NCBI GenBank assembly: GCA_016125185.1
Contig: WGMG01000007.1
Span: 62,001 to 126,000, forward strand
DNA from: Armatimonadota bacterium
Lineage (GTDB): Bacteria > Armatimonadota > Fimbriimonadia > Fimbriimonadales > Fimbriimonadaceae
Direction: 5' to 3'
Length of the DNA: 64,000 nt
The notes under the pieces were generated by a model. It saw nothing but the letters and a program-made list of their open reading frames with translations. It had not been told where the DNA came from and searched no databases. Shown piece after piece: positions 1 to 64,000 of this stretch. How positions within the stretch are numbered: the first letter of the stretch is position 1; each line of letters begins with the position of its first letter. The position numbers and the translations under genes are program-made.

Positions 1-388
1 GCTCTAACTCCTTTAATTCTTCGACGGCGATGCGGCGGCATTGGACGCCGTTCTGGGTTCCCCGGTCGAGAATTTTCTCCAACGCGGGAATTTCGGTCTG
101 ATCGGTTGCGACGATGACCTTGCCGCAGCGCTCAAATTTAACCTCGTGTTCCTCGCAGAAGGCTTCGAGCTGTCGCTTTCCTTCGCGACAGGTCATGGCC
201 TTGATCGATCCCGGCTTGTAGTAAATCCCCGAATGGATGACACCCGAGTTACGACCTGTTTGATGCTCGGCCAGGCGAGATTCCTTTTCAAGAATAATGA
301 CGCAACAATCGGGAAACTTCAGCGACAGTTTGTAGGCTACCGAAAGCCCAACGATTCCACCTCCGATGATCCCGACCGTGAACGGCAT
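1..388 (-). CDS. lhgO: L-2-hydroxyglutarate oxidase-like FAD enzyme (C-terminus cut by window edge)
   Basis: Only the N-terminal 129 or so residues are present. The protein opens with a Rossmann FAD-binding motif ([17 protein letters not shown], residues 5-21), an acidic residue ending the second strand (ILEKE), and then the stretch [20 protein letters not shown], which is typical of LhgO/YgaF and related DAO-type oxidases. By family knowledge these oxidise L-2-hydroxyglutarate to 2-oxoglutarate and pass electrons to the membrane quinone pool. The ATG at 386-388 shares a base with the TAA stop of the upstream SDR gene (TAATG), so the two are probably translationally coupled. Its place at the end of a glycan operon is odd for LhgO, so a related FAD oxidoreductase acting on a sugar intermediate remains possible. 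Confidence 0.8.
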
Positions 389-1923
389 TAGCGGTGGTGG
401 ACGACCGCCTGCTCGTAGGATTCCTCGACAAGAGCCCGCATCCGGCGTGAATCCGTCTGGAGGCCGTGGTGCAAAGCTTCCTCGCTGAGGAACTTCACAT
501 TGCTGTACTGGGTGGCGGTGTAGTCGGTGACCTTGCCTTTCTCGAAGGCCTCGATGACCTGGCGGATGCCCATCTGCACCGTCCATTCCGGCTTATAGCC
601 CAGGCGATTTCGAATCTTGGAAAAGTCGACGCGGTAGTTCCGGCGGTCGCCGTCTGAATTGGATATCAGCAGTTCCGCGGTGGGCACCATGCGCTGAATC
701 ATGCGACCAACGTCGCCTAGCGTCATATTGCCTGAATCACTGCCCACATTGAAAACTTCTCCGCCGACGACATCGAGTGTCGAGTCGAGGGCCAGCGCAA
801 TGGCGAGTGAGGCGTCATCGACATGAACGAACGGCCGCCACTGGTCGTCACCGAACACCGTGATCTTGCCATCAACGATCGCTTTGGCCGTAAGCAGGTT
901 CACGACAAGGTCGAACCGCGTGCGCCCACTAAGGCCATAAACGGTACCAAATCGAAGAATGGTTGGCCGGAATCGATCGTCGGCCATCTGAAGCAGAATC
1001 TTTTCGCACGCGATCTTGCTTCGGGCGTAGAGCGACACCGGGTTCAAGGCCGACTTCTCGTTCAGCACTTCGTCGCTTGCGCCATACACCGAGCAGGTGC
1101 TGGCAAAAATGAATTTCTGGATGCCAAACCCCTTGGCGCATTCCGCGATCATACGGGTTGCCATCAGGTTGACCTCGATTGTGAAGTCCTCGTCGAGCGC
1201 GCAAGCCGGGTCGCCGACGATGGCGCCAATATGAATCACCGCATCCATGCCATACATGGCTTCGACGATTTTGTCGATCTGGCGGAAGTCGGCCCGGACG
1301 ACTTCGAGATTGCGATGGCCGAGCAAGTGAGCAATCGGCTCTTCGCCGAACATGAAGCTGTCAACCAACCGAACTCGGTAGCCTCGGTCGAGGAGCTTGG
1401 CGAGCAGACCCGATCCGATATAACCGGCGCCGCCGATCACTACGACGTTTTTTGGCTTGTGGACGATGTCGAAGTGAGTGCCACGGAACGATGGCTCCAC
1501 CTGACTAAAGCCTCGCCAAGCCGCCATCCAGATTCTGGCCCCGGCCAAAAACAGGGCCGTCAAACCGGCACCGATGAGTAAACCGACACGGGGGAAAGGA
1601 AAGGCCGACTGGAACAGGAAACAGCACGCGGTAAAAGCGAGGTATGAAACGCCCACGGCTTGGCAAACGACCAGTGCCTTATAGCGTCCTTGATAGGCTC
1701 GGCTTCGGGTGTAGAAGCCAAAAAGATAAAACGTCGGAAGACTGATAATGTTGAGCAGAACGATCGACGCCAGATTCATGAGCACGAACGTCCCAAACGG
1801 CTCGGGCCGATAGCCCGAAGTCTTCTGAGCGCCATAGCTAATGAGCAAACCGAGCAACGCTGCGCAGTTCAACATGACTGCATCTGCGATCATACGCAGG
1901 AGAGCTTCCTTATTCAACTTCAT
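388..1923 (-). CDS. Membrane-anchored NAD-dependent sugar epimerase/dehydratase (4 TM + SDR)
   Basis: A 511-residue protein if started at the ATG at 1921-1923 ([10 protein letters not shown]). The reading frame stays open upstream into wecB, but that extension is not protein-like. Four hydrophobic segments (about residues 10-30, 45-70, 82-104 and 111-131) precede an extended SDR domain with the nucleotide motif GGAGYIG (164-170) and a catalytic YxxxK (Y299, K303). Extended SDRs of this kind epimerise, dehydrate or reduce nucleotide sugars. The four helices recall the CapD/FlaA1 class, but here the SDR follows directly, without the intermediate cofactor-binding domain of that class, and it looks GalE-like. 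It lies 112 bases downstream of wecB and overlaps the lhgO-like gene by one base. The SDR call is firm; the substrate is unknown. Confidence 0.85.
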
Positions 1924-2035
1924 GTTTAGTCCTAAACCAAGCAAACCCAGAATTGCTCTGAAACGTAATTTTACCAGGATGGGGCTTTTCTGCCGACCGC
2001 CATCTCGCCGGTTCAAAATTACTGGGACCTTTGCA

Positions 2036-3127
2036 TCAAAGGTAGTTTTCGATGGCGCGGGCGATAACCTCGGACGCCTTTCCATCCCCATAGGGATTCG
2101 CGGCTTTTGCCATCGAATCATAAAACGCCTTATCATCGAAGAGTTGGCGTCCAAATTCGAGCACATTGGCCGGGGATGCTCCGATGAGCCGAGCACAACC
2201 TGCGTCGACCCCTTCCGGTCGCTCGGTCGTGTCCCTCAGAACCAGAAGAGGTTTGCCAAAGCTTGGCGCTTCTTCCTGCACCCCGCCCGAATCGGTTAGG
2301 ATGAAGAACGACCGCTCCATCAGCTTCACAAATTGCTCGTATTGCGGCGGTTCGATCAGGTCGATGCGCGAGTGCCCTTCAAGGGCTTCGGAAAGCGTCT
2401 TGCGGACGTCTGGATTCCGGTGCATGGCTACGACCAATCGGGCATCTTCATGCTCGTCGATCAACTGTCGAGCGGCCTTGGCGACCCCAGCCATTGGCTC
2501 GCCCCAATTCTCGCGGCGATGCATGGTCATCAAGATCAAGCGACCATCGAAGTCGGGATACCAAGTCTGGGGAACCAGCTTGGCGACCTGAAGTACCGCA
2601 TCGATTCCCGTGTTTCCGGTGACGAAAATGCTGCTTTCAGAGACGCCCTCCTTCCGCAGATTGCTGGCCGAAAGCTCCGTTGGCGCGTAGTGCTGGGTGG
2701 CCACTAGCCGCGTGGCCTGACGGTTGAATTCTTCTGGAAAGGGGTTGTAAATATCGTAGGTACGGAGGCCGGCTTCCACGTGCCCAAACGCAATCTTGCG
2801 ATAGAACGCGACCAGGCTAGCCACAAATGTAGTGGTCGTGTCGCCTTGAGCAACGACAAAATCAGGCTTGGTTTGCTCGAAAGCGCCGTCCAGCGCCGTG
2901 ATCATTCGCGAAGTCATTTCGGCCAGGCTTTGGCCATGCTTCATGAGCCCTAGGTCAATGTCAGGCGAGATTCCGAAGGTCTGAAAAACCTGGTCGAGCA
3001 TCTCGCGGTGTTGACCCGTCGAGATGAGAACCGTCTTCAGTTGATTTGAGCGGCGTAGAGCCTGGACGACCGGCATCGATTTGATGCAGTCCGGGCGCGT
3101 TCCAACGATGACGGCAACGGTTTTCAT
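2036..3127 (-). CDS. wecB: UDP-N-acetylglucosamine 2-epimerase (non-hydrolysing)
   Basis: A 363-residue protein of usual family length. It starts VAVIVGTRPDCIKSMPVV, matching the family GTRPEAIKMAP motif with Asp for Glu and Cys for Ala. It also has HVEAGLRT in the middle, HRRENWG, and LTDSGGVQEEAP near the C-terminus, the last forming the UDP-binding site. The enzyme interconverts UDP-GlcNAc and UDP-ManNAc in the cytoplasm, giving a precursor for surface glycans or cell-wall linkage sugars. Eight bases separate it from the upstream aminotransferase, so the two are probably co-transcribed. The GTRPD variant is minor and both residues are acidic. Confidence in the family is high. Confidence 0.93.
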   Translation of the reverse strand: MKTVAVIVGTRPDCIKSMPVVQALRRSNQLKTVLISTGQHREMLDQVFQTFGISPDIDLGLMKHGQSLAEMTSRMITALDGAFEQTKPDFVVAQGDTTTTFVASLVAFYRKIAFGHVEAGLRTYDIYNPFPEEFNRQATRLVATQHYAPTELSASNLRKEGVSESSIFVTGNTGIDAVLQVAKLVPQTWYPDFDGRLILMTMHRRENWGEPMAGVAKAARQLIDEHEDARLVVAMHRNPDVRKTLSEALEGHSRIDLIEPPQYEQFVKLMERSFFILTDSGGVQEEAPSFGKPLLVLRDTTERPEGVDAGCARLIGASPANVLEFGRQLFDDKAFYDSMAKAANPYGDGKASEVIARAIENYL

Positions 3128-3135
3128 AGGTCGGC

Positions 3136-4314
3136 CTAGTGGCTATATCGGGCAAGGATATCCTGGATGGCGGAGATGACGAAATCGACCTCGGCGTCGG
3201 AAATCTTTGCGCTTAGCGGCAGACTGATGATCCGCTCGAAATTGGCCTGCGTGACCGGCAGGTCCTCGGGTTTGAATCCATATTTGTCGCGGTAATAGGG
3301 GTGCAAATGCACTGAAATGTAGTGCACCGACGTGCCGATGTTGCGCGCCTTCAGTTCTTCGATGAACTGGTCTCGGTCGATGGACAGCTTATCGAGATTC
3401 AGCCGAAGCACGTACAGGTGCCAAGATGAGGTGACATCGGTCCGCTCGGTCGGAATTTCGACCTGCGACAAGCTGTGGAATGCGCGGTTGTATCGATCTA
3501 CAATCTCGCGGCGTCGCTTTTGGAACCGAGCCAGCTTGTCGAGCTGCCGCAGGCCAAGCGAAGCTTGCAAGTCCGTCATGTTGTACTTGAATCCAGGCAT
3601 GACGACTTCGTACTTCCACGAACCGCCCTTCTCGTAGCGCTTGAGGGCGTCCTTGGTCATGCCGTGCAGGTGGGCGATGCGCGCTTTTTCGATGAATTCC
3701 GGCGTGCCCGTCAGCATGCCGCCCTCGGCGGTCGTCAGGTTCTTGGTGGCGTAAAAACTGAAGGCGGTGAGGTTCTCACTGCTCCCAATGTAACGGCCCT
3801 TATAGGTTCCCGAAATTGGGTGTGCCGCATCCTCGATCACGACCAAGCCATGTTCGCGGGCGATGGCATTAATGGCGTCCATGTCGGCGGGGTGACCCGC
3901 GTAATGAACCGGAATAATCGCCTTGGTCTTGGGGGTGATCGCGGCGCGAAGCTTCTCGGGGTCCATGTTGAGCGTGTCCGGCTCGACATCGACCAAAATC
4001 GGCGTCGCACCCGTATGCTCGATCACGTTTACCGTTGAGCAAAACGTATGTGAGACAGTAATCACTTCGTCGCCCGGACCAACACCGCTGACGACGAGTG
4101 CAAGGTGGAGAGCCGCTGTGCAGGAACTGACCGCCAAGGCGGCCGGGCATCCGAATTCTTCCCGAAATCGTCGCTCAAATTCGCGAGTTTTGGGGCCGGT
4201 GGTGATCCAGTCGGACTTCAGCGTATCGACGACTTCAGCAATGTCGTCTTCTTCGATGAGCGGGGGCGAAAAGGGAATGAATTTCGAAGGTGCAACGAAG
4301 CTTTCTTGAATCAT
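3136..4314 (-). CDS. DegT/DnrJ/EryC1/StrS sugar aminotransferase
   Basis: A PLP-dependent fold-I aminotransferase of about 392 residues from the ATG at 4312-4314. An in-frame TTG two codons upstream is the only other start nearby. Visible family motifs are SSCTAALHLAL (63-73), the IEDAAHP stretch that stacks on PLP (160-166), and the Schiff-base lysine in FYATKNLTTAEGG (K191). These enzymes transfer an amino group to a 3- or 4-keto nucleotide sugar, made here presumably by one of the neighbouring SDR proteins. It is the first gene of a leftward group running aminotransferase, wecB, SDR, lhgO-like. It is divergent from the sugar transferase at 4448, so the 133-base gap probably holds both promoters. 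The exact keto-sugar substrate cannot be read from sequence. Confidence 0.92.
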   Translation of the reverse strand: MIQESFVAPSKFIPFSPPLIEEDDIAEVVDTLKSDWITTGPKTREFERRFREEFGCPAALAVSSCTAALHLALVVSGVGPGDEVITVSHTFCSTVNVIEHTGATPILVDVEPDTLNMDPEKLRAAITPKTKAIIPVHYAGHPADMDAINAIAREHGLVVIEDAAHPISGTYKGRYIGSSENLTAFSFYATKNLTTAEGGMLTGTPEFIEKARIAHLHGMTKDALKRYEKGGSWKYEVVMPGFKYNMTDLQASLGLRQLDKLARFQKRRREIVDRYNRAFHSLSQVEIPTERTDVTSSWHLYVLRLNLDKLSIDRDQFIEELKARNIGTSVHYISVHLHPYYRDKYGFKPEDLPVTQANFERIISLPLSAKISDAEVDFVISAIQDILARYSH

Positions 4315-4447
4315 TTTCAAACCGGGAGAGCCGCGGAAGCCCGATTGAATTCTACCACCGGCTTGTGCTTGGTCCCAGTCCGTCAGGGTGCCCGAGGGCT
4401 TGGAGTATCATGGGGATGGTCGCGCAAGAGGCGCGATTCCTCTCGAC

Positions 4448-5065
4448 ATGGCTTCCCACAGAGTCACTTTCTACGATATTTCGAAAAGGATTTTCGACTG
4501 TATCTTCGCGCTGGTGGGAATCGTCATCTTCGCTATTCCCATGCTAGTAGTAGCGCTCGCGGTGAAGCTGTCGTCGCCGGGTCCCGTGTTGTATCGGGCC
4601 AAAAGGAATGGCCGTTTTCAGGTTCCTTTCACCCAACTCAAGTTCCGCACGATGATTTGCAACGCGCCCGATCTTCGCAATCCAGACGGGTCGACTCTGA
4701 GCACGAAAGACGACCCCCGAGTTACAAAAGTTGGGCGTCTCTTGCGCCAGCTAAGCCTCGACGAACTGCCCCAGTTTTTCAATGTCCTCCGTGGTGACAT
4801 GAGCTTTGTCGGTCCGCGCCCCGATCCTCTCAACGTGGTCGATCTCTACCGGCCGCAGGACCTAAAGCGCTTCGACGCCATGCCTGGCATCACTGGCTGG
4901 GCCATCGTCCACGGCCGCAACGACATTCCTTGGGAAAAGCGTCGCGACTACGACATTGAGTACGTCGAAATCCGTTCCTTCGGGCTCGACCTAAAGATTA
5001 TTTTCATGACCCTCGGCATGGTTTTCAAGCGGAGTGGGGTCTACACTCCGTCGGAGCGTGCATGA
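4448..5065 (+). CDS. Initiating sugar-phosphate transferase (bacterial sugar transferase family)
   Basis: A 205-residue monotopic phosphoglycosyl transferase. An N-terminal hydrophobic segment (about 17-40) is followed by the family motifs SSPGPVLYR (42-50), KFRTM (65-69), DELPQ (105-109) and GPRP (122-125). The enzyme moves a sugar-1-phosphate onto undecaprenyl phosphate at the inner face of the membrane, the committed first step of glycan assembly. It has the short PglC/WcaJ-C-terminal form without the extra N-terminal membrane domain of long WbaP-type proteins. The ATG at 4448 is preferred over one 60 bases upstream because homologous proteins begin about 10 residues before the membrane segment. 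Its TGA overlaps the next ATG (ATGA), so it heads a coupled operon. Confidence 0.92.
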   Translation: MASHRVTFYDISKRIFDCIFALVGIVIFAIPMLVVALAVKLSSPGPVLYRAKRNGRFQVPFTQLKFRTMICNAPDLRNPDGSTLSTKDDPRVTKVGRLLRQLSLDELPQFFNVLRGDMSFVGPRPDPLNVVDLYRPQDLKRFDAMPGITGWAIVHGRNDIPWEKRRDYDIEYVEIRSFGLDLKIIFMTLGMVFKRSGVYTPSERA

Positions 5066-5952
5066 CCTTCCTAGTGACCGGTGCCTCGGGCCTTGTCGGT
5101 GGCCAGGTGGTTCGCGACCTCAAAGCGCTTGGCCATCGCGTGGTGGCCATGTCCCGGACTTGTCCAGATACCTCTCCCGCCGATGAGTGGGTGCTGGGTG
5201 ATCTGGCCACGATCGATTGGAAGGCGTCGGTGGGAGGGATCGATGGGATCGCCGCCATCGGCGGTTCGTTAGACATGCGATCGTCCGCCGAAGCCTGGCA
5301 GACGTGCCTCGATGTGAATGTCCTTGGCCTTCGTCGGCTCGTCGATTTTGCCCTAGGCCAAGGGATATCAAGGTTCGTCTATACATCCTCAGCCGGGCTC
5401 TACCGCCGCCCAGCCGAGAATCTGCCGGTCAATGTGAACGATGAAATTCGTCCGGCCAGACCGTACTGGACCTCCAAGCTTTTGGGCGAACAACTCTTGA
5501 CCGCCGATGACGTAGCCCCAAAACTGAATCCGTGGATTTTGCGGCTGTCTTCGCCATATGGACCGACGATGCCGCCCCGATCTGTCCTACCGATTTTCAT
5601 CGACCGGGCCCGAAAAGGTGAACCGCTAGCCGTTCGCGGAACCGGATCGAGATCGCAAGACTTCATTTCCGTTTGGGACGCTTCGTGGGCTCACGTTCAA
5701 TGTCTGCTGACCGACGCAAAGTCGCCTGGACCTATTAACTTGGGGAGCGGCATCGAGACAAGCATGCTCAACCTCGCTAAGGCGGTCAACGATACGTTCG
5801 GCAACTCGACGCCGATCGTTTTTGAACCGGACGATGGATCGGACTCGGACCGATTCGTCCTTGATGTGTCTGACCTGAAGGCCTTATTTGCCTACACCCC
5901 AATGGACCTCTGCACTGGTCTGAAGAGGTTCAGCGAGGAGTCAAACTCGTGA
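5062..5952 (+). CDS. NAD-dependent epimerase/dehydratase (extended SDR)
   Basis: A 296-residue SDR with TGASGLVGG at residues 6-14, the YTSSAGLY strand at 107-114 and the catalytic pair Y135/K139 in YWTSK. It is a nucleotide-sugar epimerase, dehydratase or reductase by family. It overlaps both neighbours by four bases (ATGA upstream, GTGA downstream), tying it into a run of sugar transferase, SDR, ATP-grasp and phosphoesterase. This coupling suggests the four act on one carrier-linked or nucleotide-linked sugar. The specific reaction is not identifiable. Confidence 0.88.
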   Translation: MTFLVTGASGLVGGQVVRDLKALGHRVVAMSRTCPDTSPADEWVLGDLATIDWKASVGGIDGIAAIGGSLDMRSSAEAWQTCLDVNVLGLRRLVDFALGQGISRFVYTSSAGLYRRPAENLPVNVNDEIRPARPYWTSKLLGEQLLTADDVAPKLNPWILRLSSPYGPTMPPRSVLPIFIDRARKGEPLAVRGTGSRSQDFISVWDASWAHVQCLLTDAKSPGPINLGSGIETSMLNLAKAVNDTFGNSTPIVFEPDDGSDSDRFVLDVSDLKALFAYTPMDLCTGLKRFSEESNS

Positions 5953-6959
5953 GCCGAACCAGAGTCATGGTCACTGGCACAGGGCCCTTGGGAGTCGGCG
6001 CTGGCCTTGTTCGGTGCCTCCGCCACCACCCAGACCTTTACGAAATCTGGGCGGCGAATATGAACGAGTACGCCGCCGCCCTCTACGAAAATCACTGCGG
6101 CGTCTTGTTACCGAAGGCCTACGACGAAGGCTATCTCACCTGTGTCCTCCGAGCCGTTGAGCACGGCAAAATCCAGTTCCTTATTCCTGGCTCAGAACCG
6201 GAGCTCGTAGTGCTGTCAAAGCATCACGAAGAGTTTCGCAAGCGTGATTGCTACCTCCTGGCCAACCCCCCCGAGGTGGTCGAGATCGGCGATGACAAGT
6301 ATCGAACTTACGAATTCCTCTCCAAAGCAGGTATTCGCACTCCATTCACAACCCTCGAAATCGTCCCCGCGAGCCTGGGCAAAGTTGGCCTCCCGTCCAT
6401 TTATAAGCCGCGATCAGGCGGTGGCTCCCGCGATGTTTACACGATTCGAAGCGAAGAGCAATTCCTGCGATTACGGCATTCCATGGAGGCCAAGGGAGTC
6501 TCGATGGTCCTCCAACAGCTCATCGGAGACATGGACGACGAGTTCACCGCCAGCGCCCTGATGGACTTCGATGGCAATCTGATCGGCACGTTTGCCGCCC
6601 GTCGCAACCTTATCGGCGGAGCGACCGGGCGGGTGGACATCGAAGAGTATCCAGAAATTCAGCAGATCGCTCTCGATGTCGCCAAAGCCATCGGAGCACG
6701 AGGCTCTATCAACGTGCAAGGGCGAATAACCCCCAACGGTCCGTCGCTCTTCGAGATCAACCCTCGCTTTAGCGGAAGCGCACCGTTCCGCGCCCTCGCC
6801 GGGTTCAACGAGCCCCATCTGCTCATCCAATCGATCCTCGCCGGGCGGCCTGTCGAGGTTCCACCCATCCGGTACAGCACCTTTGGAGTCCGAGCGTTCG
6901 ACGAATTCCTCTATCCATCCGAGGTCAAGGAGGGCCTGCTCCGGTTCAATAAGCCATGA
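5949..6959 (+). CDS. ATP-grasp ligase (CarB/PylC-like)
   Basis: A 336-residue ATP-grasp protein starting at GTG, which overlaps the previous stop (GTGA). The N-terminal part is a pre-ATP-grasp Rossmann-like domain (VMVTGTGPLGVGAGLVRCL). The central part has the lysine-containing strand IYKPRSGGGSRDVY. The C-terminal metal site is FEINPRFSGSAPF, the usual E-x-N-x-R signature. ATP-grasp enzymes form an acyl-phosphate and couple it to an amine or another nucleophile. In polysaccharide loci such proteins are often candidates for attaching an amino acid or carboxylate to a sugar, but the substrate here is unknown. Four-base overlaps on both sides support obligate co-expression with the SDR and the phosphoesterase. 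Confidence 0.88.
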   Translation: MSRTRVMVTGTGPLGVGAGLVRCLRHHPDLYEIWAANMNEYAAALYENHCGVLLPKAYDEGYLTCVLRAVEHGKIQFLIPGSEPELVVLSKHHEEFRKRDCYLLANPPEVVEIGDDKYRTYEFLSKAGIRTPFTTLEIVPASLGKVGLPSIYKPRSGGGSRDVYTIRSEEQFLRLRHSMEAKGVSMVLQQLIGDMDDEFTASALMDFDGNLIGTFAARRNLIGGATGRVDIEEYPEIQQIALDVAKAIGARGSINVQGRITPNGPSLFEINPRFSGSAPFRALAGFNEPHLLIQSILAGRPVEVPPIRYSTFGVRAFDEFLYPSEVKEGLLRFNKP

Positions 6960-7633
6960 AAGTCGCGTTCTTTTCCGACGTGCATGGCAACATCGAAGCC
7001 CTCCATGCGATGGTTTCGGCTTCGGCGGACTGCGAGGCGAGGTTCTGTGCGGGAGATCTCGTGGGATATGGCGACCGTCCAAACGAAGTCATCGAATGGA
7101 TTCGAGAGTCGGGCACACCGACGGTGATCGGAAATCACGATCTTTTTGCCCTGGACGAACTTGAATACAAAGCCGAGCGCGATGATATCTATCGTGCGAG
7201 CTGGACCAAGTCGGAACTAGAGCCGGGCAATCTGGAATGGTTACGGACCCTCCCAAAATCCTTGTCATTGGATCTAGATGGGCGAAAGATCAACCTGACT
7301 CACGCCTCGCCGTGGGATGTGCAGACTTATCTGTATCCCGATTCCGATCACCTTCAACGCGCGATGCCGACCGACGATTCGACCCTGGTTGTGGGGCATT
7401 GTCATCACGCTTTCGTCTGCCCTGGCCCAAGCGGGGTAATTGTTAACTGCGGGTCGGCTGGGTTCCCTCGTTCGGGACCCGCTGGAGCGCAGTTCATGGT
7501 GCTGGACACCACAACCGGTTCTTGGACCTTCCGCGTTGCTCAGTACGACATTGCAACCGTTGCCAATCGACTCCGCGAAGCGGGTTGGAATTTAGACGTA
7601 ATTCAGAGACTGGTCGATCCGACCAAGCGTTAG
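6956..7633 (+). CDS. Metallophosphoesterase (YfcE/calcineurin-like)
   Basis: A 225-residue calcineurin-fold phosphoesterase. The dimetal motifs appear in the usual order: FSDVHGNIEAL near the N-terminus, GDLVGYGDRPNEV, GNHD, then GHCHHAF and NCGSAGFPR towards the C-terminus. The family hydrolyses phosphomonoesters or diesters with two metal ions in the cytoplasm. It overlaps the ATP-grasp gene by four bases and ends four bases into the convergent gmhA gene (7630-7633). Its operon position suggests it removes a phosphate from an intermediate or by-product of the ATP-grasp/SDR step, which is inference. It is probably the last gene of the rightward operon that begins at 4448. Confidence 0.88.
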   Translation: MKVAFFSDVHGNIEALHAMVSASADCEARFCAGDLVGYGDRPNEVIEWIRESGTPTVIGNHDLFALDELEYKAERDDIYRASWTKSELEPGNLEWLRTLPKSLSLDLDGRKINLTHASPWDVQTYLYPDSDHLQRAMPTDDSTLVVGHCHHAFVCPGPSGVIVNCGSAGFPRSGPAGAQFMVLDTTTGSWTFRVAQYDIATVANRLREAGWNLDVIQRLVDPTKR

Positions 7634-8250
7634 CGGGACTGGAGCAGTTCGGCTTCTGCCTGCTCCGGGTTGAGCTGGCGCTCGACCACATAGCAGTAGA
7701 TGTGGTACAGCGCGAGGTGCGACTCCTGCACGTGCATGGTCTGGTCACTGGGGACCACGATCGCGTAGTCGGCGACTTCCGCCATCTTGCCGCCCGTTCC
7801 GCCAACTAACGCCACGTTGATCATGCCGTGAAGTTTGGCTTCCTCCATCGCCCGCAGACAGTTTTTGGAACCGCCGCTCGTGCTGATCGATATGAGGATG
7901 TCGCCCGGCGTGCCGAACGCCTCAACCTGCCGAGAAAAGACCTCGTCGAAGCCGTAGTCGTTGGCACGCGCCGTCATCGTCGAGGAGTCGGTCGTTAGTG
8001 CGATGGCGGGCAGGGCCTTGCGCGGAAACTTAGTGGAAAGCGTCGAAATGAACTCGGCCGCCAGGTGTTGGGCATCGGCCGCACTTCCGCCATTGCCACA
8101 GATTAGAACCTTTTTGCCGTTAGCGAAGCAGTCGGTCGTGACTTGGGCGACCTTCATCAGGTCGGGGATACAGCGCTCGATGACTGCTTCTTTGACTCGG
8201 ATACTCTCGCGGAGGTGGTCGGCGGCGTAGGAATTCCAATCTCTCGGCAT
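7630..8250 (-). CDS. gmhA: Sedoheptulose-7-phosphate isomerase
   Basis: A 206-residue SIS-domain protein of standard GmhA length. It contains CGNGGSAADAQHLAAEF (51-67) and STSGGSKN (123-130), the phosphosugar-binding loops of GmhA. The enzyme converts sedoheptulose 7-phosphate to D-glycero-D-manno-heptose 7-phosphate, the first step of ADP- or GDP-heptose synthesis. With gmhB, hddC and hddA directly upstream on the same strand it completes the GDP-heptose branch. The ATG at 8248-8250 has AGGTGA eight bases upstream as a plausible ribosome site, in the 8-base gap after gmhB. Confidence 0.95.
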   Translation of the reverse strand: MPRDWNSYAADHLRESIRVKEAVIERCIPDLMKVAQVTTDCFANGKKVLICGNGGSAADAQHLAAEFISTLSTKFPRKALPAIALTTDSSTMTARANDYGFDEVFSRQVEAFGTPGDILISISTSGGSKNCLRAMEEAKLHGMINVALVGGTGGKMAEVADYAIVVPSDQTMHVQESHLALYHIYCYVVERQLNPEQAEAELLQSR

Positions 8251-8258
8251 CTAAAAAT

Positions 8259-8801
8259 TCACCTGGGGAACTGGTTAAGTATGGCAGATAGGTTGGCGAT
8301 GCTGTCGATGACGAAGTCCGGTTGACAATCGCCCGCTGCCTCGTGCTTCCGCCCGTAGCCGGTCCGCACCAGGACGGTCTTCGCGCCGACGGCTTGACCC
8401 AGTTCGATATCGCACGGCTTGTCGCCGATGACAATGCTGGCCGAAAGGTCGATGTCGAAATCTCGCGCGGCATCGAGCGCCATTCCTGGCGCCGGTTTGC
8501 GGTGGGTCGAAGGCGTATCCGGGTGGTCGGGGCAAAAGTAGTAGGCTTCAATAGAAGCGGCTTCTGCGTTCAAAAGTTCTTCCACCTTTGCGTTCACGGC
8601 CAAAACGTCGTCTTCGGGGAAATAGCCGCGTCCGACTCCAGCCTGGTTGGAGACACAAACGATGCCCCAGCCTTGGTTTCGGGCCTCGGCTAACGCCGCA
8701 GCGGTGCCAGGAAACAATTCGACCTCGTTCGGGTTGTGCAGGTAATTCTTTTCAACGATAAGGGTGCCGTCACGGTCGGCGAGGATGAACCGGCGCGGCA
8801 C
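8259..8801 (-). CDS. gmhB: D-glycero-D-manno-heptose 1,7-bisphosphate 7-phosphatase
   Basis: A 180-residue HAD-IIIA phosphatase with the nucleophile loop ADRDGTL (8-14), the motif II region VSNQAGVGRGY and the HRKPAPGM loop. It removes the 7-phosphate of heptose 1,7-bisphosphate. One oddity: typical GmhB proteins bind zinc with a C-x-H and a later C-x-C just before RKP. Here the first part is present (CPDH, C90 and H93) but the second is T-x-HRKP with no cysteines, so the zinc site is incomplete or rebuilt. It abuts hddC directly, the HddC ATG-side frame ending at 8802. HisB-N is an alternative family member, but context favours GmhB. Confidence 0.92.
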   Translation of the reverse strand: MPRRFILADRDGTLIVEKNYLHNPNEVELFPGTAAALAEARNQGWGIVCVSNQAGVGRGYFPEDDVLAVNAKVEELLNAEAASIEAYYFCPDHPDTPSTHRKPAPGMALDAARDFDIDLSASIVIGDKPCDIELGQAVGAKTVLVRTGYGRKHEAAGDCQPDFVIDSIANLSAILNQFPR

Positions 8802-9521
8802 TCAGAGAAACCTCTTAAAGAAATCGGAGGCTTGGCAGTACGACTCCGGCGTACCAATGTCGATGAATTCGGAATTAAAGGTCATGGCGTAGCTCGGGTT
8901 TTCGTCGATATGGGAGAGAACGTCCTTCTCAAAGGAGAAAACCTCCTGATCGGGCAGTCCACGCAGAAACTCTTGTGAGACGACGTAGATGCCGGCGTTG
9001 ATCTCGCCCGGAATTGGCTCACCCGTCTTTTCCTTATACGCAACGATTCGCCCGAGTTCGTCTTTGACAACCGTTCCGAACCGCGAAGCGTCGGGAACGG
9101 GTGCCAGCGAAAGGGTCACCTTAGCCTGCTTTTGATGGTGAAACGCCATCAGCCCACATAGATTTGCGTTCACAATCGAGTCGCCATTCAACACGAAAAA
9201 CGGATCGCTTCCAAGCAGGTTCGCCGCGTTGCGAATTGCACCACCGGTTCCGAGCGGTTTCTCCTCACGGGAAAATTGGATTGTCATGCCCGTCGGAGCG
9301 TACGAAGTAATCTCTTCCTCGAACTTTTCGGCGAGGTAGCCGGTGCCGAGCACCACGTGGCGAATGCCCTGCTTTTCCAGCCAGTGCAAAAGGAGTTTGA
9401 GGAAAGGTTCCCCGTCGATCAGCGCAAGCGGTTTCGGCGTCTCATCACCGATGACGCTCCGCAGTCGTGTCCCAAACCCTCCGACCAGTACGAAAGCAAT
9501 AGCATCGTTGATATTGTTCAT
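8802..9521 (-). CDS. hddC: D-glycero-alpha-D-manno-heptose 1-phosphate guanylyltransferase
   Basis: A 239-residue nucleotidyltransferase with the N-terminal signature LVGGFGTRL (12-20), PKPLA about ten residues later, and LNGDSIV for the metal-binding aspartate. It transfers GMP (by context) from GTP to heptose 1-phosphate to give GDP-D-glycero-alpha-D-manno-heptose. A RmlA or ADP-specific relative cannot be excluded from motifs alone. The neighbouring hddA kinase, gmhA and gmhB make the GDP route the natural reading, because the ADP route uses a bifunctional HldE and none is seen here. The stop of hddA is two bases upstream of its start. Confidence 0.88.
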   Translation of the reverse strand: MNNINDAIAFVLVGGFGTRLRSVIGDETPKPLALIDGEPFLKLLLHWLEKQGIRHVVLGTGYLAEKFEEEITSYAPTGMTIQFSREEKPLGTGGAIRNAANLLGSDPFFVLNGDSIVNANLCGLMAFHHQKQAKVTLSLAPVPDASRFGTVVKDELGRIVAYKEKTGEPIPGEINAGIYVVSQEFLRGLPDQEVFSFEKDVLSHIDENPSYAMTFNSEFIDIGTPESYCQASDFFKRFL

Positions 9522-9523
9522 GG

Positions 9524-10516
9524 TCAGTTTTGATCAGCATAGACGATTGTTGAACCTACTTGATCAAATTTGAACGGAATTTCACAAAGATCGGGCAGTG
9601 CATTTCGTACTGCGTCCTGTTTTTCATGGGCAACGTAGAACAGAAGGCATCCGCCGCCTCCCGCGCCGAGCAGTTTTCCTCCAACCGCGCCTGCCTGTCG
9701 AGCGGTTTCGTACCACGTGCCGATCTGGTCGTTGGCGATTTGGCTGGATAACCCACGCTTCAGCACCCAACCTTCATGGAGAAGCTCGCCAAACCCGTCG
9801 AGTGAGGCGTCCGAACACAGCACGTCGATGGCCTGGGGAACGAGCTCTCCAAGTTTTCGCAGGTCGGAATCGAGCGCTCCCGCCTTCGTCTTCTGCATCT
9901 GCTCGTCCAAAACCTCATGCGCTGTACGAGTCAAGCCCGTATAGAACAGCATCAGGCGGCTTTGCAGGGCATCCAGACGACCGGGTGCCATCACGATCGG
10001 GTGATGCTCGATGGTGTCGTCTTGGTTGAACTTCAGAAGACGCAACCCACCGAGGGCCGCTGAATATTGATCCTGGGAACCGACCCGCTCACGCATCACA
10101 TTCTGCTCCAGGTGGACGGCCAACCTCGCCAGTTCGGCATTGCTCACGAATTTGCCTTTCAATGCATGCAGAGCGTGGAGCAGGCAAACAGTGAACGAAG
10201 ATGAAGAGCCCATCCCTGTCCGCGCCGGCAGGTCGCCGGCATAATGAATCTCGATCTCCTTCGTCATGTCCATGTAGCGAAGGCATTCGCGCACGGACGT
10301 GTGCTTGAGGTCGTCGATGTCGTCGCACCGCTCCAGAGTGGAGTAGTGAACCTTGATCTTGTGGTCGAAATACCACGGCAGGTGTTTGACTGTGATGAAG
10401 GTGTATTTGTCGATGCTCGTCGCGAGCGTCATGCCTCCGTTGCGGCGGTAATAGTCGGGATAGTCGGTACCTCCCCCGAGAAAACTAATCCGCATCGGAG
10501 TGCGCGCGATGACCAT
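9524..10516 (-). CDS. hddA: D-glycero-alpha-D-manno-heptose 7-phosphate kinase (GHMP family)
   Basis: A 330-residue GHMP kinase of the HddA subfamily. The N-terminal RTPMRISFLGGGTDYPDYY (5-23) is characteristic of heptose and fucose kinases. The phosphate loop is ARTGMGSSSSF (98-108), and the C-terminal motif is GGKLLGAGGGGCLLFY. It phosphorylates C1 of heptose 7-phosphate using ATP to give the alpha-1,7-bisphosphate, the substrate of GmhB. It lies directly downstream of an SDR (10517) with no gap and two bases before hddC, so the SDR-hddA-hddC-gmhB-gmhA set is a tight operon. A paralogous GHMP kinase sits at 43195. Confidence 0.92.
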   Translation of the reverse strand: MVIARTPMRISFLGGGTDYPDYYRRNGGMTLATSIDKYTFITVKHLPWYFDHKIKVHYSTLERCDDIDDLKHTSVRECLRYMDMTKEIEIHYAGDLPARTGMGSSSSFTVCLLHALHALKGKFVSNAELARLAVHLEQNVMRERVGSQDQYSAALGGLRLLKFNQDDTIEHHPIVMAPGRLDALQSRLMLFYTGLTRTAHEVLDEQMQKTKAGALDSDLRKLGELVPQAIDVLCSDASLDGFGELLHEGWVLKRGLSSQIANDQIGTWYETARQAGAVGGKLLGAGGGGCLLFYVAHEKQDAVRNALPDLCEIPFKFDQVGSTIVYADQN

Positions 10517-11452
10517 TTAGACGTTGCCGTACTCCGAGCGTCCGAACATCTTATAGAGCGTGATGAGTTGGCGGATGCCCTCGTCGATCGAGACCTGCGC
10601 TTCAAACCCTGCCGCCTTCAGCTTGTCGTTCGAAACGATATAGTTGCGCTTGTCTGGGTCGGTGCCAACCTCCGCTTCGTGGATATAGAAGTTCGGAACA
10701 TGCTTCTTGATCTGCAGGGCCAACTCCTCCTTCGTCAGATTCGCTTCATTGAGACCAAGGTTGTAGGTCTCGCCGCGCATCTTGTCGAAGTTGTTCATCG
10801 CGAAGATCATCGCAGACGCCACGTCTTGGATGCTGACGTAGTTGCGCTTGAAGTGCTTTTCGTACAGGACGATGAAGCCCTGGGTGACCGCCTTATAGGT
10901 GAAGTCGTTGACCAGCAAATCAACTCGCATCCGAGGCGAAGTACCAAAGACAGTTGCTAGTCGGAAAGACATCGCCTTTCCGCTGTCCAATAGCACCTTT
11001 TCGCCATCGGCCTTGGTCACGCCATAAAGGCTAATCGGCTCTAGCGGAGTGTTTTCGTCGCAATAGAGGTCGCCTGTCTGCGTACCGTAGCCGCTGTTGG
11101 TGCAGGGGTAGATAACGATCTGATCCTTCGACGCTAGGTCGGCGATCAGCTTGGCCGCGCCAAAGTTGAGGGTTGTCGTGTATTCCGGGTCTCGCTTGCA
11201 AGCCGTCATCCCGACGACCGCTGCGAGGTTGATGATGACATCGTGCTTGCCGATCTGAGCCTTCATCAGCCCTTCGTCGCGAGCATCGCCAAAAACGAAG
11301 TCGAAGTTGGGGTTGGAAGCGTAGCCGAACAGGCCCTTTTGTTGGTAGTAGAGATTGTCGACGACGGTGACTTGGTGCCCTTCGTTCAGCAAGCGACCGA
11401 CGAGGACGGAGCCGATGTATCCTGCGCCCCCAGGAATCAAAACCTTCTTCAC
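10517..11452 (-). CDS. NAD-dependent nucleotide-sugar epimerase/dehydratase
   Basis: A 311-residue extended SDR with GGAGYIG at 8-14, the YPCTNSGYG strand and the catalytic Y143/K147 of SLYGVTK. It abuts hddA without a gap and therefore most likely acts on GDP-heptose or a derivative, for instance as an epimerase or reductase producing a modified heptose; this is inference from position. The family also includes UDP-glucose 4-epimerase-like and dTDP-sugar enzymes, and cofactor use is clear only to the level of NAD(P). Confidence 0.88.
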   Translation of the reverse strand: MKKVLIPGGAGYIGSVLVGRLLNEGHQVTVVDNLYYQQKGLFGYASNPNFDFVFGDARDEGLMKAQIGKHDVIINLAAVVGMTACKRDPEYTTTLNFGAAKLIADLASKDQIVIYPCTNSGYGTQTGDLYCDENTPLEPISLYGVTKADGEKVLLDSGKAMSFRLATVFGTSPRMRVDLLVNDFTYKAVTQGFIVLYEKHFKRNYVSIQDVASAMIFAMNNFDKMRGETYNLGLNEANLTKEELALQIKKHVPNFYIHEAEVGTDPDKRNYIVSNDKLKAAGFEAQVSIDEGIRQLITLYKMFGRSEYGNV

Positions 11453-11506
11453 TTACTGGTAAGGATACCTGCCCCCGTTCTCCGGGACAGAATGGCGTCG
11501 GGACCC

Positions 11507-12730
11507 TTAACCGACCAAGCTTTGAAGCTGGCTCTCGATCTGCCCGACGCAGTGCTGAAGCTCAAAATTCGCTTCAAAGAACGTGCGCGCCCGAATGCCC
11601 AGCCGCGCCGCCAACTCGGGGTCGAGACAGAAATCGTCGAGTTGGCGAGCCAACCCGTCGACGTCCTTATTGTCGATCACCACGCCAAACTGGCCTTCAG
11701 TGATGACCTTGGCTTCGCCACAGTCGGTGGGCATCACGCCGATGACGCCTCGCCCGGCGGCCGTGATGGTCCGCATCTTGCCTTGGGTCGAGGACTTCGC
11801 CCCTTCTGGAGTCAACGTTGCGATGTGCATGTGCGCGGCGCAAAGCGAGCGATTCAAGTCGCTCCTTGGCACCAAATCCCGGAACCGAACGTTCTCCAGG
11901 CCCAACTCGGCCGCCTTCTGTTTCACCTCGGCGAGCTTCGGACCCGCTCCCAGCACCATCAGGGCCAAGCGATTCTTATATTCCATTCGCGCGATGGCCT
12001 CCAGCACTGGAATCAGGTCCGACGTATATCCGAGGCTGCCGGAGTACATCAGCACAAACTTTCCATCGAGGTCCCACACCGCGCGAAAGGTGTCGGTGCC
12101 GGGCAACGGTCGAATCGCGCTTCCGTCTGCCCAGTCGTAAATCGTTTCAATGGGCGCATCTTTCGCCCCGATCGCCTTCAGTTCCGGCACAAACGAGGGC
12201 GAAACGACATTCAATGCCGCCGCCCCGCGAATCATCTTCGCCTCCAGGTTGCGAACCAAAATCGAAAGCGGATTCTTCGAAGCCTTCGCTGCGGCCAGAG
12301 CGTGCGATGCGATGTCGCAGACCCGAACCACATACGGAACTCCCCATTCCTTGGCCAGCTTTTGCGCGGCGATGCCCGCAAATGGTGGCGGCGAGACGGT
12401 CAAAATCACGTCCGGCTTCACCAATCGCGGCTTAGCTTTGAGGAAAGCTCCCTGAACCTTGAAAGCCGCCATTCCTTTCTTCAGCAAGCTTCCATCGCGG
12501 GCGGCGGGGACGACCAACTGGCGCTCCACGGTAACCCCGTCCATCACCTCGGTCATCGACTCCTTTCCGCGGTAGCCCTCAAACACTTCGCCCTTCGGAT
12601 AGTTGGGCATCAGCGTCAAAACCTGCACCTGGTGGCCCCGCGCCGCCAGCGTCGTCGCCATTTCGGTGATGCTCACACCCGCGCCGAAATCTTCGGGAGC
12701 ATAGAAAGGGGTCAGAATCAGAACCTTCAT
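11507..12730 (-). CDS. GT4 family glycosyltransferase (WbuB-like)
   Basis: A 407-residue GT-B glycosyltransferase. The N-terminus has FYAPEDFGAGVSITEMA and the GHQVQVLTLMPNYPKGEVF stretch typical of WbuB-like GT4 enzymes. The C-terminal half has a nucleotide-sugar region with LMYSGSLGYTSDLIPVLEA and LGAGPKLAEVK. It would add a sugar to the lipid-linked repeat unit at the cytoplasmic face of the membrane. It is the only classical glycosyltransferase in this part of the locus, so other transferases are probably encoded outside the window. The upstream SDR overlaps its start by four bases (ATGA). Confidence 0.9.
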   Translation of the reverse strand: MKVLILTPFYAPEDFGAGVSITEMATTLAARGHQVQVLTLMPNYPKGEVFEGYRGKESMTEVMDGVTVERQLVVPAARDGSLLKKGMAAFKVQGAFLKAKPRLVKPDVILTVSPPPFAGIAAQKLAKEWGVPYVVRVCDIASHALAAAKASKNPLSILVRNLEAKMIRGAAALNVVSPSFVPELKAIGAKDAPIETIYDWADGSAIRPLPGTDTFRAVWDLDGKFVLMYSGSLGYTSDLIPVLEAIARMEYKNRLALMVLGAGPKLAEVKQKAAELGLENVRFRDLVPRSDLNRSLCAAHMHIATLTPEGAKSSTQGKMRTITAAGRGVIGVMPTDCGEAKVITEGQFGVVIDNKDVDGLARQLDDFCLDPELAARLGIRARTFFEANFELQHCVGQIESQLQSLVG

Positions 12731-13506
12731 GGCCGAATCTCGCTAAGATACCGCTTTATCGCGTCCTCCGAGGTTGGAAGCGTGGATAGAGTGGCGACTT
12801 TCGCGTTGGAAATTCGAACGTTCCGCGGCGCGGCATTGGCCGGAAGCTCGCTCAGGTTCATTTTACAGCCCGCCAATGCAGCGATTTGCCGGGGAGAAAT
12901 CAAGCCATCCCCGCATAGGTTGAAGACCTCGCGTCGCTGACCCGATTCGATGAGCGTCCAAGCAATCCGCGCCACCTCGGCGGTGTGCATAAACTGGTAC
13001 TCGCTGTCCGGGTGAATCCGAAGTGGCTGACTGTTGACGATGTCGAAGACCGGATTCTTCTTCAGACCGGGCCCGACCATCCCCGCCAGCCGGACGATGA
13101 GCCAGTTGGGTGCATAGTGCCGGACGCACTGCTCGGCCAGATACTTGTGAAAACCATAGTGCGACGTGCGAGCCGGATCGGCAGCAACGTCCTCTTTCGT
13201 GAGATCAAAGGAATCGAGGTCCGCGTACACATCGACCGAGGACAAAAGCACATGAACCGGAGTAGGGAAATCCGCCAAAACCCGCATCTGCTGGGTTACC
13301 GACAGGTCGAAATCGGTCAGCGGCTCGCGGTCAGAAATGTACTTCTTCGAATTGTTCGAAGCGTTGATGACCAGGTCATAGCCGCTCCCCTTCGCCTCGT
13401 CGTAGTTCGCGCGGCCGACGCCCGTCACGTCGTGTCCCTTCGTTGCTAGGAAGGTTTCGAAGGCCGAGCCAACGAACCCGGTTGCGCCGACGACCGCGAT
13501 CTTCAT
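12727..13506 (-). CDS. SDR nucleotide-sugar reductase (RmlD-like)
   Basis: A 259-residue short SDR with GATGFVG at residues 7-13, the LLSSVDVY strand, and YGFHK as the catalytic YxxxK. The compact length is close to dTDP-4-dehydrorhamnose reductase-type enzymes, which reduce a 4-keto sugar. The gene lies between an SDR (13510) and the GT4 gene, overlapping the latter by four bases and separated from the former by three. Its most likely role is the last reduction in making an unusual deoxy sugar. The exact sugar is unknown. Confidence 0.82.
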   Translation of the reverse strand: MKIAVVGATGFVGSAFETFLATKGHDVTGVGRANYDEAKGSGYDLVINASNNSKKYISDREPLTDFDLSVTQQMRVLADFPTPVHVLLSSVDVYADLDSFDLTKEDVAADPARTSHYGFHKYLAEQCVRHYAPNWLIVRLAGMVGPGLKKNPVFDIVNSQPLRIHPDSEYQFMHTAEVARIAWTLIESGQRREVFNLCGDGLISPRQIAALAGCKMNLSELPANAAPRNVRISNAKVATLSTLPTSEDAIKRYLSEIRP

Positions 13507-13509
13507 CCC

Positions 13510-14454
13510 TTACAGCCTCGCGGTCGCGTAGTTTTCCTTCAGCCAATCCACTGTCAGCTTCAGACCGTCAGCGAGCGACGTCGGGGCGTCGTAACCCAGC
13601 CATTCGTGCATGCGGGTCACATCGAAGCCCTTGAACATTTGGCCGTCTGGCTTGTCCGTGTCCCAGATCACTTCACCCTGAAAACCTGTCAATGCGACTG
13701 TCGTCTCCACCAATTCGCGGATTGTCACCGGCTTGCCCGACGAAATATTGATCGGCTCGCTGGAATCGTAGTCCTCGGCGGCCTTCACCACCCCGTCGAC
13801 CGCGTCGCGGGCGTAGATGAAGTCGCGTACCGGCGCTCCCGTGCCCCACATCGTCAGCGACGGCGTCTGGTCCCGGGTTGCCTCATAGATTTTGCGAACC
13901 AACGCCGGGATCACATGAGAGTCGTTTAGGTTGAAATTGTCGTAAGGCCCGTACACATTGCCCGGAATCATCACAATGCTGTTGAATCCGTATTGGCGGC
14001 GATAAGCTTCGCTCGCCACCAGGAGCATTTTCTTGGCAGTGGAGTACGGCGCGCTCTCAAATTGCGGATAGCCATTCCACATCTCGGTCTCGGGGATCGG
14101 GTTCGGCGCGGTCGCGGGGTAAGAGCAGCCGCCCATCACGCAGATCATTTTCTCCACCCCGTTCCGGTGCGCCGCGTCCAGGGTCAGCGTGTTCATCAAA
14201 ATATTTCGCTGGTAGAACTCGGCCGGTCGTTCCTTGTTGGTTTTGATGCCGCCCGAATAACCGGCGAAGTGGAAAAGCACCTCTGGCTTGTGGTCTCGAA
14301 ATAGGCTCTCCACCTGCGTTTGGACCGTCAGATCGTAGTCCTGGCTCCCAAGCGGAGTGAACGTTAGCCTCTTGCTCGTCAGACTCTCTTGAAGGTGGGT
14401 GCCGAGGAAACCGGTTGCCCCGGTAATGACGATTTTCTTACCTGCCAAATCCAT
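13510..14454 (-). CDS. GDP-L-fucose synthase-like SDR epimerase/reductase
   Basis: A 314-residue SDR with TGATGFLGTHL starting at residue 11, and the pattern HFAGYSGGIKTNKERP followed by NILMNTLTLDAAHRNGVEK. That pattern is characteristic of GDP-fucose synthase (Fcl/WcaG) and GDP-heptose epimerase-reductases. CSYPA and YSTAKKM supply the active site. It is first in the leftward operon running to gmhA. Alongside a GDP-heptose pathway a GDP-heptose 3,5-epimerase/4-reductase role is attractive. No GMD-like 4,6-dehydratase is obvious, although one of the other SDRs could serve. Confidence 0.87.
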   Translation of the reverse strand: MDLAGKKIVITGATGFLGTHLQESLTSKRLTFTPLGSQDYDLTVQTQVESLFRDHKPEVLFHFAGYSGGIKTNKERPAEFYQRNILMNTLTLDAAHRNGVEKMICVMGGCSYPATAPNPIPETEMWNGYPQFESAPYSTAKKMLLVASEAYRRQYGFNSIVMIPGNVYGPYDNFNLNDSHVIPALVRKIYEATRDQTPSLTMWGTGAPVRDFIYARDAVDGVVKAAEDYDSSEPINISSGKPVTIRELVETTVALTGFQGEVIWDTDKPDGQMFKGFDVTRMHEWLGYDAPTSLADGLKLTVDWLKENYATARL

Positions 14455-14567
14455 CTTGCTGACTCAGGGTGAATTCAGCCCAGACTGGCGAATTCAAATG
14501 AACCTGGTTAGTTTACCAGGCTCCTTCGGGTATCCTTCGCCTTCTAGAGGGAGTTACCGACGACACC

Positions 14568-15809
14568 GTGGAGCGCAAAAGTATCACCGTCGACGAACTT
14601 CTTGCCGTGTTCAAACGGTACTGGCGCTCTATTTGCCTGCTCACCCTGTTGGCCGGAGTCGGAGCGGCGGCGAAGGAATACTTTGCCGCGACCAAATACC
14701 GGGGGACCACCTCGATTCTCGTCATCACACCCAACGTCAGCGCCTCGCTGAGCCAGTTGGCCGTGCTGAATGCCAGTGCCGCGACTCCCCTGAGAACGAT
14801 CAAGGGCGTGGTGATGTCCGACCGCGAGACCCGCGCCATCATCGACAAGTTCGGCCTCGATTGGCATAAATTCGAATACGAATTCCAGGTCACCGACGAA
14901 AGCCAGACCAACCAACTGGTGATCTCCTACGACTCGACCGACCAAAAGAAGATTCTCGATCTTCTCCAATTCACCATCGACAAACTCGGTGAACTCGACG
15001 AGCAGTTCAATTTCAGCGTTGGCACCCGCCAAGCCGTCGAACTTGGGAAGGAACTGAAGAAGAAAGAAAAGGATCTGGCATCTGAGGAAGACAAACTTCT
15101 CGCTCTGCAGAAGACAATGAAGACAGCGTCGGACCCAACCGACCCGCAGTCTATCGTCGCCTATCTCGAAGCTTATCAAAAGCTTGAAATGCAGTTGGGC
15201 GGAGTCAAGACGCAGCTAAAGGCGCTTCGGGACCAGCTCGAAACTGCCGCCGCTGATACGTCCGTTCCGTCCGCCATTCCGCCTGCCGTGGCCTGGCAGA
15301 AAAAGCTAAGCGAGGTCGAATATCGGCTCCGCGTAGCGCGAACGACGATGGCCGAGGAGAATCCCGAGGTCGTGCGTCTCAAGCGCATCGAAGAGCAGAC
15401 CAAGGAACAGTATCAGAACGACGTGAAGAAGTATCTGACGTCGGTCAACAAGAACCTCGATCCTACTCTGGCGACGCTGGAATCGAAGCGAATTCTCCTT
15501 GAATACCAAACCGCCCAAGCCCGCGAACTCGCGAAAGTCGCTCCCGAAGAAGGGCTTAAACTTGGCCGAGAAGTCACCGAAGTTCTCACCCTCCGCAAGG
15601 TGGTCACGAACCTACGCGCTCAGTACGAACAAGCCAAGATCGAAGCCGAGGTAAGCAAGGTTCGCTGGAGCGTGCTCGATCCGCCCTATATCGAGCGCAA
15701 GCCGGTTAACAAGCGGTATCGAATTCCCGTTCTGGCCGCGATGGGCGTCGTCTTCACGATCTCCATGATCGTCGGGTTCGCCCGCTTCCGCAAGTCGCAA
15801 TCGGCATGA
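14568..15809 (+). CDS. Wzz-like polysaccharide chain-length regulator
   Basis: A 413-residue protein with a hydrophobic segment near the N-terminus (about 20-36), a long charged coiled-coil middle (about 140-330) and a C-terminal membrane segment (about 386-406). This is the polysaccharide copolymerase layout. The N-terminal sequence SITVDELLAVFKRYW and the final RIPVLAAMGVVFTISM are typical of Wzz proteins. No tyrosine-kinase domain is attached, so it is a PCP-1-like or adaptor form. GTG at 14568 is used; AGAGGGAG lies about 15 bases upstream, a longer spacing than ideal. The flippase gene begins four bases before its stop, so the two are coupled. Confidence 0.88.
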   Translation: MERKSITVDELLAVFKRYWRSICLLTLLAGVGAAAKEYFAATKYRGTTSILVITPNVSASLSQLAVLNASAATPLRTIKGVVMSDRETRAIIDKFGLDWHKFEYEFQVTDESQTNQLVISYDSTDQKKILDLLQFTIDKLGELDEQFNFSVGTRQAVELGKELKKKEKDLASEEDKLLALQKTMKTASDPTDPQSIVAYLEAYQKLEMQLGGVKTQLKALRDQLETAAADTSVPSAIPPAVAWQKKLSEVEYRLRVARTTMAEENPEVVRLKRIEEQTKEQYQNDVKKYLTSVNKNLDPTLATLESKRILLEYQTAQARELAKVAPEEGLKLGREVTEVLTLRKVVTNLRAQYEQAKIEAEVSKVRWSVLDPPYIERKPVNKRYRIPVLAAMGVVFTISMIVGFARFRKSQSA

Positions 15810-17323
15810 GCCTCCAACGCGCCTCGATCCAGGTTTCGCTGGGCTCCATTTTTGTCTATCTCGTTAGCTTCTTCAACCAACTTCTGATCGCCCGGGCCTT
15901 CGGTGCCGGTGCCCGCATGGACGCCTACCTGGCTGGTGCGAACGTTCCGCTCACCATCAATAACCTTATCGGCGCGGTGTTCGTCTACGCGGTTGTTCCC
16001 CACATCGTGCACGAAGCGGTACACGACGAATCGTTGAAGCCGAAGATGATGGGCCTACTCGTGGGGTGCCTCGGCCTCTCGCTCGTGACGCTCACCGTCG
16101 GACTTACAGCCCATGTCTGGCCGCTGATCCACACGTCGCAGTTTGGCACGTACCGCCCCGAAGCTGTATGGGCCGCAACCCTATCGTGGTGTTCGTGCGC
16201 GGTCTTCTTCATCACCGCCCTCTCCGACGCGCTGTTCAATGCGAATCGTTCCTTCGTATTCCCGGTCCTGGCCTACCTGCCTGCCTACCTGCTCACGTCG
16301 TGCTCGGTGTTCTTCCTTGGCCAGCGACTGGGCGGACCCGCCATCGCGGGAGCAACGCTGATCGGGTACCTGCTCGTGATTCCGCTTCGCATTTTCCGTC
16401 AGCGCGAGTACCTCGTCCGCCAGTTCGACTTCTCGATGTTCCGAGCATTCTTGAAGCGAATTCCGTTTACGGCTCTCGCCGTCATGAGCCTCTATTCGTT
16501 TCCCGTCATCGATGCCTACCTGGGCCCGAAAGCGGGCGAAGGCGTTCTGTCGATCCTCGGATACTCGACGCGCATCATTTCGACGTTGGCCGTCATCGTA
16601 GCGCTCGGTCCGTTCGGCGTCCTCATTCCCGAGCTCGCCACCCATAGCGCCGAAGCTAACCGCGAGCGATTCTCGGTTCGCGCACAGACACTCTTTCGTT
16701 ACGCGCTCACCCTCCTGGTGCCTGTCGCTCTTTGGATTTTCATCTTCCGCCTGCCGGTCATCACCCTGCTTCTCCAGCGCGGCCAATTCGGCCCCGATGA
16801 CTCTCAGCACCTTGCCGGTTTGCTAATGTTCAACATTCCCGGCTCGATCTTCATGGTCCTCAGCATGCTGATGGTGCGTGTTTTCCTGGCCGACAAGCGC
16901 ATGATCGAAGCCGCCGGCCTCAGCACGCTCAACTTCGTGATGTATCTGACCTTCTGCTCCGTCCTGACACCGAAGTACGGCCTTAATGGGTTCGGAATGT
17001 CGTTCGTCTCCGCGTGGACGCTTCACGCCACCCTCGCCATCACCGTCCTCTTCGCCAAGGATCATGGCCATTTCGAATGGCCAAAGGTTGGTCGATTCGT
17101 CGGGCGTCTGGCCGCCACGACCGGCATTCTTGTCCTACTGGGATTTGCCATTCGTACCGCTGTACCGATGCAGAGCAAGCTCACTTCGCTCATCGTTCTG
17201 CCGCTGTCGCTCGCCGTCTGCCTGCTCGCGTTCTTCGGCGTGGGCCACCTCATGGGCAGTCCCGAGCATCAAAGAGTTTGGGGAATGTTGGCCAGGTTTT
17301 CGCGCCGCTCGCGCTCGGCCTGA
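15806..17323 (+). CDS. MurJ/MVIN-family lipid-linked oligosaccharide flippase
   Basis: A 505-residue polytopic membrane protein of the MOP superfamily with about 14 hydrophobic segments. The N-terminal part (AFGAGARMDAYLAGANVPLTINN) matches the MurJ signature AFGAGxxxDAFxxA. MurJ flips lipid II. Directly after a Wzz-like gene and opposite a Wzy-like gene, this copy more likely moves the lipid-linked repeat unit of the surface glycan, in place of a classical Wzx. It overlaps the Wzz stop by four bases, and its last 55 bases overlap the 3' end of the convergent polymerase gene. Confidence 0.88.
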   Translation: MSLQRASIQVSLGSIFVYLVSFFNQLLIARAFGAGARMDAYLAGANVPLTINNLIGAVFVYAVVPHIVHEAVHDESLKPKMMGLLVGCLGLSLVTLTVGLTAHVWPLIHTSQFGTYRPEAVWAATLSWCSCAVFFITALSDALFNANRSFVFPVLAYLPAYLLTSCSVFFLGQRLGGPAIAGATLIGYLLVIPLRIFRQREYLVRQFDFSMFRAFLKRIPFTALAVMSLYSFPVIDAYLGPKAGEGVLSILGYSTRIISTLAVIVALGPFGVLIPELATHSAEANRERFSVRAQTLFRYALTLLVPVALWIFIFRLPVITLLLQRGQFGPDDSQHLAGLLMFNIPGSIFMVLSMLMVRVFLADKRMIEAAGLSTLNFVMYLTFCSVLTPKYGLNGFGMSFVSAWTLHATLAITVLFAKDHGHFEWPKVGRFVGRLAATTGILVLLGFAIRTAVPMQSKLTSLIVLPLSLAVCLLAFFGVGHLMGSPEHQRVWGMLARFSRRSRSA

Positions 17324-18540
17324 ACGCATCCCAACAACAGCCAATAGGCCGGAAAGACGATCGGAATCGAACTCAGCACGCCTAATGCCACGAAGGCGAT
17401 GACTGTCGCCGAGTAGCGCGTACCGCGATATTGGCTGAGCCAATAAACCAGGATGGCGATGAAGAACCACCCCATGCGGAAGCAACTCGCGCCAAAATCC
17501 GTCAGGCCATAGCCCAGCGCATAGTATTGACCCGACATCCGCGAGACATCGATCTCATACCAAGAATCGAGGTCGTACTTATTCCACAGGAACCAGAAGT
17601 AGTCGGTGTCGAGCTTTACCTCCCCATTCCCAAAGGGTTTCTCTAGCAGGGACGGACCTGAGAGGTAGTGACCCACCAAGCGCATGCTCGCCGACGGATC
17701 CTCGATGATCAGCCTCGGATTGGCAATCACGACCTGCGCAAGTTCGGTAGCGCGCGATTTTGGGAGCGACGGACCCGCCGCCACCAACGCGAAACAGCAA
17801 ACCGCCGTTGCCGAAACCGCGATCAAGCCTGACTTAAAGCCCTTCGAAATGCTGTAAACCACTAGTGTCACGATTCCGTAGATCGTGGCCGTCGCGGCCT
17901 GCGATAGGGCGACCAACCCCAGCACGATGAACCAGAGAATCCGCCATTTGCTCTTCGTCATTGGCACGTTGCCGTTGCTCCCGATGATCCACGCTAGGAT
18001 CGGCAAAAGCACGCCAATGTTCGCCAAAAAGCTTGGCTCGCTACAAGCTCCGCCGACGCCACGGTCTTCTGCGCCGCGAACCTGGCTCATCAGCGGAGCC
18101 ACGACCGCCTCATGCAACGAAGGCGCGAATGCCTGCGCGAGCGCAGCCAAAAGGTGCACGACAGCCGCCCACATCACGACGCGTGACGAAAAATCCTTGT
18201 AGCCCAGCTTTGCCGCCAAATACACAAAAAAGCCCAGGATCATCGCCGCCGTCTTGCGCACCACGTCGCTCCAATCCTTCCACGCCTCCGGGTTGGCGTA
18301 GCAGAGGTACAGCATCGCGATGAAGAAGATGCCGAACTCGGACCACGTGATTCGAAGCTGTTCCCGGTCGAAGTAGCACCGAACGGCGAGAAAGAGCACG
18401 GCGCACACCGTCGCCATGACCTGCACGTCGGATTTCATCGGCACCGGCGCAATGTATGGGAAGATGGTAAATACGAGGAGACAGTTGGCCAGCACGGTAG
18501 AGAGTCGTAGGCTTTTCGGCGCCGCTTGGTCAACAGTCAA
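17269..18540 (-). CDS. O-antigen polymerase-like (Wzy) membrane protein
   Basis: A 423-residue integral membrane protein with about 10-11 hydrophobic segments and a large polar loop at about residues 255-325. Sequence similarity within Wzy proteins is weak, so the call rests on topology and on position next to Wzz and a flippase. The loop carries short polar motifs (DPSASMRLVGHYL and GNGEVKLDTDYFW) resembling the R-x-x-x-W/DxxY region of O-antigen ligase and polymerase families. The TTG start at 18538-18540 is supported by GGAGAG ending five bases upstream on the minus strand. The 3' end overlaps the flippase gene by 55 bases in convergent orientation. WaaL ligase is the alternative. Confidence 0.75.
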   Translation of the reverse strand: MTVDQAAPKSLRLSTVLANCLLVFTIFPYIAPVPMKSDVQVMATVCAVLFLAVRCYFDREQLRITWSEFGIFFIAMLYLCYANPEAWKDWSDVVRKTAAMILGFFVYLAAKLGYKDFSSRVVMWAAVVHLLAALAQAFAPSLHEAVVAPLMSQVRGAEDRGVGGACSEPSFLANIGVLLPILAWIIGSNGNVPMTKSKWRILWFIVLGLVALSQAATATIYGIVTLVVYSISKGFKSGLIAVSATAVCCFALVAAGPSLPKSRATELAQVVIANPRLIIEDPSASMRLVGHYLSGPSLLEKPFGNGEVKLDTDYFWFLWNKYDLDSWYEIDVSRMSGQYYALGYGLTDFGASCFRMGWFFIAILVYWLSQYRGTRYSATVIAFVALGVLSSIPIVFPAYWLLLGCVQAERERRENLANIPQTL

Positions 18541-18583
18541 AGGTCTCTCCGGGTATCGTCATTTTACGTGATCGGGAGTCCAA

Positions 18584-19360
18584 ATGGTTCGTAAGGCGTG
18601 CCTCGCCGCAGTGGCTTGTTGTCCTGTTGTCGTATTCGCGCAGTCCATCGGCGGACCCCGCACCTTTCCCCAGTTCCGCGACATGGCGGGCCTGAGTGGC
18701 AATGGCTTTCCCGTCCTCCGCGACGGCGTAGTCGATATTCACGGCGCGCTGACGCTCTCTACGCCTATCGCCTACACCCTCAAACCCGGTCAGCTTGTGC
18801 TAGGTGGGGCCTCGCGAAGCTTCGACCGGTCGTTTCGATGGGTGAACACACAGTTCGGCGCGAACAACCAAAAGAGCGACGGCACCGGCCAGGTGGTCGG
18901 GGCGGTCAAGACGCCGTGGGGCAACGTCACGCTGTCCCACCTCGTGATGAGCCCGGCGGGCGACTCGGTCCAGCATCTGCAATTCACCTTCGCAAACGAC
19001 TGGAAGGGCGCGACTTGGAGCCTCGGTGTCCACAACATCACCGACCGTGGCCAGGCCGCGGGCGACAATCTCCCGGTCGAGGACGCCAAAAATAGCGAAT
19101 CTTTCTTCGTCGTGGGCACCAAGGCTTTGCCGGACAACAGCTATTTCACTGCCGGATACGGCACTACACGATATCGTGGGCCATTCGGGTCCTACTCGCG
19201 AATGATCGGCGATCGGTCCCGCTTCTTCGGCGAGTACGACACGTTCAACTGGAATTTCGGATTCGCGACCGAATTCCACGTCGGCTCCAAGAAGGCATAT
19301 CTAACCGCAGGACTGATCCGCGGCGACCTTGCCACGTGGACACTCAACTTCGTCCTCTAA
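18584..19360 (+). CDS. Exported beta-rich protein, probable small outer-membrane beta-barrel
   Basis: A 258-residue protein with a signal peptide (positively charged MVRK, hydrophobic core, cleavage probably after VFAQ). The mature part is rich in alternating aromatic/polar strands with Gly-rich turns, and it ends in LNFVL, close to the aromatic/aliphatic C-terminal strand of outer-membrane barrels. GGGAG five bases upstream (18574-18578) supports the ATG. It is divergent from the Wzy-like gene and its stop overlaps the end of the convergent deoB by four bases. I do not recognise a family. A role in glycan export or surface display is possible only by position. Confidence 0.65.
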   Translation: MVRKACLAAVACCPVVVFAQSIGGPRTFPQFRDMAGLSGNGFPVLRDGVVDIHGALTLSTPIAYTLKPGQLVLGGASRSFDRSFRWVNTQFGANNQKSDGTGQVVGAVKTPWGNVTLSHLVMSPAGDSVQHLQFTFANDWKGATWSLGVHNITDRGQAAGDNLPVEDAKNSESFFVVGTKALPDNSYFTAGYGTTRYRGPFGSYSRMIGDRSRFFGEYDTFNWNFGFATEFHVGSKKAYLTAGLIRGDLATWTLNFVL

Positions 19361-20472
19361 GACTTGATCGACAGCCAGTTCGCAACCGTCTCGCCGATGT
19401 AGCCGAGGGTCTTGCCCTGGACTTCATGAACGGACGTCGGTCCTTTCGCCACCACGCTCAGCGGACTGTATTCCCGCGAATGATCGGTCGATGGGCTCGT
19501 TGGATCGTTGCCATGGTCGGCGGTAAGAATCAACAAATCATCGCCTGACATTTGATCGAGAACGCCGCCGAGCGTCTTGTCGAATTCCTCCAAGCAGTGC
19601 GCAAACCCGTCCGGGTTGTTGCGGTGGCCGAAGAGCATGTCGGTGTCTTCGAAGTTCGCAAAAATAAATCGCGCGTCGGATGCTAGCGCCCGCTTCAGCA
19701 TCTCGGCGTGCTCGGGGTTGGACTGAGTGCGCTTGACCGGTCGAAATCCGCGGCCATCGAAGAGTTCCGGCACGACTCCGATCCCAAAGACGTTGCTGAC
19801 GTCGTCCACCAAGTTATGGGGCGGGACGACAGGGAAGTCCTTGCGCCGCTCGGTGCGCGTAAATCCTGCTTCTGCCGAACCGATAAATGGCCGAGCGATC
19901 ACGCGCTGAACGTTATTGGGTTCGACGCAGATTTCGCGGGCGATGCGGCAAAAGTCATAAAGCTGTTTGATCGGAACAACCTGTTCATGGCAGGCAATCT
20001 GGAAAACACTGTCCGCGCTGGTGTACAGGATCGGCGAGCCAGTCGCCAGATGCTCCGCACCGAGTTCCGAAATGATCACGGTCCCGCTGGCCGCTTTGTT
20101 ACCCAGCACTTTTCGTCCAATCCGCGACTCAAATTGTTCGACGAGGTCGTCGGGAAAACCGTTCGGATAGGTCGGGAAAGCTTTATGAGTGACGATTCCC
20201 ATCATCTCCCAGTGGCCCGTCACCGAATCCTTACCTTGTGATTCCGGCAATAGCCGCCCGTACCGCACGTCCAACCCGTCTCGACCTGGCGTCGCCGGAT
20301 TCCCAGCTCCGGTGAAGAAACCGCACGCGATCAGGTTCGGGGCGTCGATCCCACCGACATGATCCCAAACGTTCTTCAGCGTGTTGTCTCGCTGGCTGTC
20401 GCCAAACTTTTCGGCGTCGGGCGCGGCTCCCGCGCCGCATCCATCGAGGACGATGACAATAGCTCTCTTCAC
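19357..20472 (-). CDS. deoB: Phosphopentomutase
   Basis: A 371-residue alkaline-phosphatase-superfamily mutase. The GTG start at 20470-20472 begins MKRAIVIVLDGCGAGAAPDA, matching the DeoB N-terminus with its metal-binding Asp10. DNTLKNV supplies the phosphorylated threonine region and TADHGNDPTSPSTDHSREY near the C-terminus supplies the second metal site. DeoB interconverts ribose or deoxyribose 1- and 5-phosphates in nucleoside salvage. The long upstream extension of the frame is not protein-like and overlaps purK. The start overlaps the purK stop (GTGA), so deoB is translated after purK. Confidence 0.95.
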   Translation of the reverse strand: MKRAIVIVLDGCGAGAAPDAEKFGDSQRDNTLKNVWDHVGGIDAPNLIACGFFTGAGNPATPGRDGLDVRYGRLLPESQGKDSVTGHWEMMGIVTHKAFPTYPNGFPDDLVEQFESRIGRKVLGNKAASGTVIISELGAEHLATGSPILYTSADSVFQIACHEQVVPIKQLYDFCRIAREICVEPNNVQRVIARPFIGSAEAGFTRTERRKDFPVVPPHNLVDDVSNVFGIGVVPELFDGRGFRPVKRTQSNPEHAEMLKRALASDARFIFANFEDTDMLFGHRNNPDGFAHCLEEFDKTLGGVLDQMSGDDLLILTADHGNDPTSPSTDHSREYSPLSVVAKGPTSVHEVQGKTLGYIGETVANWLSIKS

Positions 20473-21587
20473 GACTGGCTCCAGGTGGTCAAAAAGGTCT
20501 CTCGGGCCCGCTCCGCATAGTCGATGATGTCGCCGCTTCCACACACGTTGATGTGACCCATCTTGCGGCCCGCCTTTGCCTGCTTTTTGCCGTACCAGTG
20601 GAACCGTGCTTCGGGGTGCTCCCGGCACACCGCGTCGATGGCTCGCTTCAAATCTTTGGCATCGTCGATGCCCAGAACGTTCGCCATGCAAGCGGGGACC
20701 CCTGATCGAACGCCCGAAAAGCTGCCCAGCACAACCTGAACGTGGGCTTCGAACTGCGACATCCCACCCCAGTCCAGCGAATAATGCCCTGTGTTGTGGG
20801 GCCGAGGAGCAATTTCGTTGACGCTAATGCGATTATTGGCTTCAAGGAAGAGTTCGACTCCGAACAGCCCGACACCGGCGACCGCCTTCACCGCTTCGGT
20901 CGCCACGCGCTGAGCTTCTGCCGAAATCTCTGGATCGGTGCATGGGTACACAAGGTCGCAAACGTAATTCTTCTGCCGCGTGTAGACGGCGGGGAAGGTG
21001 CCGGTTTCGCCTTCACGGGTCGCGACCACCATCACGGCCATCTCTTCGCCGAACTCCACAAGCTCTTCGGCCAACCACCCTCCATCCGACCAAAACGGCT
21101 CCAGCGCCTGATAATCCTCTTCGGTCTTTGCATAGCGCGTCCCTTTGCCGTCGTATCCGCCAAAGCGAGCCTTCAGCACGCACGGAAACTCGATCATCTC
21201 GGCGAGATCGGCCGAAACCGCTCGTGGTGAGGGCACTCCGGCTCGCTCGTAAGCCTCCCGCTGATGGAGCTTATCTTGGATGGTTGCCAACGTGTCGATG
21301 CCCGGCACGACACGGTCGGGCTCGTATCCCACCTTTTCGCAAGCCGACCGAAGTGTGTCGGCCCGAATGAATTCGTTTTCGAAGGTGACGAACTCGCACT
21401 CGGTCATGAGTCGTGCGATGGCGTCTGCGTCGTGAATCGAACCGGTAATCGCTGGTCCAACTTGCGCCGCAGGCGACTCCGGGTCCTCGTCCAGCGAGAC
21501 GACCGAAACGCCCATTCTCTGCGCCGCCATGACCGACATGCGCGCCAATTGACCGCCACCAAGAATCCCAAGTCGATACTTCGCCAC
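20469..21587 (-). CDS. purK: 5-(carboxyamino)imidazole ribonucleotide synthase
   Basis: A 372-residue ATP-grasp enzyme. The N-terminal LGILGGGQLARM and the DEDPESPAAQVG stretch are diagnostic for PurK. The C-terminal part has VNEIAPRPHNTGHYS, which holds the metal-binding Glu and Asn. It carboxylates AIR with ATP and bicarbonate to N5-CAIR in purine synthesis; its partner PurE is not in the window. It begins just downstream of the formimidoyltransferase gene, sharing the frame junction at 21587, and overlaps deoB at its other end. This gives a compact purine/folate/nucleoside operon. Confidence 0.95.
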   Translation of the reverse strand: MAKYRLGILGGGQLARMSVMAAQRMGVSVVSLDEDPESPAAQVGPAITGSIHDADAIARLMTECEFVTFENEFIRADTLRSACEKVGYEPDRVVPGIDTLATIQDKLHQREAYERAGVPSPRAVSADLAEMIEFPCVLKARFGGYDGKGTRYAKTEEDYQALEPFWSDGGWLAEELVEFGEEMAVMVVATREGETGTFPAVYTRQKNYVCDLVYPCTDPEISAEAQRVATEAVKAVAGVGLFGVELFLEANNRISVNEIAPRPHNTGHYSLDWGGMSQFEAHVQVVLGSFSGVRSGVPACMANVLGIDDAKDLKRAIDAVCREHPEARFHWYGKKQAKAGRKMGHINVCGSGDIIDYAERARETFLTTWSQS

Positions 21588-22450
21588 TATCTAATGGTGG
21601 CAGATTCCCTCACGACTTGACGTGGATCGATCTGCAATCGCTTCGCTCCGGGCAGGTCGCGCTCCCGGATCACGCCGATCAATTCCGTGCCCACAATCGT
21701 CGCTCCGAAGTCGTCCAACGCCGCCAGACAATAGGCATACACCTCGTCGAATGAGGTCTGGTCCGGCTCCGTCAGATTCAGGCTCAGTTGCGTCATGCCC
21801 CGCGACCGAAGTTCAAATCCCAACGCTCGCACCCCACGTAGCGCGTCAACTCCCGCGTCTCGCTCGTCGCGGATTCGCCTCGCCGCCCGCCGAACGAGAC
21901 CGAGGTCAGTTGTCGCAACGTCGATATTCGCGGCAAGCAGAAAGTTTCGCACGCCAACGACGGAAGCACCCCATTTGGGATGAACCGGTCGGTTGAGTTC
22001 AATCGGTGGTCCAGCGACCTGCCCCCGCAGGTAAGGAAGCCGATGCTCGCGACCCGGCAATGCCGTCTTCTCGTACAAATGAACCGGAACCTCGAACTCG
22101 TCGGAGAATGCCTGCGCCCACCCGCGGCAGTCCGTAATCAACATCGATTCGTCGCCATCGAGCAGAACGAAAGGCATGACGTCTAGGGCCCCGACTCGCG
22201 GATGAACCCCCGACCGAACATGCAAATCGATATGAGGAAGAATCAATCGCCCAAGCCCGGTGGCCGCTGAAAGGACGTCCGGCTGATCGCCGGAAAAGGC
22301 CGTAACTGTCCGATGATGGTCCGCGTCCCCTTGGCAGTAGTGCACCGTCAAGCCACGGTCCGACAAAAGCCGTTGAGCTTGCTCGGCCAACTCACCATCG
22401 CAAAAGGACCAATTCGGAACGGCGACAATGCGATTCAAAGGGCTAGCCAC
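21587..22450 (-). CDS. Glutamate formimidoyltransferase (FtcD N-terminal type)
   Basis: A 287-residue single-function formimidoyltransferase. Matching features are VAVPNWSFCDG (family VPNFSEG), HHRTVTAFSG, HVRSGVHPRVGALDVMPFVL and HPKWGASVVGVRNFLLAANI. It moves a formimino group between formiminoglutamate and tetrahydrofolate. The cyclodeaminase half of vertebrate-type FtcD is absent, as in many bacteria. The GTG start at 22448-22450 lies inside the 3' end of the ComEA-like gene (16-base overlap). Histidine-degradation genes are not adjacent; purK is, so one-carbon supply to purine synthesis is the more natural reading. Confidence 0.9.
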   Translation of the reverse strand: MASPLNRIVAVPNWSFCDGELAEQAQRLLSDRGLTVHYCQGDADHHRTVTAFSGDQPDVLSAATGLGRLILPHIDLHVRSGVHPRVGALDVMPFVLLDGDESMLITDCRGWAQAFSDEFEVPVHLYEKTALPGREHRLPYLRGQVAGPPIELNRPVHPKWGASVVGVRNFLLAANIDVATTDLGLVRRAARRIRDERDAGVDALRGVRALGFELRSRGMTQLSLNLTEPDQTSFDEVYAYCLAALDDFGATIVGTELIGVIRERDLPGAKRLQIDPRQVVRESATIR

Positions 22451-22788
22451 GAACTTATTTTGCCGAAAAGCTTCGGCCCAATGCCCTTGACGTTCCGTAG
22501 GTCATCGACCGATTGGAACGGTCCGTTCGTGTTCCGGTAATCCACAATCCGCTGAGACAGCGAAGGGCCGATACCTGGCAACCTCTCGAAGTCGTGCGCC
22601 GTTGCCGAGTTAATGTGAATCGGCGTGTCGTCCGGCGAATTCTGGGCAGCCGGACCCGATGCGGCCGGAAGTTTATTCGAGTGCATGCCTCCAATGTGAA
22701 CTCGACCATGGCCGACATACCCGATCAGCCCGAGAAAGCCGGTCATGACCGCACCCGCCACAACCCTCCTTGGGCCCGTCAGCTTCAT
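22435..22788 (-). CDS. ComEA-like helix-hairpin-helix protein
   Basis: A 117-residue protein with an N-terminal membrane anchor (about 8-26) and a C-terminal tandem helix-hairpin-helix domain. The domain reads INSATAHDFERLPGIGPSLS and then VDDLRNVKGIGPKLFGKI, the ComEA/ComEA-like pattern. Such proteins bind double-stranded DNA outside the membrane during natural transformation. It is shorter than full ComEA and lacks the soluble-ligand-binding domain. No other competence gene is near, so involvement in DNA uptake is suggested rather than shown. Confidence 0.85.
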   Translation of the reverse strand: MKLTGPRRVVAGAVMTGFLGLIGYVGHGRVHIGGMHSNKLPAASGPAAQNSPDDTPIHINSATAHDFERLPGIGPSLSQRIVDYRNTNGPFQSVDDLRNVKGIGPKLFGKISSWLAL

Positions 22789-22804
22789 GAAAAGGTTATA
22801 GCGG

Positions 22805-23737
22805 TTAACTCGAAATCGATTCTAGTCGTGGATTTTCTAGTAGTGCGTGCCGCCAGCCCCGCACACTGACGTAGCAAAACTCGGCTCGAAGAGCGAAAAG
22901 AAATCGCTCCAGGATCAGGGCTCCTAGGTGGATGGTCTTCTCCCGCCCCTTTTCCATTCCGACCAGATCTGCACGCTCTCCATCGCTCATCGGCATCAAA
23001 TTTCCGACCGCCCGGCTGATCTCTTCGTAAGTAAGAATCGCCCCGTGAACGATATCGGGTCTCCATTCGGACAGCTTTTCCCGAAGTGAAACCAGGTTCG
23101 TCCCCGCCGCGCCAAGCACCACTACCGTCCCGCAGGCGTTCGGTCGGTAGCAAAGGCCGATCTCCTCGTCTAAAGCTGCCGCTCCTTTCAGCATTTCCAG
23201 CCCGCCGCTTCGCTCGTTCGGGAAAATCGTCGACTTGAGCGCCAAGCTGCCAACCGGATAACTGCGTCGAAACTCGACGTTCCACTCGCTCCCCACTCGG
23301 TCCGCCGTCACGAGTTCGGTGCTGTGGCCGCCGGGATCGACGATCGAAATTCGATCCTGATCGCGAAAAGCTGGATCGTTCACGACTGCCTCAAAGCCAA
23401 GTTGGGCCTCTTGCTCACCAGACAAAATCATCATCGGCGTGCCTTGGCGAGCCGCCCGAGCAAGAAAGTCGTCGCGATTCGTCGCAATCCGCGCCGCCAT
23501 CGTTGCTCCAAAGACGACCTCCTCGACCCCCAGTCCCTTTGCTTCGTTCGAAAACCAATGCACCGCCGCGAGCGTCCGTTCCATCGCCGCCTCCGAGAGC
23601 AAACCTGTCTGCTTGGTCCCTTCACCCAAGGCCGTCACCGACGTGTTTTCATGAATCGGAACCCAGACGCCGTCGCGATCCTCCGAAACAAGAAGAAGCA
23701 CGGAATTTGATCCGACATCGATAACGGCTCTGCGCAC
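22805..23737 (-). CDS. Ppx/GppA-family phosphatase
   Basis: A 310-residue protein of the exopolyphosphatase/pppGpp phosphatase family (actin-like ATPase fold), from the GTG at 23735-23737 (MRRAVIDVGSNSVLLLV). The frame extends far upstream, but the family N-terminus sits here. Visible motifs are LGEGTKQTGLLSEAAMERTL, GATMAARIATNRDDF, SGEQEAQLGF with the catalytic Glu, and VDPGGHSTELV, where most relatives have DxGGGSTE. The conserved third Gly is His. It hydrolyses polyphosphate or pppGpp by family. It is divergent from xylB, 51 bases away. Confidence 0.85.
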   Translation of the reverse strand: MRRAVIDVGSNSVLLLVSEDRDGVWVPIHENTSVTALGEGTKQTGLLSEAAMERTLAAVHWFSNEAKGLGVEEVVFGATMAARIATNRDDFLARAARQGTPMMILSGEQEAQLGFEAVVNDPAFRDQDRISIVDPGGHSTELVTADRVGSEWNVEFRRSYPVGSLALKSTIFPNERSGGLEMLKGAAALDEEIGLCYRPNACGTVVVLGAAGTNLVSLREKLSEWRPDIVHGAILTYEEISRAVGNLMPMSDGERADLVGMEKGREKTIHLGALILERFLFALRAEFCYVSVRGWRHALLENPRLESISS

Positions 23738-23788
23738 GGCAGACAGTGTATCTTTCGCGCGGCTCTGGATTCTTGCTATGCTGATACC

Positions 23789-25228
23789 GTGGCGAGATTG
23801 CTCGGAATCGACATCGGAACGTCGGGTTGCAAAGTGGTGCTTATCGACGAAAAGGGAACCCTGCTGAAGCAGGCGGGAGCGGAGTACCCACTGGCCACGC
23901 CCCAGCCGATGTGGACCGAACAGAACCCTGAAGATTGGTGGGCTGGCGTACAAAAGTGCTTGGCCGAGATCGGTGAAAGGAACCCCGACGCCATCGGCGT
24001 AACCGGGCAAATGCACGGTTCAGTCTTCCTCGACGAAAACGATAAGGTCATCCGTCCCGCCCTACTTTGGAACGACCAGCGGACAGTCGCCGAGTGCGAA
24101 GAGATCGAATCGTCCATCGGGCATGACGAACTGATGCGCATCACCTGCAACCCGGCTCTAACCGGATTTCAGCTCCCCAAGATCCTGTGGCTTCGCAACC
24201 ACGAGCCCCAAAACTTTGCCCGCCTCCGATCAGTCCTTCTCCCCAAGGACTACATCCGGTTTAAGCTGACTGGCGTCAAGGCAACCGAGGTCAGCGATGC
24301 AAGCGGCACCGGCATCCTCGACGTCCCAAACCGAGCGTGGTCCGAAGCCATGATGCAGAGCCTCAAACTCGACCCCTCAATCTTTCCCAAGGTCTACGAA
24401 TCCGACGAAGTCACGGGAACGACCAATGAGGGGGAATCCCTTGCCGCCGGGATTCCTGTGGTCGGTGGCGGAGGCGATCAAGCTGCCGCCGCCGTTGGCA
24501 CTGGGGCTGTCGATGTCGGAACGATTTCGGTGAGCCTGGGCACCAGCGGCGTCGTCTTCACGTCCATACCGGGGCCGTCCTACGATCCTCGCGGTGCCGC
24601 CCACACATTCTGTCACGCCAACCGATCTTGGCATGCGATGGGCGTCATGCTCAGTTGTGGCGGAGCCCTGCGCTGGTTCCGCGACGTTTTCTGCCCGGGT
24701 GAGTCTTACGATGCTATCGCTGCTCTAGCTGCGACCGCCCCGGTTGGGTCCAACGGCACGACATTTTTGCCGTATTTGGCGGGTGAGCGATGTCCCCACA
24801 ACGACCCCCACGCCAAGGGAGTTCTGGCCGGAATGACCCTGGCGACCAACAAAGCCGACATCTGCCGCGCCGTCTTCGAAGGCGTCACATTCGGCTTGCT
24901 CGATGGCTTCGAACTTCTCAAGAGTTTAGGAGCCGAAGCGGCGTCCATCAATGTCACCTCGGGTGGAAGCAAGAGCGACTTTTGGGTTCAAATGATCGCC
25001 GATGCGTTCCAGACTCCGTGCAATCGGCTCGAAATCGACGAGGGGCCGGCCTTTGGTGCAGCAATTTTGGCGGGTGTTGGCATTGGCGTTTGGGGCTCGA
25101 CGTCCGAAGCGTGCAAGGCGACCGTCAAAATAAAAGACACAGTTTTTCCGTCAGAACGTTCTTACGTGAGCTACCATAAAAAGTACAGGGAACTTTACAA
25201 CCAAATCGCGCTTTGGAATCGTAACTAG
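23789..25228 (+). CDS. xylB: Xylulokinase (FGGY family)
   Basis: A 479-residue FGGY carbohydrate kinase. The N-terminus LLGIDIGTSGCKVVLID, then GVTGQMHGSVFLD and PALLWNDQRT, are the xylulokinase pattern; glycerol kinase lacks the QMHG. The C-terminal GGGGDQAAAAVGTGAV carries the catalytic Asp, and VTSGGSKSDFWVQMIADAF is the FGGY signature region. It phosphorylates D-xylulose to the 5-phosphate. The gene stands alone without xylA or a transporter. A -10-like TATGCT at 23777-23782 lies only six bases before the GTG, suggesting a leaderless mRNA. Confidence 0.93.
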   Translation: MARLLGIDIGTSGCKVVLIDEKGTLLKQAGAEYPLATPQPMWTEQNPEDWWAGVQKCLAEIGERNPDAIGVTGQMHGSVFLDENDKVIRPALLWNDQRTVAECEEIESSIGHDELMRITCNPALTGFQLPKILWLRNHEPQNFARLRSVLLPKDYIRFKLTGVKATEVSDASGTGILDVPNRAWSEAMMQSLKLDPSIFPKVYESDEVTGTTNEGESLAAGIPVVGGGGDQAAAAVGTGAVDVGTISVSLGTSGVVFTSIPGPSYDPRGAAHTFCHANRSWHAMGVMLSCGGALRWFRDVFCPGESYDAIAALAATAPVGSNGTTFLPYLAGERCPHNDPHAKGVLAGMTLATNKADICRAVFEGVTFGLLDGFELLKSLGAEAASINVTSGGSKSDFWVQMIADAFQTPCNRLEIDEGPAFGAAILAGVGIGVWGSTSEACKATVKIKDTVFPSERSYVSYHKKYRELYNQIALWNRN

Positions 25229-25299
25229 CAAACATTTCTAGACTTGACATGAGGTAAAGTCTTAGTTCGCGCACCATCGCGCCTTGATCCGAGAACTTT

Positions 25300-26904
25300 A
25301 TGACGATTGACGAAACCCAGACACCTGTGAGCGAAAACGAGGCTCAACAGCCGGAGGAGAGTCCGGCCGTGGTGTCCGACGCCCAGACCGAGGAGCCGAC
25401 GGCTCCCGAAACCGCCGAGATGACCAGCGAGCCTGTAGCCGCTGCCGAAGAGACTGCCCAGCCCGAAGCGGCTGCGCCGGCTGAGGAGCCTGCTCCTGCC
25501 GAACCGACTCCGGTAGCCGAAGAAGCTCCTGCCGCCCCCGCCGTAGAAGCGGCTCCTGTTGAGCCTGCGGCTGCAACGGAAGAAGCTGCAACCAGCGAAG
25601 GCGTATCGACGGCCGACGATGGCGACCTCTTCGAGCAGTACATGAACGCGCTCGAGGGTGGTGAGGCAGATGCGAACACCGATGTAACCTACAAGCGGCT
25701 TAGCAAGGGTGATCGTCTCGAAGCAACCGTTATTCAGGTCGAGCACGACCGCGTTTTTGTTGACCTCGGTACGAAAGCCGAAGGCGTCATTCCGCTCAGC
25801 GAGTTGAGCGATCAGAGTCCTGCAAGCGCCATCGGATTCGTCAATCCGGGCGACAAGCTTCAGGTCGTGGTTCTGAACCCGACCGGCTCCGAAGGTAATC
25901 CGACGGTTTCGCGAAAGCGAGCCGAGTTCGAAGAGCAGTGGGATCGAATCATCCGCGCTTTCGAAGAGGGCTCTCCCATCAATGCGATGGTCGTGGACCG
26001 GGTCAAGGGTGGCCTGGTGGTCGACGTAGGCGTTCGCGGATTCGTTCCGGCAACCCACGTCGGTAACGGCAAGCTCCGAAACATCGACAAGTTCGTTGGC
26101 CAGACGCTTTCGCTGAAGGTTATCGAGCTTGAGCGAGACCGCAAAAAGGTGGTTCTTTCCAACCGACAGGCTGAGGAAGAGAACCGAAACGCGGCGAAGG
26201 ACGAAATTTTCAAGAACATCAAGGTTGGCGACACCATCACCGGTACGGTTCGACGACTCACCGACTATGGTGCGTTCATCGACCTCGGCGGCGTCGACGG
26301 TCTCCTCCACATTTCCGAGATGAGTTGGGCTCGCATCAGCCATCCGAAGGAAATCTTCAAGGAGGGTCAAGAAATCCCGGTCATGGTTCTTCGATTGGAC
26401 CAGAACGCCGGCAAGATTTCTCTCGGTCACCGACAGGTCCTGCCTGATCCGTGGAATCTGATCAAGCAGAACTACAAGATCGGTCAGAAGATGATGGTCA
26501 AGATCGGTCGTCTGGTCCCAGCTGGTGCCTTCGTGAAGTTGGATGAGGGAGCCGAAGCGTTCCTTCCACTTAGCGAAATGAGCTACCGACGGATCAAGAA
26601 GCCGCAAGAGGTCGTGGAAGAGGGCCAGGAAGTCGAGATTCAAGTCATCGACCTCCGAGCCGACGAGCGCCGAATGGTGCTCTCCATGCGCGCTCTCAGT
26701 GGTGGCGAATCGCGCCCGCCCGGCTCCTTCTCGATGGAAGAGGAATACCGCAAGCCGCGAAGCGGCCCAGGTGGCAAGGGTGGTCGACGACGCCGAGACG
26801 ACGAAGCCGACGAAGCGCGTCGCGGTACTGCGACCGGTGGTGCAACCATCGGCGAGCGCCTTGGCATGCTGAAGGGCCTTCTCAAAAATTCCGACGAAGA
26901 GTAG
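25300..26904 (+). CDS. rpsA: S1 RNA-binding protein, ribosomal protein S1-like
   Basis: A 534-residue protein with an unusual Ala/Pro/Glu-rich acidic N-terminal segment (about 1-115) followed by four S1 domains at roughly 129-200, 224-295, 307-385 and 393-465. The third and fourth contain the classic GAFIDLGGVDGLLHISEMSW and GAFVKLDEGAEAFLPLSEMS. The basic C-terminal tail is Gly/Arg-rich (GPGGKGGRRRRDDEADEARR). S1 helps mRNA bind the 30S subunit, especially structured or weak-SD mRNAs. Proteobacterial S1 has six domains; four-domain forms occur in other phyla. TTGACA at 25244-25249 is a possible -35, but no clear -10 follows at the usual spacing. Confidence 0.9.
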   Translation: MTIDETQTPVSENEAQQPEESPAVVSDAQTEEPTAPETAEMTSEPVAAAEETAQPEAAAPAEEPAPAEPTPVAEEAPAAPAVEAAPVEPAAATEEAATSEGVSTADDGDLFEQYMNALEGGEADANTDVTYKRLSKGDRLEATVIQVEHDRVFVDLGTKAEGVIPLSELSDQSPASAIGFVNPGDKLQVVVLNPTGSEGNPTVSRKRAEFEEQWDRIIRAFEEGSPINAMVVDRVKGGLVVDVGVRGFVPATHVGNGKLRNIDKFVGQTLSLKVIELERDRKKVVLSNRQAEEENRNAAKDEIFKNIKVGDTITGTVRRLTDYGAFIDLGGVDGLLHISEMSWARISHPKEIFKEGQEIPVMVLRLDQNAGKISLGHRQVLPDPWNLIKQNYKIGQKMMVKIGRLVPAGAFVKLDEGAEAFLPLSEMSYRRIKKPQEVVEEGQEVEIQVIDLRADERRMVLSMRALSGGESRPPGSFSMEEEYRKPRSGPGGKGGRRRRDDEADEARRGTATGGATIGERLGMLKGLLKNSDEE

Positions 26905-26943
26905 GGTTTTTTGCCCGTTGTCCTTGCCAAGCTATAGGGCAGG

Positions 26944-27498
26944 ATGAAAATCGCTCTAACCGGCGGCATTGCGTCGGGAAAGTCGACACTTCTTACGATG
27001 CTCCGCGAATGCGGGGCATCGGTCATTAATGCGGATGCCATCGCCCGCGATATCTTATGGAATTCTAATATCCAGGCTCGCTTGATGAGTCTGGCTGGGT
27101 CCGAAGAACCCATCTCACCTGTCTTTTTGCGCGATTTCATCGCTGCAAGCGACAAGAATCGTCGCGCCGTCAACCGGATCATGCACCCGGCCATTGCCGA
27201 AGAACTGGCGGCGAGCACTGCCACGGTCATTGAGGTTCCGCTCCTTTTCGAAGCCTGCCTCCACGTCGCGTTTGATGCAATTTGGGTCGCATTCTGTACT
27301 CACGAAACGCAGTCGAAGCGACTTAGGGATCGCTATGGCGAACAAGCTGATTACCCTCAGTTTTCGTGGCAGTTAGACTCAAAAGTGGCCCTTGCTTTTG
27401 CTGACGCGGTCATCTCTACCGAGACCGGTGAACCTGAAACCCGGGCAAGTTTGCTGCAAGAAGCGAAAAGATGGGGTTTACCCCTTGTAGTTTCCTGA
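26944..27498 (+). CDS. coaE: Dephospho-CoA kinase
   Basis: A 184-residue P-loop kinase, slightly short for CoaE (about 200). It starts MKIALTGGIASGKSTLL, with the Walker A at residues 7-15, followed by GASVINADAIARDI, and later IEVPLLFEACLHVAFDAIWV, which are standard CoaE motifs. It phosphorylates the 3' hydroxyl of dephospho-CoA, the final CoA step. It follows the S1 gene by 39 bases; TATAGG at 26933-26938 ends five bases before the ATG, so an own leaderless transcript is possible in addition to read-through. Confidence 0.94.
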   Translation: MKIALTGGIASGKSTLLTMLRECGASVINADAIARDILWNSNIQARLMSLAGSEEPISPVFLRDFIAASDKNRRAVNRIMHPAIAEELAASTATVIEVPLLFEACLHVAFDAIWVAFCTHETQSKRLRDRYGEQADYPQFSWQLDSKVALAFADAVISTETGEPETRASLLQEAKRWGLPLVVS

Positions 27499-27510
27499 GG
27501 GTTTTCATGA

Positions 27511-27569
27511 TATAATCCAGCGACCTGTCGTGTAAGGGAAGGTTTTTGCCTGTAAAGGTGACAGGAATA
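27511..27569 (+). promoter_or_regulatory. Upstream promoter-like box and hairpin leader before the CsgG-like gene
   Basis: TATAAT at 27511-27516 is a consensus -10 without a convincing -35. Starting about eight bases downstream, CCTGTC (27524-27529) and GACAGG (27560-27565) can pair, enclosing a smaller possible helix (AAGG with CCTG). This could be a structured 5' leader. I do not recognise a known riboswitch class in it. Confidence 0.4.
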
Positions 27570-27633
27570 CAAAATGAGGGAAATGGGTATCTCGCTCAAG
27601 GAAAGAACACATTCGAAAGTAAAATTTTCGGCA

Positions 27634-27693
27634 TATAATGTTGTTCTATCTGTCGTGGTGAGGGCCCGCAGATTCGAGTCAGCTATGGAGGAG
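27634..27693 (+). promoter_or_regulatory. Second -10 box and strong Shine-Dalgarno for the CsgG-like gene
   Basis: A second consensus TATAAT sits at 27634-27639, with TTCGAA (27612-27617) 16 bases upstream as a poor -35. GGAGGAG at 27687-27693 lies eight bases before the GTG at 27702, the strongest ribosome site in the window, and it fixes that start. Confidence 0.55.
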
Positions 27694-27701
27694 ACGTCAC
27701 A

Positions 27702-29648
27702 GTGAGACGGTTCATCGCAACTTTGCCTGGAAAGATCATCAGCAATGTGCTGGTCGCAGCTCTTGTATTGCCATACATGGTGCTGGGACTTGCAACGAAG
27801 GGTTATGCCCAGTTGAGAAGTCTGCCAGGCTGGGCGGTCGTCGATTTCGTCAACAAGAAGGCTTCCGGTACAACCTTTGGCGCGTCAGCGGCAAAGGCGC
27901 TTACCAGCAGCCTTTCGCTAACGGGTAAGTACAGCCTTGAAACGTCAGAGTCTGTGCAGCGCACGGTGGAGGGACTGGGTCTGACTCAGCCGCTCCCGGA
28001 CATTCAGAATGTCCTCCGCGTCGCTGCCGAACTCAAAGTGCAAACGATTGTTACCGGTGAGATCGCAGAGTATCGCATCGATAAGACGGGTGCAGGCAAG
28101 CAAGGTCGCGCAGCAGTCCGCGTGATCTGCTACGACGTTGCATCTGGACTTCCCGTGAACGGAGCTGCAGTTGCTGCTTCGTCGATCGTTCGATCGAGCG
28201 ACACGTCCGATGATGTGCTCATCAATGATGCGCTGAGTCAAGCCGCAAGCTTGGCCGCAAACCAGATCGCGCAGCAAACCTTGCCGACCGGTACGGTTCT
28301 CAATACGGGAACGACGACCGCGCTCATCAATAACGGTTCGCGAACTGGCTTTACGATGGGTATGCACGTCATCGTGACCCGAGGTCGACAACAAGTCGGC
28401 AGCGGCGAAATTGTCGAAGTGCAGCCAGACAAGTCAACCTTCAAGGTGACGCGACAAGAACTCGGCATTCAGCCAGGTGACAAGGTCCGCGCGATCTTCG
28501 ATGTTCCGGAACTTGCTCCGAAGCTGACCGGTTCCGGCGGCGCCGTCGTCGTGAAGCCCAAGGCTAAATCGAATACGAGCGGATTCGTAACGACTCTTCT
28601 GGTTCTCGGTCTGGTGGCCTTCTTGGTCGGCGGTCATGGCGGAAACGATGCCATCGCTGCTCCGATTGCCGAAGCATATGCCGATCCGACGAACGGTGCT
28701 TCTGTCCGAATCTCTTGGAAGCCAAATGGCTATGCAAAGGGCAATTCGGTTCGTCAGTCTTGGCAAATCTTCCGAAACGATCTGCAGGATACGGCAGTTC
28801 GATCGGTTGCTGGAGTCAACACGTTCGTCTTGGACGACACTCAGACTCGCGACGTGACCTGGACGGTTCTTCCTTCCAATAACTTCACGGTCTGTAATGG
28901 TAACTCCACGACGAGTGAAACGACGATCGCAGGTGTGGTTGCTGGTCGACCCTACCAATACGAAGTCCAGTTGGTCTTCGCTCTTTCCTCGACCGACCTT
29001 GGTCTGACGGGTGGAACGACCTCAACGGCTTCGACTGGTACGACAGCCACGACGAGCACGTCGACGACGAGTACCACGAGTACGACTTCGACGACGAGTA
29101 CCACGAGTTTGACGACTGGCACGACGAGTACGAGTACGACAAGCACTACCTCGACGACCGGTACGACGAGTACGTCCACAACGTCGGGTAGCACCCTGTG
29201 CTACTTCCTGAGTGATCGAACCCCGACGATTGGTTTCGCAACGCCGATCAATCCTCCGGGACTGATCGCTCCGGCGACGAACTCGACGATGGCGACTCAG
29301 CAGCAGTTCACGTTCAACTCCGTGGCAAATCCGGCGTACGACCAGACGTTCGAATACGAACTCCAAATCTCCAGTACGCTGAACTTTACGGCTGCTACAA
29401 CCTATAAGAAGGTGCTCTTCCAAAAGAGAGATACTGGAACGTTGGCTTCGTCTGCGATTGATCTGACGAATGATACGTCGTTGCCTTCTTCGGTTCGAAC
29501 GGCTAGCGTGATCTACTGGCGAGTTGGTGCGAGGAACGTTCTCGACAACCCGGGTCCCGTTAAGGATGCGTTCACGCAGGATCGCTACATCTTTAGTAGT
29601 GCCAACCAGCTGAACCGACCGGGAAGCCCTCCTCCTCCGCCCCTCTAA
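27702..29648 (+). CDS. CsgG-like exported protein with TM, Thr/Ser-rich linker and Fn3-like domains
   Basis: A 648-residue protein. An N-terminal signal or anchor (about 8-36) is followed by a CsgG/FlgT-like domain (WAVVDFVNKK, then VAAELKVQTIVTGEIAEYRI), a small beta domain with GMHVIVTRGRQQVGSGEIVE, and a second hydrophobic segment at about 292-312. Beyond that come Fn3-like strands with VRISWKPNG, a linker almost wholly Thr/Ser/Gly (about 440-496), another Fn3-like domain and a PPPPPL tail. CsgG itself is an outer-membrane secretion channel lipoprotein; here no lipobox Cys is visible, so the likeness covers only the periplasmic fold. The linker is encoded by near-perfect repeats of ACGACGAGT-type units. 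It heads the group of exported proteins running to 36443. Confidence 0.7.
   Translation: MRRFIATLPGKIISNVLVAALVLPYMVLGLATKGYAQLRSLPGWAVVDFVNKKASGTTFGASAAKALTSSLSLTGKYSLETSESVQRTVEGLGLTQPLPDIQNVLRVAAELKVQTIVTGEIAEYRIDKTGAGKQGRAAVRVICYDVASGLPVNGAAVAASSIVRSSDTSDDVLINDALSQAASLAANQIAQQTLPTGTVLNTGTTTALINNGSRTGFTMGMHVIVTRGRQQVGSGEIVEVQPDKSTFKVTRQELGIQPGDKVRAIFDVPELAPKLTGSGGAVVVKPKAKSNTSGFVTTLLVLGLVAFLVGGHGGNDAIAAPIAEAYADPTNGASVRISWKPNGYAKGNSVRQSWQIFRNDLQDTAVRSVAGVNTFVLDDTQTRDVTWTVLPSNNFTVCNGNSTTSETTIAGVVAGRPYQYEVQLVFALSSTDLGLTGGTTSTASTGTTATTSTSTTSTTSTTSTTSTTSLTTGTTSTSTTSTTSTTGTTSTSTTSGSTLCYFLSDRTPTIGFATPINPPGLIAPATNSTMATQQQFTFNSVANPAYDQTFEYELQISSTLNFTAATTYKKVLFQKRDTGTLASSAIDLTNDTSLPSSVRTASVIYWRVGARNVLDNPGPVKDAFTQDRYIFSSANQLNRPGSPPPPPL
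29027..29190 (+). repeat. In-gene simple repeat coding a Thr/Ser linker
   Basis: About 160 bases built of imperfect ACG/AGT/ACC codon repeats (runs such as ACGACGAGTACCACGAGT) encode a stretch of TTST units in the CsgG-like protein. Codon choice alternates ACG, ACC and ACT with AGT, TCG and TCA, so the array is drifted, not freshly expanded. It is a likely site of length variation by slippage and a likely O-glycosylated or flexible spacer. Confidence 0.85.
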
Positions 29649-29659
29649 GTAACAAATAT

Positions 29660-29685
29660 CCCCGCAGAAGGAACCTTCTGCGGGG
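29660..29685 (+). terminator. Perfect 12-bp hairpin after the CsgG-like gene
   Basis: CCCCGCAGAAGG pairs perfectly with CCTTCTGCGGGG across a two-base loop, 11 bases past the stop codon. No T-run follows, so it is either an attenuating or mRNA-stabilising hairpin, or a factor-assisted terminator, between two co-oriented exported-protein genes. Confidence 0.7.
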
Positions 29686-29714
29686 AGTGACTATCAATCG
29701 AACTAAGCCTTACT

Positions 29715-32525
29715 ATGAGCAAGTTTCGTATCAATAAAAATCTGCTAGCCATTGCGCTTTTTTCAGTGTTTGCTGCCTCGGCGCATGCTGACTGGGGAGA
29801 TCTGTGCGTCGGGCCGTCGCCTCGCGTATCAACCGATTACCTTGTCCAGTTCATCGAGACCCCTCTCTTTGGCGCATTTATGGGCGTCAGCGGCACCTAT
29901 GGTTACAGTGCAGTCACGGCAACCCCTCCGGGATGTTTTTCGACGGCAATCACCGGCAATGTCGCAGGGCGAATCGGATTTGGCGCTGGCACGACTGGAA
30001 CGATCCAAACCTCGCTTGATGACGACATGGGATTCACTTGGGGCTGGCACTTCGGCGTCGTTGGTTCGTCGGGCTATGCCATCATCCGCGAAGACGATAC
30101 GCCGTCGCTCTTCGGCGCGAACGCCTTCCAAACGTCGTTCACTGGTGCATCGGATACCTATTTCTACGGTCGGACGACGAACGGAAATGTACAGATTGAT
30201 CTTCGATGCGATATAGTGGCCGATTCTGCCAGATTGCAGTGGACTTTAACCAATATTGATACGGTTAGCCACAACATCGCTCTCGGATTCGGGCAAACTG
30301 TGGCCCTGTTGAGCGAGACCGCACTTGACAGCCGTGGCACAGGCCCAAGCCTCTCCCCGGGCCTCGGTACATACGTAACGGTACCAGGCATCAAGCCGCC
30401 GCGTACAGAGCACCGATGGACCCGAACGACGGATCCGTCCGGCTACCCTGGATCGGTGTTCTTCAATTGGGATCAGCAGAACGACGTCGGGTTGCAGGTT
30501 GTGAACACAGCCGACGATGCGACGACCGACCCAAGCACCCCAACTGCGAGCCAGACGCCTACCGATAGCTTCGTCCTCGGTCAGTCGTTCTTCCTTCTTG
30601 GCTGGCCGCCGCTCCTTCAGCCGACGGACTTCCCGAACCGCATCTTCCAAGAGCCGGTTTCGGACGTTCTGTTCGCTGGTGACGATGGTTACATTCAGTT
30701 CTGGAACAACCAGCTTGTTGCTGGCGGCTCCAGCCGAACGATCAACGCGTTCTACCGCTCGACGTGGGGCGACTCCTTGTATGGCAAGCCCTACTCTGTA
30801 GTTGTCGACACGCCGAAGGTCGTGAACCTGTCCAGCACGGACGCAAACCAGTTTGCGCAGAATCCGTTCACGATCCGAGTCTGGGTTGACAACAATCGAG
30901 GCTTCTCGACGATCGACCAGGAAATTCCGCTTCAAGACGTTCAAGTCCAGTTGCTTCTGCCCGATGGCCTGACGGCGGTTGGTGGTGCAACCAAGACGAT
31001 CAATCGAATTGATGCACGAAACCAAGGCTTCGTCGACTTCACCGTTCAGGCAAATGACTATGCGGCTGGCGACTTGACGTACCAAGTCCGTATCACACCG
31101 ACGCCTGGACCTCAGAAGACGGTCACTGGTACGATCACGGTCGTTTCGCAACCCAAGCTCACCCTTGAGAACGATGCCAACTTGATCACCTCACCGTGGA
31201 CTTTCGAGACCCCGACTTGGGAAGCAATTCTTGGTCTGACTCCGGACGCCGACTATCAGGCATTCTTTTACGATCCGGTCCAAAAGGGCTACATTGTCTC
31301 GACCGGTCCTGAGAGAGGCCGCGGCGCTTGGATCGTTTCGAAGCTGGGCACGACGAGTTTTGCTCTCGGTGGCAATCCGACGGCTCCGACTGACTACCAA
31401 CCAACGTTCGATGGAAGCGGCGGTGCTCCGTTGGTCGACCTCAAGCCGGGTTGGAACCTGATCGGAAATCCATATCATGTTTCGTTCCAGTTGGGTGAAA
31501 TCGTTGGTGTCAGCAACTCGAACCCCAATCAGGCATACACCTACGCTCAGCTCGTTCAGCAGGGCATTATTAGCGGTGCGTTCGCTTACTGGGATACCGG
31601 CACGCAGAACTACGGCTACATCCAAAAGACGACGGACACGGTAACCCCGCAGAAAGGCTACTGGGTTTACGTCTACGCTTCGGATGACGTGTTCCTTCGA
31701 TTCCCGCCGATCTACAAGGTTGGCGTCCGAAGCGAAGCTGATAACTCCGGTACCTGGCAGCAGACCGCAAAGCAGTGGCGTCTCCAACTCGCCGTTCGCG
31801 GTAAGAGCACGGTTGACGATCAGAACTTTGTTGGCATCGCCAGCAGTTCCGACAACGCCAAACTTCTGCGAGTCAACGAGCCGCCGATGGCCCCGATCAA
31901 GGGTGCGGTCAGCCTCTCGGTCAATAAGACCATCAATGGTCAGGCGACGAAGCTGGCGCAATCTCTAAGCGAAGTCAACGGCAAGCAGGAATTTGACCTG
32001 ACCGTCGATACATCGACGTTCGCTGATCCGACTCAGCCGCAGACGATGACGCTGACTTGGCCGAATCTCTCGACGATTCCGAAGAATGTCCGAGTTCGAT
32101 TGGTCGACGTATCCAACGGTCAGACCAGAGACCTTCGAAAGGTTTCCGGTTACACCTTCCAGGCTACTTCCAACTCGACCCGAGCCTTCAAGATTCAGAT
32201 CGAACCGGGAACGGTTTCGAAGGCGATCATCGGTTCGGTTGTAGTAACTGGCGATAGCCGCGCAGCAAGCGGTTCGCTTCGAGTCAGCTATGCTCTCAGC
32301 TCTGACGCCACGACGACGGTCCGAATCCTCGGTGCAACCGGTAAGGAAGTCGCGATCCTCTCGTCTGGTCGAGCCGACCAAGCTGGAAACAACGAGGTGG
32401 TTTGGAACCTCCGCGATAAGGCTAACCGAGCCGTCGCTCCGGGAACCTACCGAGCTGAAATCGTCGCCGAAGGCGCCGATGGCGAGCGAGTTCGAAAGAT
32501 CACTCCGATCGTCATCGTTCGCTAA
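29715..32525 (+). CDS. Large exported beta-rich protein with C-terminal FlgD-type Ig domain
   Basis: A 936-residue protein with a clear signal peptide (MSKFRINKNLLAIALFSVFA, cleavage near AHAD). The N-terminal third has strand-rich repeats (GYSAVTATPPGCFSTAITGN). The middle contains an Ig-like region with IRVWVDNNRGFSTIDQEIPL. The part at about 485-690 has LKPGWNLIGNPYHVSFQLGE and QKGYWVYVYASDDVFL, a pattern common in exported proteins of Chlorobi/Armatimonadota-like genomes. The last 90 or so residues (STTVRILGATGKEVAIL-like strand pairs, ending with VAPGTYRAEIVAEG) match the FlgD Ig fold. That domain often acts as a C-terminal sorting or assembly module in diderms. Function unknown; it sits between a hairpin and a strong terminator, probably transcribed with the CsgG-like gene. 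Confidence 0.75.
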   Translation: MSKFRINKNLLAIALFSVFAASAHADWGDLCVGPSPRVSTDYLVQFIETPLFGAFMGVSGTYGYSAVTATPPGCFSTAITGNVAGRIGFGAGTTGTIQTSLDDDMGFTWGWHFGVVGSSGYAIIREDDTPSLFGANAFQTSFTGASDTYFYGRTTNGNVQIDLRCDIVADSARLQWTLTNIDTVSHNIALGFGQTVALLSETALDSRGTGPSLSPGLGTYVTVPGIKPPRTEHRWTRTTDPSGYPGSVFFNWDQQNDVGLQVVNTADDATTDPSTPTASQTPTDSFVLGQSFFLLGWPPLLQPTDFPNRIFQEPVSDVLFAGDDGYIQFWNNQLVAGGSSRTINAFYRSTWGDSLYGKPYSVVVDTPKVVNLSSTDANQFAQNPFTIRVWVDNNRGFSTIDQEIPLQDVQVQLLLPDGLTAVGGATKTINRIDARNQGFVDFTVQANDYAAGDLTYQVRITPTPGPQKTVTGTITVVSQPKLTLENDANLITSPWTFETPTWEAILGLTPDADYQAFFYDPVQKGYIVSTGPERGRGAWIVSKLGTTSFALGGNPTAPTDYQPTFDGSGGAPLVDLKPGWNLIGNPYHVSFQLGEIVGVSNSNPNQAYTYAQLVQQGIISGAFAYWDTGTQNYGYIQKTTDTVTPQKGYWVYVYASDDVFLRFPPIYKVGVRSEADNSGTWQQTAKQWRLQLAVRGKSTVDDQNFVGIASSSDNAKLLRVNEPPMAPIKGAVSLSVNKTINGQATKLAQSLSEVNGKQEFDLTVDTSTFADPTQPQTMTLTWPNLSTIPKNVRVRLVDVSNGQTRDLRKVSGYTFQATSNSTRAFKIQIEPGTVSKAIIGSVVVTGDSRAASGSLRVSYALSSDATTTVRILGATGKEVAILSSGRADQAGNNEVVWNLRDKANRAVAPGTYRAEIVAEGADGERVRKITPIVIVR

Positions 32526-32540
32526 CCGCGAACTAAGTTC

Positions 32541-32577
32541 AAAAAAGCCTGCGAATCCTCGCAGGCTTTTTTGTTTT
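32541..32577 (+). terminator. Rho-independent terminator
   Basis: AAAAAAGCCTGCGA pairs with TCGCAGGCTTTTTT across the loop ATCC (32541-32572), a 14-bp stem with a GC core, followed by more T residues. It lies 16 bases after the 936-residue gene and separates it from the invasin/LptD-like gene. It is the strongest terminator in the window. Confidence 0.93.
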
Positions 32578-32596
32578 TGACTATAAAATATTCTAG

Positions 32597-34690
32597 ATGG
32601 CAAGGCAGGCGTCGCGGGGGTTGATTCTAGCCCTTGCCCTAGCAGGAGCAAAAACGGCCCTCGCTGGAACAATCAGCATCCAGCTCCAAGCATTCCCAAC
32701 CGAAGCAGTCGCCGATGGACGAAGCTCCATCGCCGTCACGCTCATCGTTCGGAATTCCGACGGCAGCAACGTCCCTGATGGGACCCAAGTCCTCGTCAGT
32801 TCCACGCTCGGCAGTTTCCGCCAGAACATCGTCCAAACCACTAGCGGCATCGCCCGCGCTGTCCTTGTAGCGGGCAACATCCCCGGAACAGCAAAAATCA
32901 CCGCCTCACTAGTCCAGAACCAGTCGAGCCCTTCGACTCTCGAGGTCGAACTGGTTTCCGATCGCTCAAAGCTTTCCTCCGCCAACGACTACATCGACAT
33001 ATCCTCTAGTGGATCGCTGGAATACACCTACGCGAAGCGGATCGTCACCGCCTCTGGAAAAAATCATGGTGTCCGGTTCGAATTCCGAGACCGACTCCTC
33101 GTTGCCGACGACCTCCAGTACATCTATGATGCTCAAGTCGTCCGGGCGAAAAACGCAAGCCTCAAGTTTGGCAAGAAGACGATCAATTTCTCAGAACTGT
33201 TCCTCGATTTAAGAACCCAAACCGGATACGGAATCACCGAAGTCGACTACTTTCCAATAGATCGAATTCGATACGGTCTGCATCAGTTCTTCTTCGAGAG
33301 ATACATTCCGCTCGACGACAAATACGAGCCGTCGACCAAGAGCCGCCGAATCGCTACCGTCGTAGTAACGAGGAACGGAATCGAGCTTCCCAAAGAAAAG
33401 GTCCCCGACGATGTCTTCGACTTCAACAAAATTCGCATTGGTATTATCCCGGTTAAAGAAGACGAGGTCAAACTCGAACGCGACGAAGACTACGAAACCG
33501 TCCGCATCACCGCCAAGCGAATGACCGTCGTCAGCCGACGCGAAATCCAATTTCAGCATGCCACCTTTTACGTCGGCGAATCGAAGGTCTTCTCGCAACC
33601 GCTCTACCGCCTCGACACACTGGGCATGCGCGACGAGTTCCCTACCGAGCAGTTCGTCTCGTTCAACAACAACCAGATAGCGGTCAACTACCCATACTAC
33701 TTCTCGCTCGAGCGCCAGCAGTCTCGCGCCATCAGGTTCACCACAGGGCAATCCTACGGACGTAGCTTCACTGCCAACCGAGGGGTTTTCTTCACCTACG
33801 AGCAAACCTGGAACCGAGCCAACGGCGACGGTAACTTCCAGTACTCGGGCATCGGCCGCGACGATTTCGACCTTGGCGTCCGCCAATTCCTCAAATTCGA
33901 CGACAATACGACTGCCTCGTTCGCCATCGACTCTCCCCGCGCCAAGAGCCTCATTTCGACCGGTACCTACAGCCACTACCAGCCCGGCTTGCAAACGTCG
34001 GTGACCGGCACCGCCCAGCGTTCGCTCGACGGCACTCACGACAATGACCGCCAAGACTATTACCTCGTCCTCGAAAAGGATCCGGTCAAAATGGGCAAGC
34101 TGCCTTGGAACCTTTTCTACGGCCTGAACGCTACCTACTCGCAGTCGGTTACCGGGAGTGGAAACGGCGTCGGCGCCCGTCTCCGCTTCTTATCTCACCC
34201 GTTTTTCGTCGACCGTTCGCACGCCACCGTAACCGCTGGCTTGACGTTTAGTCAGTATTCTGGTACAAACGTTGCGACGCCGTTTGCCACCACCGCGAAC
34301 GTCTCATACGCCAAGTCGTTCGGCACCCGGTTCACTTCGGTCCTCACCTACGACTACGCTCGGGACGGAGTCACGGAGAGAGCGATCGGACTTCACCGGC
34401 TCAGCAGCCAGCTAAATTACTACGATCGGAAGTTCTATTCGAGCATCTTTGCCGCTCAAAGTTTGGGACTCGACCGACTCAGTTTTTTTGCCGACGCGTC
34501 CTATCGCATCGCCGACCTGTGGAGAGTCGGATATCAGTACACACTAAATCGCTACAGTGGCAGTTCTTACATTGACTATGACGTTGTGCTGGCTTATCGC
34601 CTTAGTACGAACAAGCCGGAGTTCGGCTTCATGTTCTCGCAACAAACGAAACGTGTTGGTTTCGTGGTTCTTGGTATGTCTGCAAACTAG
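32597..34690 (+). CDS. Invasin-type Ig domain fused to LptD/OstA-like outer-membrane barrel protein
   Basis: A 697-residue protein with a signal peptide ending near KTALAG. Residues about 25-115 form a Big/invasin-like Ig domain (GRSSIAVTLIVRNSDGSNVP and VSSTLGSF). The next part (about 125-230) resembles an OstA/LptA-type beta-jellyroll (RDRLLVADDLQYIYDAQVVR then AKNASLKFGKKTINF). Beyond about residue 330 it is a long series of amphipathic strands with aromatic belts (YGRSFTANRGVFFTYEQTWN), as in LptD barrels. LptD inserts lipopolysaccharide in the outer leaflet. The Ig fusion is not part of canonical LptD, and the two conserved disulfide cysteine pairs are absent. TATAAA at 32582-32587 lies nine bases before the ATG. 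It may export a surface glycan or lipid. Confidence 0.7.
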   Translation: MARQASRGLILALALAGAKTALAGTISIQLQAFPTEAVADGRSSIAVTLIVRNSDGSNVPDGTQVLVSSTLGSFRQNIVQTTSGIARAVLVAGNIPGTAKITASLVQNQSSPSTLEVELVSDRSKLSSANDYIDISSSGSLEYTYAKRIVTASGKNHGVRFEFRDRLLVADDLQYIYDAQVVRAKNASLKFGKKTINFSELFLDLRTQTGYGITEVDYFPIDRIRYGLHQFFFERYIPLDDKYEPSTKSRRIATVVVTRNGIELPKEKVPDDVFDFNKIRIGIIPVKEDEVKLERDEDYETVRITAKRMTVVSRREIQFQHATFYVGESKVFSQPLYRLDTLGMRDEFPTEQFVSFNNNQIAVNYPYYFSLERQQSRAIRFTTGQSYGRSFTANRGVFFTYEQTWNRANGDGNFQYSGIGRDDFDLGVRQFLKFDDNTTASFAIDSPRAKSLISTGTYSHYQPGLQTSVTGTAQRSLDGTHDNDRQDYYLVLEKDPVKMGKLPWNLFYGLNATYSQSVTGSGNGVGARLRFLSHPFFVDRSHATVTAGLTFSQYSGTNVATPFATTANVSYAKSFGTRFTSVLTYDYARDGVTERAIGLHRLSSQLNYYDRKFYSSIFAAQSLGLDRLSFFADASYRIADLWRVGYQYTLNRYSGSSYIDYDVVLAYRLSTNKPEFGFMFSQQTKRVGFVVLGMSAN

Positions 34691-36443
34691 CGCCCTCGCC
34701 CAAGGCGGCTTTGGACGATTCGGCTACACCAAGTCGCCCTCAGTCCCCGGCTTCACCTTCACCGCTAACGGATTCAAGTCCAGCTACTCGGGTAGCGACG
34801 AATTCCGCTTCTCCACGCCACTCAAAATCTGGAACCCCGTCGCCACCAACTCATGGCGCGAAGTAGTCATGACCGATGGCGGGCCGGGTCGACCGTCCAA
34901 ACTCCGGTTCGACCTCTGGGATACCGGCTTCAGCATGTATTTTCCTGCCGGTATTGAACTCCAACTCAAATCGACGGCAAGCCCGTTCCTATCCTGGAAA
35001 GAGGGAAGCGTCCAAAATGGCATTCCAACGCCAAAATCCGATTGGATCTGCCTATCGTTTCAGGACCGTCAACCGCCGATCGTCTTCGGCTTCCCCGAGG
35101 GCACCACGCCCATGGAGATCACGGGTGATCTCGGAAACTGGACCCTCCATTCAGATAAGTCCTTCAAAGGCTGGGTCCGCTTTGCCCTACCCATGGGACT
35201 CGACCCGTTCCGCTCCAGCACGGCCAAGGGCCTCGGTAAACTCTCCGAGCGGTGCGCCACCAACGCCGACCTCTGGTACGCACCGATCGCCGACGTACCC
35301 GACCCCGTTCTGGAAGACGATGCCGAAGGCATCGTGGCCACTTGGCAGCTTCCGCGCAAGCACACCGTCGTCCCCAACCTCTTCTACCTCAGTCAGTTGG
35401 GCGGCTACCCCCTGCGCATCCAGACCGATACCCAGACCGACGGCTTTCTGACCGAAGACGGCCCGATCGTCTTCACCAAGGACCCGAGCCTCGTCGTCCG
35501 TTTCCCGATCAAGCGCATACCCGCTGGTCGGGGGCTCAGCATTGGTGAGCCCATTCCCCAAACCTACGATGTCAGTTGGCAAAAGCCGCTCTCCATCGTC
35601 GATCTCGCCCTCGCCAACACGCTCTCCGGGCGTAATCGCGAAGTCAGCGAGAGGGCTCGACAACTTCTCGCCCAATACTACGACTTCTCGGGCCTAGAAA
35701 CCGAGCCGAACACAAAGCAGAGCGTGTTCTACAAGCAGGACGGAACCGGAATGCTCCAAGCCGCCGTCCACAGCCTTCTTGGGCAGTCCGTCCGCCTTGG
35801 CACCCTGGAGACCATGGGCGACGATCCGCAACTCATCAGCATTTTCTGGCGGATGGACCCCTACATTGGCTCCCTTGGCGTGGACCCGGAGCAGACTGCC
35901 CGCATCGAAGCCATCGCCGCCATCGCCGGCAGCTTCAGCTCGACCCCAAAGATGCGTTGGCGAGCCGCTATGTTCCAGGCTGCCCTCAGCACTCGTCGCG
36001 GCCTCAACTCGTGGAAGAAGCGCATGGCGCTCATCGATGCCGAGCCAAAGCTCCACGAGCCGCTCCTGGGAATCCGCAAAGCCCTCTTCTCCCTCAACTT
36101 CACCAGCCCACAATCGCCGGTTGTCTCCAACTGGATGTCCCAGGTTCGATGCTATGGCGATGCGCCGATGTGGCTGCAGAAGCAGCCGACCGCCTACGAA
36201 TTCTGTTGGACTGCTGTCGACAAAATCGTTGGCACGATCTCGCTCGAAAGCGCCTACGCGCTCCGCGCCACCGGCCGGCACAACCTCCAGAGCCTTTTCT
36301 TCTCGCAAAGAATCGGCTACAGCGAAATCCGATACGAACCAGAACGCCCAGGCCAATGCTCGGCAAACCTCTTCGTGCCCGACTGGGCCGACCCTTTCCC
36401 GCTTACCGCGCTTCCACCGGAGTACTCGGAACCGATTCTGTAG
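34653..36443 (+). CDS. Exported protein of unknown function downstream of the LptD-like gene
   Basis: About 596 residues from the GTG at 34653 (MLVSWFLVCLQTSALAQ, a signal peptide), which overlaps the barrel gene by 38 bases. A TTG one codon later is equally possible, and the frame is open further upstream. The N-terminal half is beta-rich with VPGFTFTANGFKSSYSGSDE, and the repeated aromatic pairs suggest a jellyroll or beta-sandwich (SFQDRQPPIVFGFPEGTTPM). The C-terminal half is helical (ARIEAIAAIAGSFSSTPKM). I recognise no family. Overlap with the LptD-like gene suggests they act together, perhaps as a periplasmic partner. The last 41 bases overlap nadB on the other strand. Confidence 0.6.
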   Translation: MLVSWFLVCLQTSALAQGGFGRFGYTKSPSVPGFTFTANGFKSSYSGSDEFRFSTPLKIWNPVATNSWREVVMTDGGPGRPSKLRFDLWDTGFSMYFPAGIELQLKSTASPFLSWKEGSVQNGIPTPKSDWICLSFQDRQPPIVFGFPEGTTPMEITGDLGNWTLHSDKSFKGWVRFALPMGLDPFRSSTAKGLGKLSERCATNADLWYAPIADVPDPVLEDDAEGIVATWQLPRKHTVVPNLFYLSQLGGYPLRIQTDTQTDGFLTEDGPIVFTKDPSLVVRFPIKRIPAGRGLSIGEPIPQTYDVSWQKPLSIVDLALANTLSGRNREVSERARQLLAQYYDFSGLETEPNTKQSVFYKQDGTGMLQAAVHSLLGQSVRLGTLETMGDDPQLISIFWRMDPYIGSLGVDPEQTARIEAIAAIAGSFSSTPKMRWRAAMFQAALSTRRGLNSWKKRMALIDAEPKLHEPLLGIRKALFSLNFTSPQSPVVSNWMSQVRCYGDAPMWLQKQPTAYEFCWTAVDKIVGTISLESAYALRATGRHNLQSLFFSQRIGYSEIRYEPERPGQCSANLFVPDWADPFPLTALPPEYSEPIL

Positions 36444-37935
36444 GCAGGTCCAAGTTGTAGTGCAATCCAATATTCGTCTTGCGGGCCAGGGCCTGCTCTG
36501 CCACGTAGCGCGAAGCGATCAACAAGCTCTTCGTCTCTAGCGGGTGTGCAGAGAATGGCGCTTCATGACAGGCATCGTATTCCTGCATCAGGTCCGCCAC
36601 TACCGAAAGCGTTTGCTGAAGCCCCTCGGTCGTCCGCACAATGCCCGCCCCTTTCATCATCTGGTGCTGCAGGGTCGTCCGAATTCGAATCGAATCGGCT
36701 TCCGAAATGCACTTCACCGGAATCGTCGGAAGGTCCGAAGCGATCTCCATCGTGCTGTTCACCGCCGACTCAGACGCCGCCTTGGCAAACACCATCGCCT
36801 CCAATAGCGAATTGCTCGCCAGTCGGTTCGCCCCGTGAACGCCCGTCCTCGAGACCTCGCCGGCCGCATACAGTCCGGGGATCGTCGTCTGGCCATGGAT
36901 GTCGGTACACACACCCCCGCACGAGTAGTGCTGGGCCGGAACGACCGGAATCCAGTCGCGGTCCATCTCGATTCCAATCGTCTTCAACTTCTCGAAAATC
37001 GTGGGGAACTCCTGCTCCAAAAGCTCAGATTCGAGGTGTGTGGTGTCAAGGTAAACGCACCACGTGTTCCGCTTCTTCATCTCCGCGTCGATGGCCCGCG
37101 CGACCACGTCGCGGGGAGCCAACTCCAAGCGCGGGTCATAGTCGTACATAAACCGCCGACCATGGTGGTTGCGAAGCGTGCCTCCAGCCCCCCGCACGGC
37201 CTCCGTGATCAGGAAGCTCCGCATCTGAGGGTGGTATAGCGTTGTCGGGTGGAACTGCATAAACTCCATATCCCGAATCTCGGCGCCCACGGCCGAAGCC
37301 AATCCGATTCCGTCCCCAGTAGCAACTCGTGGATTCGTCGTGTGGAGGTACATGCGCCCACAGCCGCCGGTCGCCAGCATCACTGCCTTCGCGGCAAACA
37401 CACGCTCGCCAAGGCCATTCACATTGGCTTGGCAGCCGCGACAGACGCCATCCTCGACCAGCAAAGCCGTCACAAACGACTTCTCGTAAACATGGATGTT
37501 CTTGTGCTTGCGGATGGCCGAAACCATCGTCCGCTCGACCTCCCAGCCGGTCTTGTCCGCATGCTTGACGATTCGGTGCGTGCTATGCCCGCCCTCTCGT
37601 CCCAAGGACAACTCTCCATGTTCCCGATCAAACCGCGCCCCCAAGCTCACCAGCCAATCGATAGCCGCCGGAGCGTTTTGCACAAGGTAACGAACCGCGT
37701 CGTGATCGTTGACGTTGCCGCCCGCGATCATCGTATCCTGCTCATGCAGAGACCACGTGTCGGACTCGCCGACCGCCGCTGCAATTCCACCTTGTGCCCA
37801 CTGGGTATTGGAGTCGGAGATTTCGGCTTTGGTCAGGATGCAGACGGAGCCGTGTTCGGCCACCGAAAGAGCGAAGCTGAGGCCGGCCAAGCCGCTCCCG
37901 ATGACTACGAAGTCGAACTTTTCAGTTGTTGCCAC
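36403..37935 (-). CDS. nadB: L-aspartate oxidase
   Basis: A 510-residue FAD flavoprotein of the succinate dehydrogenase/fumarate reductase family. It starts at GTG (37933-37935) with DFVVIGSGLAGLSFALSVAE. It has TQWAQGGIAAAVGESDTWS, HTGWEVERTMVSAIRKHK-like helices, and GVHGANRLASNSLLEAMVFA, the NadB hallmark. It oxidises L-aspartate to iminoaspartate, the first step of de novo NAD synthesis; NadA and NadC are not in the window. It is separated by 10 bases from the upstream GH5-like gene. Confidence 0.95.
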   Translation of the reverse strand: MATTEKFDFVVIGSGLAGLSFALSVAEHGSVCILTKAEISDSNTQWAQGGIAAAVGESDTWSLHEQDTMIAGGNVNDHDAVRYLVQNAPAAIDWLVSLGARFDREHGELSLGREGGHSTHRIVKHADKTGWEVERTMVSAIRKHKNIHVYEKSFVTALLVEDGVCRGCQANVNGLGERVFAAKAVMLATGGCGRMYLHTTNPRVATGDGIGLASAVGAEIRDMEFMQFHPTTLYHPQMRSFLITEAVRGAGGTLRNHHGRRFMYDYDPRLELAPRDVVARAIDAEMKKRNTWCVYLDTTHLESELLEQEFPTIFEKLKTIGIEMDRDWIPVVPAQHYSCGGVCTDIHGQTTIPGLYAAGEVSRTGVHGANRLASNSLLEAMVFAKAASESAVNSTMEIASDLPTIPVKCISEADSIRIRTTLQHQMMKGAGIVRTTEGLQQTLSVVADLMQEYDACHEAPFSAHPLETKSLLIASRYVAEQALARKTNIGLHYNLDLPTESVPSTPVEAR

Positions 37936-37945
37936 TTAATCGTTC

Positions 37946-40186
37946 CTACGACTTCATCTTGACAGCTTTCACCGCCAGATCGGTTTCAATCGTTGGCAAT
38001 TCAACTTTGAGCTTTCCGTTCAGTCCAACCTTGGTGTCAATCTGGCTGATCGGCTCACCTTTCCAGGTGTCCCAAAGGGTCACTTTCCAGTCCCCGCTCG
38101 CCAATCCGTCCAGCGTCATAATCGATGGCGGCGCGGGCGCGACCTTCTCCTTCTGAACGCAGACCTTCGTCCAAGTCCGATCCTCAACCCGAGCCCAGGC
38201 AAGAATCACGTCGTTTCCAACCGCCGCCCAACTCGCCAGCGGCGGAACCGGATTCGGATTTAATGCCCGGAAGCGATAGTTGGCGGTCAGCCAATCCTGG
38301 CCCTGGTTGTCCACCACCACATTGTGCTTGCCCGCCGGAATCGTGACGGTGTACAGACCGTCGTACTGGTGCAGAGTGTCACCTTTCGCGCTCCCGTCCG
38401 GATCGGCAAAGTCCCGAGTGAGGTAAGTCGAACCGTCTAGGTCGATCTTCAGCTTCGCCCCCCCATAGCCGGAAACGCTGGTCACAATGACGTCGAAGGT
38501 CGTCTCGCGGTCGAGGTCGCAGGCAAAAGTGATCGGGTTATGGCAGTCCGCGTGGTTACCTGTCCCATGCAGGAGCGCCGAAACCGGCATCTGTCCCGCA
38601 ACCTCCGTTGGCGAAATTCGCACTACGCGCGGCTTGTTGTAAGGGCTTGGTTCCCAATTCATCGGCCCACCTTGAATCATCACGTCCTTGCGCGGCAAAG
38701 GGTTTGGGCGTACCTTCCAATAAAAGTTCGGCTGGGTTTGGCGGAACGCCTCCTTGTCCCATTCAATCCCCTTGATGAATTTCGCCACCGAGCCAAACAG
38801 CGGATACAGATCTTTCGGCTCGATCAGGTTGTCCCACCACCACGGCTGCGCCGCTCCGCTGGACCCCATGCAAACCGAAATCCAAAGCGGATCATGAATC
38901 TGAAGCCCCTCCGGGTCGTCGTCGATCCGTGGTCCGCCCGAATCCGCCCCAATCTCCCCGACGTAATGGGGCTTGCCCCAATTGCCCTTCCTCGATTGCT
39001 GAATCGCCACTTGGCTCACCACGTCCGGCGAATTGTAGTTGTGGGTCTGGATATAGTCGATATCGCTCAACAGGTCGATATCCTTAACTCCCATCGAATT
39101 CCCAAAACTCGTCGTCACAAGGTGGTGGTACGGGTCGATCTTATGAAGTTCCCGCGCCATCCGCTGGTGCCAGTCCTTCGCCAAATCCAATGGCATATCG
39201 CGGCTGATGTCAATCTCATTCCACAACTCCCACGAGAAAACTGTCGGGTCGGCGGCATAGCGAGCCACCAGGTACTGCAGCTTTTGCACGTAGAATCGGT
39301 CCATCTCTGGGCTTTGCCAAAACTCGGCCGGTGAGTGAAGCACGCCGCCGTTCGCAATGTTGAAAACACCATCCTCCCAGCTCGGATACCCGTCCCTATC
39401 GCGAAGCATGTTGTACGAGTCGATACACAGCTTCACCTTCATGTCGTACTTCCGAGCTAGAGCAAGCACATGGTCGATCTTCCAAAGGTTTTCCAGCGAA
39501 AATTGGCCCAAACCTTTTCCGTCCTTGGCTAGCCCTGGTTGCTCGACGCCAAACGTGGTCCAATGCGGGCTCAGCCAAATGCGGAAGTAGTTGCACCCCT
39601 GCTCCGCATACTTCGGAATCCATTTGTCGAAGTTGAAAGTCCCTCCGTCGCCACCCCAGCACACGTTGGCGCCAAGCGGATAGAAGCTCTTACCGCCCGT
39701 CGTCACAAAGTATCGCTTGTCAACAGTGGAAACCGAAGCGAAGCCCGACTTTGTCGGCTTCTCAACCTCAATTTCAATCGGCTTCGTTTCGGCAGTCCCG
39801 GTCCGGTCATGAATCGAAGCCGAAACCTCGTAACGCCCTTCGGCCAAAAAAGAAAGCTTAGCTCGCCATCGCCCGGTGCCCTGCTTCTTCACAACTTCAT
39901 GCCCCGCCTCATCGCGGCGCTCGCAGTCCATGTCGAAGTAGCCTGAGACAGACATTGACTTGCCCTCGGCGTCGGTCGCCTTGACTTTCACCGAAACATC
40001 GGTGGGATCGAAGGGGTTGTCGTAGGTTCCGTGGAGGTCGAGGTCCATCACCACCGGTTCGAATTCAGAGGTTTTTCTATCCGATGCGTGGATCGCCTTG
40101 GCCGATAGCGCCTCGCGGCTCTGGTAAGGCGTGATGATCGGCGACATCGCCGTCGCCCACAGTCCAAACAGTCCCACAATGACCAT
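37946..40186 (-). CDS. GH5-like glycoside hydrolase with DUF5060-type N-terminal domain
   Basis: A 746-residue protein with an N-terminal hydrophobic anchor or signal (2-16) and an Ig-like domain at about 40-140, resembling DUF5060. A TIM-barrel glycosidase follows, with WELWNEID (acid/base Glu324) and YVGEIG (nucleophile Glu411), and it ends in carbohydrate-binding-like beta domains (about 540-745). Related proteins act on mannan, cellulose or other beta-linked glycans outside the cell. TATAGT nine bases before the ATG (minus strand) with TTGACC further upstream is a plausible promoter. The substrate cannot be read. Confidence 0.82.
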   Translation of the reverse strand: MVIVGLFGLWATAMSPIITPYQSREALSAKAIHASDRKTSEFEPVVMDLDLHGTYDNPFDPTDVSVKVKATDAEGKSMSVSGYFDMDCERRDEAGHEVVKKQGTGRWRAKLSFLAEGRYEVSASIHDRTGTAETKPIEIEVEKPTKSGFASVSTVDKRYFVTTGGKSFYPLGANVCWGGDGGTFNFDKWIPKYAEQGCNYFRIWLSPHWTTFGVEQPGLAKDGKGLGQFSLENLWKIDHVLALARKYDMKVKLCIDSYNMLRDRDGYPSWEDGVFNIANGGVLHSPAEFWQSPEMDRFYVQKLQYLVARYAADPTVFSWELWNEIDISRDMPLDLAKDWHQRMARELHKIDPYHHLVTTSFGNSMGVKDIDLLSDIDYIQTHNYNSPDVVSQVAIQQSRKGNWGKPHYVGEIGADSGGPRIDDDPEGLQIHDPLWISVCMGSSGAAQPWWWDNLIEPKDLYPLFGSVAKFIKGIEWDKEAFRQTQPNFYWKVRPNPLPRKDVMIQGGPMNWEPSPYNKPRVVRISPTEVAGQMPVSALLHGTGNHADCHNPITFACDLDRETTFDVIVTSVSGYGGAKLKIDLDGSTYLTRDFADPDGSAKGDTLHQYDGLYTVTIPAGKHNVVVDNQGQDWLTANYRFRALNPNPVPPLASWAAVGNDVILAWARVEDRTWTKVCVQKEKVAPAPPSIMTLDGLASGDWKVTLWDTWKGEPISQIDTKVGLNGKLKVELPTIETDLAVKAVKMKS

Positions 40187-40285
40187 GACAATCTAACTAT
40201 AGACCCAAGGTTCCCGGGTCAAAACCGGATTTCCTAGCGATCGGTAAAAAACTCGCAAGTCGCCTAAAACTGTGTAAGAACCAAA

Positions 40286-40314
40286 TTGCTTTTTTCGACC
40301 AAACCCTCTAGAAT
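40286..40314 (+). promoter_or_regulatory. Sigma-70-type promoter, leaderless for the gene at 40321
   Basis: TTGCTT (40286-40291) and TAGAAT (40309-40314) are exactly 17 bases apart. The ATG lies six bases after the -10, at the expected +1, so the mRNA probably starts at the initiation codon. Confidence 0.75.
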
Positions 40315-40320
40315 CGGGTT

Positions 40321-41847
40321 ATGTTACTTAGTGCTGCATTGTCGCTGGCGCTCTATGGTACTTCAGGGCAACTTATCGCAAGAGGTGGTCAAAATTGGGC
40401 GGGACACGGGGGTGACTCCGCTCATACGGGGATGTCCACCGTTTCGTCAATGAATCTCGACGGATTCAAGTGGACGACTCCGGTCGATCTGAATCCGAGG
40501 TACAACGGCAACGACCTTTTAACTCACTACGGCGAAACGTGCGTCACGTCTGGAAACGTCGTCATCACGTCGGTGAAGCAGAACCTCACCGATGGCTTCA
40601 CAATCCGGGCATTCCGGGGCCTGACCGGAGCCGCTGCGTGGACCGAATCCACCGACTACTCGGTTCCGTCGCAAGGATGGATTCCGAGTTGCAGCCCGAC
40701 TCTCGTCTATACGCGCGGAACTCGGGCCGATCCGATGGTCGCCTACCCGATGGGCGGAGGGCGAATCGCTTTCCGAGCGACCGCCAGCACAACGGCGTCG
40801 CCCGTGGTCTACGCCTTCTACGGCAACTCCGTCTACAATAACAATCCGTCGGCGTTCCAATCCAACGTCAAGATTTGTACGCCGCTCACCGCCGGCCCAG
40901 ACGGCAGCATCTACTTCGGATTCATCGTGTACGGCGCCAACCCCGCCAACCTCACAAGCGGCCTGGCTAAGGTTACGCCCGCTGGCGTGGGCTCTTGGGT
41001 CTCGGCGGCGACGCTCAGCAACGACAGCGCCGTCAATCAGATCAAGCAGAACTGTGCGCCCGCTATCGATTCGCGGGGGAGCGCTCTCTACGTGACGACC
41101 TACGCGGGTAGCTTCTCGCGGGGAACGCTGGTCAAGCTCAGCCCCGTGACTCTTCAGCCTCAGGCTCGGGTTCGACTTCTCGATCCCCGAAACGGAAACG
41201 ACGCCGCTATCGACGGCGAAGGAACGGCATCGCCGTTGATCGGGCCGGACGGTGACGTCTATCAGGGCGTCCTCGAAAATCCATTTGGCTCGAACCACCT
41301 TCGAGGCATCTTGCTCCACTATTCTGGAGATCTCCAGCAGACCAAGATTCCTGGTGCCTTTGGCTGGGATGATACGCCGACCGTCGTGCCGAGTTACATC
41401 GTGAATGGGTACACGGGCCATTCTTCCTACCTCCTCATGTGCAAGTACAACAACTACGTGGCCGGCGGAGGCGATGGTGCCAATAAGGTCGCGATCGTCG
41501 ATCCCAACGATCTCGAAACCGACGTGGTGGCCAACATGCCGACGATGAAGGTTGTCATTTCGCAGTTGGGGCCGACGCCCGACCAAGAGTTCCTCAGCGA
41601 CCATCCGAACGCCGTTCGCGAATGGTGCGTGAACTCGGCTGCGGTCGATGTTCCCCGGGCCAGTATCCTCGTCAGCTCCGAGGACGGCGTGCTCTATCGT
41701 TGGGATCTGCACACGAATACGTTGTCGCAGTCGATCCGCCTAACGGACGGAATCGGTGAAGCCTACACGCCAACGGCCATAGGACCCGATGGCCGCGTTT
41801 ATGCGATCGCCAACGCGACGCTCTACGCCGTCGGACTCGCGCGCTAG
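40321..41847 (+). CDS. Exported PQQ-like beta-propeller protein
   Basis: A 508-residue protein with an N-terminal signal-like segment (MLLSAALSLALYGTSGQLIA). The body has propeller-like blades: repeated hydrophobic strands followed by a Gly-Asp or Asp-Gly turn (TAGPDGSIYFGFIVYG, IGPDGDVYQGVL, AIGPDGRVYAIANAT) as in PQQ/WD40-like outer-membrane or periplasmic proteins. No PQQ-binding tryptophan ring can be assigned. Its TAG shares a base with the GTG of the cytochrome gene (TAGTG), so the pair is translationally coupled and probably forms one redox or sensor unit in the periplasm. Confidence 0.7.
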   Translation: MLLSAALSLALYGTSGQLIARGGQNWAGHGGDSAHTGMSTVSSMNLDGFKWTTPVDLNPRYNGNDLLTHYGETCVTSGNVVITSVKQNLTDGFTIRAFRGLTGAAAWTESTDYSVPSQGWIPSCSPTLVYTRGTRADPMVAYPMGGGRIAFRATASTTASPVVYAFYGNSVYNNNPSAFQSNVKICTPLTAGPDGSIYFGFIVYGANPANLTSGLAKVTPAGVGSWVSAATLSNDSAVNQIKQNCAPAIDSRGSALYVTTYAGSFSRGTLVKLSPVTLQPQARVRLLDPRNGNDAAIDGEGTASPLIGPDGDVYQGVLENPFGSNHLRGILLHYSGDLQQTKIPGAFGWDDTPTVVPSYIVNGYTGHSSYLLMCKYNNYVAGGGDGANKVAIVDPNDLETDVVANMPTMKVVISQLGPTPDQEFLSDHPNAVREWCVNSAAVDVPRASILVSSEDGVLYRWDLHTNTLSQSIRLTDGIGEAYTPTAIGPDGRVYAIANATLYAVGLAR

Positions 41848-43193
41848 TGCCAATCCTGATCGCTTGGGTGGCCGCAACGATGTTGCGGCCACAACTATCT
41901 CCCGACCAGTTGGATGCTTGGCTAATCAAAGACTCCAAGGGGCAAAGTTGCGCGTCGTGTCACTCGCCCGACGGGATCGAACTGACCGGATTCTCCAAAG
42001 CGGACATCAGTCGCCGCATCGCTCGGCACCAAACCGGCACGACGGCGGCAAGCGTCCTGGCCGTCCTATCTGGTCGCCTGGATTCCAAATCCGACGGTCT
42101 CGAGCGACGGCCACTTCAGCCGGGCGCGGTCCTCTTGCCCGGCAGCAATCCTCAGCGACGGGACGAACAGTTCCTCATCGAACTCTCAAAAAGGTATCCC
42201 GCGCTTTTCAAACCCATCAAAACCCTCGCCGCCGCCCAGGCCATGCAAGCTGCGATACTCGCGATCGACCTGCCTAGCCTGCCCATAGGAATTCAAATGG
42301 ACCGCCTGAGCGAAGACCAGGCCCACGGGCTCGATCATGCCAGCATCGCCGACTGGTTCCCCGACGTTCCCGTCTTCGACACAGATGAAATTCGCGACGA
42401 GGCGAGAGCCTACATCGCCAACCCAAGCGAAGACACCCTCAGGGCTCTCGATCAAAAAGTCGTGTCCATCGCCAAAACAAGGGATCCGTTCACGACCCTT
42501 GCCCTCGACAAATATCGCTCTCTCCTCGTGCTCCAGCACGAAATGCGAACCGGACACCAAGTCAGGGACTTTCCGACAGGAAATCCGTTCTGGCAGGTCG
42601 CCGAGTTTGGCCGCGTCTACCACGAGTCCGACTACAAAACCCTTGGCGTCCCCGAAGACATCGCCCAGGCGAAGCGGATGGACACCACGCTCCATGACCA
42701 GATGAAGCAGATTCGCCTGCCCTGGTACTGGCTGGGCTGGACCCGCGACCCGAGCCTCACCAAGAGCGGGCCCATGCGCGAGACCATCCGCGCCGATTAC
42801 TTCTGCAAGTACCTCGAAGAAGATGGCCCGTACATGGGCCACGAACTCTTCATGCTCACGCGCAAGTTGGCCGAGCAGAACCGAAGTCCGATCGTTGTCG
42901 GTGAACCGTGGGAAATCCAATACTCCTTCTTCCTCGCCAACACGCCGCTCATCCAGCGAGAGCCGAAGATCGCTCAAGCCCAATCGCTATTCCGCGACTT
43001 GGCCGTCAACTCGTTCAAGATGTCGCTCCTGCTCCTTGAGAAGGACCTCCAGACCCGTAAGCGCACGATCCGCCCAGTACCCCAAGCTAGCCAAATCAAG
43101 TTCCTCAGCCAATATCTGAAGGACATCGGCAAACCCGAAGACGTCCTTGTCAACCGGGTTCTGGTCGCATTGAAGGCGACGCCGACCCACTGA
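41847..43193 (+). CDS. Mono-haem c-type cytochrome-like exported protein
   Basis: A 448-residue protein starting at GTG (41847). After a signal-like N-terminus (about 2-14) there is a single haem c motif CASCH (35-39) near the N-terminus, followed by a long helical region with no second CxxCH. The distal methionine cannot be assigned. Cytochrome c-like domains of about 100 residues usually stand alone, so the remaining 350 residues may be an uncharacterised partner domain. It follows the propeller gene with a one-base overlap. The GHMP kinase gene starts one base after its stop. Electron transfer or a haem-based structural role in the envelope is likely. Confidence 0.72.
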   Translation: MPILIAWVAATMLRPQLSPDQLDAWLIKDSKGQSCASCHSPDGIELTGFSKADISRRIARHQTGTTAASVLAVLSGRLDSKSDGLERRPLQPGAVLLPGSNPQRRDEQFLIELSKRYPALFKPIKTLAAAQAMQAAILAIDLPSLPIGIQMDRLSEDQAHGLDHASIADWFPDVPVFDTDEIRDEARAYIANPSEDTLRALDQKVVSIAKTRDPFTTLALDKYRSLLVLQHEMRTGHQVRDFPTGNPFWQVAEFGRVYHESDYKTLGVPEDIAQAKRMDTTLHDQMKQIRLPWYWLGWTRDPSLTKSGPMRETIRADYFCKYLEEDGPYMGHELFMLTRKLAEQNRSPIVVGEPWEIQYSFFLANTPLIQREPKIAQAQSLFRDLAVNSFKMSLLLLEKDLQTRKRTIRPVPQASQIKFLSQYLKDIGKPEDVLVNRVLVALKATPTH

Positions 43194-43194
43194 C

Positions 43195-44220
43195 ATGGCC
43201 GTCCAAAAGATCATTCGCTCCTATGCGCCGGTTCGCATCTGCGATCTGGGCGGCTGGACCGACACGTGGTTCGCCGAAAAGGGTGCCGTCACCAATATTG
43301 CCGTCGACCCAGGGGTGGAGTGCATCATTCGCGTCCACGACGAGGGCGACCAAGAGCCGATCACGATCTTCGCCGAGAACTTCGGCGAAAAATTCGTTCT
43401 CGGTGAAGGAAAGGGATATTCCATGATCGAAGCCGCCGTCGGTTCGATGCCGTTGCCTGCTGAGGTCGCCCTTGAGATTTCGGTGTTCAGCGAGATTCCA
43501 CCCGGTGCCAGCATGGGCACGTCGGCCGCCGTATTGGTCGCTCTCATCGGTGCTCTAGACCTCCTGACCCCAGGCCAGATGAGCCCATTCGAGATTGCGC
43601 GCAAAGCTCACGATGTCGAAGTCACCACCCTCAAACGTCAGTCCGGCGTCCAAGACCAAATTGCCTCCAGCTTCGGCGGTCTGAACTTCATCGAGGTCAT
43701 CGGCTATCCGGTTTCAAATGTGTCGCCGGTTTGTCCGTCCGATCGCCTTCTTTGGGAGCTCGAATCGCGACTCGTCACCTTCTTCCTGGGACGTGGCCAC
43801 GATTCAAGCCAAACCCACGAGCAGGTCATCCGAGCCTGCGAGCAGGGAACTCAGGACGCCCGCCTGCAACGGCTTCGCGAGATTGCCGACGAAGGGAAAA
43901 ATGCCCTTTACGCAGAGGATATCACCGCCTTTGGCAGAGCCATGAATGCCAATCTTTCAACTCAGCGAGAACTTCATCCCGACCTCGTCGGCCAAACCGC
44001 CTCCGAACTCATCGAAATTGCAACGGAATTTGAAGCCATTGGGGCCAAAGTCAACGGAGCCGGTGGCGATGGCGGAACCGTGACCATTCTCTCGACTGCC
44101 GATCCCGTCATTCAACGACAAATGGTCGCCACCATCCTAACCCAAAATCCCGAGGTTCGCGTCCTCCCAACCAGACTCAATCAAACCGGACTTCGACGTT
44201 GGGTTGCCGTTGCTCAGTAA
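43195..44220 (+). CDS. GHMP-family sugar kinase
   Basis: A 341-residue GHMP kinase: N-terminal SYAPVRICDLGGWTDTWFAE, phosphate loop PPGASMGTSAAVLVAL and C-terminal KVNGAGGDGGTVTIL. The GGWTDT motif is typical of the fucokinase/heptose kinase branch, so it is a paralogue of hddA at 9524 but more distant. It starts one base after the cytochrome stop. The sugar it phosphorylates is unknown. L-fucose or a heptose is possible because the first locus uses related sugars. Confidence 0.85.
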   Translation: MAVQKIIRSYAPVRICDLGGWTDTWFAEKGAVTNIAVDPGVECIIRVHDEGDQEPITIFAENFGEKFVLGEGKGYSMIEAAVGSMPLPAEVALEISVFSEIPPGASMGTSAAVLVALIGALDLLTPGQMSPFEIARKAHDVEVTTLKRQSGVQDQIASSFGGLNFIEVIGYPVSNVSPVCPSDRLLWELESRLVTFFLGRGHDSSQTHEQVIRACEQGTQDARLQRLREIADEGKNALYAEDITAFGRAMNANLSTQRELHPDLVGQTASELIEIATEFEAIGAKVNGAGGDGGTVTILSTADPVIQRQMVATILTQNPEVRVLPTRLNQTGLRRWVAVAQ

Positions 44221-44251
44221 ACTATTTTATTAAAGATTAATCATCATCCTA

Positions 44252-44280
44252 TTGAATTGCGAATGGTGGAGTTCTATAAT
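44252..44280 (+). promoter_or_regulatory. Strong sigma-70-type promoter of the tail-collar cassette
   Basis: TTGAAT (44252-44257) and TATAAT (44275-44280) are separated by 17 bases. The predicted start is near 44287, giving a leader of about 90 bases before the first gene, whose start has GGAGAAG at 44368-44374. The surrounding 44221-44280 is AT-rich compared with the genes. Confidence 0.85.
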
Positions 44281-44376
44281 GGCAAAGAGAGGGCTTAGCC
44301 AGGAACTGCTTTTGGGGTTTTGTTCGCTGCGCCATACGATGCCCGCTCTTGAAAAAATTCCTTCATCGGAGAAGTT

Positions 44377-44883
44377 ATGGCCGAACCATTTCTTGGAGAA
44401 ATCAAACTTGTGCCGTACAATTTCGCCCCTCTCGGATGGGCTTTTTGTAACGGTCAACTCATGGCAATTAGTCAAAATGACGCGTTGTTTTCACTCATCG
44501 GCACTACCTATGGCGGAGACGGACAAAGCACCTTTGGTTTGCCCGACTTGCGTGGTCGAGTGCCGATTCATATGGGAACCAATCCGATCGGAGCGGTATT
44601 TGGCACGGAAAGCGTTACCTTGATAACGACTCAAATCCCCCAGCACGCCCATATGCTGCACGTATCGGATGACGCAGCGCCTCTTGCTAATCCGTCCGGA
44701 GCTTTCCTCTCGAGGCCCGGCTCTCGGCGATTGGGACGTGGCTACTCGGCTACCACCGATTCCACAATGCTGGCGACTTCGGTCAGCCAGACTGGCGGCA
44801 ACCAGCCCCACGACAACATGCAGCCGTACTTGACGCTCAATTTCGTCATTGCTCTGGAGGGCATCTACCCAAGCCGCAACTAG
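44377..44883 (+). CDS. Tail-collar domain protein 1 (microcystin-dependent protein-like)
   Basis: A 168-residue protein with the collar signature: MAEPFLGEIKLVPYNFAPLG, WAFCNGQLMAISQNDALFSL, then GTTYGGDGQSTFGLPDLRGR and, at the end, QPHDNMQPYLTLNFVIALEG and PSRN. Phage short-tail-fibre collar domains and bacterial Mdp proteins share it; chromosomal copies are often surface or structural proteins without a phage. The ATG has GGAGAAG just upstream. It opens a cassette of three paralogues. Confidence 0.9.
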   Translation: MAEPFLGEIKLVPYNFAPLGWAFCNGQLMAISQNDALFSLIGTTYGGDGQSTFGLPDLRGRVPIHMGTNPIGAVFGTESVTLITTQIPQHAHMLHVSDDAAPLANPSGAFLSRPGSRRLGRGYSATTDSTMLATSVSQTGGNQPHDNMQPYLTLNFVIALEGIYPSRN

Positions 44884-44900
44884 GCTCAGGAGTCAAAACT

Positions 44901-45413
44901 ATGGATCCATTTATCGGTGAAATCAGGCCCGTCGGCTTCAATTTCGCTCCCGTCGGATGGGCGCTTTGCCAGGGGCAAATCCTTCCCATCGCTCAGAACA
45001 CCGCCCTTTTCTCGCTGCTAGGAACAACCTACGGAGGCAATGGTACATCAACGTTCGCGTTGCCCAACCTGCAAGGCAACGTCGCCATCAGTTCCGGTCA
45101 GGGCCCCGGCCTGTCGAACTATTCTCTAGGCCAGGTCGGCGGCGAGAATAACGTTCTTCTACAGGTGGCCACGATGCCGATGCACAACCACCCGATGGCG
45201 GCCTTCTCGGCTTCGGCTGGTGCCGCGCCTACACCCGTTGGTAACTATCCATCGAAGGAAAACGCCAACGCCTACGGCCCCACTCCAAACGCGACCATGG
45301 AAATGAGCTCAGTCATTGCCGATGGCGGAGGTCAGCCGCATAACAACATGCAGCCTTATCTCACCATCAATTACATCATTGCCCTTGTCGGCATTTTCCC
45401 ATCGAGGAGTTAA
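44901..45413 (+). CDS. Tail-collar domain protein 2
   Basis: A 170-residue paralogue of the flanking genes, with GEIRPVGFNFAPVGWALCQG, GTTYGGNGTSTFALPNLQGN and QPHNNMQPYLTINYIIALVG. AGGAG at 44888-44892 lies eight bases before the ATG. The middle, between the two conserved ends, differs from copy 1 (Ala-rich, AAPTPVGNYPS). This variable centre corresponds to the exposed insertion in collar-type proteins, so each copy may have its own ligand. Confidence 0.9.
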   Translation: MDPFIGEIRPVGFNFAPVGWALCQGQILPIAQNTALFSLLGTTYGGNGTSTFALPNLQGNVAISSGQGPGLSNYSLGQVGGENNVLLQVATMPMHNHPMAAFSASAGAAPTPVGNYPSKENANAYGPTPNATMEMSSVIADGGGQPHNNMQPYLTINYIIALVGIFPSRS

Positions 45414-45420
45414 CAAAATC

Positions 45421-45918
45421 ATGGCAGAACCATTTATTGGAGAAATTCGACTCTTCGGATTCAACTTCCCACCAAAAGGGTGGGCGGCGTGCGAAGGGCA
45501 AATCTTACCCATCAATCAGAACCAAGCATTGTTCTCATTGCTCGGCACCACCTATGGCGGTAACGGTACGACCACGTTCTCGCTGCCAAATGCGAAGGAT
45601 CGATGCCTTATCTCGTTCAGTGCAAACTTTGCCCAGGGCCAGGTAGGAGGCGAGGTGAACCACACCTTGACCCTTACCGAACTACCGAACCACACTCATA
45701 CCATCGGTGCGAGTGACCAAGCCGCTAGTTCGACAACGCCGAGCGGGAATGTCTACGCCAACACGGGCACCGAGTTGCTCTACAACTCGGCGGGACCGAG
45801 TTCTTCGGCCCCTGTGCTATCGCCCGTCGGCGGAAGTCAGCCTCATAACAATATGATGCCGACCCTCGCGATGAACTACTGCATTGCGCTGCAGGGGATC
45901 TTCCCAAGCCGCAACTAA
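45421..45918 (+). CDS. Tail-collar domain protein 3
   Basis: A 165-residue third copy starting at the ATG at 45421 (MAEPFIGEIRLFGFNFPPKG); the frame is open about 100 bases upstream but the family start is here. It has GTTYGGNGTTTFSLPNAKDR and QPHNNMMPTLAMNYCIALQG, and ends FPSRN. GAGGAG at 45404-45409, inside the end of copy 2, may serve as ribosome site at a rather long spacing. Copy 3 is the most diverged at the C-terminal motif (MMPT for MQPY). Confidence 0.9.
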   Translation: MAEPFIGEIRLFGFNFPPKGWAACEGQILPINQNQALFSLLGTTYGGNGTTTFSLPNAKDRCLISFSANFAQGQVGGEVNHTLTLTELPNHTHTIGASDQAASSTTPSGNVYANTGTELLYNSAGPSSSAPVLSPVGGSQPHNNMMPTLAMNYCIALQGIFPSRN

Positions 45919-46218
45919 GTGGAAAAACCGCTGACCATCAACGACTTCGAGCCCCTAGTGGGCTCGGAGTTTTATGTGCCCTATATCGACCGCGAAGGTA
46001 ACCATTCGTCGCTTACCCTCACCGAAGCGACCAAAACGGGCAATCCGCACCCGGGCCGAACCGAGCCGTTTTCGCTCCTATTCGAGGGGCCGAAGGCACT
46101 CGCACTCGACCAAGGCACCTATCTCCTCCGCCACGATTCGCTGGGCGATCTCACGATCTTCATTGTCCCCATCGCCGAGTCGGGCGATATTCGGCAATAC
46201 CAGTCGATCTTTAACTAG
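45919..46218 (+). CDS. DUF6916-like small protein
   Basis: A 99-residue protein with GTG start directly after the stop of collar protein 3 (TAA then GTG). The sequence ITINDFEPLVGSEFYV-like start, TEPFSLLFEGP and GTYLLRHDSLGDLTIFIVPI match the small DUF6916 proteins that often follow tail-collar genes. No signal peptide is seen, so it is probably cytosolic or co-assembled. It may be a baseplate-like or lid component acting with the collar proteins. Function not established. Confidence 0.8.
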   Translation: MEKPLTINDFEPLVGSEFYVPYIDREGNHSSLTLTEATKTGNPHPGRTEPFSLLFEGPKALALDQGTYLLRHDSLGDLTIFIVPIAESGDIRQYQSIFN

Positions 46219-46219
46219 T

Positions 46220-46690
46220 ATGAGTCCATCGGATATCCAAGCCCGACCGGCCACGGCCGAGGACGAAGCCTTTCTACGAGGTCTGTTCTTCACGATCCGC
46301 GCTCCCGAATTCAAGATGGCCGGCCTACAAGGTGAGCCTCTAGAGACCTTACTGGCCCAACAGTACGTGGCGATGAGAACCCACTACGGTCGCGTCTACC
46401 CCGATGCCGTTTATGAAATCTTCGAATTCGAAGGTAAGCCCATTGGCTACCAAGCCACCATCGACGACGAAACGCTCCACCTCATCGACATCGCTCTCAT
46501 ACCCGAGTTCCGCAGTCAAGGTATCGGCACCGACCGCATGAAAAGACTCCAAGACCTAGCCCAAAACAGTCAAAAGCCGCTGACGCTCACCGTCGAGAAG
46601 TTCAACCCCGCTCTCCACCTCTACGAGCGCCTCGGCTTCGTCACCTACGACGAAAAGGACATCTACCAGCGCATGCGCTGGACGCCCTAA
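46220..46690 (+). CDS. GNAT-family N-acetyltransferase
   Basis: A 156-residue GNAT enzyme from the ATG at 46220, one base after the preceding stop. The A motif is present as IALIPEFRSQGIGTDRMK (R-x-x-G-I-G), followed by LTVEKFNPALHLYERLGF. The acceptor is unknown. It ends the collar cassette and overlaps the convergent YciI-like gene by four bases. A role in acetylating a cassette protein or sugar is speculative. Confidence 0.87.
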   Translation: MSPSDIQARPATAEDEAFLRGLFFTIRAPEFKMAGLQGEPLETLLAQQYVAMRTHYGRVYPDAVYEIFEFEGKPIGYQATIDDETLHLIDIALIPEFRSQGIGTDRMKRLQDLAQNSQKPLTLTVEKFNPALHLYERLGFVTYDEKDIYQRMRWTP

Positions 46691-46977
46691 ACGTCCGCAA
46701 CTCGGAACGGATAGATTTTCCAATCCACCCAAACGCCGTCCTGAATGTACGGCTCTCGTGCGATCCACGCATCCCGTTCCTCGACCGTCTCGAACTGCAC
46801 GATCATCGTGCTTCCGATCATGTTCCCGTCGTCGTCGAGCATCGCGCCGCCGAGCACGAAGTTTCCCGTCGCCTTCAAGCCGCGCGCCCCAGCCAGGTGA
46901 TTGTCGCGGATCGCCAACCGCCGCGCCAACGCGCCCTCGTCCGTCCCGTCCCAGGCATGAACAACCCACTGCTTCAT
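46687..46977 (-). CDS. YciI-like protein
   Basis: A 96-residue protein of the YCII/dimeric alpha-beta barrel family: HAWDGTDEGALARRLAIRDN with the DxxDG pattern near the start, LGGAMLDDDGNMIGSTMIV, and ARE-PYIQDGVWVDWKIYPF at the end. Members have weak lyase or unknown activity. TACACT, seven bases before its ATG on the minus strand, could be a -10 for a leaderless mRNA. Confidence 0.88.
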   Translation of the reverse strand: MKQWVVHAWDGTDEGALARRLAIRDNHLAGARGLKATGNFVLGGAMLDDDGNMIGSTMIVQFETVEERDAWIAREPYIQDGVWVDWKIYPFRVADV

Positions 46978-47019
46978 ACTCGGCAGTGTACTTTCGTAGA
47001 GTGGGGGTAAAGTTCCGAC

Positions 47020-49602
47020 ATGCGACGGGTGTGCGGACTCTTACTCCTTGCTTGCTTCTCAACGGCTTGGGCCGACACGATCCCAACCCCAAAGGACTTC
47101 CTGGGCCACGACGTCTGCGAGGACTACTACCTCGCCAACTACTCGCAACTTACCAACTACTGGAAGCTCCTCGCCAAGAAATCCGACCGCCTCTCCGTCG
47201 TCTCCATCGGCAAGACCGAAGAAGGCCGCGACCAGCTCATGTGCATCATCACCGACCCGAGCAACCGACGCCACCTGGAAGACATTCGCAAAGGTAATGA
47301 GCGCCTCGCCCGCGCACGCGACTTCAAAAACGACGACGAAGCCCGCGACTTCGCCAAAAACCAGAAGGCCGTGGTCTGGATTGACGGCGGACTCCACGCC
47401 ACCGAGACCCTCGAAACCCAGCACCTCATCGAGATGGCCTATCGCCTGACCAGCCAAAACGATCCCGAAACCAAGCGGATTCTGAAGGACTGCGTCATCC
47501 TCCTGGTCCACGCCAACCCCGACGGCCAAGACCTCGTCTCCAACTGGTACATGCGAAAGTCGGACCCCAAGACCCGAAGCCTGGCTGGCCTTCCCGAGCT
47601 TTACGAGAAGTACTGCGGCCACGACAACAATCGCGATTTCTACGCCAACAACATCGCCGAAACGCGCAACATGAACCGCGTCCTCTACTCCGAGTGGTAT
47701 CCCCAAATCGTCTACAACCACCACCAGAGCGCGCCGTCCGGCACCATCATGTTCTGCCCGCCGTTCCGAAATCCGTTCAACTACAACATGGACCCGATGG
47801 TCGAAATCGCGACCGACCTCGTAGGCACTCATCTCCACCAGCGACTCATCGCCGAAGGCAAGCCCGGCACCGCCATGCGCAACTCCACGCTGTACTCCAC
47901 ATGGTGGAACGGCGGCCTCCGCACCACCACCTATTTCCACAATATGGTCGGAATCCTCACCGAAACCTGGGGCAGTCCCAATCCCGCACCCCTGCCCTTC
48001 GTCGAGAAATTCCAGATTCCCAGCACCGACGTTCCCCTCCCTGTCGAGGGCGGCAAGATGTGGCACTTCCGCGATTCGCTGGAGTACGAAATCTCCGGCA
48101 ATTACGCCATCCTCGACTACGCCTCCCGCTACCGCGAACGTGTCCTGTTCGACTTCTACAAAGCCGGACGAAACTCCATCGACCGCGGCTCGAAAGACAC
48201 TTGGTCCCGCTACCCGTCGCGCATCGCCAAGTACGGCCAAGAAGCCCTTACCAAGCCAGAACTTCGCGACGCCCGCTACTACGTCATTCCCAGCGGTCAA
48301 CGTGACTTTGCCACCGCCACCAAGTTCGTCGAGAAGCTGATGCAGTGCGGCATTGAAGTCGACCGCCTGAAGGATTTCGCCGGGCCGTGGGCCAAAGGCT
48401 CTTTCGTCATTCGATGCGACCAGGCGTTTCGGCCCCATATCCTCGATATGTTTGAGCCGCAAGACCACCCGAACGACTTCCAATATCCTGGCGGCCCTCC
48501 CATTCCGCCCTACGACAACGCGGGCTACACCCTCGCCTTCCAGATGGGCGTCAAGTTTGACCGAGTTCCGGTTCCCGCCAGGTTCGACACCGAAAAGGTC
48601 GAACTTGGGCACCTCGGTAACGACGCTTCCGTCACCACCGGTACAACCCAAATTCAGGTCGATCTCACTCAAAACGACGCGTTCACCGTCGCCAACCGCG
48701 CCTGGAAGGCTGGTCTGACCGTCAAGGAGTCCAGCACAAGAATCCGAGTCGACGGAACATCGAACCAACTCAACGATCTGCTGAAAGGTATTCCCAACTT
48801 GAAGGTCTCTACCTACCCGTCTGAGGGCGATTTCCAAGTGAAGCGTAAGCCGAGAGTTGGCCTTTGGGATCGCTATGGCGGCTCCATCGAATCCGGTTGG
48901 ACCCGTTATGTGCTGGAGAAGTTTGGCTTCGACTTCACAGTGGTTTACCCACCGGACCTCGACTTCGGAAGCCTTCGCGACCAATTCGACGTGCTGATCC
49001 TCCCCGACGGAGCCGTCCCCCGCGACGGCGGACGTGGCGGCGGCAATAACGACCGCCTAGCCGACGATGACACGATCCCCTTCCGATACCGAATGCGAAT
49101 GGGAGGCTTCTCCGAGACGACCGAAAATCGGCTAAAGGAATTCGTCGAAAAAGGCGGTCACATTCTCTGTATCGGCGACTCGGGTCTCAACCTCGCCGAC
49201 CGCTTGAAGCTACCCGTGAAGTCCGCTCTCGTCGACAAAAGCGGCAAGTCCCTCGCCAACACCGACTTCTACATCCCCGGCTCCATCCTCACCATGAAGC
49301 TTGAGCCCGGCGAACTCACGCGCGGCCTGGAGGAGCATGTCGACGTCTTCTTCGACCACTCGCCATCCTTCAAAGTTGAAGGCAACGCCAAAGCGGTCGG
49401 CACCTACGATTTCCAGGAGCCGCTTCGTTCGGGCTGGGCGTGGGGGCAAGAGCACCTCTACCGCTCCGTCGGCATTGCCGATGTTCCGGTTGGCGAAGGT
49501 CGAGTAGTCCTCTTCGGGCCAGAAATCCTGTTCCGGGCGCAGTCGCATGGCACGTTCAAGCTCCTGATGAACGGCATCTTTCGCGCCGCTCCAACCGGAT
49601 AG
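47020..49602 (+). CDS. Exported M14 zinc carboxypeptidase with C-terminal amidotransferase-like domain
   Basis: An 860-residue protein with a signal peptide (cleavage near AWADT). The M14 domain has GGLHATET (zinc ligands His126, Glu129), GHDNNRDF (substrate-binding Arg near 205), a further His in VYNHHQS (234/235) and a catalytic-type Glu in ILTETWG (315). The last third has a strand/helix pattern with FDVLILPDGAVPRDGG and EKGGHILCIGDSGLNLA, as in class I glutamine amidotransferase-like domains, which occur at the end of many large bacterial M14 proteins. It probably trims peptides in the periplasm or outside. Confidence 0.88.
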   Translation: MRRVCGLLLLACFSTAWADTIPTPKDFLGHDVCEDYYLANYSQLTNYWKLLAKKSDRLSVVSIGKTEEGRDQLMCIITDPSNRRHLEDIRKGNERLARARDFKNDDEARDFAKNQKAVVWIDGGLHATETLETQHLIEMAYRLTSQNDPETKRILKDCVILLVHANPDGQDLVSNWYMRKSDPKTRSLAGLPELYEKYCGHDNNRDFYANNIAETRNMNRVLYSEWYPQIVYNHHQSAPSGTIMFCPPFRNPFNYNMDPMVEIATDLVGTHLHQRLIAEGKPGTAMRNSTLYSTWWNGGLRTTTYFHNMVGILTETWGSPNPAPLPFVEKFQIPSTDVPLPVEGGKMWHFRDSLEYEISGNYAILDYASRYRERVLFDFYKAGRNSIDRGSKDTWSRYPSRIAKYGQEALTKPELRDARYYVIPSGQRDFATATKFVEKLMQCGIEVDRLKDFAGPWAKGSFVIRCDQAFRPHILDMFEPQDHPNDFQYPGGPPIPPYDNAGYTLAFQMGVKFDRVPVPARFDTEKVELGHLGNDASVTTGTTQIQVDLTQNDAFTVANRAWKAGLTVKESSTRIRVDGTSNQLNDLLKGIPNLKVSTYPSEGDFQVKRKPRVGLWDRYGGSIESGWTRYVLEKFGFDFTVVYPPDLDFGSLRDQFDVLILPDGAVPRDGGRGGGNNDRLADDDTIPFRYRMRMGGFSETTENRLKEFVEKGGHILCIGDSGLNLADRLKLPVKSALVDKSGKSLANTDFYIPGSILTMKLEPGELTRGLEEHVDVFFDHSPSFKVEGNAKAVGTYDFQEPLRSGWAWGQEHLYRSVGIADVPVGEGRVVLFGPEILFRAQSHGTFKLLMNGIFRAAPTG

Positions 49603-49613
49603 TGGGTCAATTC

Positions 49614-50495
49614 TCATAGGTGTTTGGACAGTTCATCTGCGCTCCATCGCTTCTCTTTCCGAGCAAGCGCGCGCCGAACGGATGCCGTGTTCGCCGTCGG
49701 TACAACCCGCTCGACGATCGCAAGCGTTTCAGCTGTCAAATCGCGAAGCTCGGCGGCGGCCCCTTGGCCGCCTTCGAAGACCAACGTCAGCCGGTCCGCA
49801 AGGTTCGCTGGCTTCTCTTGCATCTGCGAAAGAAAGTCGCTCATTCGTTTGAATTGGAAGGTCGAGAAGTACAACCGATTCACTCCCGCAAGCGTTCCAA
49901 TCAGATTCTGGGCACCCTCCACCAGCGCCTGGGCTCGCCACAACTCGGCGTCCCGCACCGCCAGCCGCGCCTCGATCGCCCACCACGGCTGAATCGTGAA
50001 ATACTTATCGACCATCGCCACCTGCAAAGCGTCGGGATATTTCGACGCTCGAGCCTTAAAATGGTCGATCAGGTACTGACCATGGATCGCCCGTCCCGCC
50101 AGGACCCCAGAAAGAGCTTTCTGAAACGGGCTTGTGACATCGAGGTCCACCAGCACTGAATTCATGTGCTTGTCCATGGCGTCGATGGTCGTGTGCGCAA
50201 ACTGGCACTCAACCCCAAAGACGTCGTACGACTCAATCAGGCTCCCTTCGTTCCGATCGCCCAGGCACCAGTTCAATTGGTCCGCACCATTTTTCCGCAT
50301 CGCCTCCGCAAGCTGGCGGTTGCTGGGAAGCTTGTCGTAGTAGATGGCAATGTCTACGTCCGAATACTCGTCGACGATTTCGTACGAAACCGAACCGATC
50401 GAGAGGACGGCTTGAGTGTTCGGCAAGTCGATGTAGGGCTGGCAAACCTTATCGACGAGATGCCTCAGCAGAGAAACGAGGTCGGGGCGAGTCAT
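49614..50495 (-). CDS. Nucleotidyltransferase with DUF4037-type C-terminus
   Basis: A 293-residue protein from the ATG at 50493-50495 (MTRPDLVSLL); a TTG three codons upstream is the other choice. The nucleotidyltransferase motif is GSVSYEIVDEYSDVDIAIYY, with GS at 34-35 and D46-x-D48. The helical C-terminal part (WRAQALVEGAQNLIGTLAGV, LYFSTFQFKRM) resembles DUF4037. Members of this superfamily are often minimal nucleotidyltransferases for antibiotics, tRNA or proteins; the acceptor is unknown here. Confidence 0.8.
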   Translation of the reverse strand: MTRPDLVSLLRHLVDKVCQPYIDLPNTQAVLSIGSVSYEIVDEYSDVDIAIYYDKLPSNRQLAEAMRKNGADQLNWCLGDRNEGSLIESYDVFGVECQFAHTTIDAMDKHMNSVLVDLDVTSPFQKALSGVLAGRAIHGQYLIDHFKARASKYPDALQVAMVDKYFTIQPWWAIEARLAVRDAELWRAQALVEGAQNLIGTLAGVNRLYFSTFQFKRMSDFLSQMQEKPANLADRLTLVFEGGQGAAAELRDLTAETLAIVERVVPTANTASVRRALARKEKRWSADELSKHL

Positions 50496-50606
50496 GGAAT
50501 CCAAAGGGCCGGACTACTTGTACGGACGAATGGCGGTCCAAAGTTTCATAGTTAGGGATTTCTACCACCCTTCCCGTTTCTTCACATTCCCTTTATACTG
50601 GCGGGT

Positions 50607-51878
50607 ATGCCGCTCTCTCGTCGCGACCTCTTCGTGGGCGCATTTGCCGCCGCCGCCTTCAAAGATCACACCCTCGATCTCGTCGCCAATGTGGTCGCCA
50701 AGTACGGGAGCAACACCGATGCCCAAGACGAGGATTTCTGGGCTCAAATCCAGGAGGCGTTCACCCTCGACCGCAACACCGCCAACTTCAATAACGGTGG
50801 TTGTTCGCCTTCGCCTCGCATCGTGCAAGAAACCCTCCGCCGTCAGTTGGAGTTCTCGAACCAGGCCCCCAGCAACTACATGTGGCGTGTGCTGGAGCCG
50901 GAAATCGAATCTGTTCGTCAGCGTCTCGCCCGTGTGTTCGCCTGCGATCCCGAAGAGATGGCCATCACTCGCAACGCTAGCGAGTCGCTCGAAATCCTCA
51001 TCCTCGGCCTGGGACTCCAGGCCGGCGACGAGGTGCTAACAACCATCATCGACTACCCGCGCATGATCACCACCATCCAACAGCGCGAGCGTCGCGACGG
51101 CGTCAAAATGGTGCAGGTCAAGGTCCCAACTCCCGCCAAAACCGCCGAGGACCTCATTGCCCCCATCCGAAACGGCATCACCGACAAAACCCGCATGATG
51201 GTGATCTCCCAAGTCTCCTTCATGAACGGCCAAATCTTCCCGATCCGCGAGATCGTCAAACTCGCCAAGTCGCACGGAATCCCCGTCGTTGTAGACGGCG
51301 CTCACGCATTCGTGCAGTTCGAATTCGACAACAAGGACCTCGATTGCGACTTCTACGGCACGTCGCTTCACAAATGGCTAATGGCACCCATCGGGACCGG
51401 CTTCCTATACGTGCGCAAGAACCGCATCCCCGACGTGTGGCCGCTGATGGCCGCCGGCAAAACCCAGGATAGCGACATTCGCAAGTTCGAAGAAATCGGC
51501 ACCCACCCCGCGGCAAACCATAACGCCATCGGCGAGGCCCTCACATTCCACGAAATGATTGGGATGAAGCGCAAAGAAGCCCGCCTTCGCTACTTGCGAC
51601 ATCGCTGGACCGACCGCCTTCAGGACTTCAAAAACGTCCACTTCTACACCAACCTCGACCCCAAACAGTCCTGCGCGCTGACCACCGTCGGAATCCAAGG
51701 TGTGAAAACCGGCGACCTCGCCGGATGGCTCCTCACCAAACACGGCATCTTCGTCACCGCGATCGTCAACGACTTCATCGACGGAATCCGCGTATCCCCC
51801 AACGTGTACTCGACCATCGAAGAAATCGACCGCTTCGCCGACGCAATGGTCCTGGCCGCCACAAAAGGAATCGCGTAG
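50607..51878 (+). CDS. Class V aminotransferase with Tat-like N-terminus (isopenicillin N epimerase-like)
   Basis: A 423-residue PLP enzyme. The first 20 residues are MPLSRRDLFVGAFAAAAFKD, an RR motif followed by a hydrophobic stretch, as in Tat signals. The PLP region has VDGAHAFVQF and GTSLHKWLMAPIGTGF (K256), as in the isopenicillin N epimerase-like branch of class V. TATACT at 50594-50599 ends seven bases before the ATG. An exported folded PLP enzyme is unusual, since cofactor-bearing substrates do use Tat. The substrate is unknown. Confidence 0.83.
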   Translation: MPLSRRDLFVGAFAAAAFKDHTLDLVANVVAKYGSNTDAQDEDFWAQIQEAFTLDRNTANFNNGGCSPSPRIVQETLRRQLEFSNQAPSNYMWRVLEPEIESVRQRLARVFACDPEEMAITRNASESLEILILGLGLQAGDEVLTTIIDYPRMITTIQQRERRDGVKMVQVKVPTPAKTAEDLIAPIRNGITDKTRMMVISQVSFMNGQIFPIREIVKLAKSHGIPVVVDGAHAFVQFEFDNKDLDCDFYGTSLHKWLMAPIGTGFLYVRKNRIPDVWPLMAAGKTQDSDIRKFEEIGTHPAANHNAIGEALTFHEMIGMKRKEARLRYLRHRWTDRLQDFKNVHFYTNLDPKQSCALTTVGIQGVKTGDLAGWLLTKHGIFVTAIVNDFIDGIRVSPNVYSTIEEIDRFADAMVLAATKGIA

Positions 51879-52216
51879 TCACTGCGTGGTATTCCCTGAT
51901 ATTGACCAGCCAAAAGGTCCCTCTCCAGATTATCCGTAGGAAATCTGGAGGGTCCGCAGTTGGAACTGCCACAAAGGCAGTTTCAACGTGGATGGGTGTC
52001 TCCTGACTTGTCAGGAGACGGGAGGGGAAAATCCGCGTCACAATGCGAACAAATGAGGTCAACGAACTTGGAAGGTGGGCATCTTGCCCACCAAGTAAAG
52101 TCGTGGCACTGCTAAAGACGCCTGCTTGTCCGCCGAAGTCCTATGGACGAGGACGGAGGAGGGCGAAGCTGGGATTTACGGGTGTAGCCGAGCATAGTGA
52201 AGCTAACCAGCTACCC
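51879..52216. repeat. Intergenic palindrome cluster and dispersed repeat
   Basis: No gene is seen in 338 bases. It contains four inverted repeats: CTCCAGATT/AATCTGGAG near 51925-51950, AACTGCC/GGCAGTT at 51964-51982, a perfect 10-bp arm GTCTCCTGAC/GTCAGGAGAC with loop TT at 51998-52019, and GGTGGGCA/TGCCCACC with loop TCT at 52074-52092. The part from 52103 on, including GCGAAGCTGGGATTTAC (52163-52179), recurs at about 60132-60200. Confidence 0.8.
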
Positions 52217-52750
52217 TCAAATCATCGCGCCCAGCTTCAAAACCGTATTCCAATTCCGACCCGTCACTGATACCCCAAGCTCCCGCTCGATGATCTTGAT
52301 CGTCAATTTCGACTCCCCAATCCCGTCTGGATACACGAAATAGTAATCGCAACCCGAACTCTGAAAGTACTCACGTCCCTTGATCCGCGCCCGCAGTGAA
52401 TCCTCCTGCTCGGGCGTCGCCGTCCCGCCGCCAAACAAAACCAGCAAGTGGCTCGGATCATCCGCCGCCTCGCGTCGGAACGGATTCCCCGCGATGATCG
52501 CCGACAACTCGTCCGCTGTCCGGACGAAGAACTCCGTGCTCAACCCAAGCCGCTTCTCACACTCGTCGCGCAGAAAGACCTCGGTCTCACGCGGCGACCG
52601 ACTCCCGCCATCAAAAACGAGATTCCCCGTCTGCAACAGTGTCTTGGCTTCGCCGTACCCCAGGTCCGTCATCCACTGCCGAAGGTCGGCCATCCCGATC
52701 TTCCGGGTTCCCGAAACGTTGATGGCGCGAAGAAACGCGAAATACGTCAC
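52217..52750 (-). CDS. DUF1697 family protein
   Basis: A 177-residue protein of the DUF1697 family: FAFLRAINVSGTRKIGMADL, LLQTGNLVFDGGS, and at the end KIIERELGVSVTGRNWNTVL. The start is GTG at 52748-52750. TATGCT (52757-52762, minus strand) lies six bases before it, the same spacing as in xylB. No function is established for the family. Confidence 0.87.
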   Translation of the reverse strand: MTYFAFLRAINVSGTRKIGMADLRQWMTDLGYGEAKTLLQTGNLVFDGGSRSPRETEVFLRDECEKRLGLSTEFFVRTADELSAIIAGNPFRREAADDPSHLLVLFGGGTATPEQEDSLRARIKGREYFQSSGCDYYFVYPDGIGESKLTIKIIERELGVSVTGRNWNTVLKLGAMI

Positions 52751-52768
52751 CCGCCCAGCATATCTCGT

Positions 52769-53302
52769 TCAGCGTCCGACGAAGATGCTATCCGCATGGC
52801 GCTTCATGTCACGAATGCGCACCAACTCTCGTCGCAAGGCCGCCTCGCCCTTGTTCATCGCCCAGTGGTGATTGGCCGAAAATACCGGCTTCAACAACCA
52901 AGACAACCGCCGGATGAACGGTTTTTCTGCCCGGATCCGCCAGTCATAAACGACCTCCACTTCGTCACCGTCTTGAATGAACGTCCACTCGCCGGTGCCC
53001 ACAAAATCACCCGTGGCCACCAACGAAAAGCCACTTGGACGCGCTGCATGCGTGACTCGGAACTGCCACTTCAAGGTGTAAGGAAGCCAGCCCTTGGTGT
53101 GGAGCGCGATCACCCGCCCCAACCCGTCCTCATCGCCTGGCTGAACCTCTTCGACCTTCAGGTAAACCTCTGACCACCAGCGCGGCAAGCCCAGCGGGTC
53201 GCCCAGAATCTCATAAATCTCTTCGCGCGTGGCTTCAAAGCGCCAGCGGGTCACGAAGTGGTAGTCGTTGCTGGCTGTCGTCTCGATCGGTGTTGAAATC
53301 AT
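52769..53302 (-). CDS. SRPBCC (START-like) family protein
   Basis: A 177-residue polyketide-cyclase/dehydrase-like protein. VTRWRFEATREEIYEILGD and LPRWWSEVYLKVEEV at the start, and VVYDWRIRAEKPFIRRLSW in the middle, fit the Bet v 1-like fold that binds hydrophobic ligands. GGAG five bases before the ATG (minus strand) supports the start. Ligand unknown. Confidence 0.8.
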   Translation of the reverse strand: MISTPIETTASNDYHFVTRWRFEATREEIYEILGDPLGLPRWWSEVYLKVEEVQPGDEDGLGRVIALHTKGWLPYTLKWQFRVTHAARPSGFSLVATGDFVGTGEWTFIQDGDEVEVVYDWRIRAEKPFIRRLSWLLKPVFSANHHWAMNKGEAALRRELVRIRDMKRHADSIFVGR

Positions 53303-53368
53303 CTTGACTCCATTGCACCTACCGACCCTAAATCGCCCGTGAACTAAGCCTGAATAGAAGATGAATTC

Positions 53369-54526
53369 CTAAGGAAGCGGGTCGCCCGGCCCCGGATGCC
53401 GCGGGTCAAACACCGCAACCCCGACCCGCGAGTCCGCACAGCCGTAGTACAAGTACCACTTATCCCGGAAGAACGTAAGCCCTTCGACGAACACCGTTCC
53501 CGCTACATACTGGCCACTCTTCTCAAACGGCTCCATCGGCCTCAAAAACGGAACGTCCAAGCGCCCCAATGGCTTGGTCGGATCATCTTTCGAAAACAGA
53601 ACTTGACCGGCGCAGTAAGCATTCGGGGTGAATCGCGGGTCCCGATTGTCGCCGCCATCGTTCTTCCCGTTATACAGAAGCACGATGCCATCCTTGGTCA
53701 AAACCGCAGGCGGTCCGCACTCCGTCAGCGAACTATCGAAGAACCCCTTCCGAGTCTTGATAAGCTCCCTCAGTTTTCCGTCCGCCGTGCGAAGCGGCGT
53801 CCAATCGACTAGATTTTTCGAAGTCGCCGCAAACACGGCCGACTCACCCCAATACATCCAATACTTTCCTCCGATCTTGGCCACGGTTTGTCGGCCATGG
53901 CTGACGTGCGTCACGATCGAACCAGACTTGTAGAAGGGCAGGTCGATGCCGTCGCGCTCAAAAATCGGCCCATGCTTCATCCAGTGCGTCAAATCCTTCG
54001 AGGTGGCCACCGCCAATCGGGCGTTCTTCCGGTTCCACTGCGTATAGAGCATCACGTACGTGCCGTCGTCGGTCACGCACACCCGCGGGTCTTCACAACC
54101 GCCGGGCCACTCGTTAGCCTTCTGCCCGTCCTCGTCGGGATAGAAAACTGGCTTATCGCGGCGTTCAAAATGAACCCCATCACGGCTCGACGCATAGCCG
54201 AGGCGCGAAGTCCGGGTTCCAATCTTCACACCCGTCTTATCCTCGGACCGGTACAAGACCACGATCTGACCTTTGTAAACGGTCGCCCCAGGATTGAACG
54301 TATCGTTGGATTCCCAGGCAATGTCGCTCTTCGTCATCGGATCGAAAAACCGCGCGCTTTCGTCCGGGCTGATGATTGGATTAATGCCAATCGGGCGCAC
54401 GAATCCGCCCAAAGCCCAGTGAGGTAGCGGGTTCAAATGAGGATTTTGAGCGGGAATCAACCCAATAGCCGCAAGGATTAGCATGGCAATAGTCCCTACC
54501 AAAACTACCCGAACCCACTCCGCCAT
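53369..54526 (-). CDS. Exported GH130/GH43-like beta-propeller glycosidase
   Basis: A 385-residue protein with a hydrophobic N-terminal anchor (about 6-24) and then five-bladed propeller features: NPGATVYKGQIVVLYRSEDK, YASSRDGVHFER, GGCEDPRVCV (as in GH130 phosphorylases and hydrolases) and LLYNGKNDGGDN. A GH130-type acid or binding Asp sits within the EDPR box. The start is the ATG at 54524-54526. It is divergent from the lipoprotein gene 20 bases away, so promoters overlap. Confidence 0.8.
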   Translation of the reverse strand: MAEWVRVVLVGTIAMLILAAIGLIPAQNPHLNPLPHWALGGFVRPIGINPIISPDESARFFDPMTKSDIAWESNDTFNPGATVYKGQIVVLYRSEDKTGVKIGTRTSRLGYASSRDGVHFERRDKPVFYPDEDGQKANEWPGGCEDPRVCVTDDGTYVMLYTQWNRKNARLAVATSKDLTHWMKHGPIFERDGIDLPFYKSGSIVTHVSHGRQTVAKIGGKYWMYWGESAVFAATSKNLVDWTPLRTADGKLRELIKTRKGFFDSSLTECGPPAVLTKDGIVLLYNGKNDGGDNRDPRFTPNAYCAGQVLFSKDDPTKPLGRLDVPFLRPMEPFEKSGQYVAGTVFVEGLTFFRDKWYLYYGCADSRVGVAVFDPRHPGPGDPLP

Positions 54527-54545
54527 ATACTGGAATTGGGTTCAA

Positions 54546-55502
54546 TTGAGGAACTTGGCGATCGTCTCCACCCTGGTTTTCTGTCTCGTCGCCTGCGGCG
54601 GTGGAGGTGGGAGTGTTGTCGGTGGATCAACCGGCTCCACCGACCCTAACGGTGACCTTCAGGGACGCCGTATCTTTCCCGTTGACGACCCGTGGAACAC
54701 CCGGATCGACATCGAGCCGGTCGATCCCAACAGCGCAAATCTGATCGCCTCTATTGGCCTCACTGGAAGCCTCCACCCCGATTTCGGTGCGAACTGGAAT
54801 GGCGGCCCATTCGGAATCCCGTACGTCATCGTCGAGGGCACCCAAAAGAAGGTCAACGTCGCATTCGATTACGCCGATGAAAGCGACCCCGGTCCCTATC
54901 CGATCCCGTCCGATGCTCCCATCGAAGGGGGAGCCAGCTCCAGCGGCGACCGCCACGTCCTGGTCATCGACAAGGATAACTGGATTCTCTACGAACTTTA
55001 CGCCGCCTACCCCCAGAGGGACGGCACCTGGACCGCTGGCAGCGGAGCCATTTTCGATATGACCAACGGCACCACCCGCCCGGCTGGCTGGACCTCCGCC
55101 GATGCCGCGGGTCTGCCCATTCTGCCTGGCCTTGTGCGCTTCGACGAAGTCTCCAAGGGAGCCATCAACCATGCGCTCCGATTCACCGTCGCTCAAACCC
55201 GCCATGCCTACGTCGCCCCAGCCCGGCACTATGCCAGCTCATCCACCGACCCCAATCGCCCGCCGATGGGCATGCGCGTTCGCCTCAAAGCAAGCTTCGA
55301 TCTTTCCGGCTACCCGGACTCCGCACAAGTCATCCTCACGGCGCTCAAGAAATACGGCATGTTCGTCGCCGACAATGGCAGTAACTGGTATGTCTCCGGC
55401 GCACCCGACGCCCGCTGGAACGACGACGAACTGAATACCCTCAAGCAAGTCAAAGGCTCCGATTTCGAAGTCGTTCAGATGGGTCCAATTACGACTAACT
55501 AG
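54546..55502 (+). CDS. Putative lipoprotein of unknown function
   Basis: About 318 residues from a TTG at 54546 (MRNLAIVSTLVFCLVACGGGG), which gives a compact lipoprotein signal with the lipobox LVAC; the frame is open to 54483 but would overlap the divergent gene. After a Gly/Ser-rich linker the mature protein has RRIFPVDDPWNTRIDIEPV and, later, DRHVLVIDKDNWILYELYAA. A single compact beta-rich domain is likely. I do not recognise the family. The start is uncertain. Confidence 0.65.
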   Translation: MRNLAIVSTLVFCLVACGGGGGSVVGGSTGSTDPNGDLQGRRIFPVDDPWNTRIDIEPVDPNSANLIASIGLTGSLHPDFGANWNGGPFGIPYVIVEGTQKKVNVAFDYADESDPGPYPIPSDAPIEGGASSSGDRHVLVIDKDNWILYELYAAYPQRDGTWTAGSGAIFDMTNGTTRPAGWTSADAAGLPILPGLVRFDEVSKGAINHALRFTVAQTRHAYVAPARHYASSSTDPNRPPMGMRVRLKASFDLSGYPDSAQVILTALKKYGMFVADNGSNWYVSGAPDARWNDDELNTLKQVKGSDFEVVQMGPITTN

Positions 55503-55823
55503 AAGCTATCTGGGAATTGGTCTAACTATTTACCCGCGGATAAGCGTTGCTCCTGATCCACTTCGTTCCGGTGCTGAGCGGCGTCTAGCCGCGCGGTATC
55601 TGTCTCCCCTTCTGCGCCCAAGGACTCTCCGGTCCGAAGCCGAATCTCGCCCACCAGGTTCCGGGCATCGAAGGTCCAACTTACGTTAGGTGCTAATCCA
55701 CGATGCCCCTTGGAGAAGGAGGGTCCACAACATTCCTGCCACGAAGGCAGGAATGTTGAGGAAGGTGAGCAAAGCGAACCGGGGGATAGATGGCAGCCTT
55801 ATGTACGGTCCAGTCACGACCAA
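55503..55823. repeat. Intergenic region with perfect 13-bp palindrome
   Basis: No convincing gene in 321 bases. CAACATTCCTGCC (55728-55740) pairs perfectly with GGCAGGAATGTTG (55746-55758) across ACGAA. The preceding GGAGGGTCCACA (55718-55729) resembles GGAGGGTCCGCA near 51945, and the stem core TGCC-AC-AAGGCA matches the one at 51968, so both are likely copies of one dispersed element. Confidence 0.75.
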
Positions 55824-56477
55824 CTAACCCAAAAAGTGGGCGCACAGATCAGCGAACGAGGCAAATCGATAGTCTGGCGAAGTGCACGTGCCGAAGCCAT
55901 ACTCCACAAACCCGTACGGCACGCCGCATTGCCGCGCCGCTGTCTCGTCGCCCTCGGCATCCCCGATCATCATCGGCGAGGTCAAATCGTTCCGCGCCAT
56001 CAGGTCGCGTAGATTGTCTCCTTTTGGATTCCCCGTGTTACCCCAGCACTCGATGTCCGAGAACAGCTCTTCCAATTCGTTCAGCCGCAGAAACGTCTCG
56101 ATGTAGCCCGATTGACAGTTGCTCACAATGAATAGCGGATACCGCTCCCGCAATCGAAACAGACCGTCTCGCACGCCTGGATACAGCACCCCGCCAACTT
56201 CGGCGATGACCCGATTGTCCTCGACCATCGTCGCGTCCGAGATGCGCTGAATCTGCTCTTCGCTAAGGTCCGTAAAGGTTCGGCGAATGCACTCCTCGTG
56301 CGGACGGCCCGTCACCACCCGGACATCCTCCGCAATGATCGTTCGGTACGGAATCCCCTCGGCCCGCAAGACGTTGTTCCAGGCGATGGCGCAGGGTTCG
56401 CAGGTGTCCCAAAGGGTTCCATCGAGGTCAAAAACGATGGAGTCGTGGCTCACAGGGGCAAAGCGTACCCTTGTCAT
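55824..56477 (-). CDS. HAD-superfamily hydrolase
   Basis: A 217-residue phosphatase from the ATG at 56475-56477 (MTRVRFAPVSHDSIVFDLDG); the frame extends upstream but the fold starts here. HAD motifs: DLDGT (17-21), FIVSNCQSGY, KGDNLRDLMA and MIGDAEGDETAARQCGVPYG. It resembles phosphoglycolate/haloacid-type HADs (Gph-like) and probably removes phosphate from a small metabolite. The residues after GDAEGDE are typical of motif IV. Confidence 0.87.
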   Translation of the reverse strand: MTRVRFAPVSHDSIVFDLDGTLWDTCEPCAIAWNNVLRAEGIPYRTIIAEDVRVVTGRPHEECIRRTFTDLSEEQIQRISDATMVEDNRVIAEVGGVLYPGVRDGLFRLRERYPLFIVSNCQSGYIETFLRLNELEELFSDIECWGNTGNPKGDNLRDLMARNDLTSPMMIGDAEGDETAARQCGVPYGFVEYGFGTCTSPDYRFASFADLCAHFLG

Positions 56478-56675
56478 GAATAGTAAGAAAAAGGTAAGAA
56501 AGTCTTTGGGCTCCAAATCGCGATGGATCGTTGGTCCCCCTCGAACCCAAGCGATCCCCTCCAAAAGACGACAAATTAGGCTCAAAACTAACCCGTTAAT
56601 GAAGGTCGGATGAAGTTCATAGGTACTTCGAAGGACCGCAGGTCGTTAACTGAACCTTTACATATATACTTCGTT

Positions 56676-56882
56676 ATGCCAACAATGATTTTTGATCACT
56701 TAAACAGCTATGTCCATGTGGCGCCAATCGCCTACCTCGACGGAGGGTCGGGCAGCCTCATTTTCCAGATGCTCATAGCCGCCAGTGTCACGGTTGGATA
56801 CGCCATCAAAACCCAATGGCAAAACCTCGTAGCGGCCGTTTCGCGGCTGCGACATCGAGGCTCAAATCCTTCCGATCAATGA
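56676..56882 (+). CDS. Small conserved membrane protein
   Basis: A 68-residue protein from the ATG at 56676. It has the pattern AYLDGGSGSLIFQMLIAASV, a member of the small family whose hallmark is Y-(I/L)-D-x-G-(S/T)-G-S-(L/I)-(I/L), plus one membrane helix and a basic tail. Such proteins often precede methyltransferase or sulfatase-like genes of envelope clusters, as here. TATACT at 56665-56670 lies five bases before the ATG, so the mRNA is probably leaderless and it starts the operon. Its stop overlaps the next ATG (ATGA). Confidence 0.72.
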   Translation: MPTMIFDHLNSYVHVAPIAYLDGGSGSLIFQMLIAASVTVGYAIKTQWQNLVAAVSRLRHRGSNPSDQ

Positions 56883-58261
56883 CGGAAGCCGTTCGCTCGG
56901 CATCATCCTTCCGCGACCCTAGCGGGTTTGTTTTCCAAAGGGATGGTGTCCTGTATCGTCAGATCAATCAGTCCGCCGCAGCGGACTTTGAACTCCTTGT
57001 TTCGTCCGGCCTGCAAAACGAGCTGACCGACGCAGGTCTCGTGGTCGCCGTAGAAGAAGCCGACCTCAGTCTGGCGGTCACGCCTGAAGCGGCAAAGGTC
57101 ATCCGCCCTGCCCGCATTCCCTTCGTCTCCTATCCCTACGAGTGGTCATTCAGCCAGTTAAAGGACGCTGCTCTCCTCACCCTCGAGGTCATGCGCCGTG
57201 CACTCGGCAAAGGCATGTCCCTCAAGGACGCCAGCGCCTATAACGTCCAGTTCGTTGGGACGCGGCCGGTCCTTATCGACACCCTCTCGTTCGAGCCGTA
57301 TGTCGAAGGTGAACCTTGGGTGGCCTATAAGCAGTTCTGCCAACATTTTCTCGCCCCACTGGCTCTGATGTCCCACGTCGATATCCGACTCGGAAGCCTC
57401 CTGCAGACGAACATCGACGGAATCCCGCTCGACCTCGCTTCAAACCTTCTCCCCGGCAAAACCAAATTTCAGCCTGGCCTGCTGACTCATATCCATCTGC
57501 ACGCCAAGGCTCAATCTCACGATGGCGGCGGAAAAACGTCTGACCGCAAGCCAACTATTTCGAAGACTAGCTTGCTCGCCCTGGTGGACAACCTCAAAGG
57601 CACGGTTTCTGGTCTCACTTGGAAGCCCGCTGGCACCGAATGGGCCGACTATTACGCCAACACCAACTATTCCAAAGAGAGCCTGTCTCGCAAGGCCGAA
57701 CTCGTCGCGTCGTTCTTGGCCAAAGTCCCCGGCGATGCCCAAACCTGCTGGGACCTCGGCGCCAATAACGGAGAATTCAGCCGCCTCGCCGCCGCCCGAA
57801 GCCTATACACCATCGCCTGGGATATCGATCCCGCCGCCGTCGAACAGGCATACCTCGCCTGCAAATCCAGTAAAGCCGATCATCTGCTTCCGCTTCTCCA
57901 AGACCTCCGCAACCCCTCGACCGATCTCGGTTGGGCCGGAGCCGAGCGTGATTCGCTCCAGTCCCGTGGCCCCGCCGACGTCGTCCTCGCTCTCGCCCTG
58001 GTCCACCATCTCGCCATCGGCAATAACGTCCCCCTCGATCGCCTCGCCGATTTCTTCGCCCAGGTCGGTCGTTGGCTGATCGTTGAGTTCGTCCCCAAAG
58101 AAGACTCCCAGGTCCAGCGGATGCTCGTCGCCCGCAAATACATCTTTACAAGCTACGACCTTTCCGGTTTCGAACAAGCCTTCCAGCGCCGATTCGAAAC
58201 GGTCGAAAAACAAGAAATCGAGGGCACTTGCCGCACCCTCTTCCTTATGCGAAGGATCTGA
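56879..58261 (+). CDS. Class I SAM-dependent methyltransferase (NoeA-like)
   Basis: A 460-residue methyltransferase from the ATG at 56879. The SAM motif is CWDLGANNGEFSRLAA, followed by IAWDIDPAAVEQAY, then DVVLALALVHHLAIG. The long N-terminal part (PFVSYPYEWSFSQLKDAALL, KDASAYNVQFVGTRPVLIDT) matches the NoeA/nodulation-protein type often found with surface glycan genes. It methylates a sugar or lipid by context. It overlaps the preceding small protein by four bases and lies two bases before the sulfatase-like gene. Confidence 0.87.
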   Translation: MTEAVRSASSFRDPSGFVFQRDGVLYRQINQSAAADFELLVSSGLQNELTDAGLVVAVEEADLSLAVTPEAAKVIRPARIPFVSYPYEWSFSQLKDAALLTLEVMRRALGKGMSLKDASAYNVQFVGTRPVLIDTLSFEPYVEGEPWVAYKQFCQHFLAPLALMSHVDIRLGSLLQTNIDGIPLDLASNLLPGKTKFQPGLLTHIHLHAKAQSHDGGGKTSDRKPTISKTSLLALVDNLKGTVSGLTWKPAGTEWADYYANTNYSKESLSRKAELVASFLAKVPGDAQTCWDLGANNGEFSRLAAARSLYTIAWDIDPAAVEQAYLACKSSKADHLLPLLQDLRNPSTDLGWAGAERDSLQSRGPADVVLALALVHHLAIGNNVPLDRLADFFAQVGRWLIVEFVPKEDSQVQRMLVARKYIFTSYDLSGFEQAFQRRFETVEKQEIEGTCRTLFLMRRI

Positions 58262-58263
58262 CA

Positions 58264-59871
58264 ATGGACGAAAACCCGGTGGTCGAGGCCAAGAAGCCCA
58301 GCGGCAAGGGCCGCATTTTCTACCCGGTCCTCTTCGCCATCTTTCCCGTCCTGTCCATCTATTCCGCCAACCTCTCACTCGTCCCCTTCGGCATGATCAT
58401 CCGGCCCGTCGTCGCGGTCGCCATCGCCGCCTTCCTGGTTTGGGGTCTTCTGAGCCTCATCTTGCGGCGGTTGGATCGGGGAGCCGCCGCAACCGCCGCC
58501 TTGACCCTGATGCTCCTCACCTTCGTCGGATTCAACCGACTTCTGTACCGAATCGACATTCCCCAAGACATCCGCCCCAACGTCTGGCTCGGCACCACCA
58601 TTGTCGTCGTGCTCGTATCCGCGTTCGTCTGGCGATGGCACAAGCTCCTCAATATCGTCTCTGCATCGCTGGTTCTCGCCGCCATGGGGCAAATCGCCTT
58701 CGGTCTCGTCCAAGCCGCCACTTTTTCGCCGCCAAAAACAACCAACTCGACCCCGATCACACTCCCCAAAGAACGGCCAGACATCATCTACATCATCCTC
58801 GACGGCTACGGCCGGTCCGACGCCCTCAAGCGCGCGATGGGCTTCAACAACGACGCCTTCATCCAAGGGCTCGAATCGCGCGGGTTTTACGTCGCCAAAG
58901 ACGCCCACTCCAACTACTGCCAAACCGAGTTGTCCGTCTCGTCTTCCCTCAACTTTGACCTCCTGCAGAGTCTGCTCCCCAATCTCAACGACGAAGACAA
59001 CGACCGCTCACCCCTCGGCGAACTCATTGACCACAATGCCGCCGCCGACTACCTGCACAAACGCGGCTACGTCTTTGCCGCCATCACCAGTAAGTTCCCG
59101 CCGATCCAGCTGGACGACGCCGACATCAACATGAAAACGCGCACGGGTTACACGCTGATCGAGTCCGCCCTGCTCCAAATGACGCCGTTCACGTTGTTCC
59201 AGGGCAACCTAACGTCGCTATTCGACCAGCGTCGCGCGACGATGCGGAATGAGTTCGAAGCCCTCGAATCGCTGGCGTCCACCAGCGCCAAGCCTCGCTT
59301 TGTCGTCATGCATGTCCTCGCCCCCCATCCGCCCTTCGTATTCGATAAGGACGGCAATCCGACGCGCCGCGAGGGGCCGTTCGGCTACTGGGACGGAAGC
59401 GATTTCATCGATCACGTCGGCACGCCCGAGGACTACCGCCAAGGCTATATGGGCCAAGCCGAATACGTCGGTAAGCGTCTACTCAAGTCGCTCGATGTCC
59501 TCTTTGCTAAACCCGGCCTCAAACCCGTCGTCATCGTCCAGGGCGATCACGGCTCCAAACTCCGCTTAGACCAGAACTCCTACGAACACACCGACGTTGA
59601 CGAGTGCTTCCCCAACCTCAACGCCTACTTCGTCCCCGACGCGGTCCGCAAGAACCTCTATCCTGGCATCACGCCGGTCAACTCGTTCCGCATCCTTTTC
59701 AACGGCCTCTTCGGCGATAACCTGCCCCTCCGCCCCGACCGAAGCTGGTACTCCACCTATCCCAAACCGTACGACTTCATCGAAGTCACCAACCGCCTGT
59801 CCAACCACGAGAAGATGCCAACCGTACCCTTGCCGAAGTTTCCACCGCGCCCTCCGGCCGGCGATGACTGA
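58264..59871 (+). CDS. Membrane sulfatase-like (alkaline phosphatase fold) protein
   Basis: A 535-residue protein from the ATG at 58264. About five hydrophobic segments occupy residues 20-160, and an extracytoplasmic catalytic domain follows. The metal motif DIIYIILDGYGRSDAL (about 180-195) and GDHGSKL near 430 are the sulfatase/phosphoethanolamine-transferase superfamily core. HVLAPHPPFVFD fits LtaS/EptA-like proteins. A phosphoryl or sulfate transfer to a surface lipid or glycan is likely. It ends the three-gene operon starting at 56676. Confidence 0.85.
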   Translation: MDENPVVEAKKPSGKGRIFYPVLFAIFPVLSIYSANLSLVPFGMIIRPVVAVAIAAFLVWGLLSLILRRLDRGAAATAALTLMLLTFVGFNRLLYRIDIPQDIRPNVWLGTTIVVVLVSAFVWRWHKLLNIVSASLVLAAMGQIAFGLVQAATFSPPKTTNSTPITLPKERPDIIYIILDGYGRSDALKRAMGFNNDAFIQGLESRGFYVAKDAHSNYCQTELSVSSSLNFDLLQSLLPNLNDEDNDRSPLGELIDHNAAADYLHKRGYVFAAITSKFPPIQLDDADINMKTRTGYTLIESALLQMTPFTLFQGNLTSLFDQRRATMRNEFEALESLASTSAKPRFVVMHVLAPHPPFVFDKDGNPTRREGPFGYWDGSDFIDHVGTPEDYRQGYMGQAEYVGKRLLKSLDVLFAKPGLKPVVIVQGDHGSKLRLDQNSYEHTDVDECFPNLNAYFVPDAVRKNLYPGITPVNSFRILFNGLFGDNLPLRPDRSWYSTYPKPYDFIEVTNRLSNHEKMPTVPLPKFPPRPPAGDD

Positions 59872-59894
59872 TGGGTACAATCAAATTCCGTTTC

Positions 59895-59945
59895 GGGCTG
59901 TTAGCTGAGTGGCAGAGCATCCCGATCCATCGGGAGGGTCGTCGA
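59895..59945 (+). pseudogene. Degenerate tRNA half next to tRNA-Val
   Basis: GGGCTGT-TA-GCTG-AGTGGCA-GAGC-A (59895-59919) matches the acceptor/D half of tRNA-Val (22 of 25 identical), and GGGTCGT (59936-59942) matches its variable-to-T-arm junction. The anticodon arm has a 5-bp stem (TCCCG/CGGGA) but only a six-base loop, the D stem has one mismatch, and the T arm and 3' acceptor strand are missing. It reads as a broken tRNA gene. Confidence 0.7.
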
Positions 59946-59969
59946 TCTTCCTGGTATCCTAGTTCGCAG

Positions 59970-60044
59970 GGGCGGTTAGCTCAGTGGTAGAGCACTTCGT
60001 TCACACCGAAGGGGTCGTAGGTTCAAGTCCTATACCGCCCACCA
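59970..60044 (+). tRNA. tRNA-Val (CAC anticodon)
   Basis: A 72-base cloverleaf plus an encoded CCA. Acceptor GGGCGGT/ACCGCCC, D stem GCTC/GAGC, anticodon stem CTTCG/CGAAG with loop TTCACAC (anticodon CAC, codon GUG), T stem GTAGG/CCTAT with loop TTCAAGT, discriminator A. All stems pair, apart from one G-T at the T stem. It reads valine GTG codons. Confidence 0.96.
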
Positions 60045-60295
60045 TTTTCCATTAGAGCATTTGGGGGCACAGGCGTCTCGCCTGTGGAAAGAGGCTGATG
60101 CCTTCTCCGAGAATTCATATAAGCAATGGTAGTGGCAAAGACGTCTGCGAAGCTGGGATTTACCAGTAATAGTCACATGTGAATAGTTGAGCCAGTTAGC
60201 ACTTAATTATTCAAGATTCACATCGTTTGCCCTTTCGCCTGTATCCAACGGACGTATACACTGCTATCGAGTGAAAGCAGAGTTGGCGGTGCCAA
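60045..60295. repeat. Intergenic region with palindrome and a dispersed repeat copy
   Basis: CACAGGCG (60068-60075) and CGCCTGTG (60079-60086) form a perfect 8-bp arm with loop TCT, the same loop as the palindrome at 52074-52092. GTGGCAAAGACG...GCGAAGCTGGGATTTAC (60132-60163) is a shortened copy of 52103-52179, with about 45 middle bases missing. No gene is seen before 60296. Confidence 0.75.
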
Positions 60296-60688
60296 ATGAA
60301 TCTTTGCGTTAAGTGCCATCGACCAATGGGCCCCGACGACCTGTTTTGTCGGGCCTGTGGAGCGGACAATCGGGATCCAACTGAGCCAAAACAAAGAATT
60401 CCCCTTCACGACCACACTGGCCAACCATTCTGCTCGATTTGCGGTGCTCGTACCGTCGCGAACCCTTGGAGACGCTCCTATTTCGCCATCTTTCTGACGG
60501 CTCTGTTTCTGCTGTGGGGCGCCTGGGCTTTACTGCCGATTTCCGGGCACGAAGTGGCGAGAGACGTGTGGACGCTAAGTGCTCCCGGGGGCAGAACTCC
60601 CGGTTTGCCGGTACCAGGCTGGCTCATTGCCTCCATCTTTATTGGCGTCGCTTGGTCAAACGCATTTCAAAAGACCGATAGACGGTGA
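60296..60688 (+). CDS. Small zinc-ribbon membrane protein
   Basis: A 130-residue protein with CVKC and CRAC at the N-terminus (4-7 and 18-21), FCSIC at about 46-49, then two hydrophobic segments (about 60-80 and 106-123). This is the zinc-ribbon plus membrane type found in many bacterial genomes, usually without a known role. No clear ribosome site is visible. Confidence 0.68.
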   Translation: MNLCVKCHRPMGPDDLFCRACGADNRDPTEPKQRIPLHDHTGQPFCSICGARTVANPWRRSYFAIFLTALFLLWGAWALLPISGHEVARDVWTLSAPGGRTPGLPVPGWLIASIFIGVAWSNAFQKTDRR

Positions 60689-60883
60689 GACTTTCGAAGC
60701 GATCTCCGGTTCAAGTCGAAAGCGGAGGGCGAACGAGGGAGTGATCGCTTGCCTGGGACCACTCAACCGACCTCTACGAGCCGAAGTGAAGGGCAAAGTT
60801 GAGAGCCTGACCATGGGACTATTGGAGGAACAAAGCGGACCTACCAGCCGCCTTTGCCTTCACCTAATAATGAAAAAGCTGAG

Positions 60884-60922
60884 AAAACAAAAAGTGTCCG
60901 CCGTAATGACAAGGGCGGACAC
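60884..60922 (-). terminator. Rho-independent terminator of the DUF6081-like gene
   Basis: On the minus strand GTGTCCGCC (from 60922) pairs with GGCGGACAC (to 60894) across an 11-base loop and is followed by a T-rich run. It lies 18 bases downstream of the gene that ends at 60941. Confidence 0.85.
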
Positions 60923-60940
60923 CAATCGAACCCCGAAGAC

Positions 60941-61993
60941 TTAGCCGTTTCCGTTCGCGGCCTTGCTCGATACCTGAACCTTCTTCACCCACAGGTCCGC
61001 GCCTTCACCCCACAAGCGACTGTTCGGCAAACTCAGCGAATCGATGAACGATTGTCCATACGGCTCACCAAGAGCAGTATTGAAGTAAAAGTCCGGCACG
61101 CTCGAAAGCTGCACGAGGCCAGGTTGGCCGTTCGTTCCACCGTCGAGCAAGGTAAAAGTACCAAAACCAATATCCCTCTGGCGGCAGTCGACGTCCTCTT
61201 CGATGCCACCATGATCCAAGAGCATGTACTTCCGATCAATTCGATGCCCGACATGATCAACCCGGAAGACTTCTTTGCCATCAACCATCCATCGCATTCG
61301 TCCGGCAGATCGATCGTAGGCAATAGAAAGATGCTGCATCTCGCTCTTCTTACGTGTGGCAACCGGGATCACGTACGTAAAGGCCGCATAGTTGTGGCCG
61401 GGCGTGCGACCAAACGGCAATCGCTCATACAGAGCGTAAATCCGCTTATTCGTCATGAAGAAGTCGGAAACCAGAAACGACTCCAAGTCGATGGTATTCA
61501 TTGCCGGCGCGGCCAGTCGAACGTCGTCATCCGGGTCGGTGACGTTTGCCCCAAACGGATGCTGCTCGTTGCCATAGCTCTCCCCGCCGATCCATGTTTC
61601 GAAGGTCAGCTCCTGACCTGGTACCGCGTCGAACCCTGGCACACCTGTCGAAGCCAAATGGTTCGCATAAGCGAGCCACTTAACGTGATCGAAGCCTCCG
61701 GGAAGGCTGAACGGATCGGTCTCTTGTCCAACCGACAGTGTAAACGCCGGTAGACCCGTGAGCGGGTTCGTGCCCTTGGCCCGAACGTAAAGCCCTTTGT
61801 TGGAGGTGCTTACAATTCCGTCGTCACCCACGAAGGGCCCCGCAGCGAAATAGAACCACTTAGCAGTCGGACTATTAACGCTAAAACCGTCGTTAAAGTC
61901 GTCGTACATGATGTTGTAGTTCTTCTGCCCAAAAACGAATGACGCACACCCCAAAAGTGCAGCGATTCCGAGTGTTCTAGAGATTGATTTCAT
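60941..61993 (-). CDS. Exported DUF6081-like protein
   Basis: A 350-residue exported protein from the ATG at 61991-61993 (signal MKSISRTLGIAALLGCASFV). The mature domain has YDDFNDGFSVNSPTAKWFYF, then a lectin-like beta-sandwich (ELTFETWIGGES, DRSAGRMRWMVDGKEVFRVD). It resembles DUF6081 proteins, a concanavalin-like family of unknown role. It has its own terminator and a long AT-rich promoter region shared divergently with the PEP-CTERM gene. Confidence 0.78.
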   Translation of the reverse strand: MKSISRTLGIAALLGCASFVFGQKNYNIMYDDFNDGFSVNSPTAKWFYFAAGPFVGDDGIVSTSNKGLYVRAKGTNPLTGLPAFTLSVGQETDPFSLPGGFDHVKWLAYANHLASTGVPGFDAVPGQELTFETWIGGESYGNEQHPFGANVTDPDDDVRLAAPAMNTIDLESFLVSDFFMTNKRIYALYERLPFGRTPGHNYAAFTYVIPVATRKKSEMQHLSIAYDRSAGRMRWMVDGKEVFRVDHVGHRIDRKYMLLDHGGIEEDVDCRQRDIGFGTFTLLDGGTNGQPGLVQLSSVPDFYFNTALGEPYGQSFIDSLSLPNSRLWGEGADLWVKKVQVSSKAANGNG

Positions 61994-62338
61994 CTTTGAC
62001 AATCCTCGCCCCCTCAACCTCAACGTTAAGGAGGGAAGCAGGCAAATGAGCCTGCTCGTGTTCCGTTATACACCAGCATAGTGCTATGTGCAAATACTAG
62101 GTTTTGCAGTAGTTTGAATTCATCAACTAGTATGATAAGTGGTAAATTAAAGTTATAAAATAGATACCGAGAGAGCCGTAATGTATAATTAAATTGCTTT
62201 AAATGTTTCGAGATAGTGTTATTTTTAATCGATGCAACTCTTTCGCATGAAGGTGTAAGATTATCGTTAAATCTTTAGTGCCCGGTGATAATGCCAGGCT
62301 AGTATTGTTGCGGATGGGGAATATACTTCGGTTTCTCC
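61994..62338. promoter_or_regulatory. AT-rich divergent intergenic region
   Basis: 345 bases between two divergently transcribed exported-protein genes. It is clearly more AT-rich than the flanking genes, with many short A/T runs between about 62085 and 62290, and contains an AGCAGG/CCTGCT inverted repeat near 62036-62056. TATACT at 62322-62327 lies 11 bases before the PEP-CTERM gene ATG. No gene is seen inside. Confidence 0.6.
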
Positions 62339-63046
62339 ATGACTCATCGATCCTTGCGCCTAGCCTTTATTCCTGCATTTGTGACTCTCGCTGGCGTTGC
62401 CCACGCGTGGATTTACACCGACAACTACGAAGACTCAAGCCAGTTCGGCGTGAAGTTTCTGACCGGTGGAACCGTAACAACCTCGGCTAGAACGGAGAGC
62501 GGCAATCGCTTTCTTCAAGTGACTTCTCATGGTGCATCGAACACAGGCGGACCGGCCAGCATGATGGTCGGAATCTATCGTACGATCCCCTTCGTCAGTC
62601 AGTGGCCCTACTACGATCCGTCCAGCCAGGGTTCATTCGCCAACATACAGGTCGAACTTGATGGGCGCTACATTTCGTCAGTGGGCGACATCACTGCCAA
62701 CCTGGGAATTCTCTTAATTCAAGGATCGCAAACATTCTATGCTTCGACGCCCGTTGCAATCACCTCGGCGAACTGGCAGCACTTCTCAACCGGTCCGATA
62801 TCAGTAGGCTCCCTTCTCTCGCGCCAATCTGGAAATATTGATCTGTCGCCGACCGGAGCTCCAATCCTTGTCTGCGTTGGCCTTGACGCTCGCACTGGCG
62901 ATTCGCTGTCGACAAACCAAGTAACTTTCGATATCGACAACCCCACGATTCAAACCGATGTCGTCCCCGAGCCCTCTGCATTCCTGGCGGTGCTTGGAGG
63001 ATTGTCCGTTCTTGGCCGCCGTCGAAAGATCAGTCGAATAGGTTAG
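62339..63046 (+). CDS. PEP-CTERM sorting-domain protein
   Basis: A 235-residue exported protein. A signal peptide (about 1-22, ending near VAHAW) and a beta-rich body of about 190 residues precede the C-terminal tail: VPEPSAFLAVLGGLSVLGRR is the PEP motif, transmembrane helix and basic end. Exosortase is expected to cleave at PEP and release or anchor the protein. No exosortase gene is in the window. Likely a surface or extracellular structural protein. Confidence 0.88.
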   Translation: MTHRSLRLAFIPAFVTLAGVAHAWIYTDNYEDSSQFGVKFLTGGTVTTSARTESGNRFLQVTSHGASNTGGPASMMVGIYRTIPFVSQWPYYDPSSQGSFANIQVELDGRYISSVGDITANLGILLIQGSQTFYASTPVAITSANWQHFSTGPISVGSLLSRQSGNIDLSPTGAPILVCVGLDARTGDSLSTNQVTFDIDNPTIQTDVVPEPSAFLAVLGGLSVLGRRRKISRIG

Positions 63047-63143
63047 AGCTACTGCCCTTATTGCCTGGCAATGTCTAGCAAAAAGCATTCGGGCCAATAT
63101 TTGCCGAACATCGCCGGTGTAGATCAGTCATTGCGATCACCGA

Positions 63144-63608
63144 ATGACGACGAGCGAGCCCCTGCCTACAATGGTCTTCCTCCGGCGATGGGAGACAATC
63201 GGCTTGCGCCGTCTCATATATGGATCGTGGCGAACTCTGACCTTGCCGCTCGCAATCGTGCTCATGACGCCAGGCGCTCTCGGCCCGTCTATCAGCCAAA
63301 TGACTGCGATTGCTGCGTTAGCCCCCTCTTTTGCTCTGGTCGCTCTCCTGTTCGCGCCGCAAGGGCCCCATGCTGTGATCGTTGACGGACCCGTCCTTGG
63401 CCTCTACACTGGCAAAACGGTTCCAGATATATACGACCTGCGAGCCTTGGCGGCCATCGAAAGAAGGCTGGAAAGGGGAGACTGGATTCGCAAGCAAGTT
63501 CGCTTCTTTCTCATCTTCCAAGACGGTCGACGGATCGCGATCGGTCATGAGTATGAAAGGTACTATAGTCTGGTCCTTACCATACAGCGGGAATTCCTGT
63601 ATACTTAA
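63144..63608 (+). CDS. Hypothetical membrane protein
   Basis: A 154-residue protein with two adjacent hydrophobic segments at about 33-72 (LTLPLAIVLMTPGALG and AIAALAPSFALVALLFA), and a cytosolic C-terminal region with IERRLERGDWIRKQ. An alternative ATG lies nine codons downstream. No family is recognised. The gene lies directly before the regulator and shares its direction, so it may be regulated by it. Confidence 0.55.
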   Translation: MTTSEPLPTMVFLRRWETIGLRRLIYGSWRTLTLPLAIVLMTPGALGPSISQMTAIAALAPSFALVALLFAPQGPHAVIVDGPVLGLYTGKTVPDIYDLRALAAIERRLERGDWIRKQVRFFLIFQDGRRIAIGHEYERYYSLVLTIQREFLYT

Positions 63609-63629
63609 GTTTGAGAAGATTTTCCAATT

Positions 63630-64000
63630 ATGAATCCGCGGTTCGAAGGGCAAGTCGCCAGCCTGAGGCTGAACGCCGAGCAAATTCATACTCTCATCTC
63701 TTCGCCTTGCAGCGAGGTCTTTGACGCGCTGAGCGCAATTGAGCCCCGCTCGGCCCGTGAAGTCGCAAGTGACATTGACCGTAGTCCCGCTAGCGTAGGC
63801 GAACAACTTGCCAAACTCCTCGACGTGAAGCTCATTATTCCGGCTGGCACCCGCAAGCGTCGATCCCGAACGGAGGCCCTCTACGTTCATGCCGGCATGG
63901 CTACTCAGCTCTTTCTCAATGACCTGACGTCGGACGGCATTGAGCAATACAAGCTTCGATTCAAGAGTCAAATGCGCCAAGCCGAACGACAGCACGATGC
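63630..64000 (+). CDS. Winged-helix transcriptional regulator (N-terminal part, cut by window edge)
   Basis: About 123 residues are present. The pattern LISSPCSEVFDALSAIEPRS, AREVASDIDRSPASVGEQLA and KLLDVKLIIPAG is a helix-turn-helix of the ArsR/winged-helix type, with the recognition helix near residues 50-65. A basic patch (GTRKRRSRTEALYV) follows. The C-terminal domain is outside the window. The 21-base gap to the preceding membrane gene suggests an operon. Confidence 0.7.
   Translation, partial: MNPRFEGQVASLRLNAEQIHTLISSPCSEVFDALSAIEPRSAREVASDIDRSPASVGEQLAKLLDVKLIIPAGTRKRRSRTEALYVHAGMATQLFLNDLTSDGIEQYKLRFKSQMRQAERQHD

Follow-up and report, generated by a model that had tools for sequence, protein, structure and literature searches.

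The REP/RAYT system, or REPtron, is the closest described relative of the elements reported here. In the available text of the survey by Nunvar (2010, PMC2817692), many short intergenic palindromes are accompanied by a transposase gene located between two inverted copies, several RAYT/REP pairs may occur per genome, hybrid clusters are formed, and complementary changes in the REP stems were remarked; the RAYTs that qualified in that study were found in gammaproteobacteria only, with GT(A/G)G heads. For three TnpA_REP enzymes, from E. coli, Stenotrophomonas and Marinomonas, the accessible part of the in vitro work of Corneloup (2021, PMC8266576) showed that recognition is specific for the foot and for the loop or bulge, and that the stem is needed mainly as a paired structure. 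In the TIRYT/TIRtron system, as covered by the consulted sections of Di Nocera (2013, PMC3733652), non-GTAG inverted repeats flank Y1 genes, and REPs lie within other palindromes. The IS200/IS605 family (IS608, ISDra2) combines Y1 chemistry with 5'-guide hairpins and an orientation that follows replication, and IS608-type elements insert into and exit from the lagging-strand template (PMC6006769, PMC5371812, both in excerpt).

The locus described here belongs to a window of 64,000 nucleotides (G000:C7:62001-126000) in a 4.52-Mb genome of 13 contigs; the relatives G002 and G009 are of the same genus, within Armatimonadota. In three gaps of this window, four or more hairpin families (A-D) and composite frames form mosaics (Table 1). 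Each family has its own apex, and A, B and C also have their own transposase partner. All of the REPtron features listed above recur, whereas the host genus, the mostly non-canonical feet, the larger stem drift and the replication polarity differ from what the available text of Nunvar (2010, PMC2817692) describes. The conserved foot and apex with a drifting stem would fit the specific reading that was shown in vitro for the TnpA_REP enzymes (PMC8266576, seen in part). Non-GTAG inverted repeats around Y1 genes and palindromes within other palindromes are shared with the TIRtrons; the TIRYT motif GGGGWSAS, as given in the sections consulted (PMC3733652), was not seen in A-D on inspection by eye. 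As in the IS200/IS605 family, the hairpins have a 5' guide, orientation follows replication and the chemistry would be of the Y1 type; in contrast to the available descriptions of that family (PMC6006769, PMC5371812), the footed strand is the opposite one, and the polarity is reversed relative to simple insertion into the lagging-strand template. Closely spaced inverted pairs of the REPIN/BIME kind were not seen among the copies compared: the window elements are all on the plus strand, and one orientation is kept over long stretches elsewhere. The three gaps very probably hold hairpins of the REP type that are mobile, and A, B and C each have RAYT partners.

Table 1. Features of the three gaps (window numbering).
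Feature	Position	Strand	Description
Gap 1	51879-52216	contents all +	frame Fam3 (H1-D-H3), then B, then long A
Composite frame Fam3	51919..52036	+	CCCTCTCC - H1 - D - H3 - GGGAGGGGAAAATCCGC; in copies elsewhere the H1/H3 stems differ and are still paired; folds as ssDNA
Hairpin H1	51923-51950	+	part of Fam3
D copy 1	51947..51992	+	foot GGAGGG, variable stem, conserved apex TGCCACAAAGGCA; 67.3 bits
Hairpin H3	51998-52019	+	part of Fam3
B element	52069..52092	+	TGGAAGGTGGGCATCTTGCCCACC; family forms the inverted pair around the RAYT gene at G000:C6:730.7 kb
A long form	52103..52184	+	foot GTGGC and apex GAAGCTGGGA; the outer stem is degenerate, with an additional inner hairpin of 39 bases; includes the 17-mer
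Gap 2	55503-55823	contents all +	second composite frame (Fam1) with another D
Composite frame Fam1	55705..55789	+	...GAACCGGGGGATAG; houses D copy 2
D copy 2	55718..55762	+	stem very unlike copy 1, yet 13 bases paired; 58.4 bits
Gap 3	after tRNA-Val gene 59970-60044	contents all +	C, then short A
C element	60063..60086	+	GGGGGCACAGGCGTCTCGCCTGTG; identical to the downstream copy of the inverted pair around the RAYT gene at G000:C2:400.3 kb
A short form	60130..60168	+	without the inner 39-base hairpin; includes the 17-mer

The first-pass annotation of this DNA had assigned the palindromes of the three gaps to one dispersed REP/MITE-like family. A common family is ruled out, since no feature is present in all three gaps. 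The shared 17-mer GCGAAGCTGGGATTTAC exists at 52163-52179 and 60147-60163, the box GGAGGGTCC(A/G)CA at 51947 and 55718, and the palindromes with a TCT loop at 52074-52092 and 60068-60086; each of these features therefore links two regions and is missing from the third, and they come from different families. The REP-like character survives, and the MITE label, in the sense of a DDE transposase, is without support. The palindrome with 13-base arms at 55.7 kb is present as described. The length difference read as an internal deletion of about 45 bases is real and measures 39 bases; its reading as decay is weakened by sister genomes in which short A forms adjoin RAYT genes, one such gene having the long form on one side and the short form on the other, so that simple decay does not account for the short form. 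The perfect hairpins with arms of at least 8 bases number 3, 1 and 1 in gaps 1-3, compared with order-1 Markov means of 0.028, 0.016 and 0.012. In a 458-kb sample, 98 of 100 matches to nine modules were intergenic, compared with 19.9% of random positions, as counted with a home-made gene caller that misses some genes (e.g., that at 53369-54526).

Further copies, which the same annotation had proposed to look for, occur genome-wide for all four families. The 17-mer of A has 12 exact copies in the genome; its 18-base extension had no match in 60 relatives (19 of the same genus), and a 20-mer of A had none in a contig scan excluding its own genome. A search tolerating at most 2 mismatches gives 40 copies of B in its own genome, 13 in G002 and 4 in G009, with none in the 17 other genomes of the genus, and 14 copies of C at home and 15 in G009, with none in the 18 others. 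Exact D cores number 40 in the source genome, and the reversed controls of the 17-mer, B, C and the D cores all gave 0. With a covariance model, D was found in at least 58 copies in its own genome, a minimum because just 150 of 1043 first-look candidates were scored, and in 23 copies in G009, 14 in G002, 4 in G018 and 1 each in G015 and G001; the same model found none in 14 other genomes.

The transposase genes suggested as a second check were also found, with the same palindromes on their flanks. The Y1_Tnp domain (PF01797) is present in 49 of 61 genomes and has 13 matches in the source genome, and at 11 of these 13 genes (the exceptions being L056 and L063) the inverted flanks scored above those of all 321 control genes, the flanks searched being 260 bases long for Y1 genes and 200 bases for controls. 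The B element forms an inverted pair at C6:730373(+)/731050(-) around the gene at C6:730.7 kb (open frame of 202 aa), and the C element forms one at C2:399834(+)/400583(-) around the gene at C2:400.3 kb (197 aa). Elements of the A type (foot GTGGC, apex CTGCGAAGCTG) flank RAYT genes in both sister genomes (L175 and L189 in G009; L149, L152 and L156 in G002), and the RAYT genes so flanked form one group, 51-60% identical. The member of this group in the source genome, L067 (C6:143 kb), stands next to another repeat, whose foot is GGGTGGCA; A is thus left without a partner in its own genome. Hairpins with a GGGTGGC foot flank several members of the group from planctomycetes. The NCBIfam RAYT model NF047646 (cut-off 80) accepts the C partner (88.7), L175 (84.9) and L067 (84.2), while the B partner (78.9) falls about 1 bit short and the F partner (66.2) 14 short.

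On the other hand, the D core is absent from all 49 Y1 loci examined (13 of 13 in the source genome, 18 of 22 in G002 and 18 of 26 in G009), which rules out D as the REP of any of these genes, and none of the D copies given by the covariance model (at least 58) lies within 40 kb of the 13 Y1 genes of its genome. It is conceivable, though less likely than not, that D and the frames Fam1-Fam3 stand apart from REPs altogether, as a structured mobile element in its own right whose enzyme is unknown or lost; the missing Y1 partner and the occurrence of D inside three different composite frames would be accounted for in this way. However, D shares both its anatomy and its replication polarity with A-C, and it is probably a member of the REP/RAYT type without a partner. 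In their probable mode of action the elements are like REP/RAYT; the strict GT[AG]G definition admits only A as a REP.

The anatomy is common to the four families. The purine-rich 5' feet are GTGG in A, GGGAG in B, GGGGG in C and GGAGG in D; the canonical GT[AG]G foot is found, as the GTGG type, in most of 24 A rows, and is absent from B, C and D. In D, the foot and the apex TGCCACAAAGGCA (or a G variant, allowed by the search pattern) are constant, whereas the 8 pairs adjoining the apex vary and stay complementary. The 40 D copies of the source genome, taken unfiltered, hold 6.42 of 8 Watson-Crick pairs, compared with 3.47 after the arms were swapped between copies (0 of 5000 swaps as high), and the nine non-redundant ones hold 6.78, compared with 2.95. 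In an alignment of 28 D rows, 12 of 17 pairs changed on both sides, and the covariation score was 0.571, compared with 0.145 when shuffled (0 of 500) and at most 0.233 in slid versions; these rows were drawn from a 46-row set including 10 rows of relatives chosen for paired arms, and the unfiltered 40-copy test is independent of those hand-picked rows. The relatives listed alongside the 40-copy test include, in error, two loci of the source genome, L262 and L268. Similarly, 24 A rows hold 8.08 of 9 pairs, compared with 5.08 after arm swaps (0 of 5000), and 11 non-redundant rows hold 7.45 of 9, compared with 4.52 (0 of 5000). The hairpins of D, B, C, H1 and H3 fold as single-stranded DNA better than 200 of 200 shuffles; the two A copies of the window, both with outer-stem mismatches, fold no better than shuffles (z -0.49 and 0.13). 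A conserved foot and apex with a drifting stem is the pattern predicted by the in vitro TnpA_REP work, as far as its accessible part goes (PMC8266576). Since complementary changes within the stems of REPs had been noted by 2010 (PMC2817692, available text), stem complementarity is not a new phenomenon; its extent here is large.

By comparing orthologous gaps, which was possible for gaps 1 and 2, presence and absence of the elements were observed between species rather than between strains, the level at which insertion polymorphism had been anticipated. In the closest relative, G002, gap 1 lies between the same two neighbours (an aminotransferase, 80% identical, and an inverted next gene) and is without D, A and the frame, with two B-like palindromes there instead. 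In G009, both convergent neighbours of gap 2 are kept, with about 40 bases between them compared with 321 here, and the frame is absent.

The orientation of the elements follows replication. Element direction was taken foot first and scored against GC skew. On contig C6 (2 Mb), a first stretch of negative skew reaches to about 237 kb, broken by a single 15-kb segment of positive skew at 100 kb; between 300 and about 1115 kb the skew is positive, apart from one segment of -0.010, and from 1200 kb onwards it is negative again. The element direction flips together with the skew. As neighbouring copies are not independent, the 124 matches of A-D were collapsed to 83 clusters, four RAYT-flanking copies being left out; among the 67 that were scorable, the foot lies on the C-rich strand in 55 and on the G-rich strand in 12. 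The C-rich strand carries the foot in 22 of 22 clusters on C6 alone, and in 49 of 54 when contigs C3 and C5, where orientation is mixed (4:6 on C5), are left out. The same polarity is seen in G002, in 17 of the 21 matches that were scored (D alone 13 of 14); of the set, made up of 14 of the 14 D matches and 8 of the 13 B matches, 1 was unscored for weak skew. In G009 it is less pronounced, at 12 of 16, with 9 others left unscored for weak skew in a set of 19 of the 23 D matches and 6 of the 15 C matches. The skew reflects replication rather than genes, because, for genes of either orientation, third-codon skew shifts by region, and coding direction is uncorrelated with skew (0.02). Base composition is ruled out as the cause of the strand bias by the behaviour of G-rich element 7-mers outside the elements, four of which lean the opposite way (11:29, 23:40, 11:27 and 10:28) and three of which are balanced (22:17, 101:95 and 47:52). 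The rplB and SSU rRNA genes both lie on the G-rich strand, which is the usual arrangement where the leading strand is G-rich; being C-rich, the footed strand is thus not the lagging-strand template.

This polarity allows one of three options: the active strand is the complement of the footed strand, misoriented copies are lost, or spread makes use of another strand. Loss dependent on orientation, by slippage or by nuclease attack on footed hairpins in the lagging-strand template, would explain why the surviving orientation keeps the footed strand off that template, and the footed strand of D copy 1 does fold somewhat better than its complement (-11.9 vs -9.5 kcal/mol). However, B has a perfect stem on either strand and is among the most strongly biased families (30 of 33 scored), so hairpin stability alone is no predictor of loss, and we consider loss in place of oriented insertion rather unlikely as the source of the polarity.

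The strong covariation, including wobble pairs, and the intergenic location would also suit RNA elements (terminators or structured RNAs) under selection in transcripts, with G-U pairs and covariation as in non-coding RNAs. Such an origin is very improbable: the elements also occupy divergent gaps and are missing from orthologous ones, their orientation tracks replication instead, they show no marked strand preference relative to neighbouring genes (D 7 same and 3 opposite, A 2:2, Fam1 2:3), and an Rfam search of the window matched just a tRNA. RNA terminators in particular are ruled out on gene orientation. Classic MITEs of a DDE transposase, with terminal inverted repeats CACTGGTAAA...TTTACCAGTG and target duplications, would match the near-perfect ends and the 40-80-base size of A, and are scarcely credible given that Y1 transposase genes are flanked by the same repeats and that the stems drift yet remain paired; on informal inspection, no target duplication was noticed. 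The hairpins also brought integron attC sites to mind as a candidate.

Based on the results presented above, the gaps would be the product of repeated insertion, in which non-autonomous REP-type hairpins (A, B, C and the REP-like orphan D) were stacked and nested. Each element follows one plan: a purine-rich 5' foot, a stem that needs only pairing, as observed in A and D, and a conserved apex specific to the family. A RAYT of the matching group, a small Y1/HUH nuclease, may read foot and apex on single-stranded DNA and may cut it, rejoin it and move copies when single strands become exposed during replication, with D presumably sharing the machinery. Movement at exposed single strands would give one orientation relative to the fork. 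The points that speak against this reading are the partnerless D, the non-canonical feet of B, C and D, the lack of an own-genome partner for A, the mixed contigs C3 and C5, the folds of the window A copies and the reversed polarity.

A bolder proposal, which we regard as unlikely, is that D and its relatives form a replication-polar hairpin class defined by structure, in which foot, apex and pairing are kept, the letters of the stem are free, and the footed strand lies opposite the lagging-strand template. If true, the class would imply a mode of spread or survival at the fork unlike that of IS608, for which no description for REPs was found in the partly accessible literature searched. In the literature on REPs with strand or skew, no report of replication polarity was found, and none of RAYT or REP elements from the phylum in that on Armatimonadota and Fimbriimonas, subscription papers lying largely outside the scope of both searches. 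The elements are of a known kind, in a lineage from which no report was found, and their interest lies in the stem drift and, above all, in the replication polarity. For the question of how REPs spread, a genome that combines several RAYT-partnered REP families with drifting stems, constant feet and apices, and insertions aligned with the direction of replication makes two proposals directly testable, namely that RAYTs read the foot and apex and not the sequence of the stem, and that the spread of REPs is linked to the replication fork; as to which strand is the substrate, the reversed polarity gives a specific clue.

IS200-like genes for the Y1 transposase domain, encoding about 150 aa, are found in the source genome (L056-L062) and in two sister genomes of the same genus (L158-L173). 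These genes are flanked by multi-hairpin repeats of their own (GACCTC..GAGGTCGCA and TTAGCCCAGC..GCTGGGTA), part of which are themselves dispersed families, and in L062 the gene is interrupted by an in-frame TAA. Beside several planctomycete genes for REP-associated tyrosine transposases of the A-type group (L194-L214), inverted hairpins with a GGGTGGC foot are present; their stems differ, and they may represent an abundant repeat class in planctomycetes.

On contigs C3 and C5 of the source genome, the density of hairpin repeats is very high (L046-L051), and their orientation is mixed, in contrast to the remaining genome; perhaps these contigs form a plastic region or a separate replicon. Two family B copies on C5, 288 bases apart, have identical near surroundings, which points to a probable tandem duplication.

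Immediately ahead of the tRNA-Val gene, a stretch similar to a tRNA 5' half (GTTAGCTGAGTGGCAGAGCATC...) is perhaps a tRNA fragment; neither ARAGORN nor Rfam gave a call there.

Locations of individual features
Feature	Sequence	Position
L062	source genome, C6	792184-792501
B copy	source genome, C5	37281
B copy	source genome, C5	37569
tRNA-like stretch	window	59895-59941

The heptamer GCGAAGC, which forms a DNA mini-hairpin of unusual stability, is frequent in the apices of several modules (GCGAAGC, GCAAAGC), and such an apex would fit a single-stranded DNA substrate.
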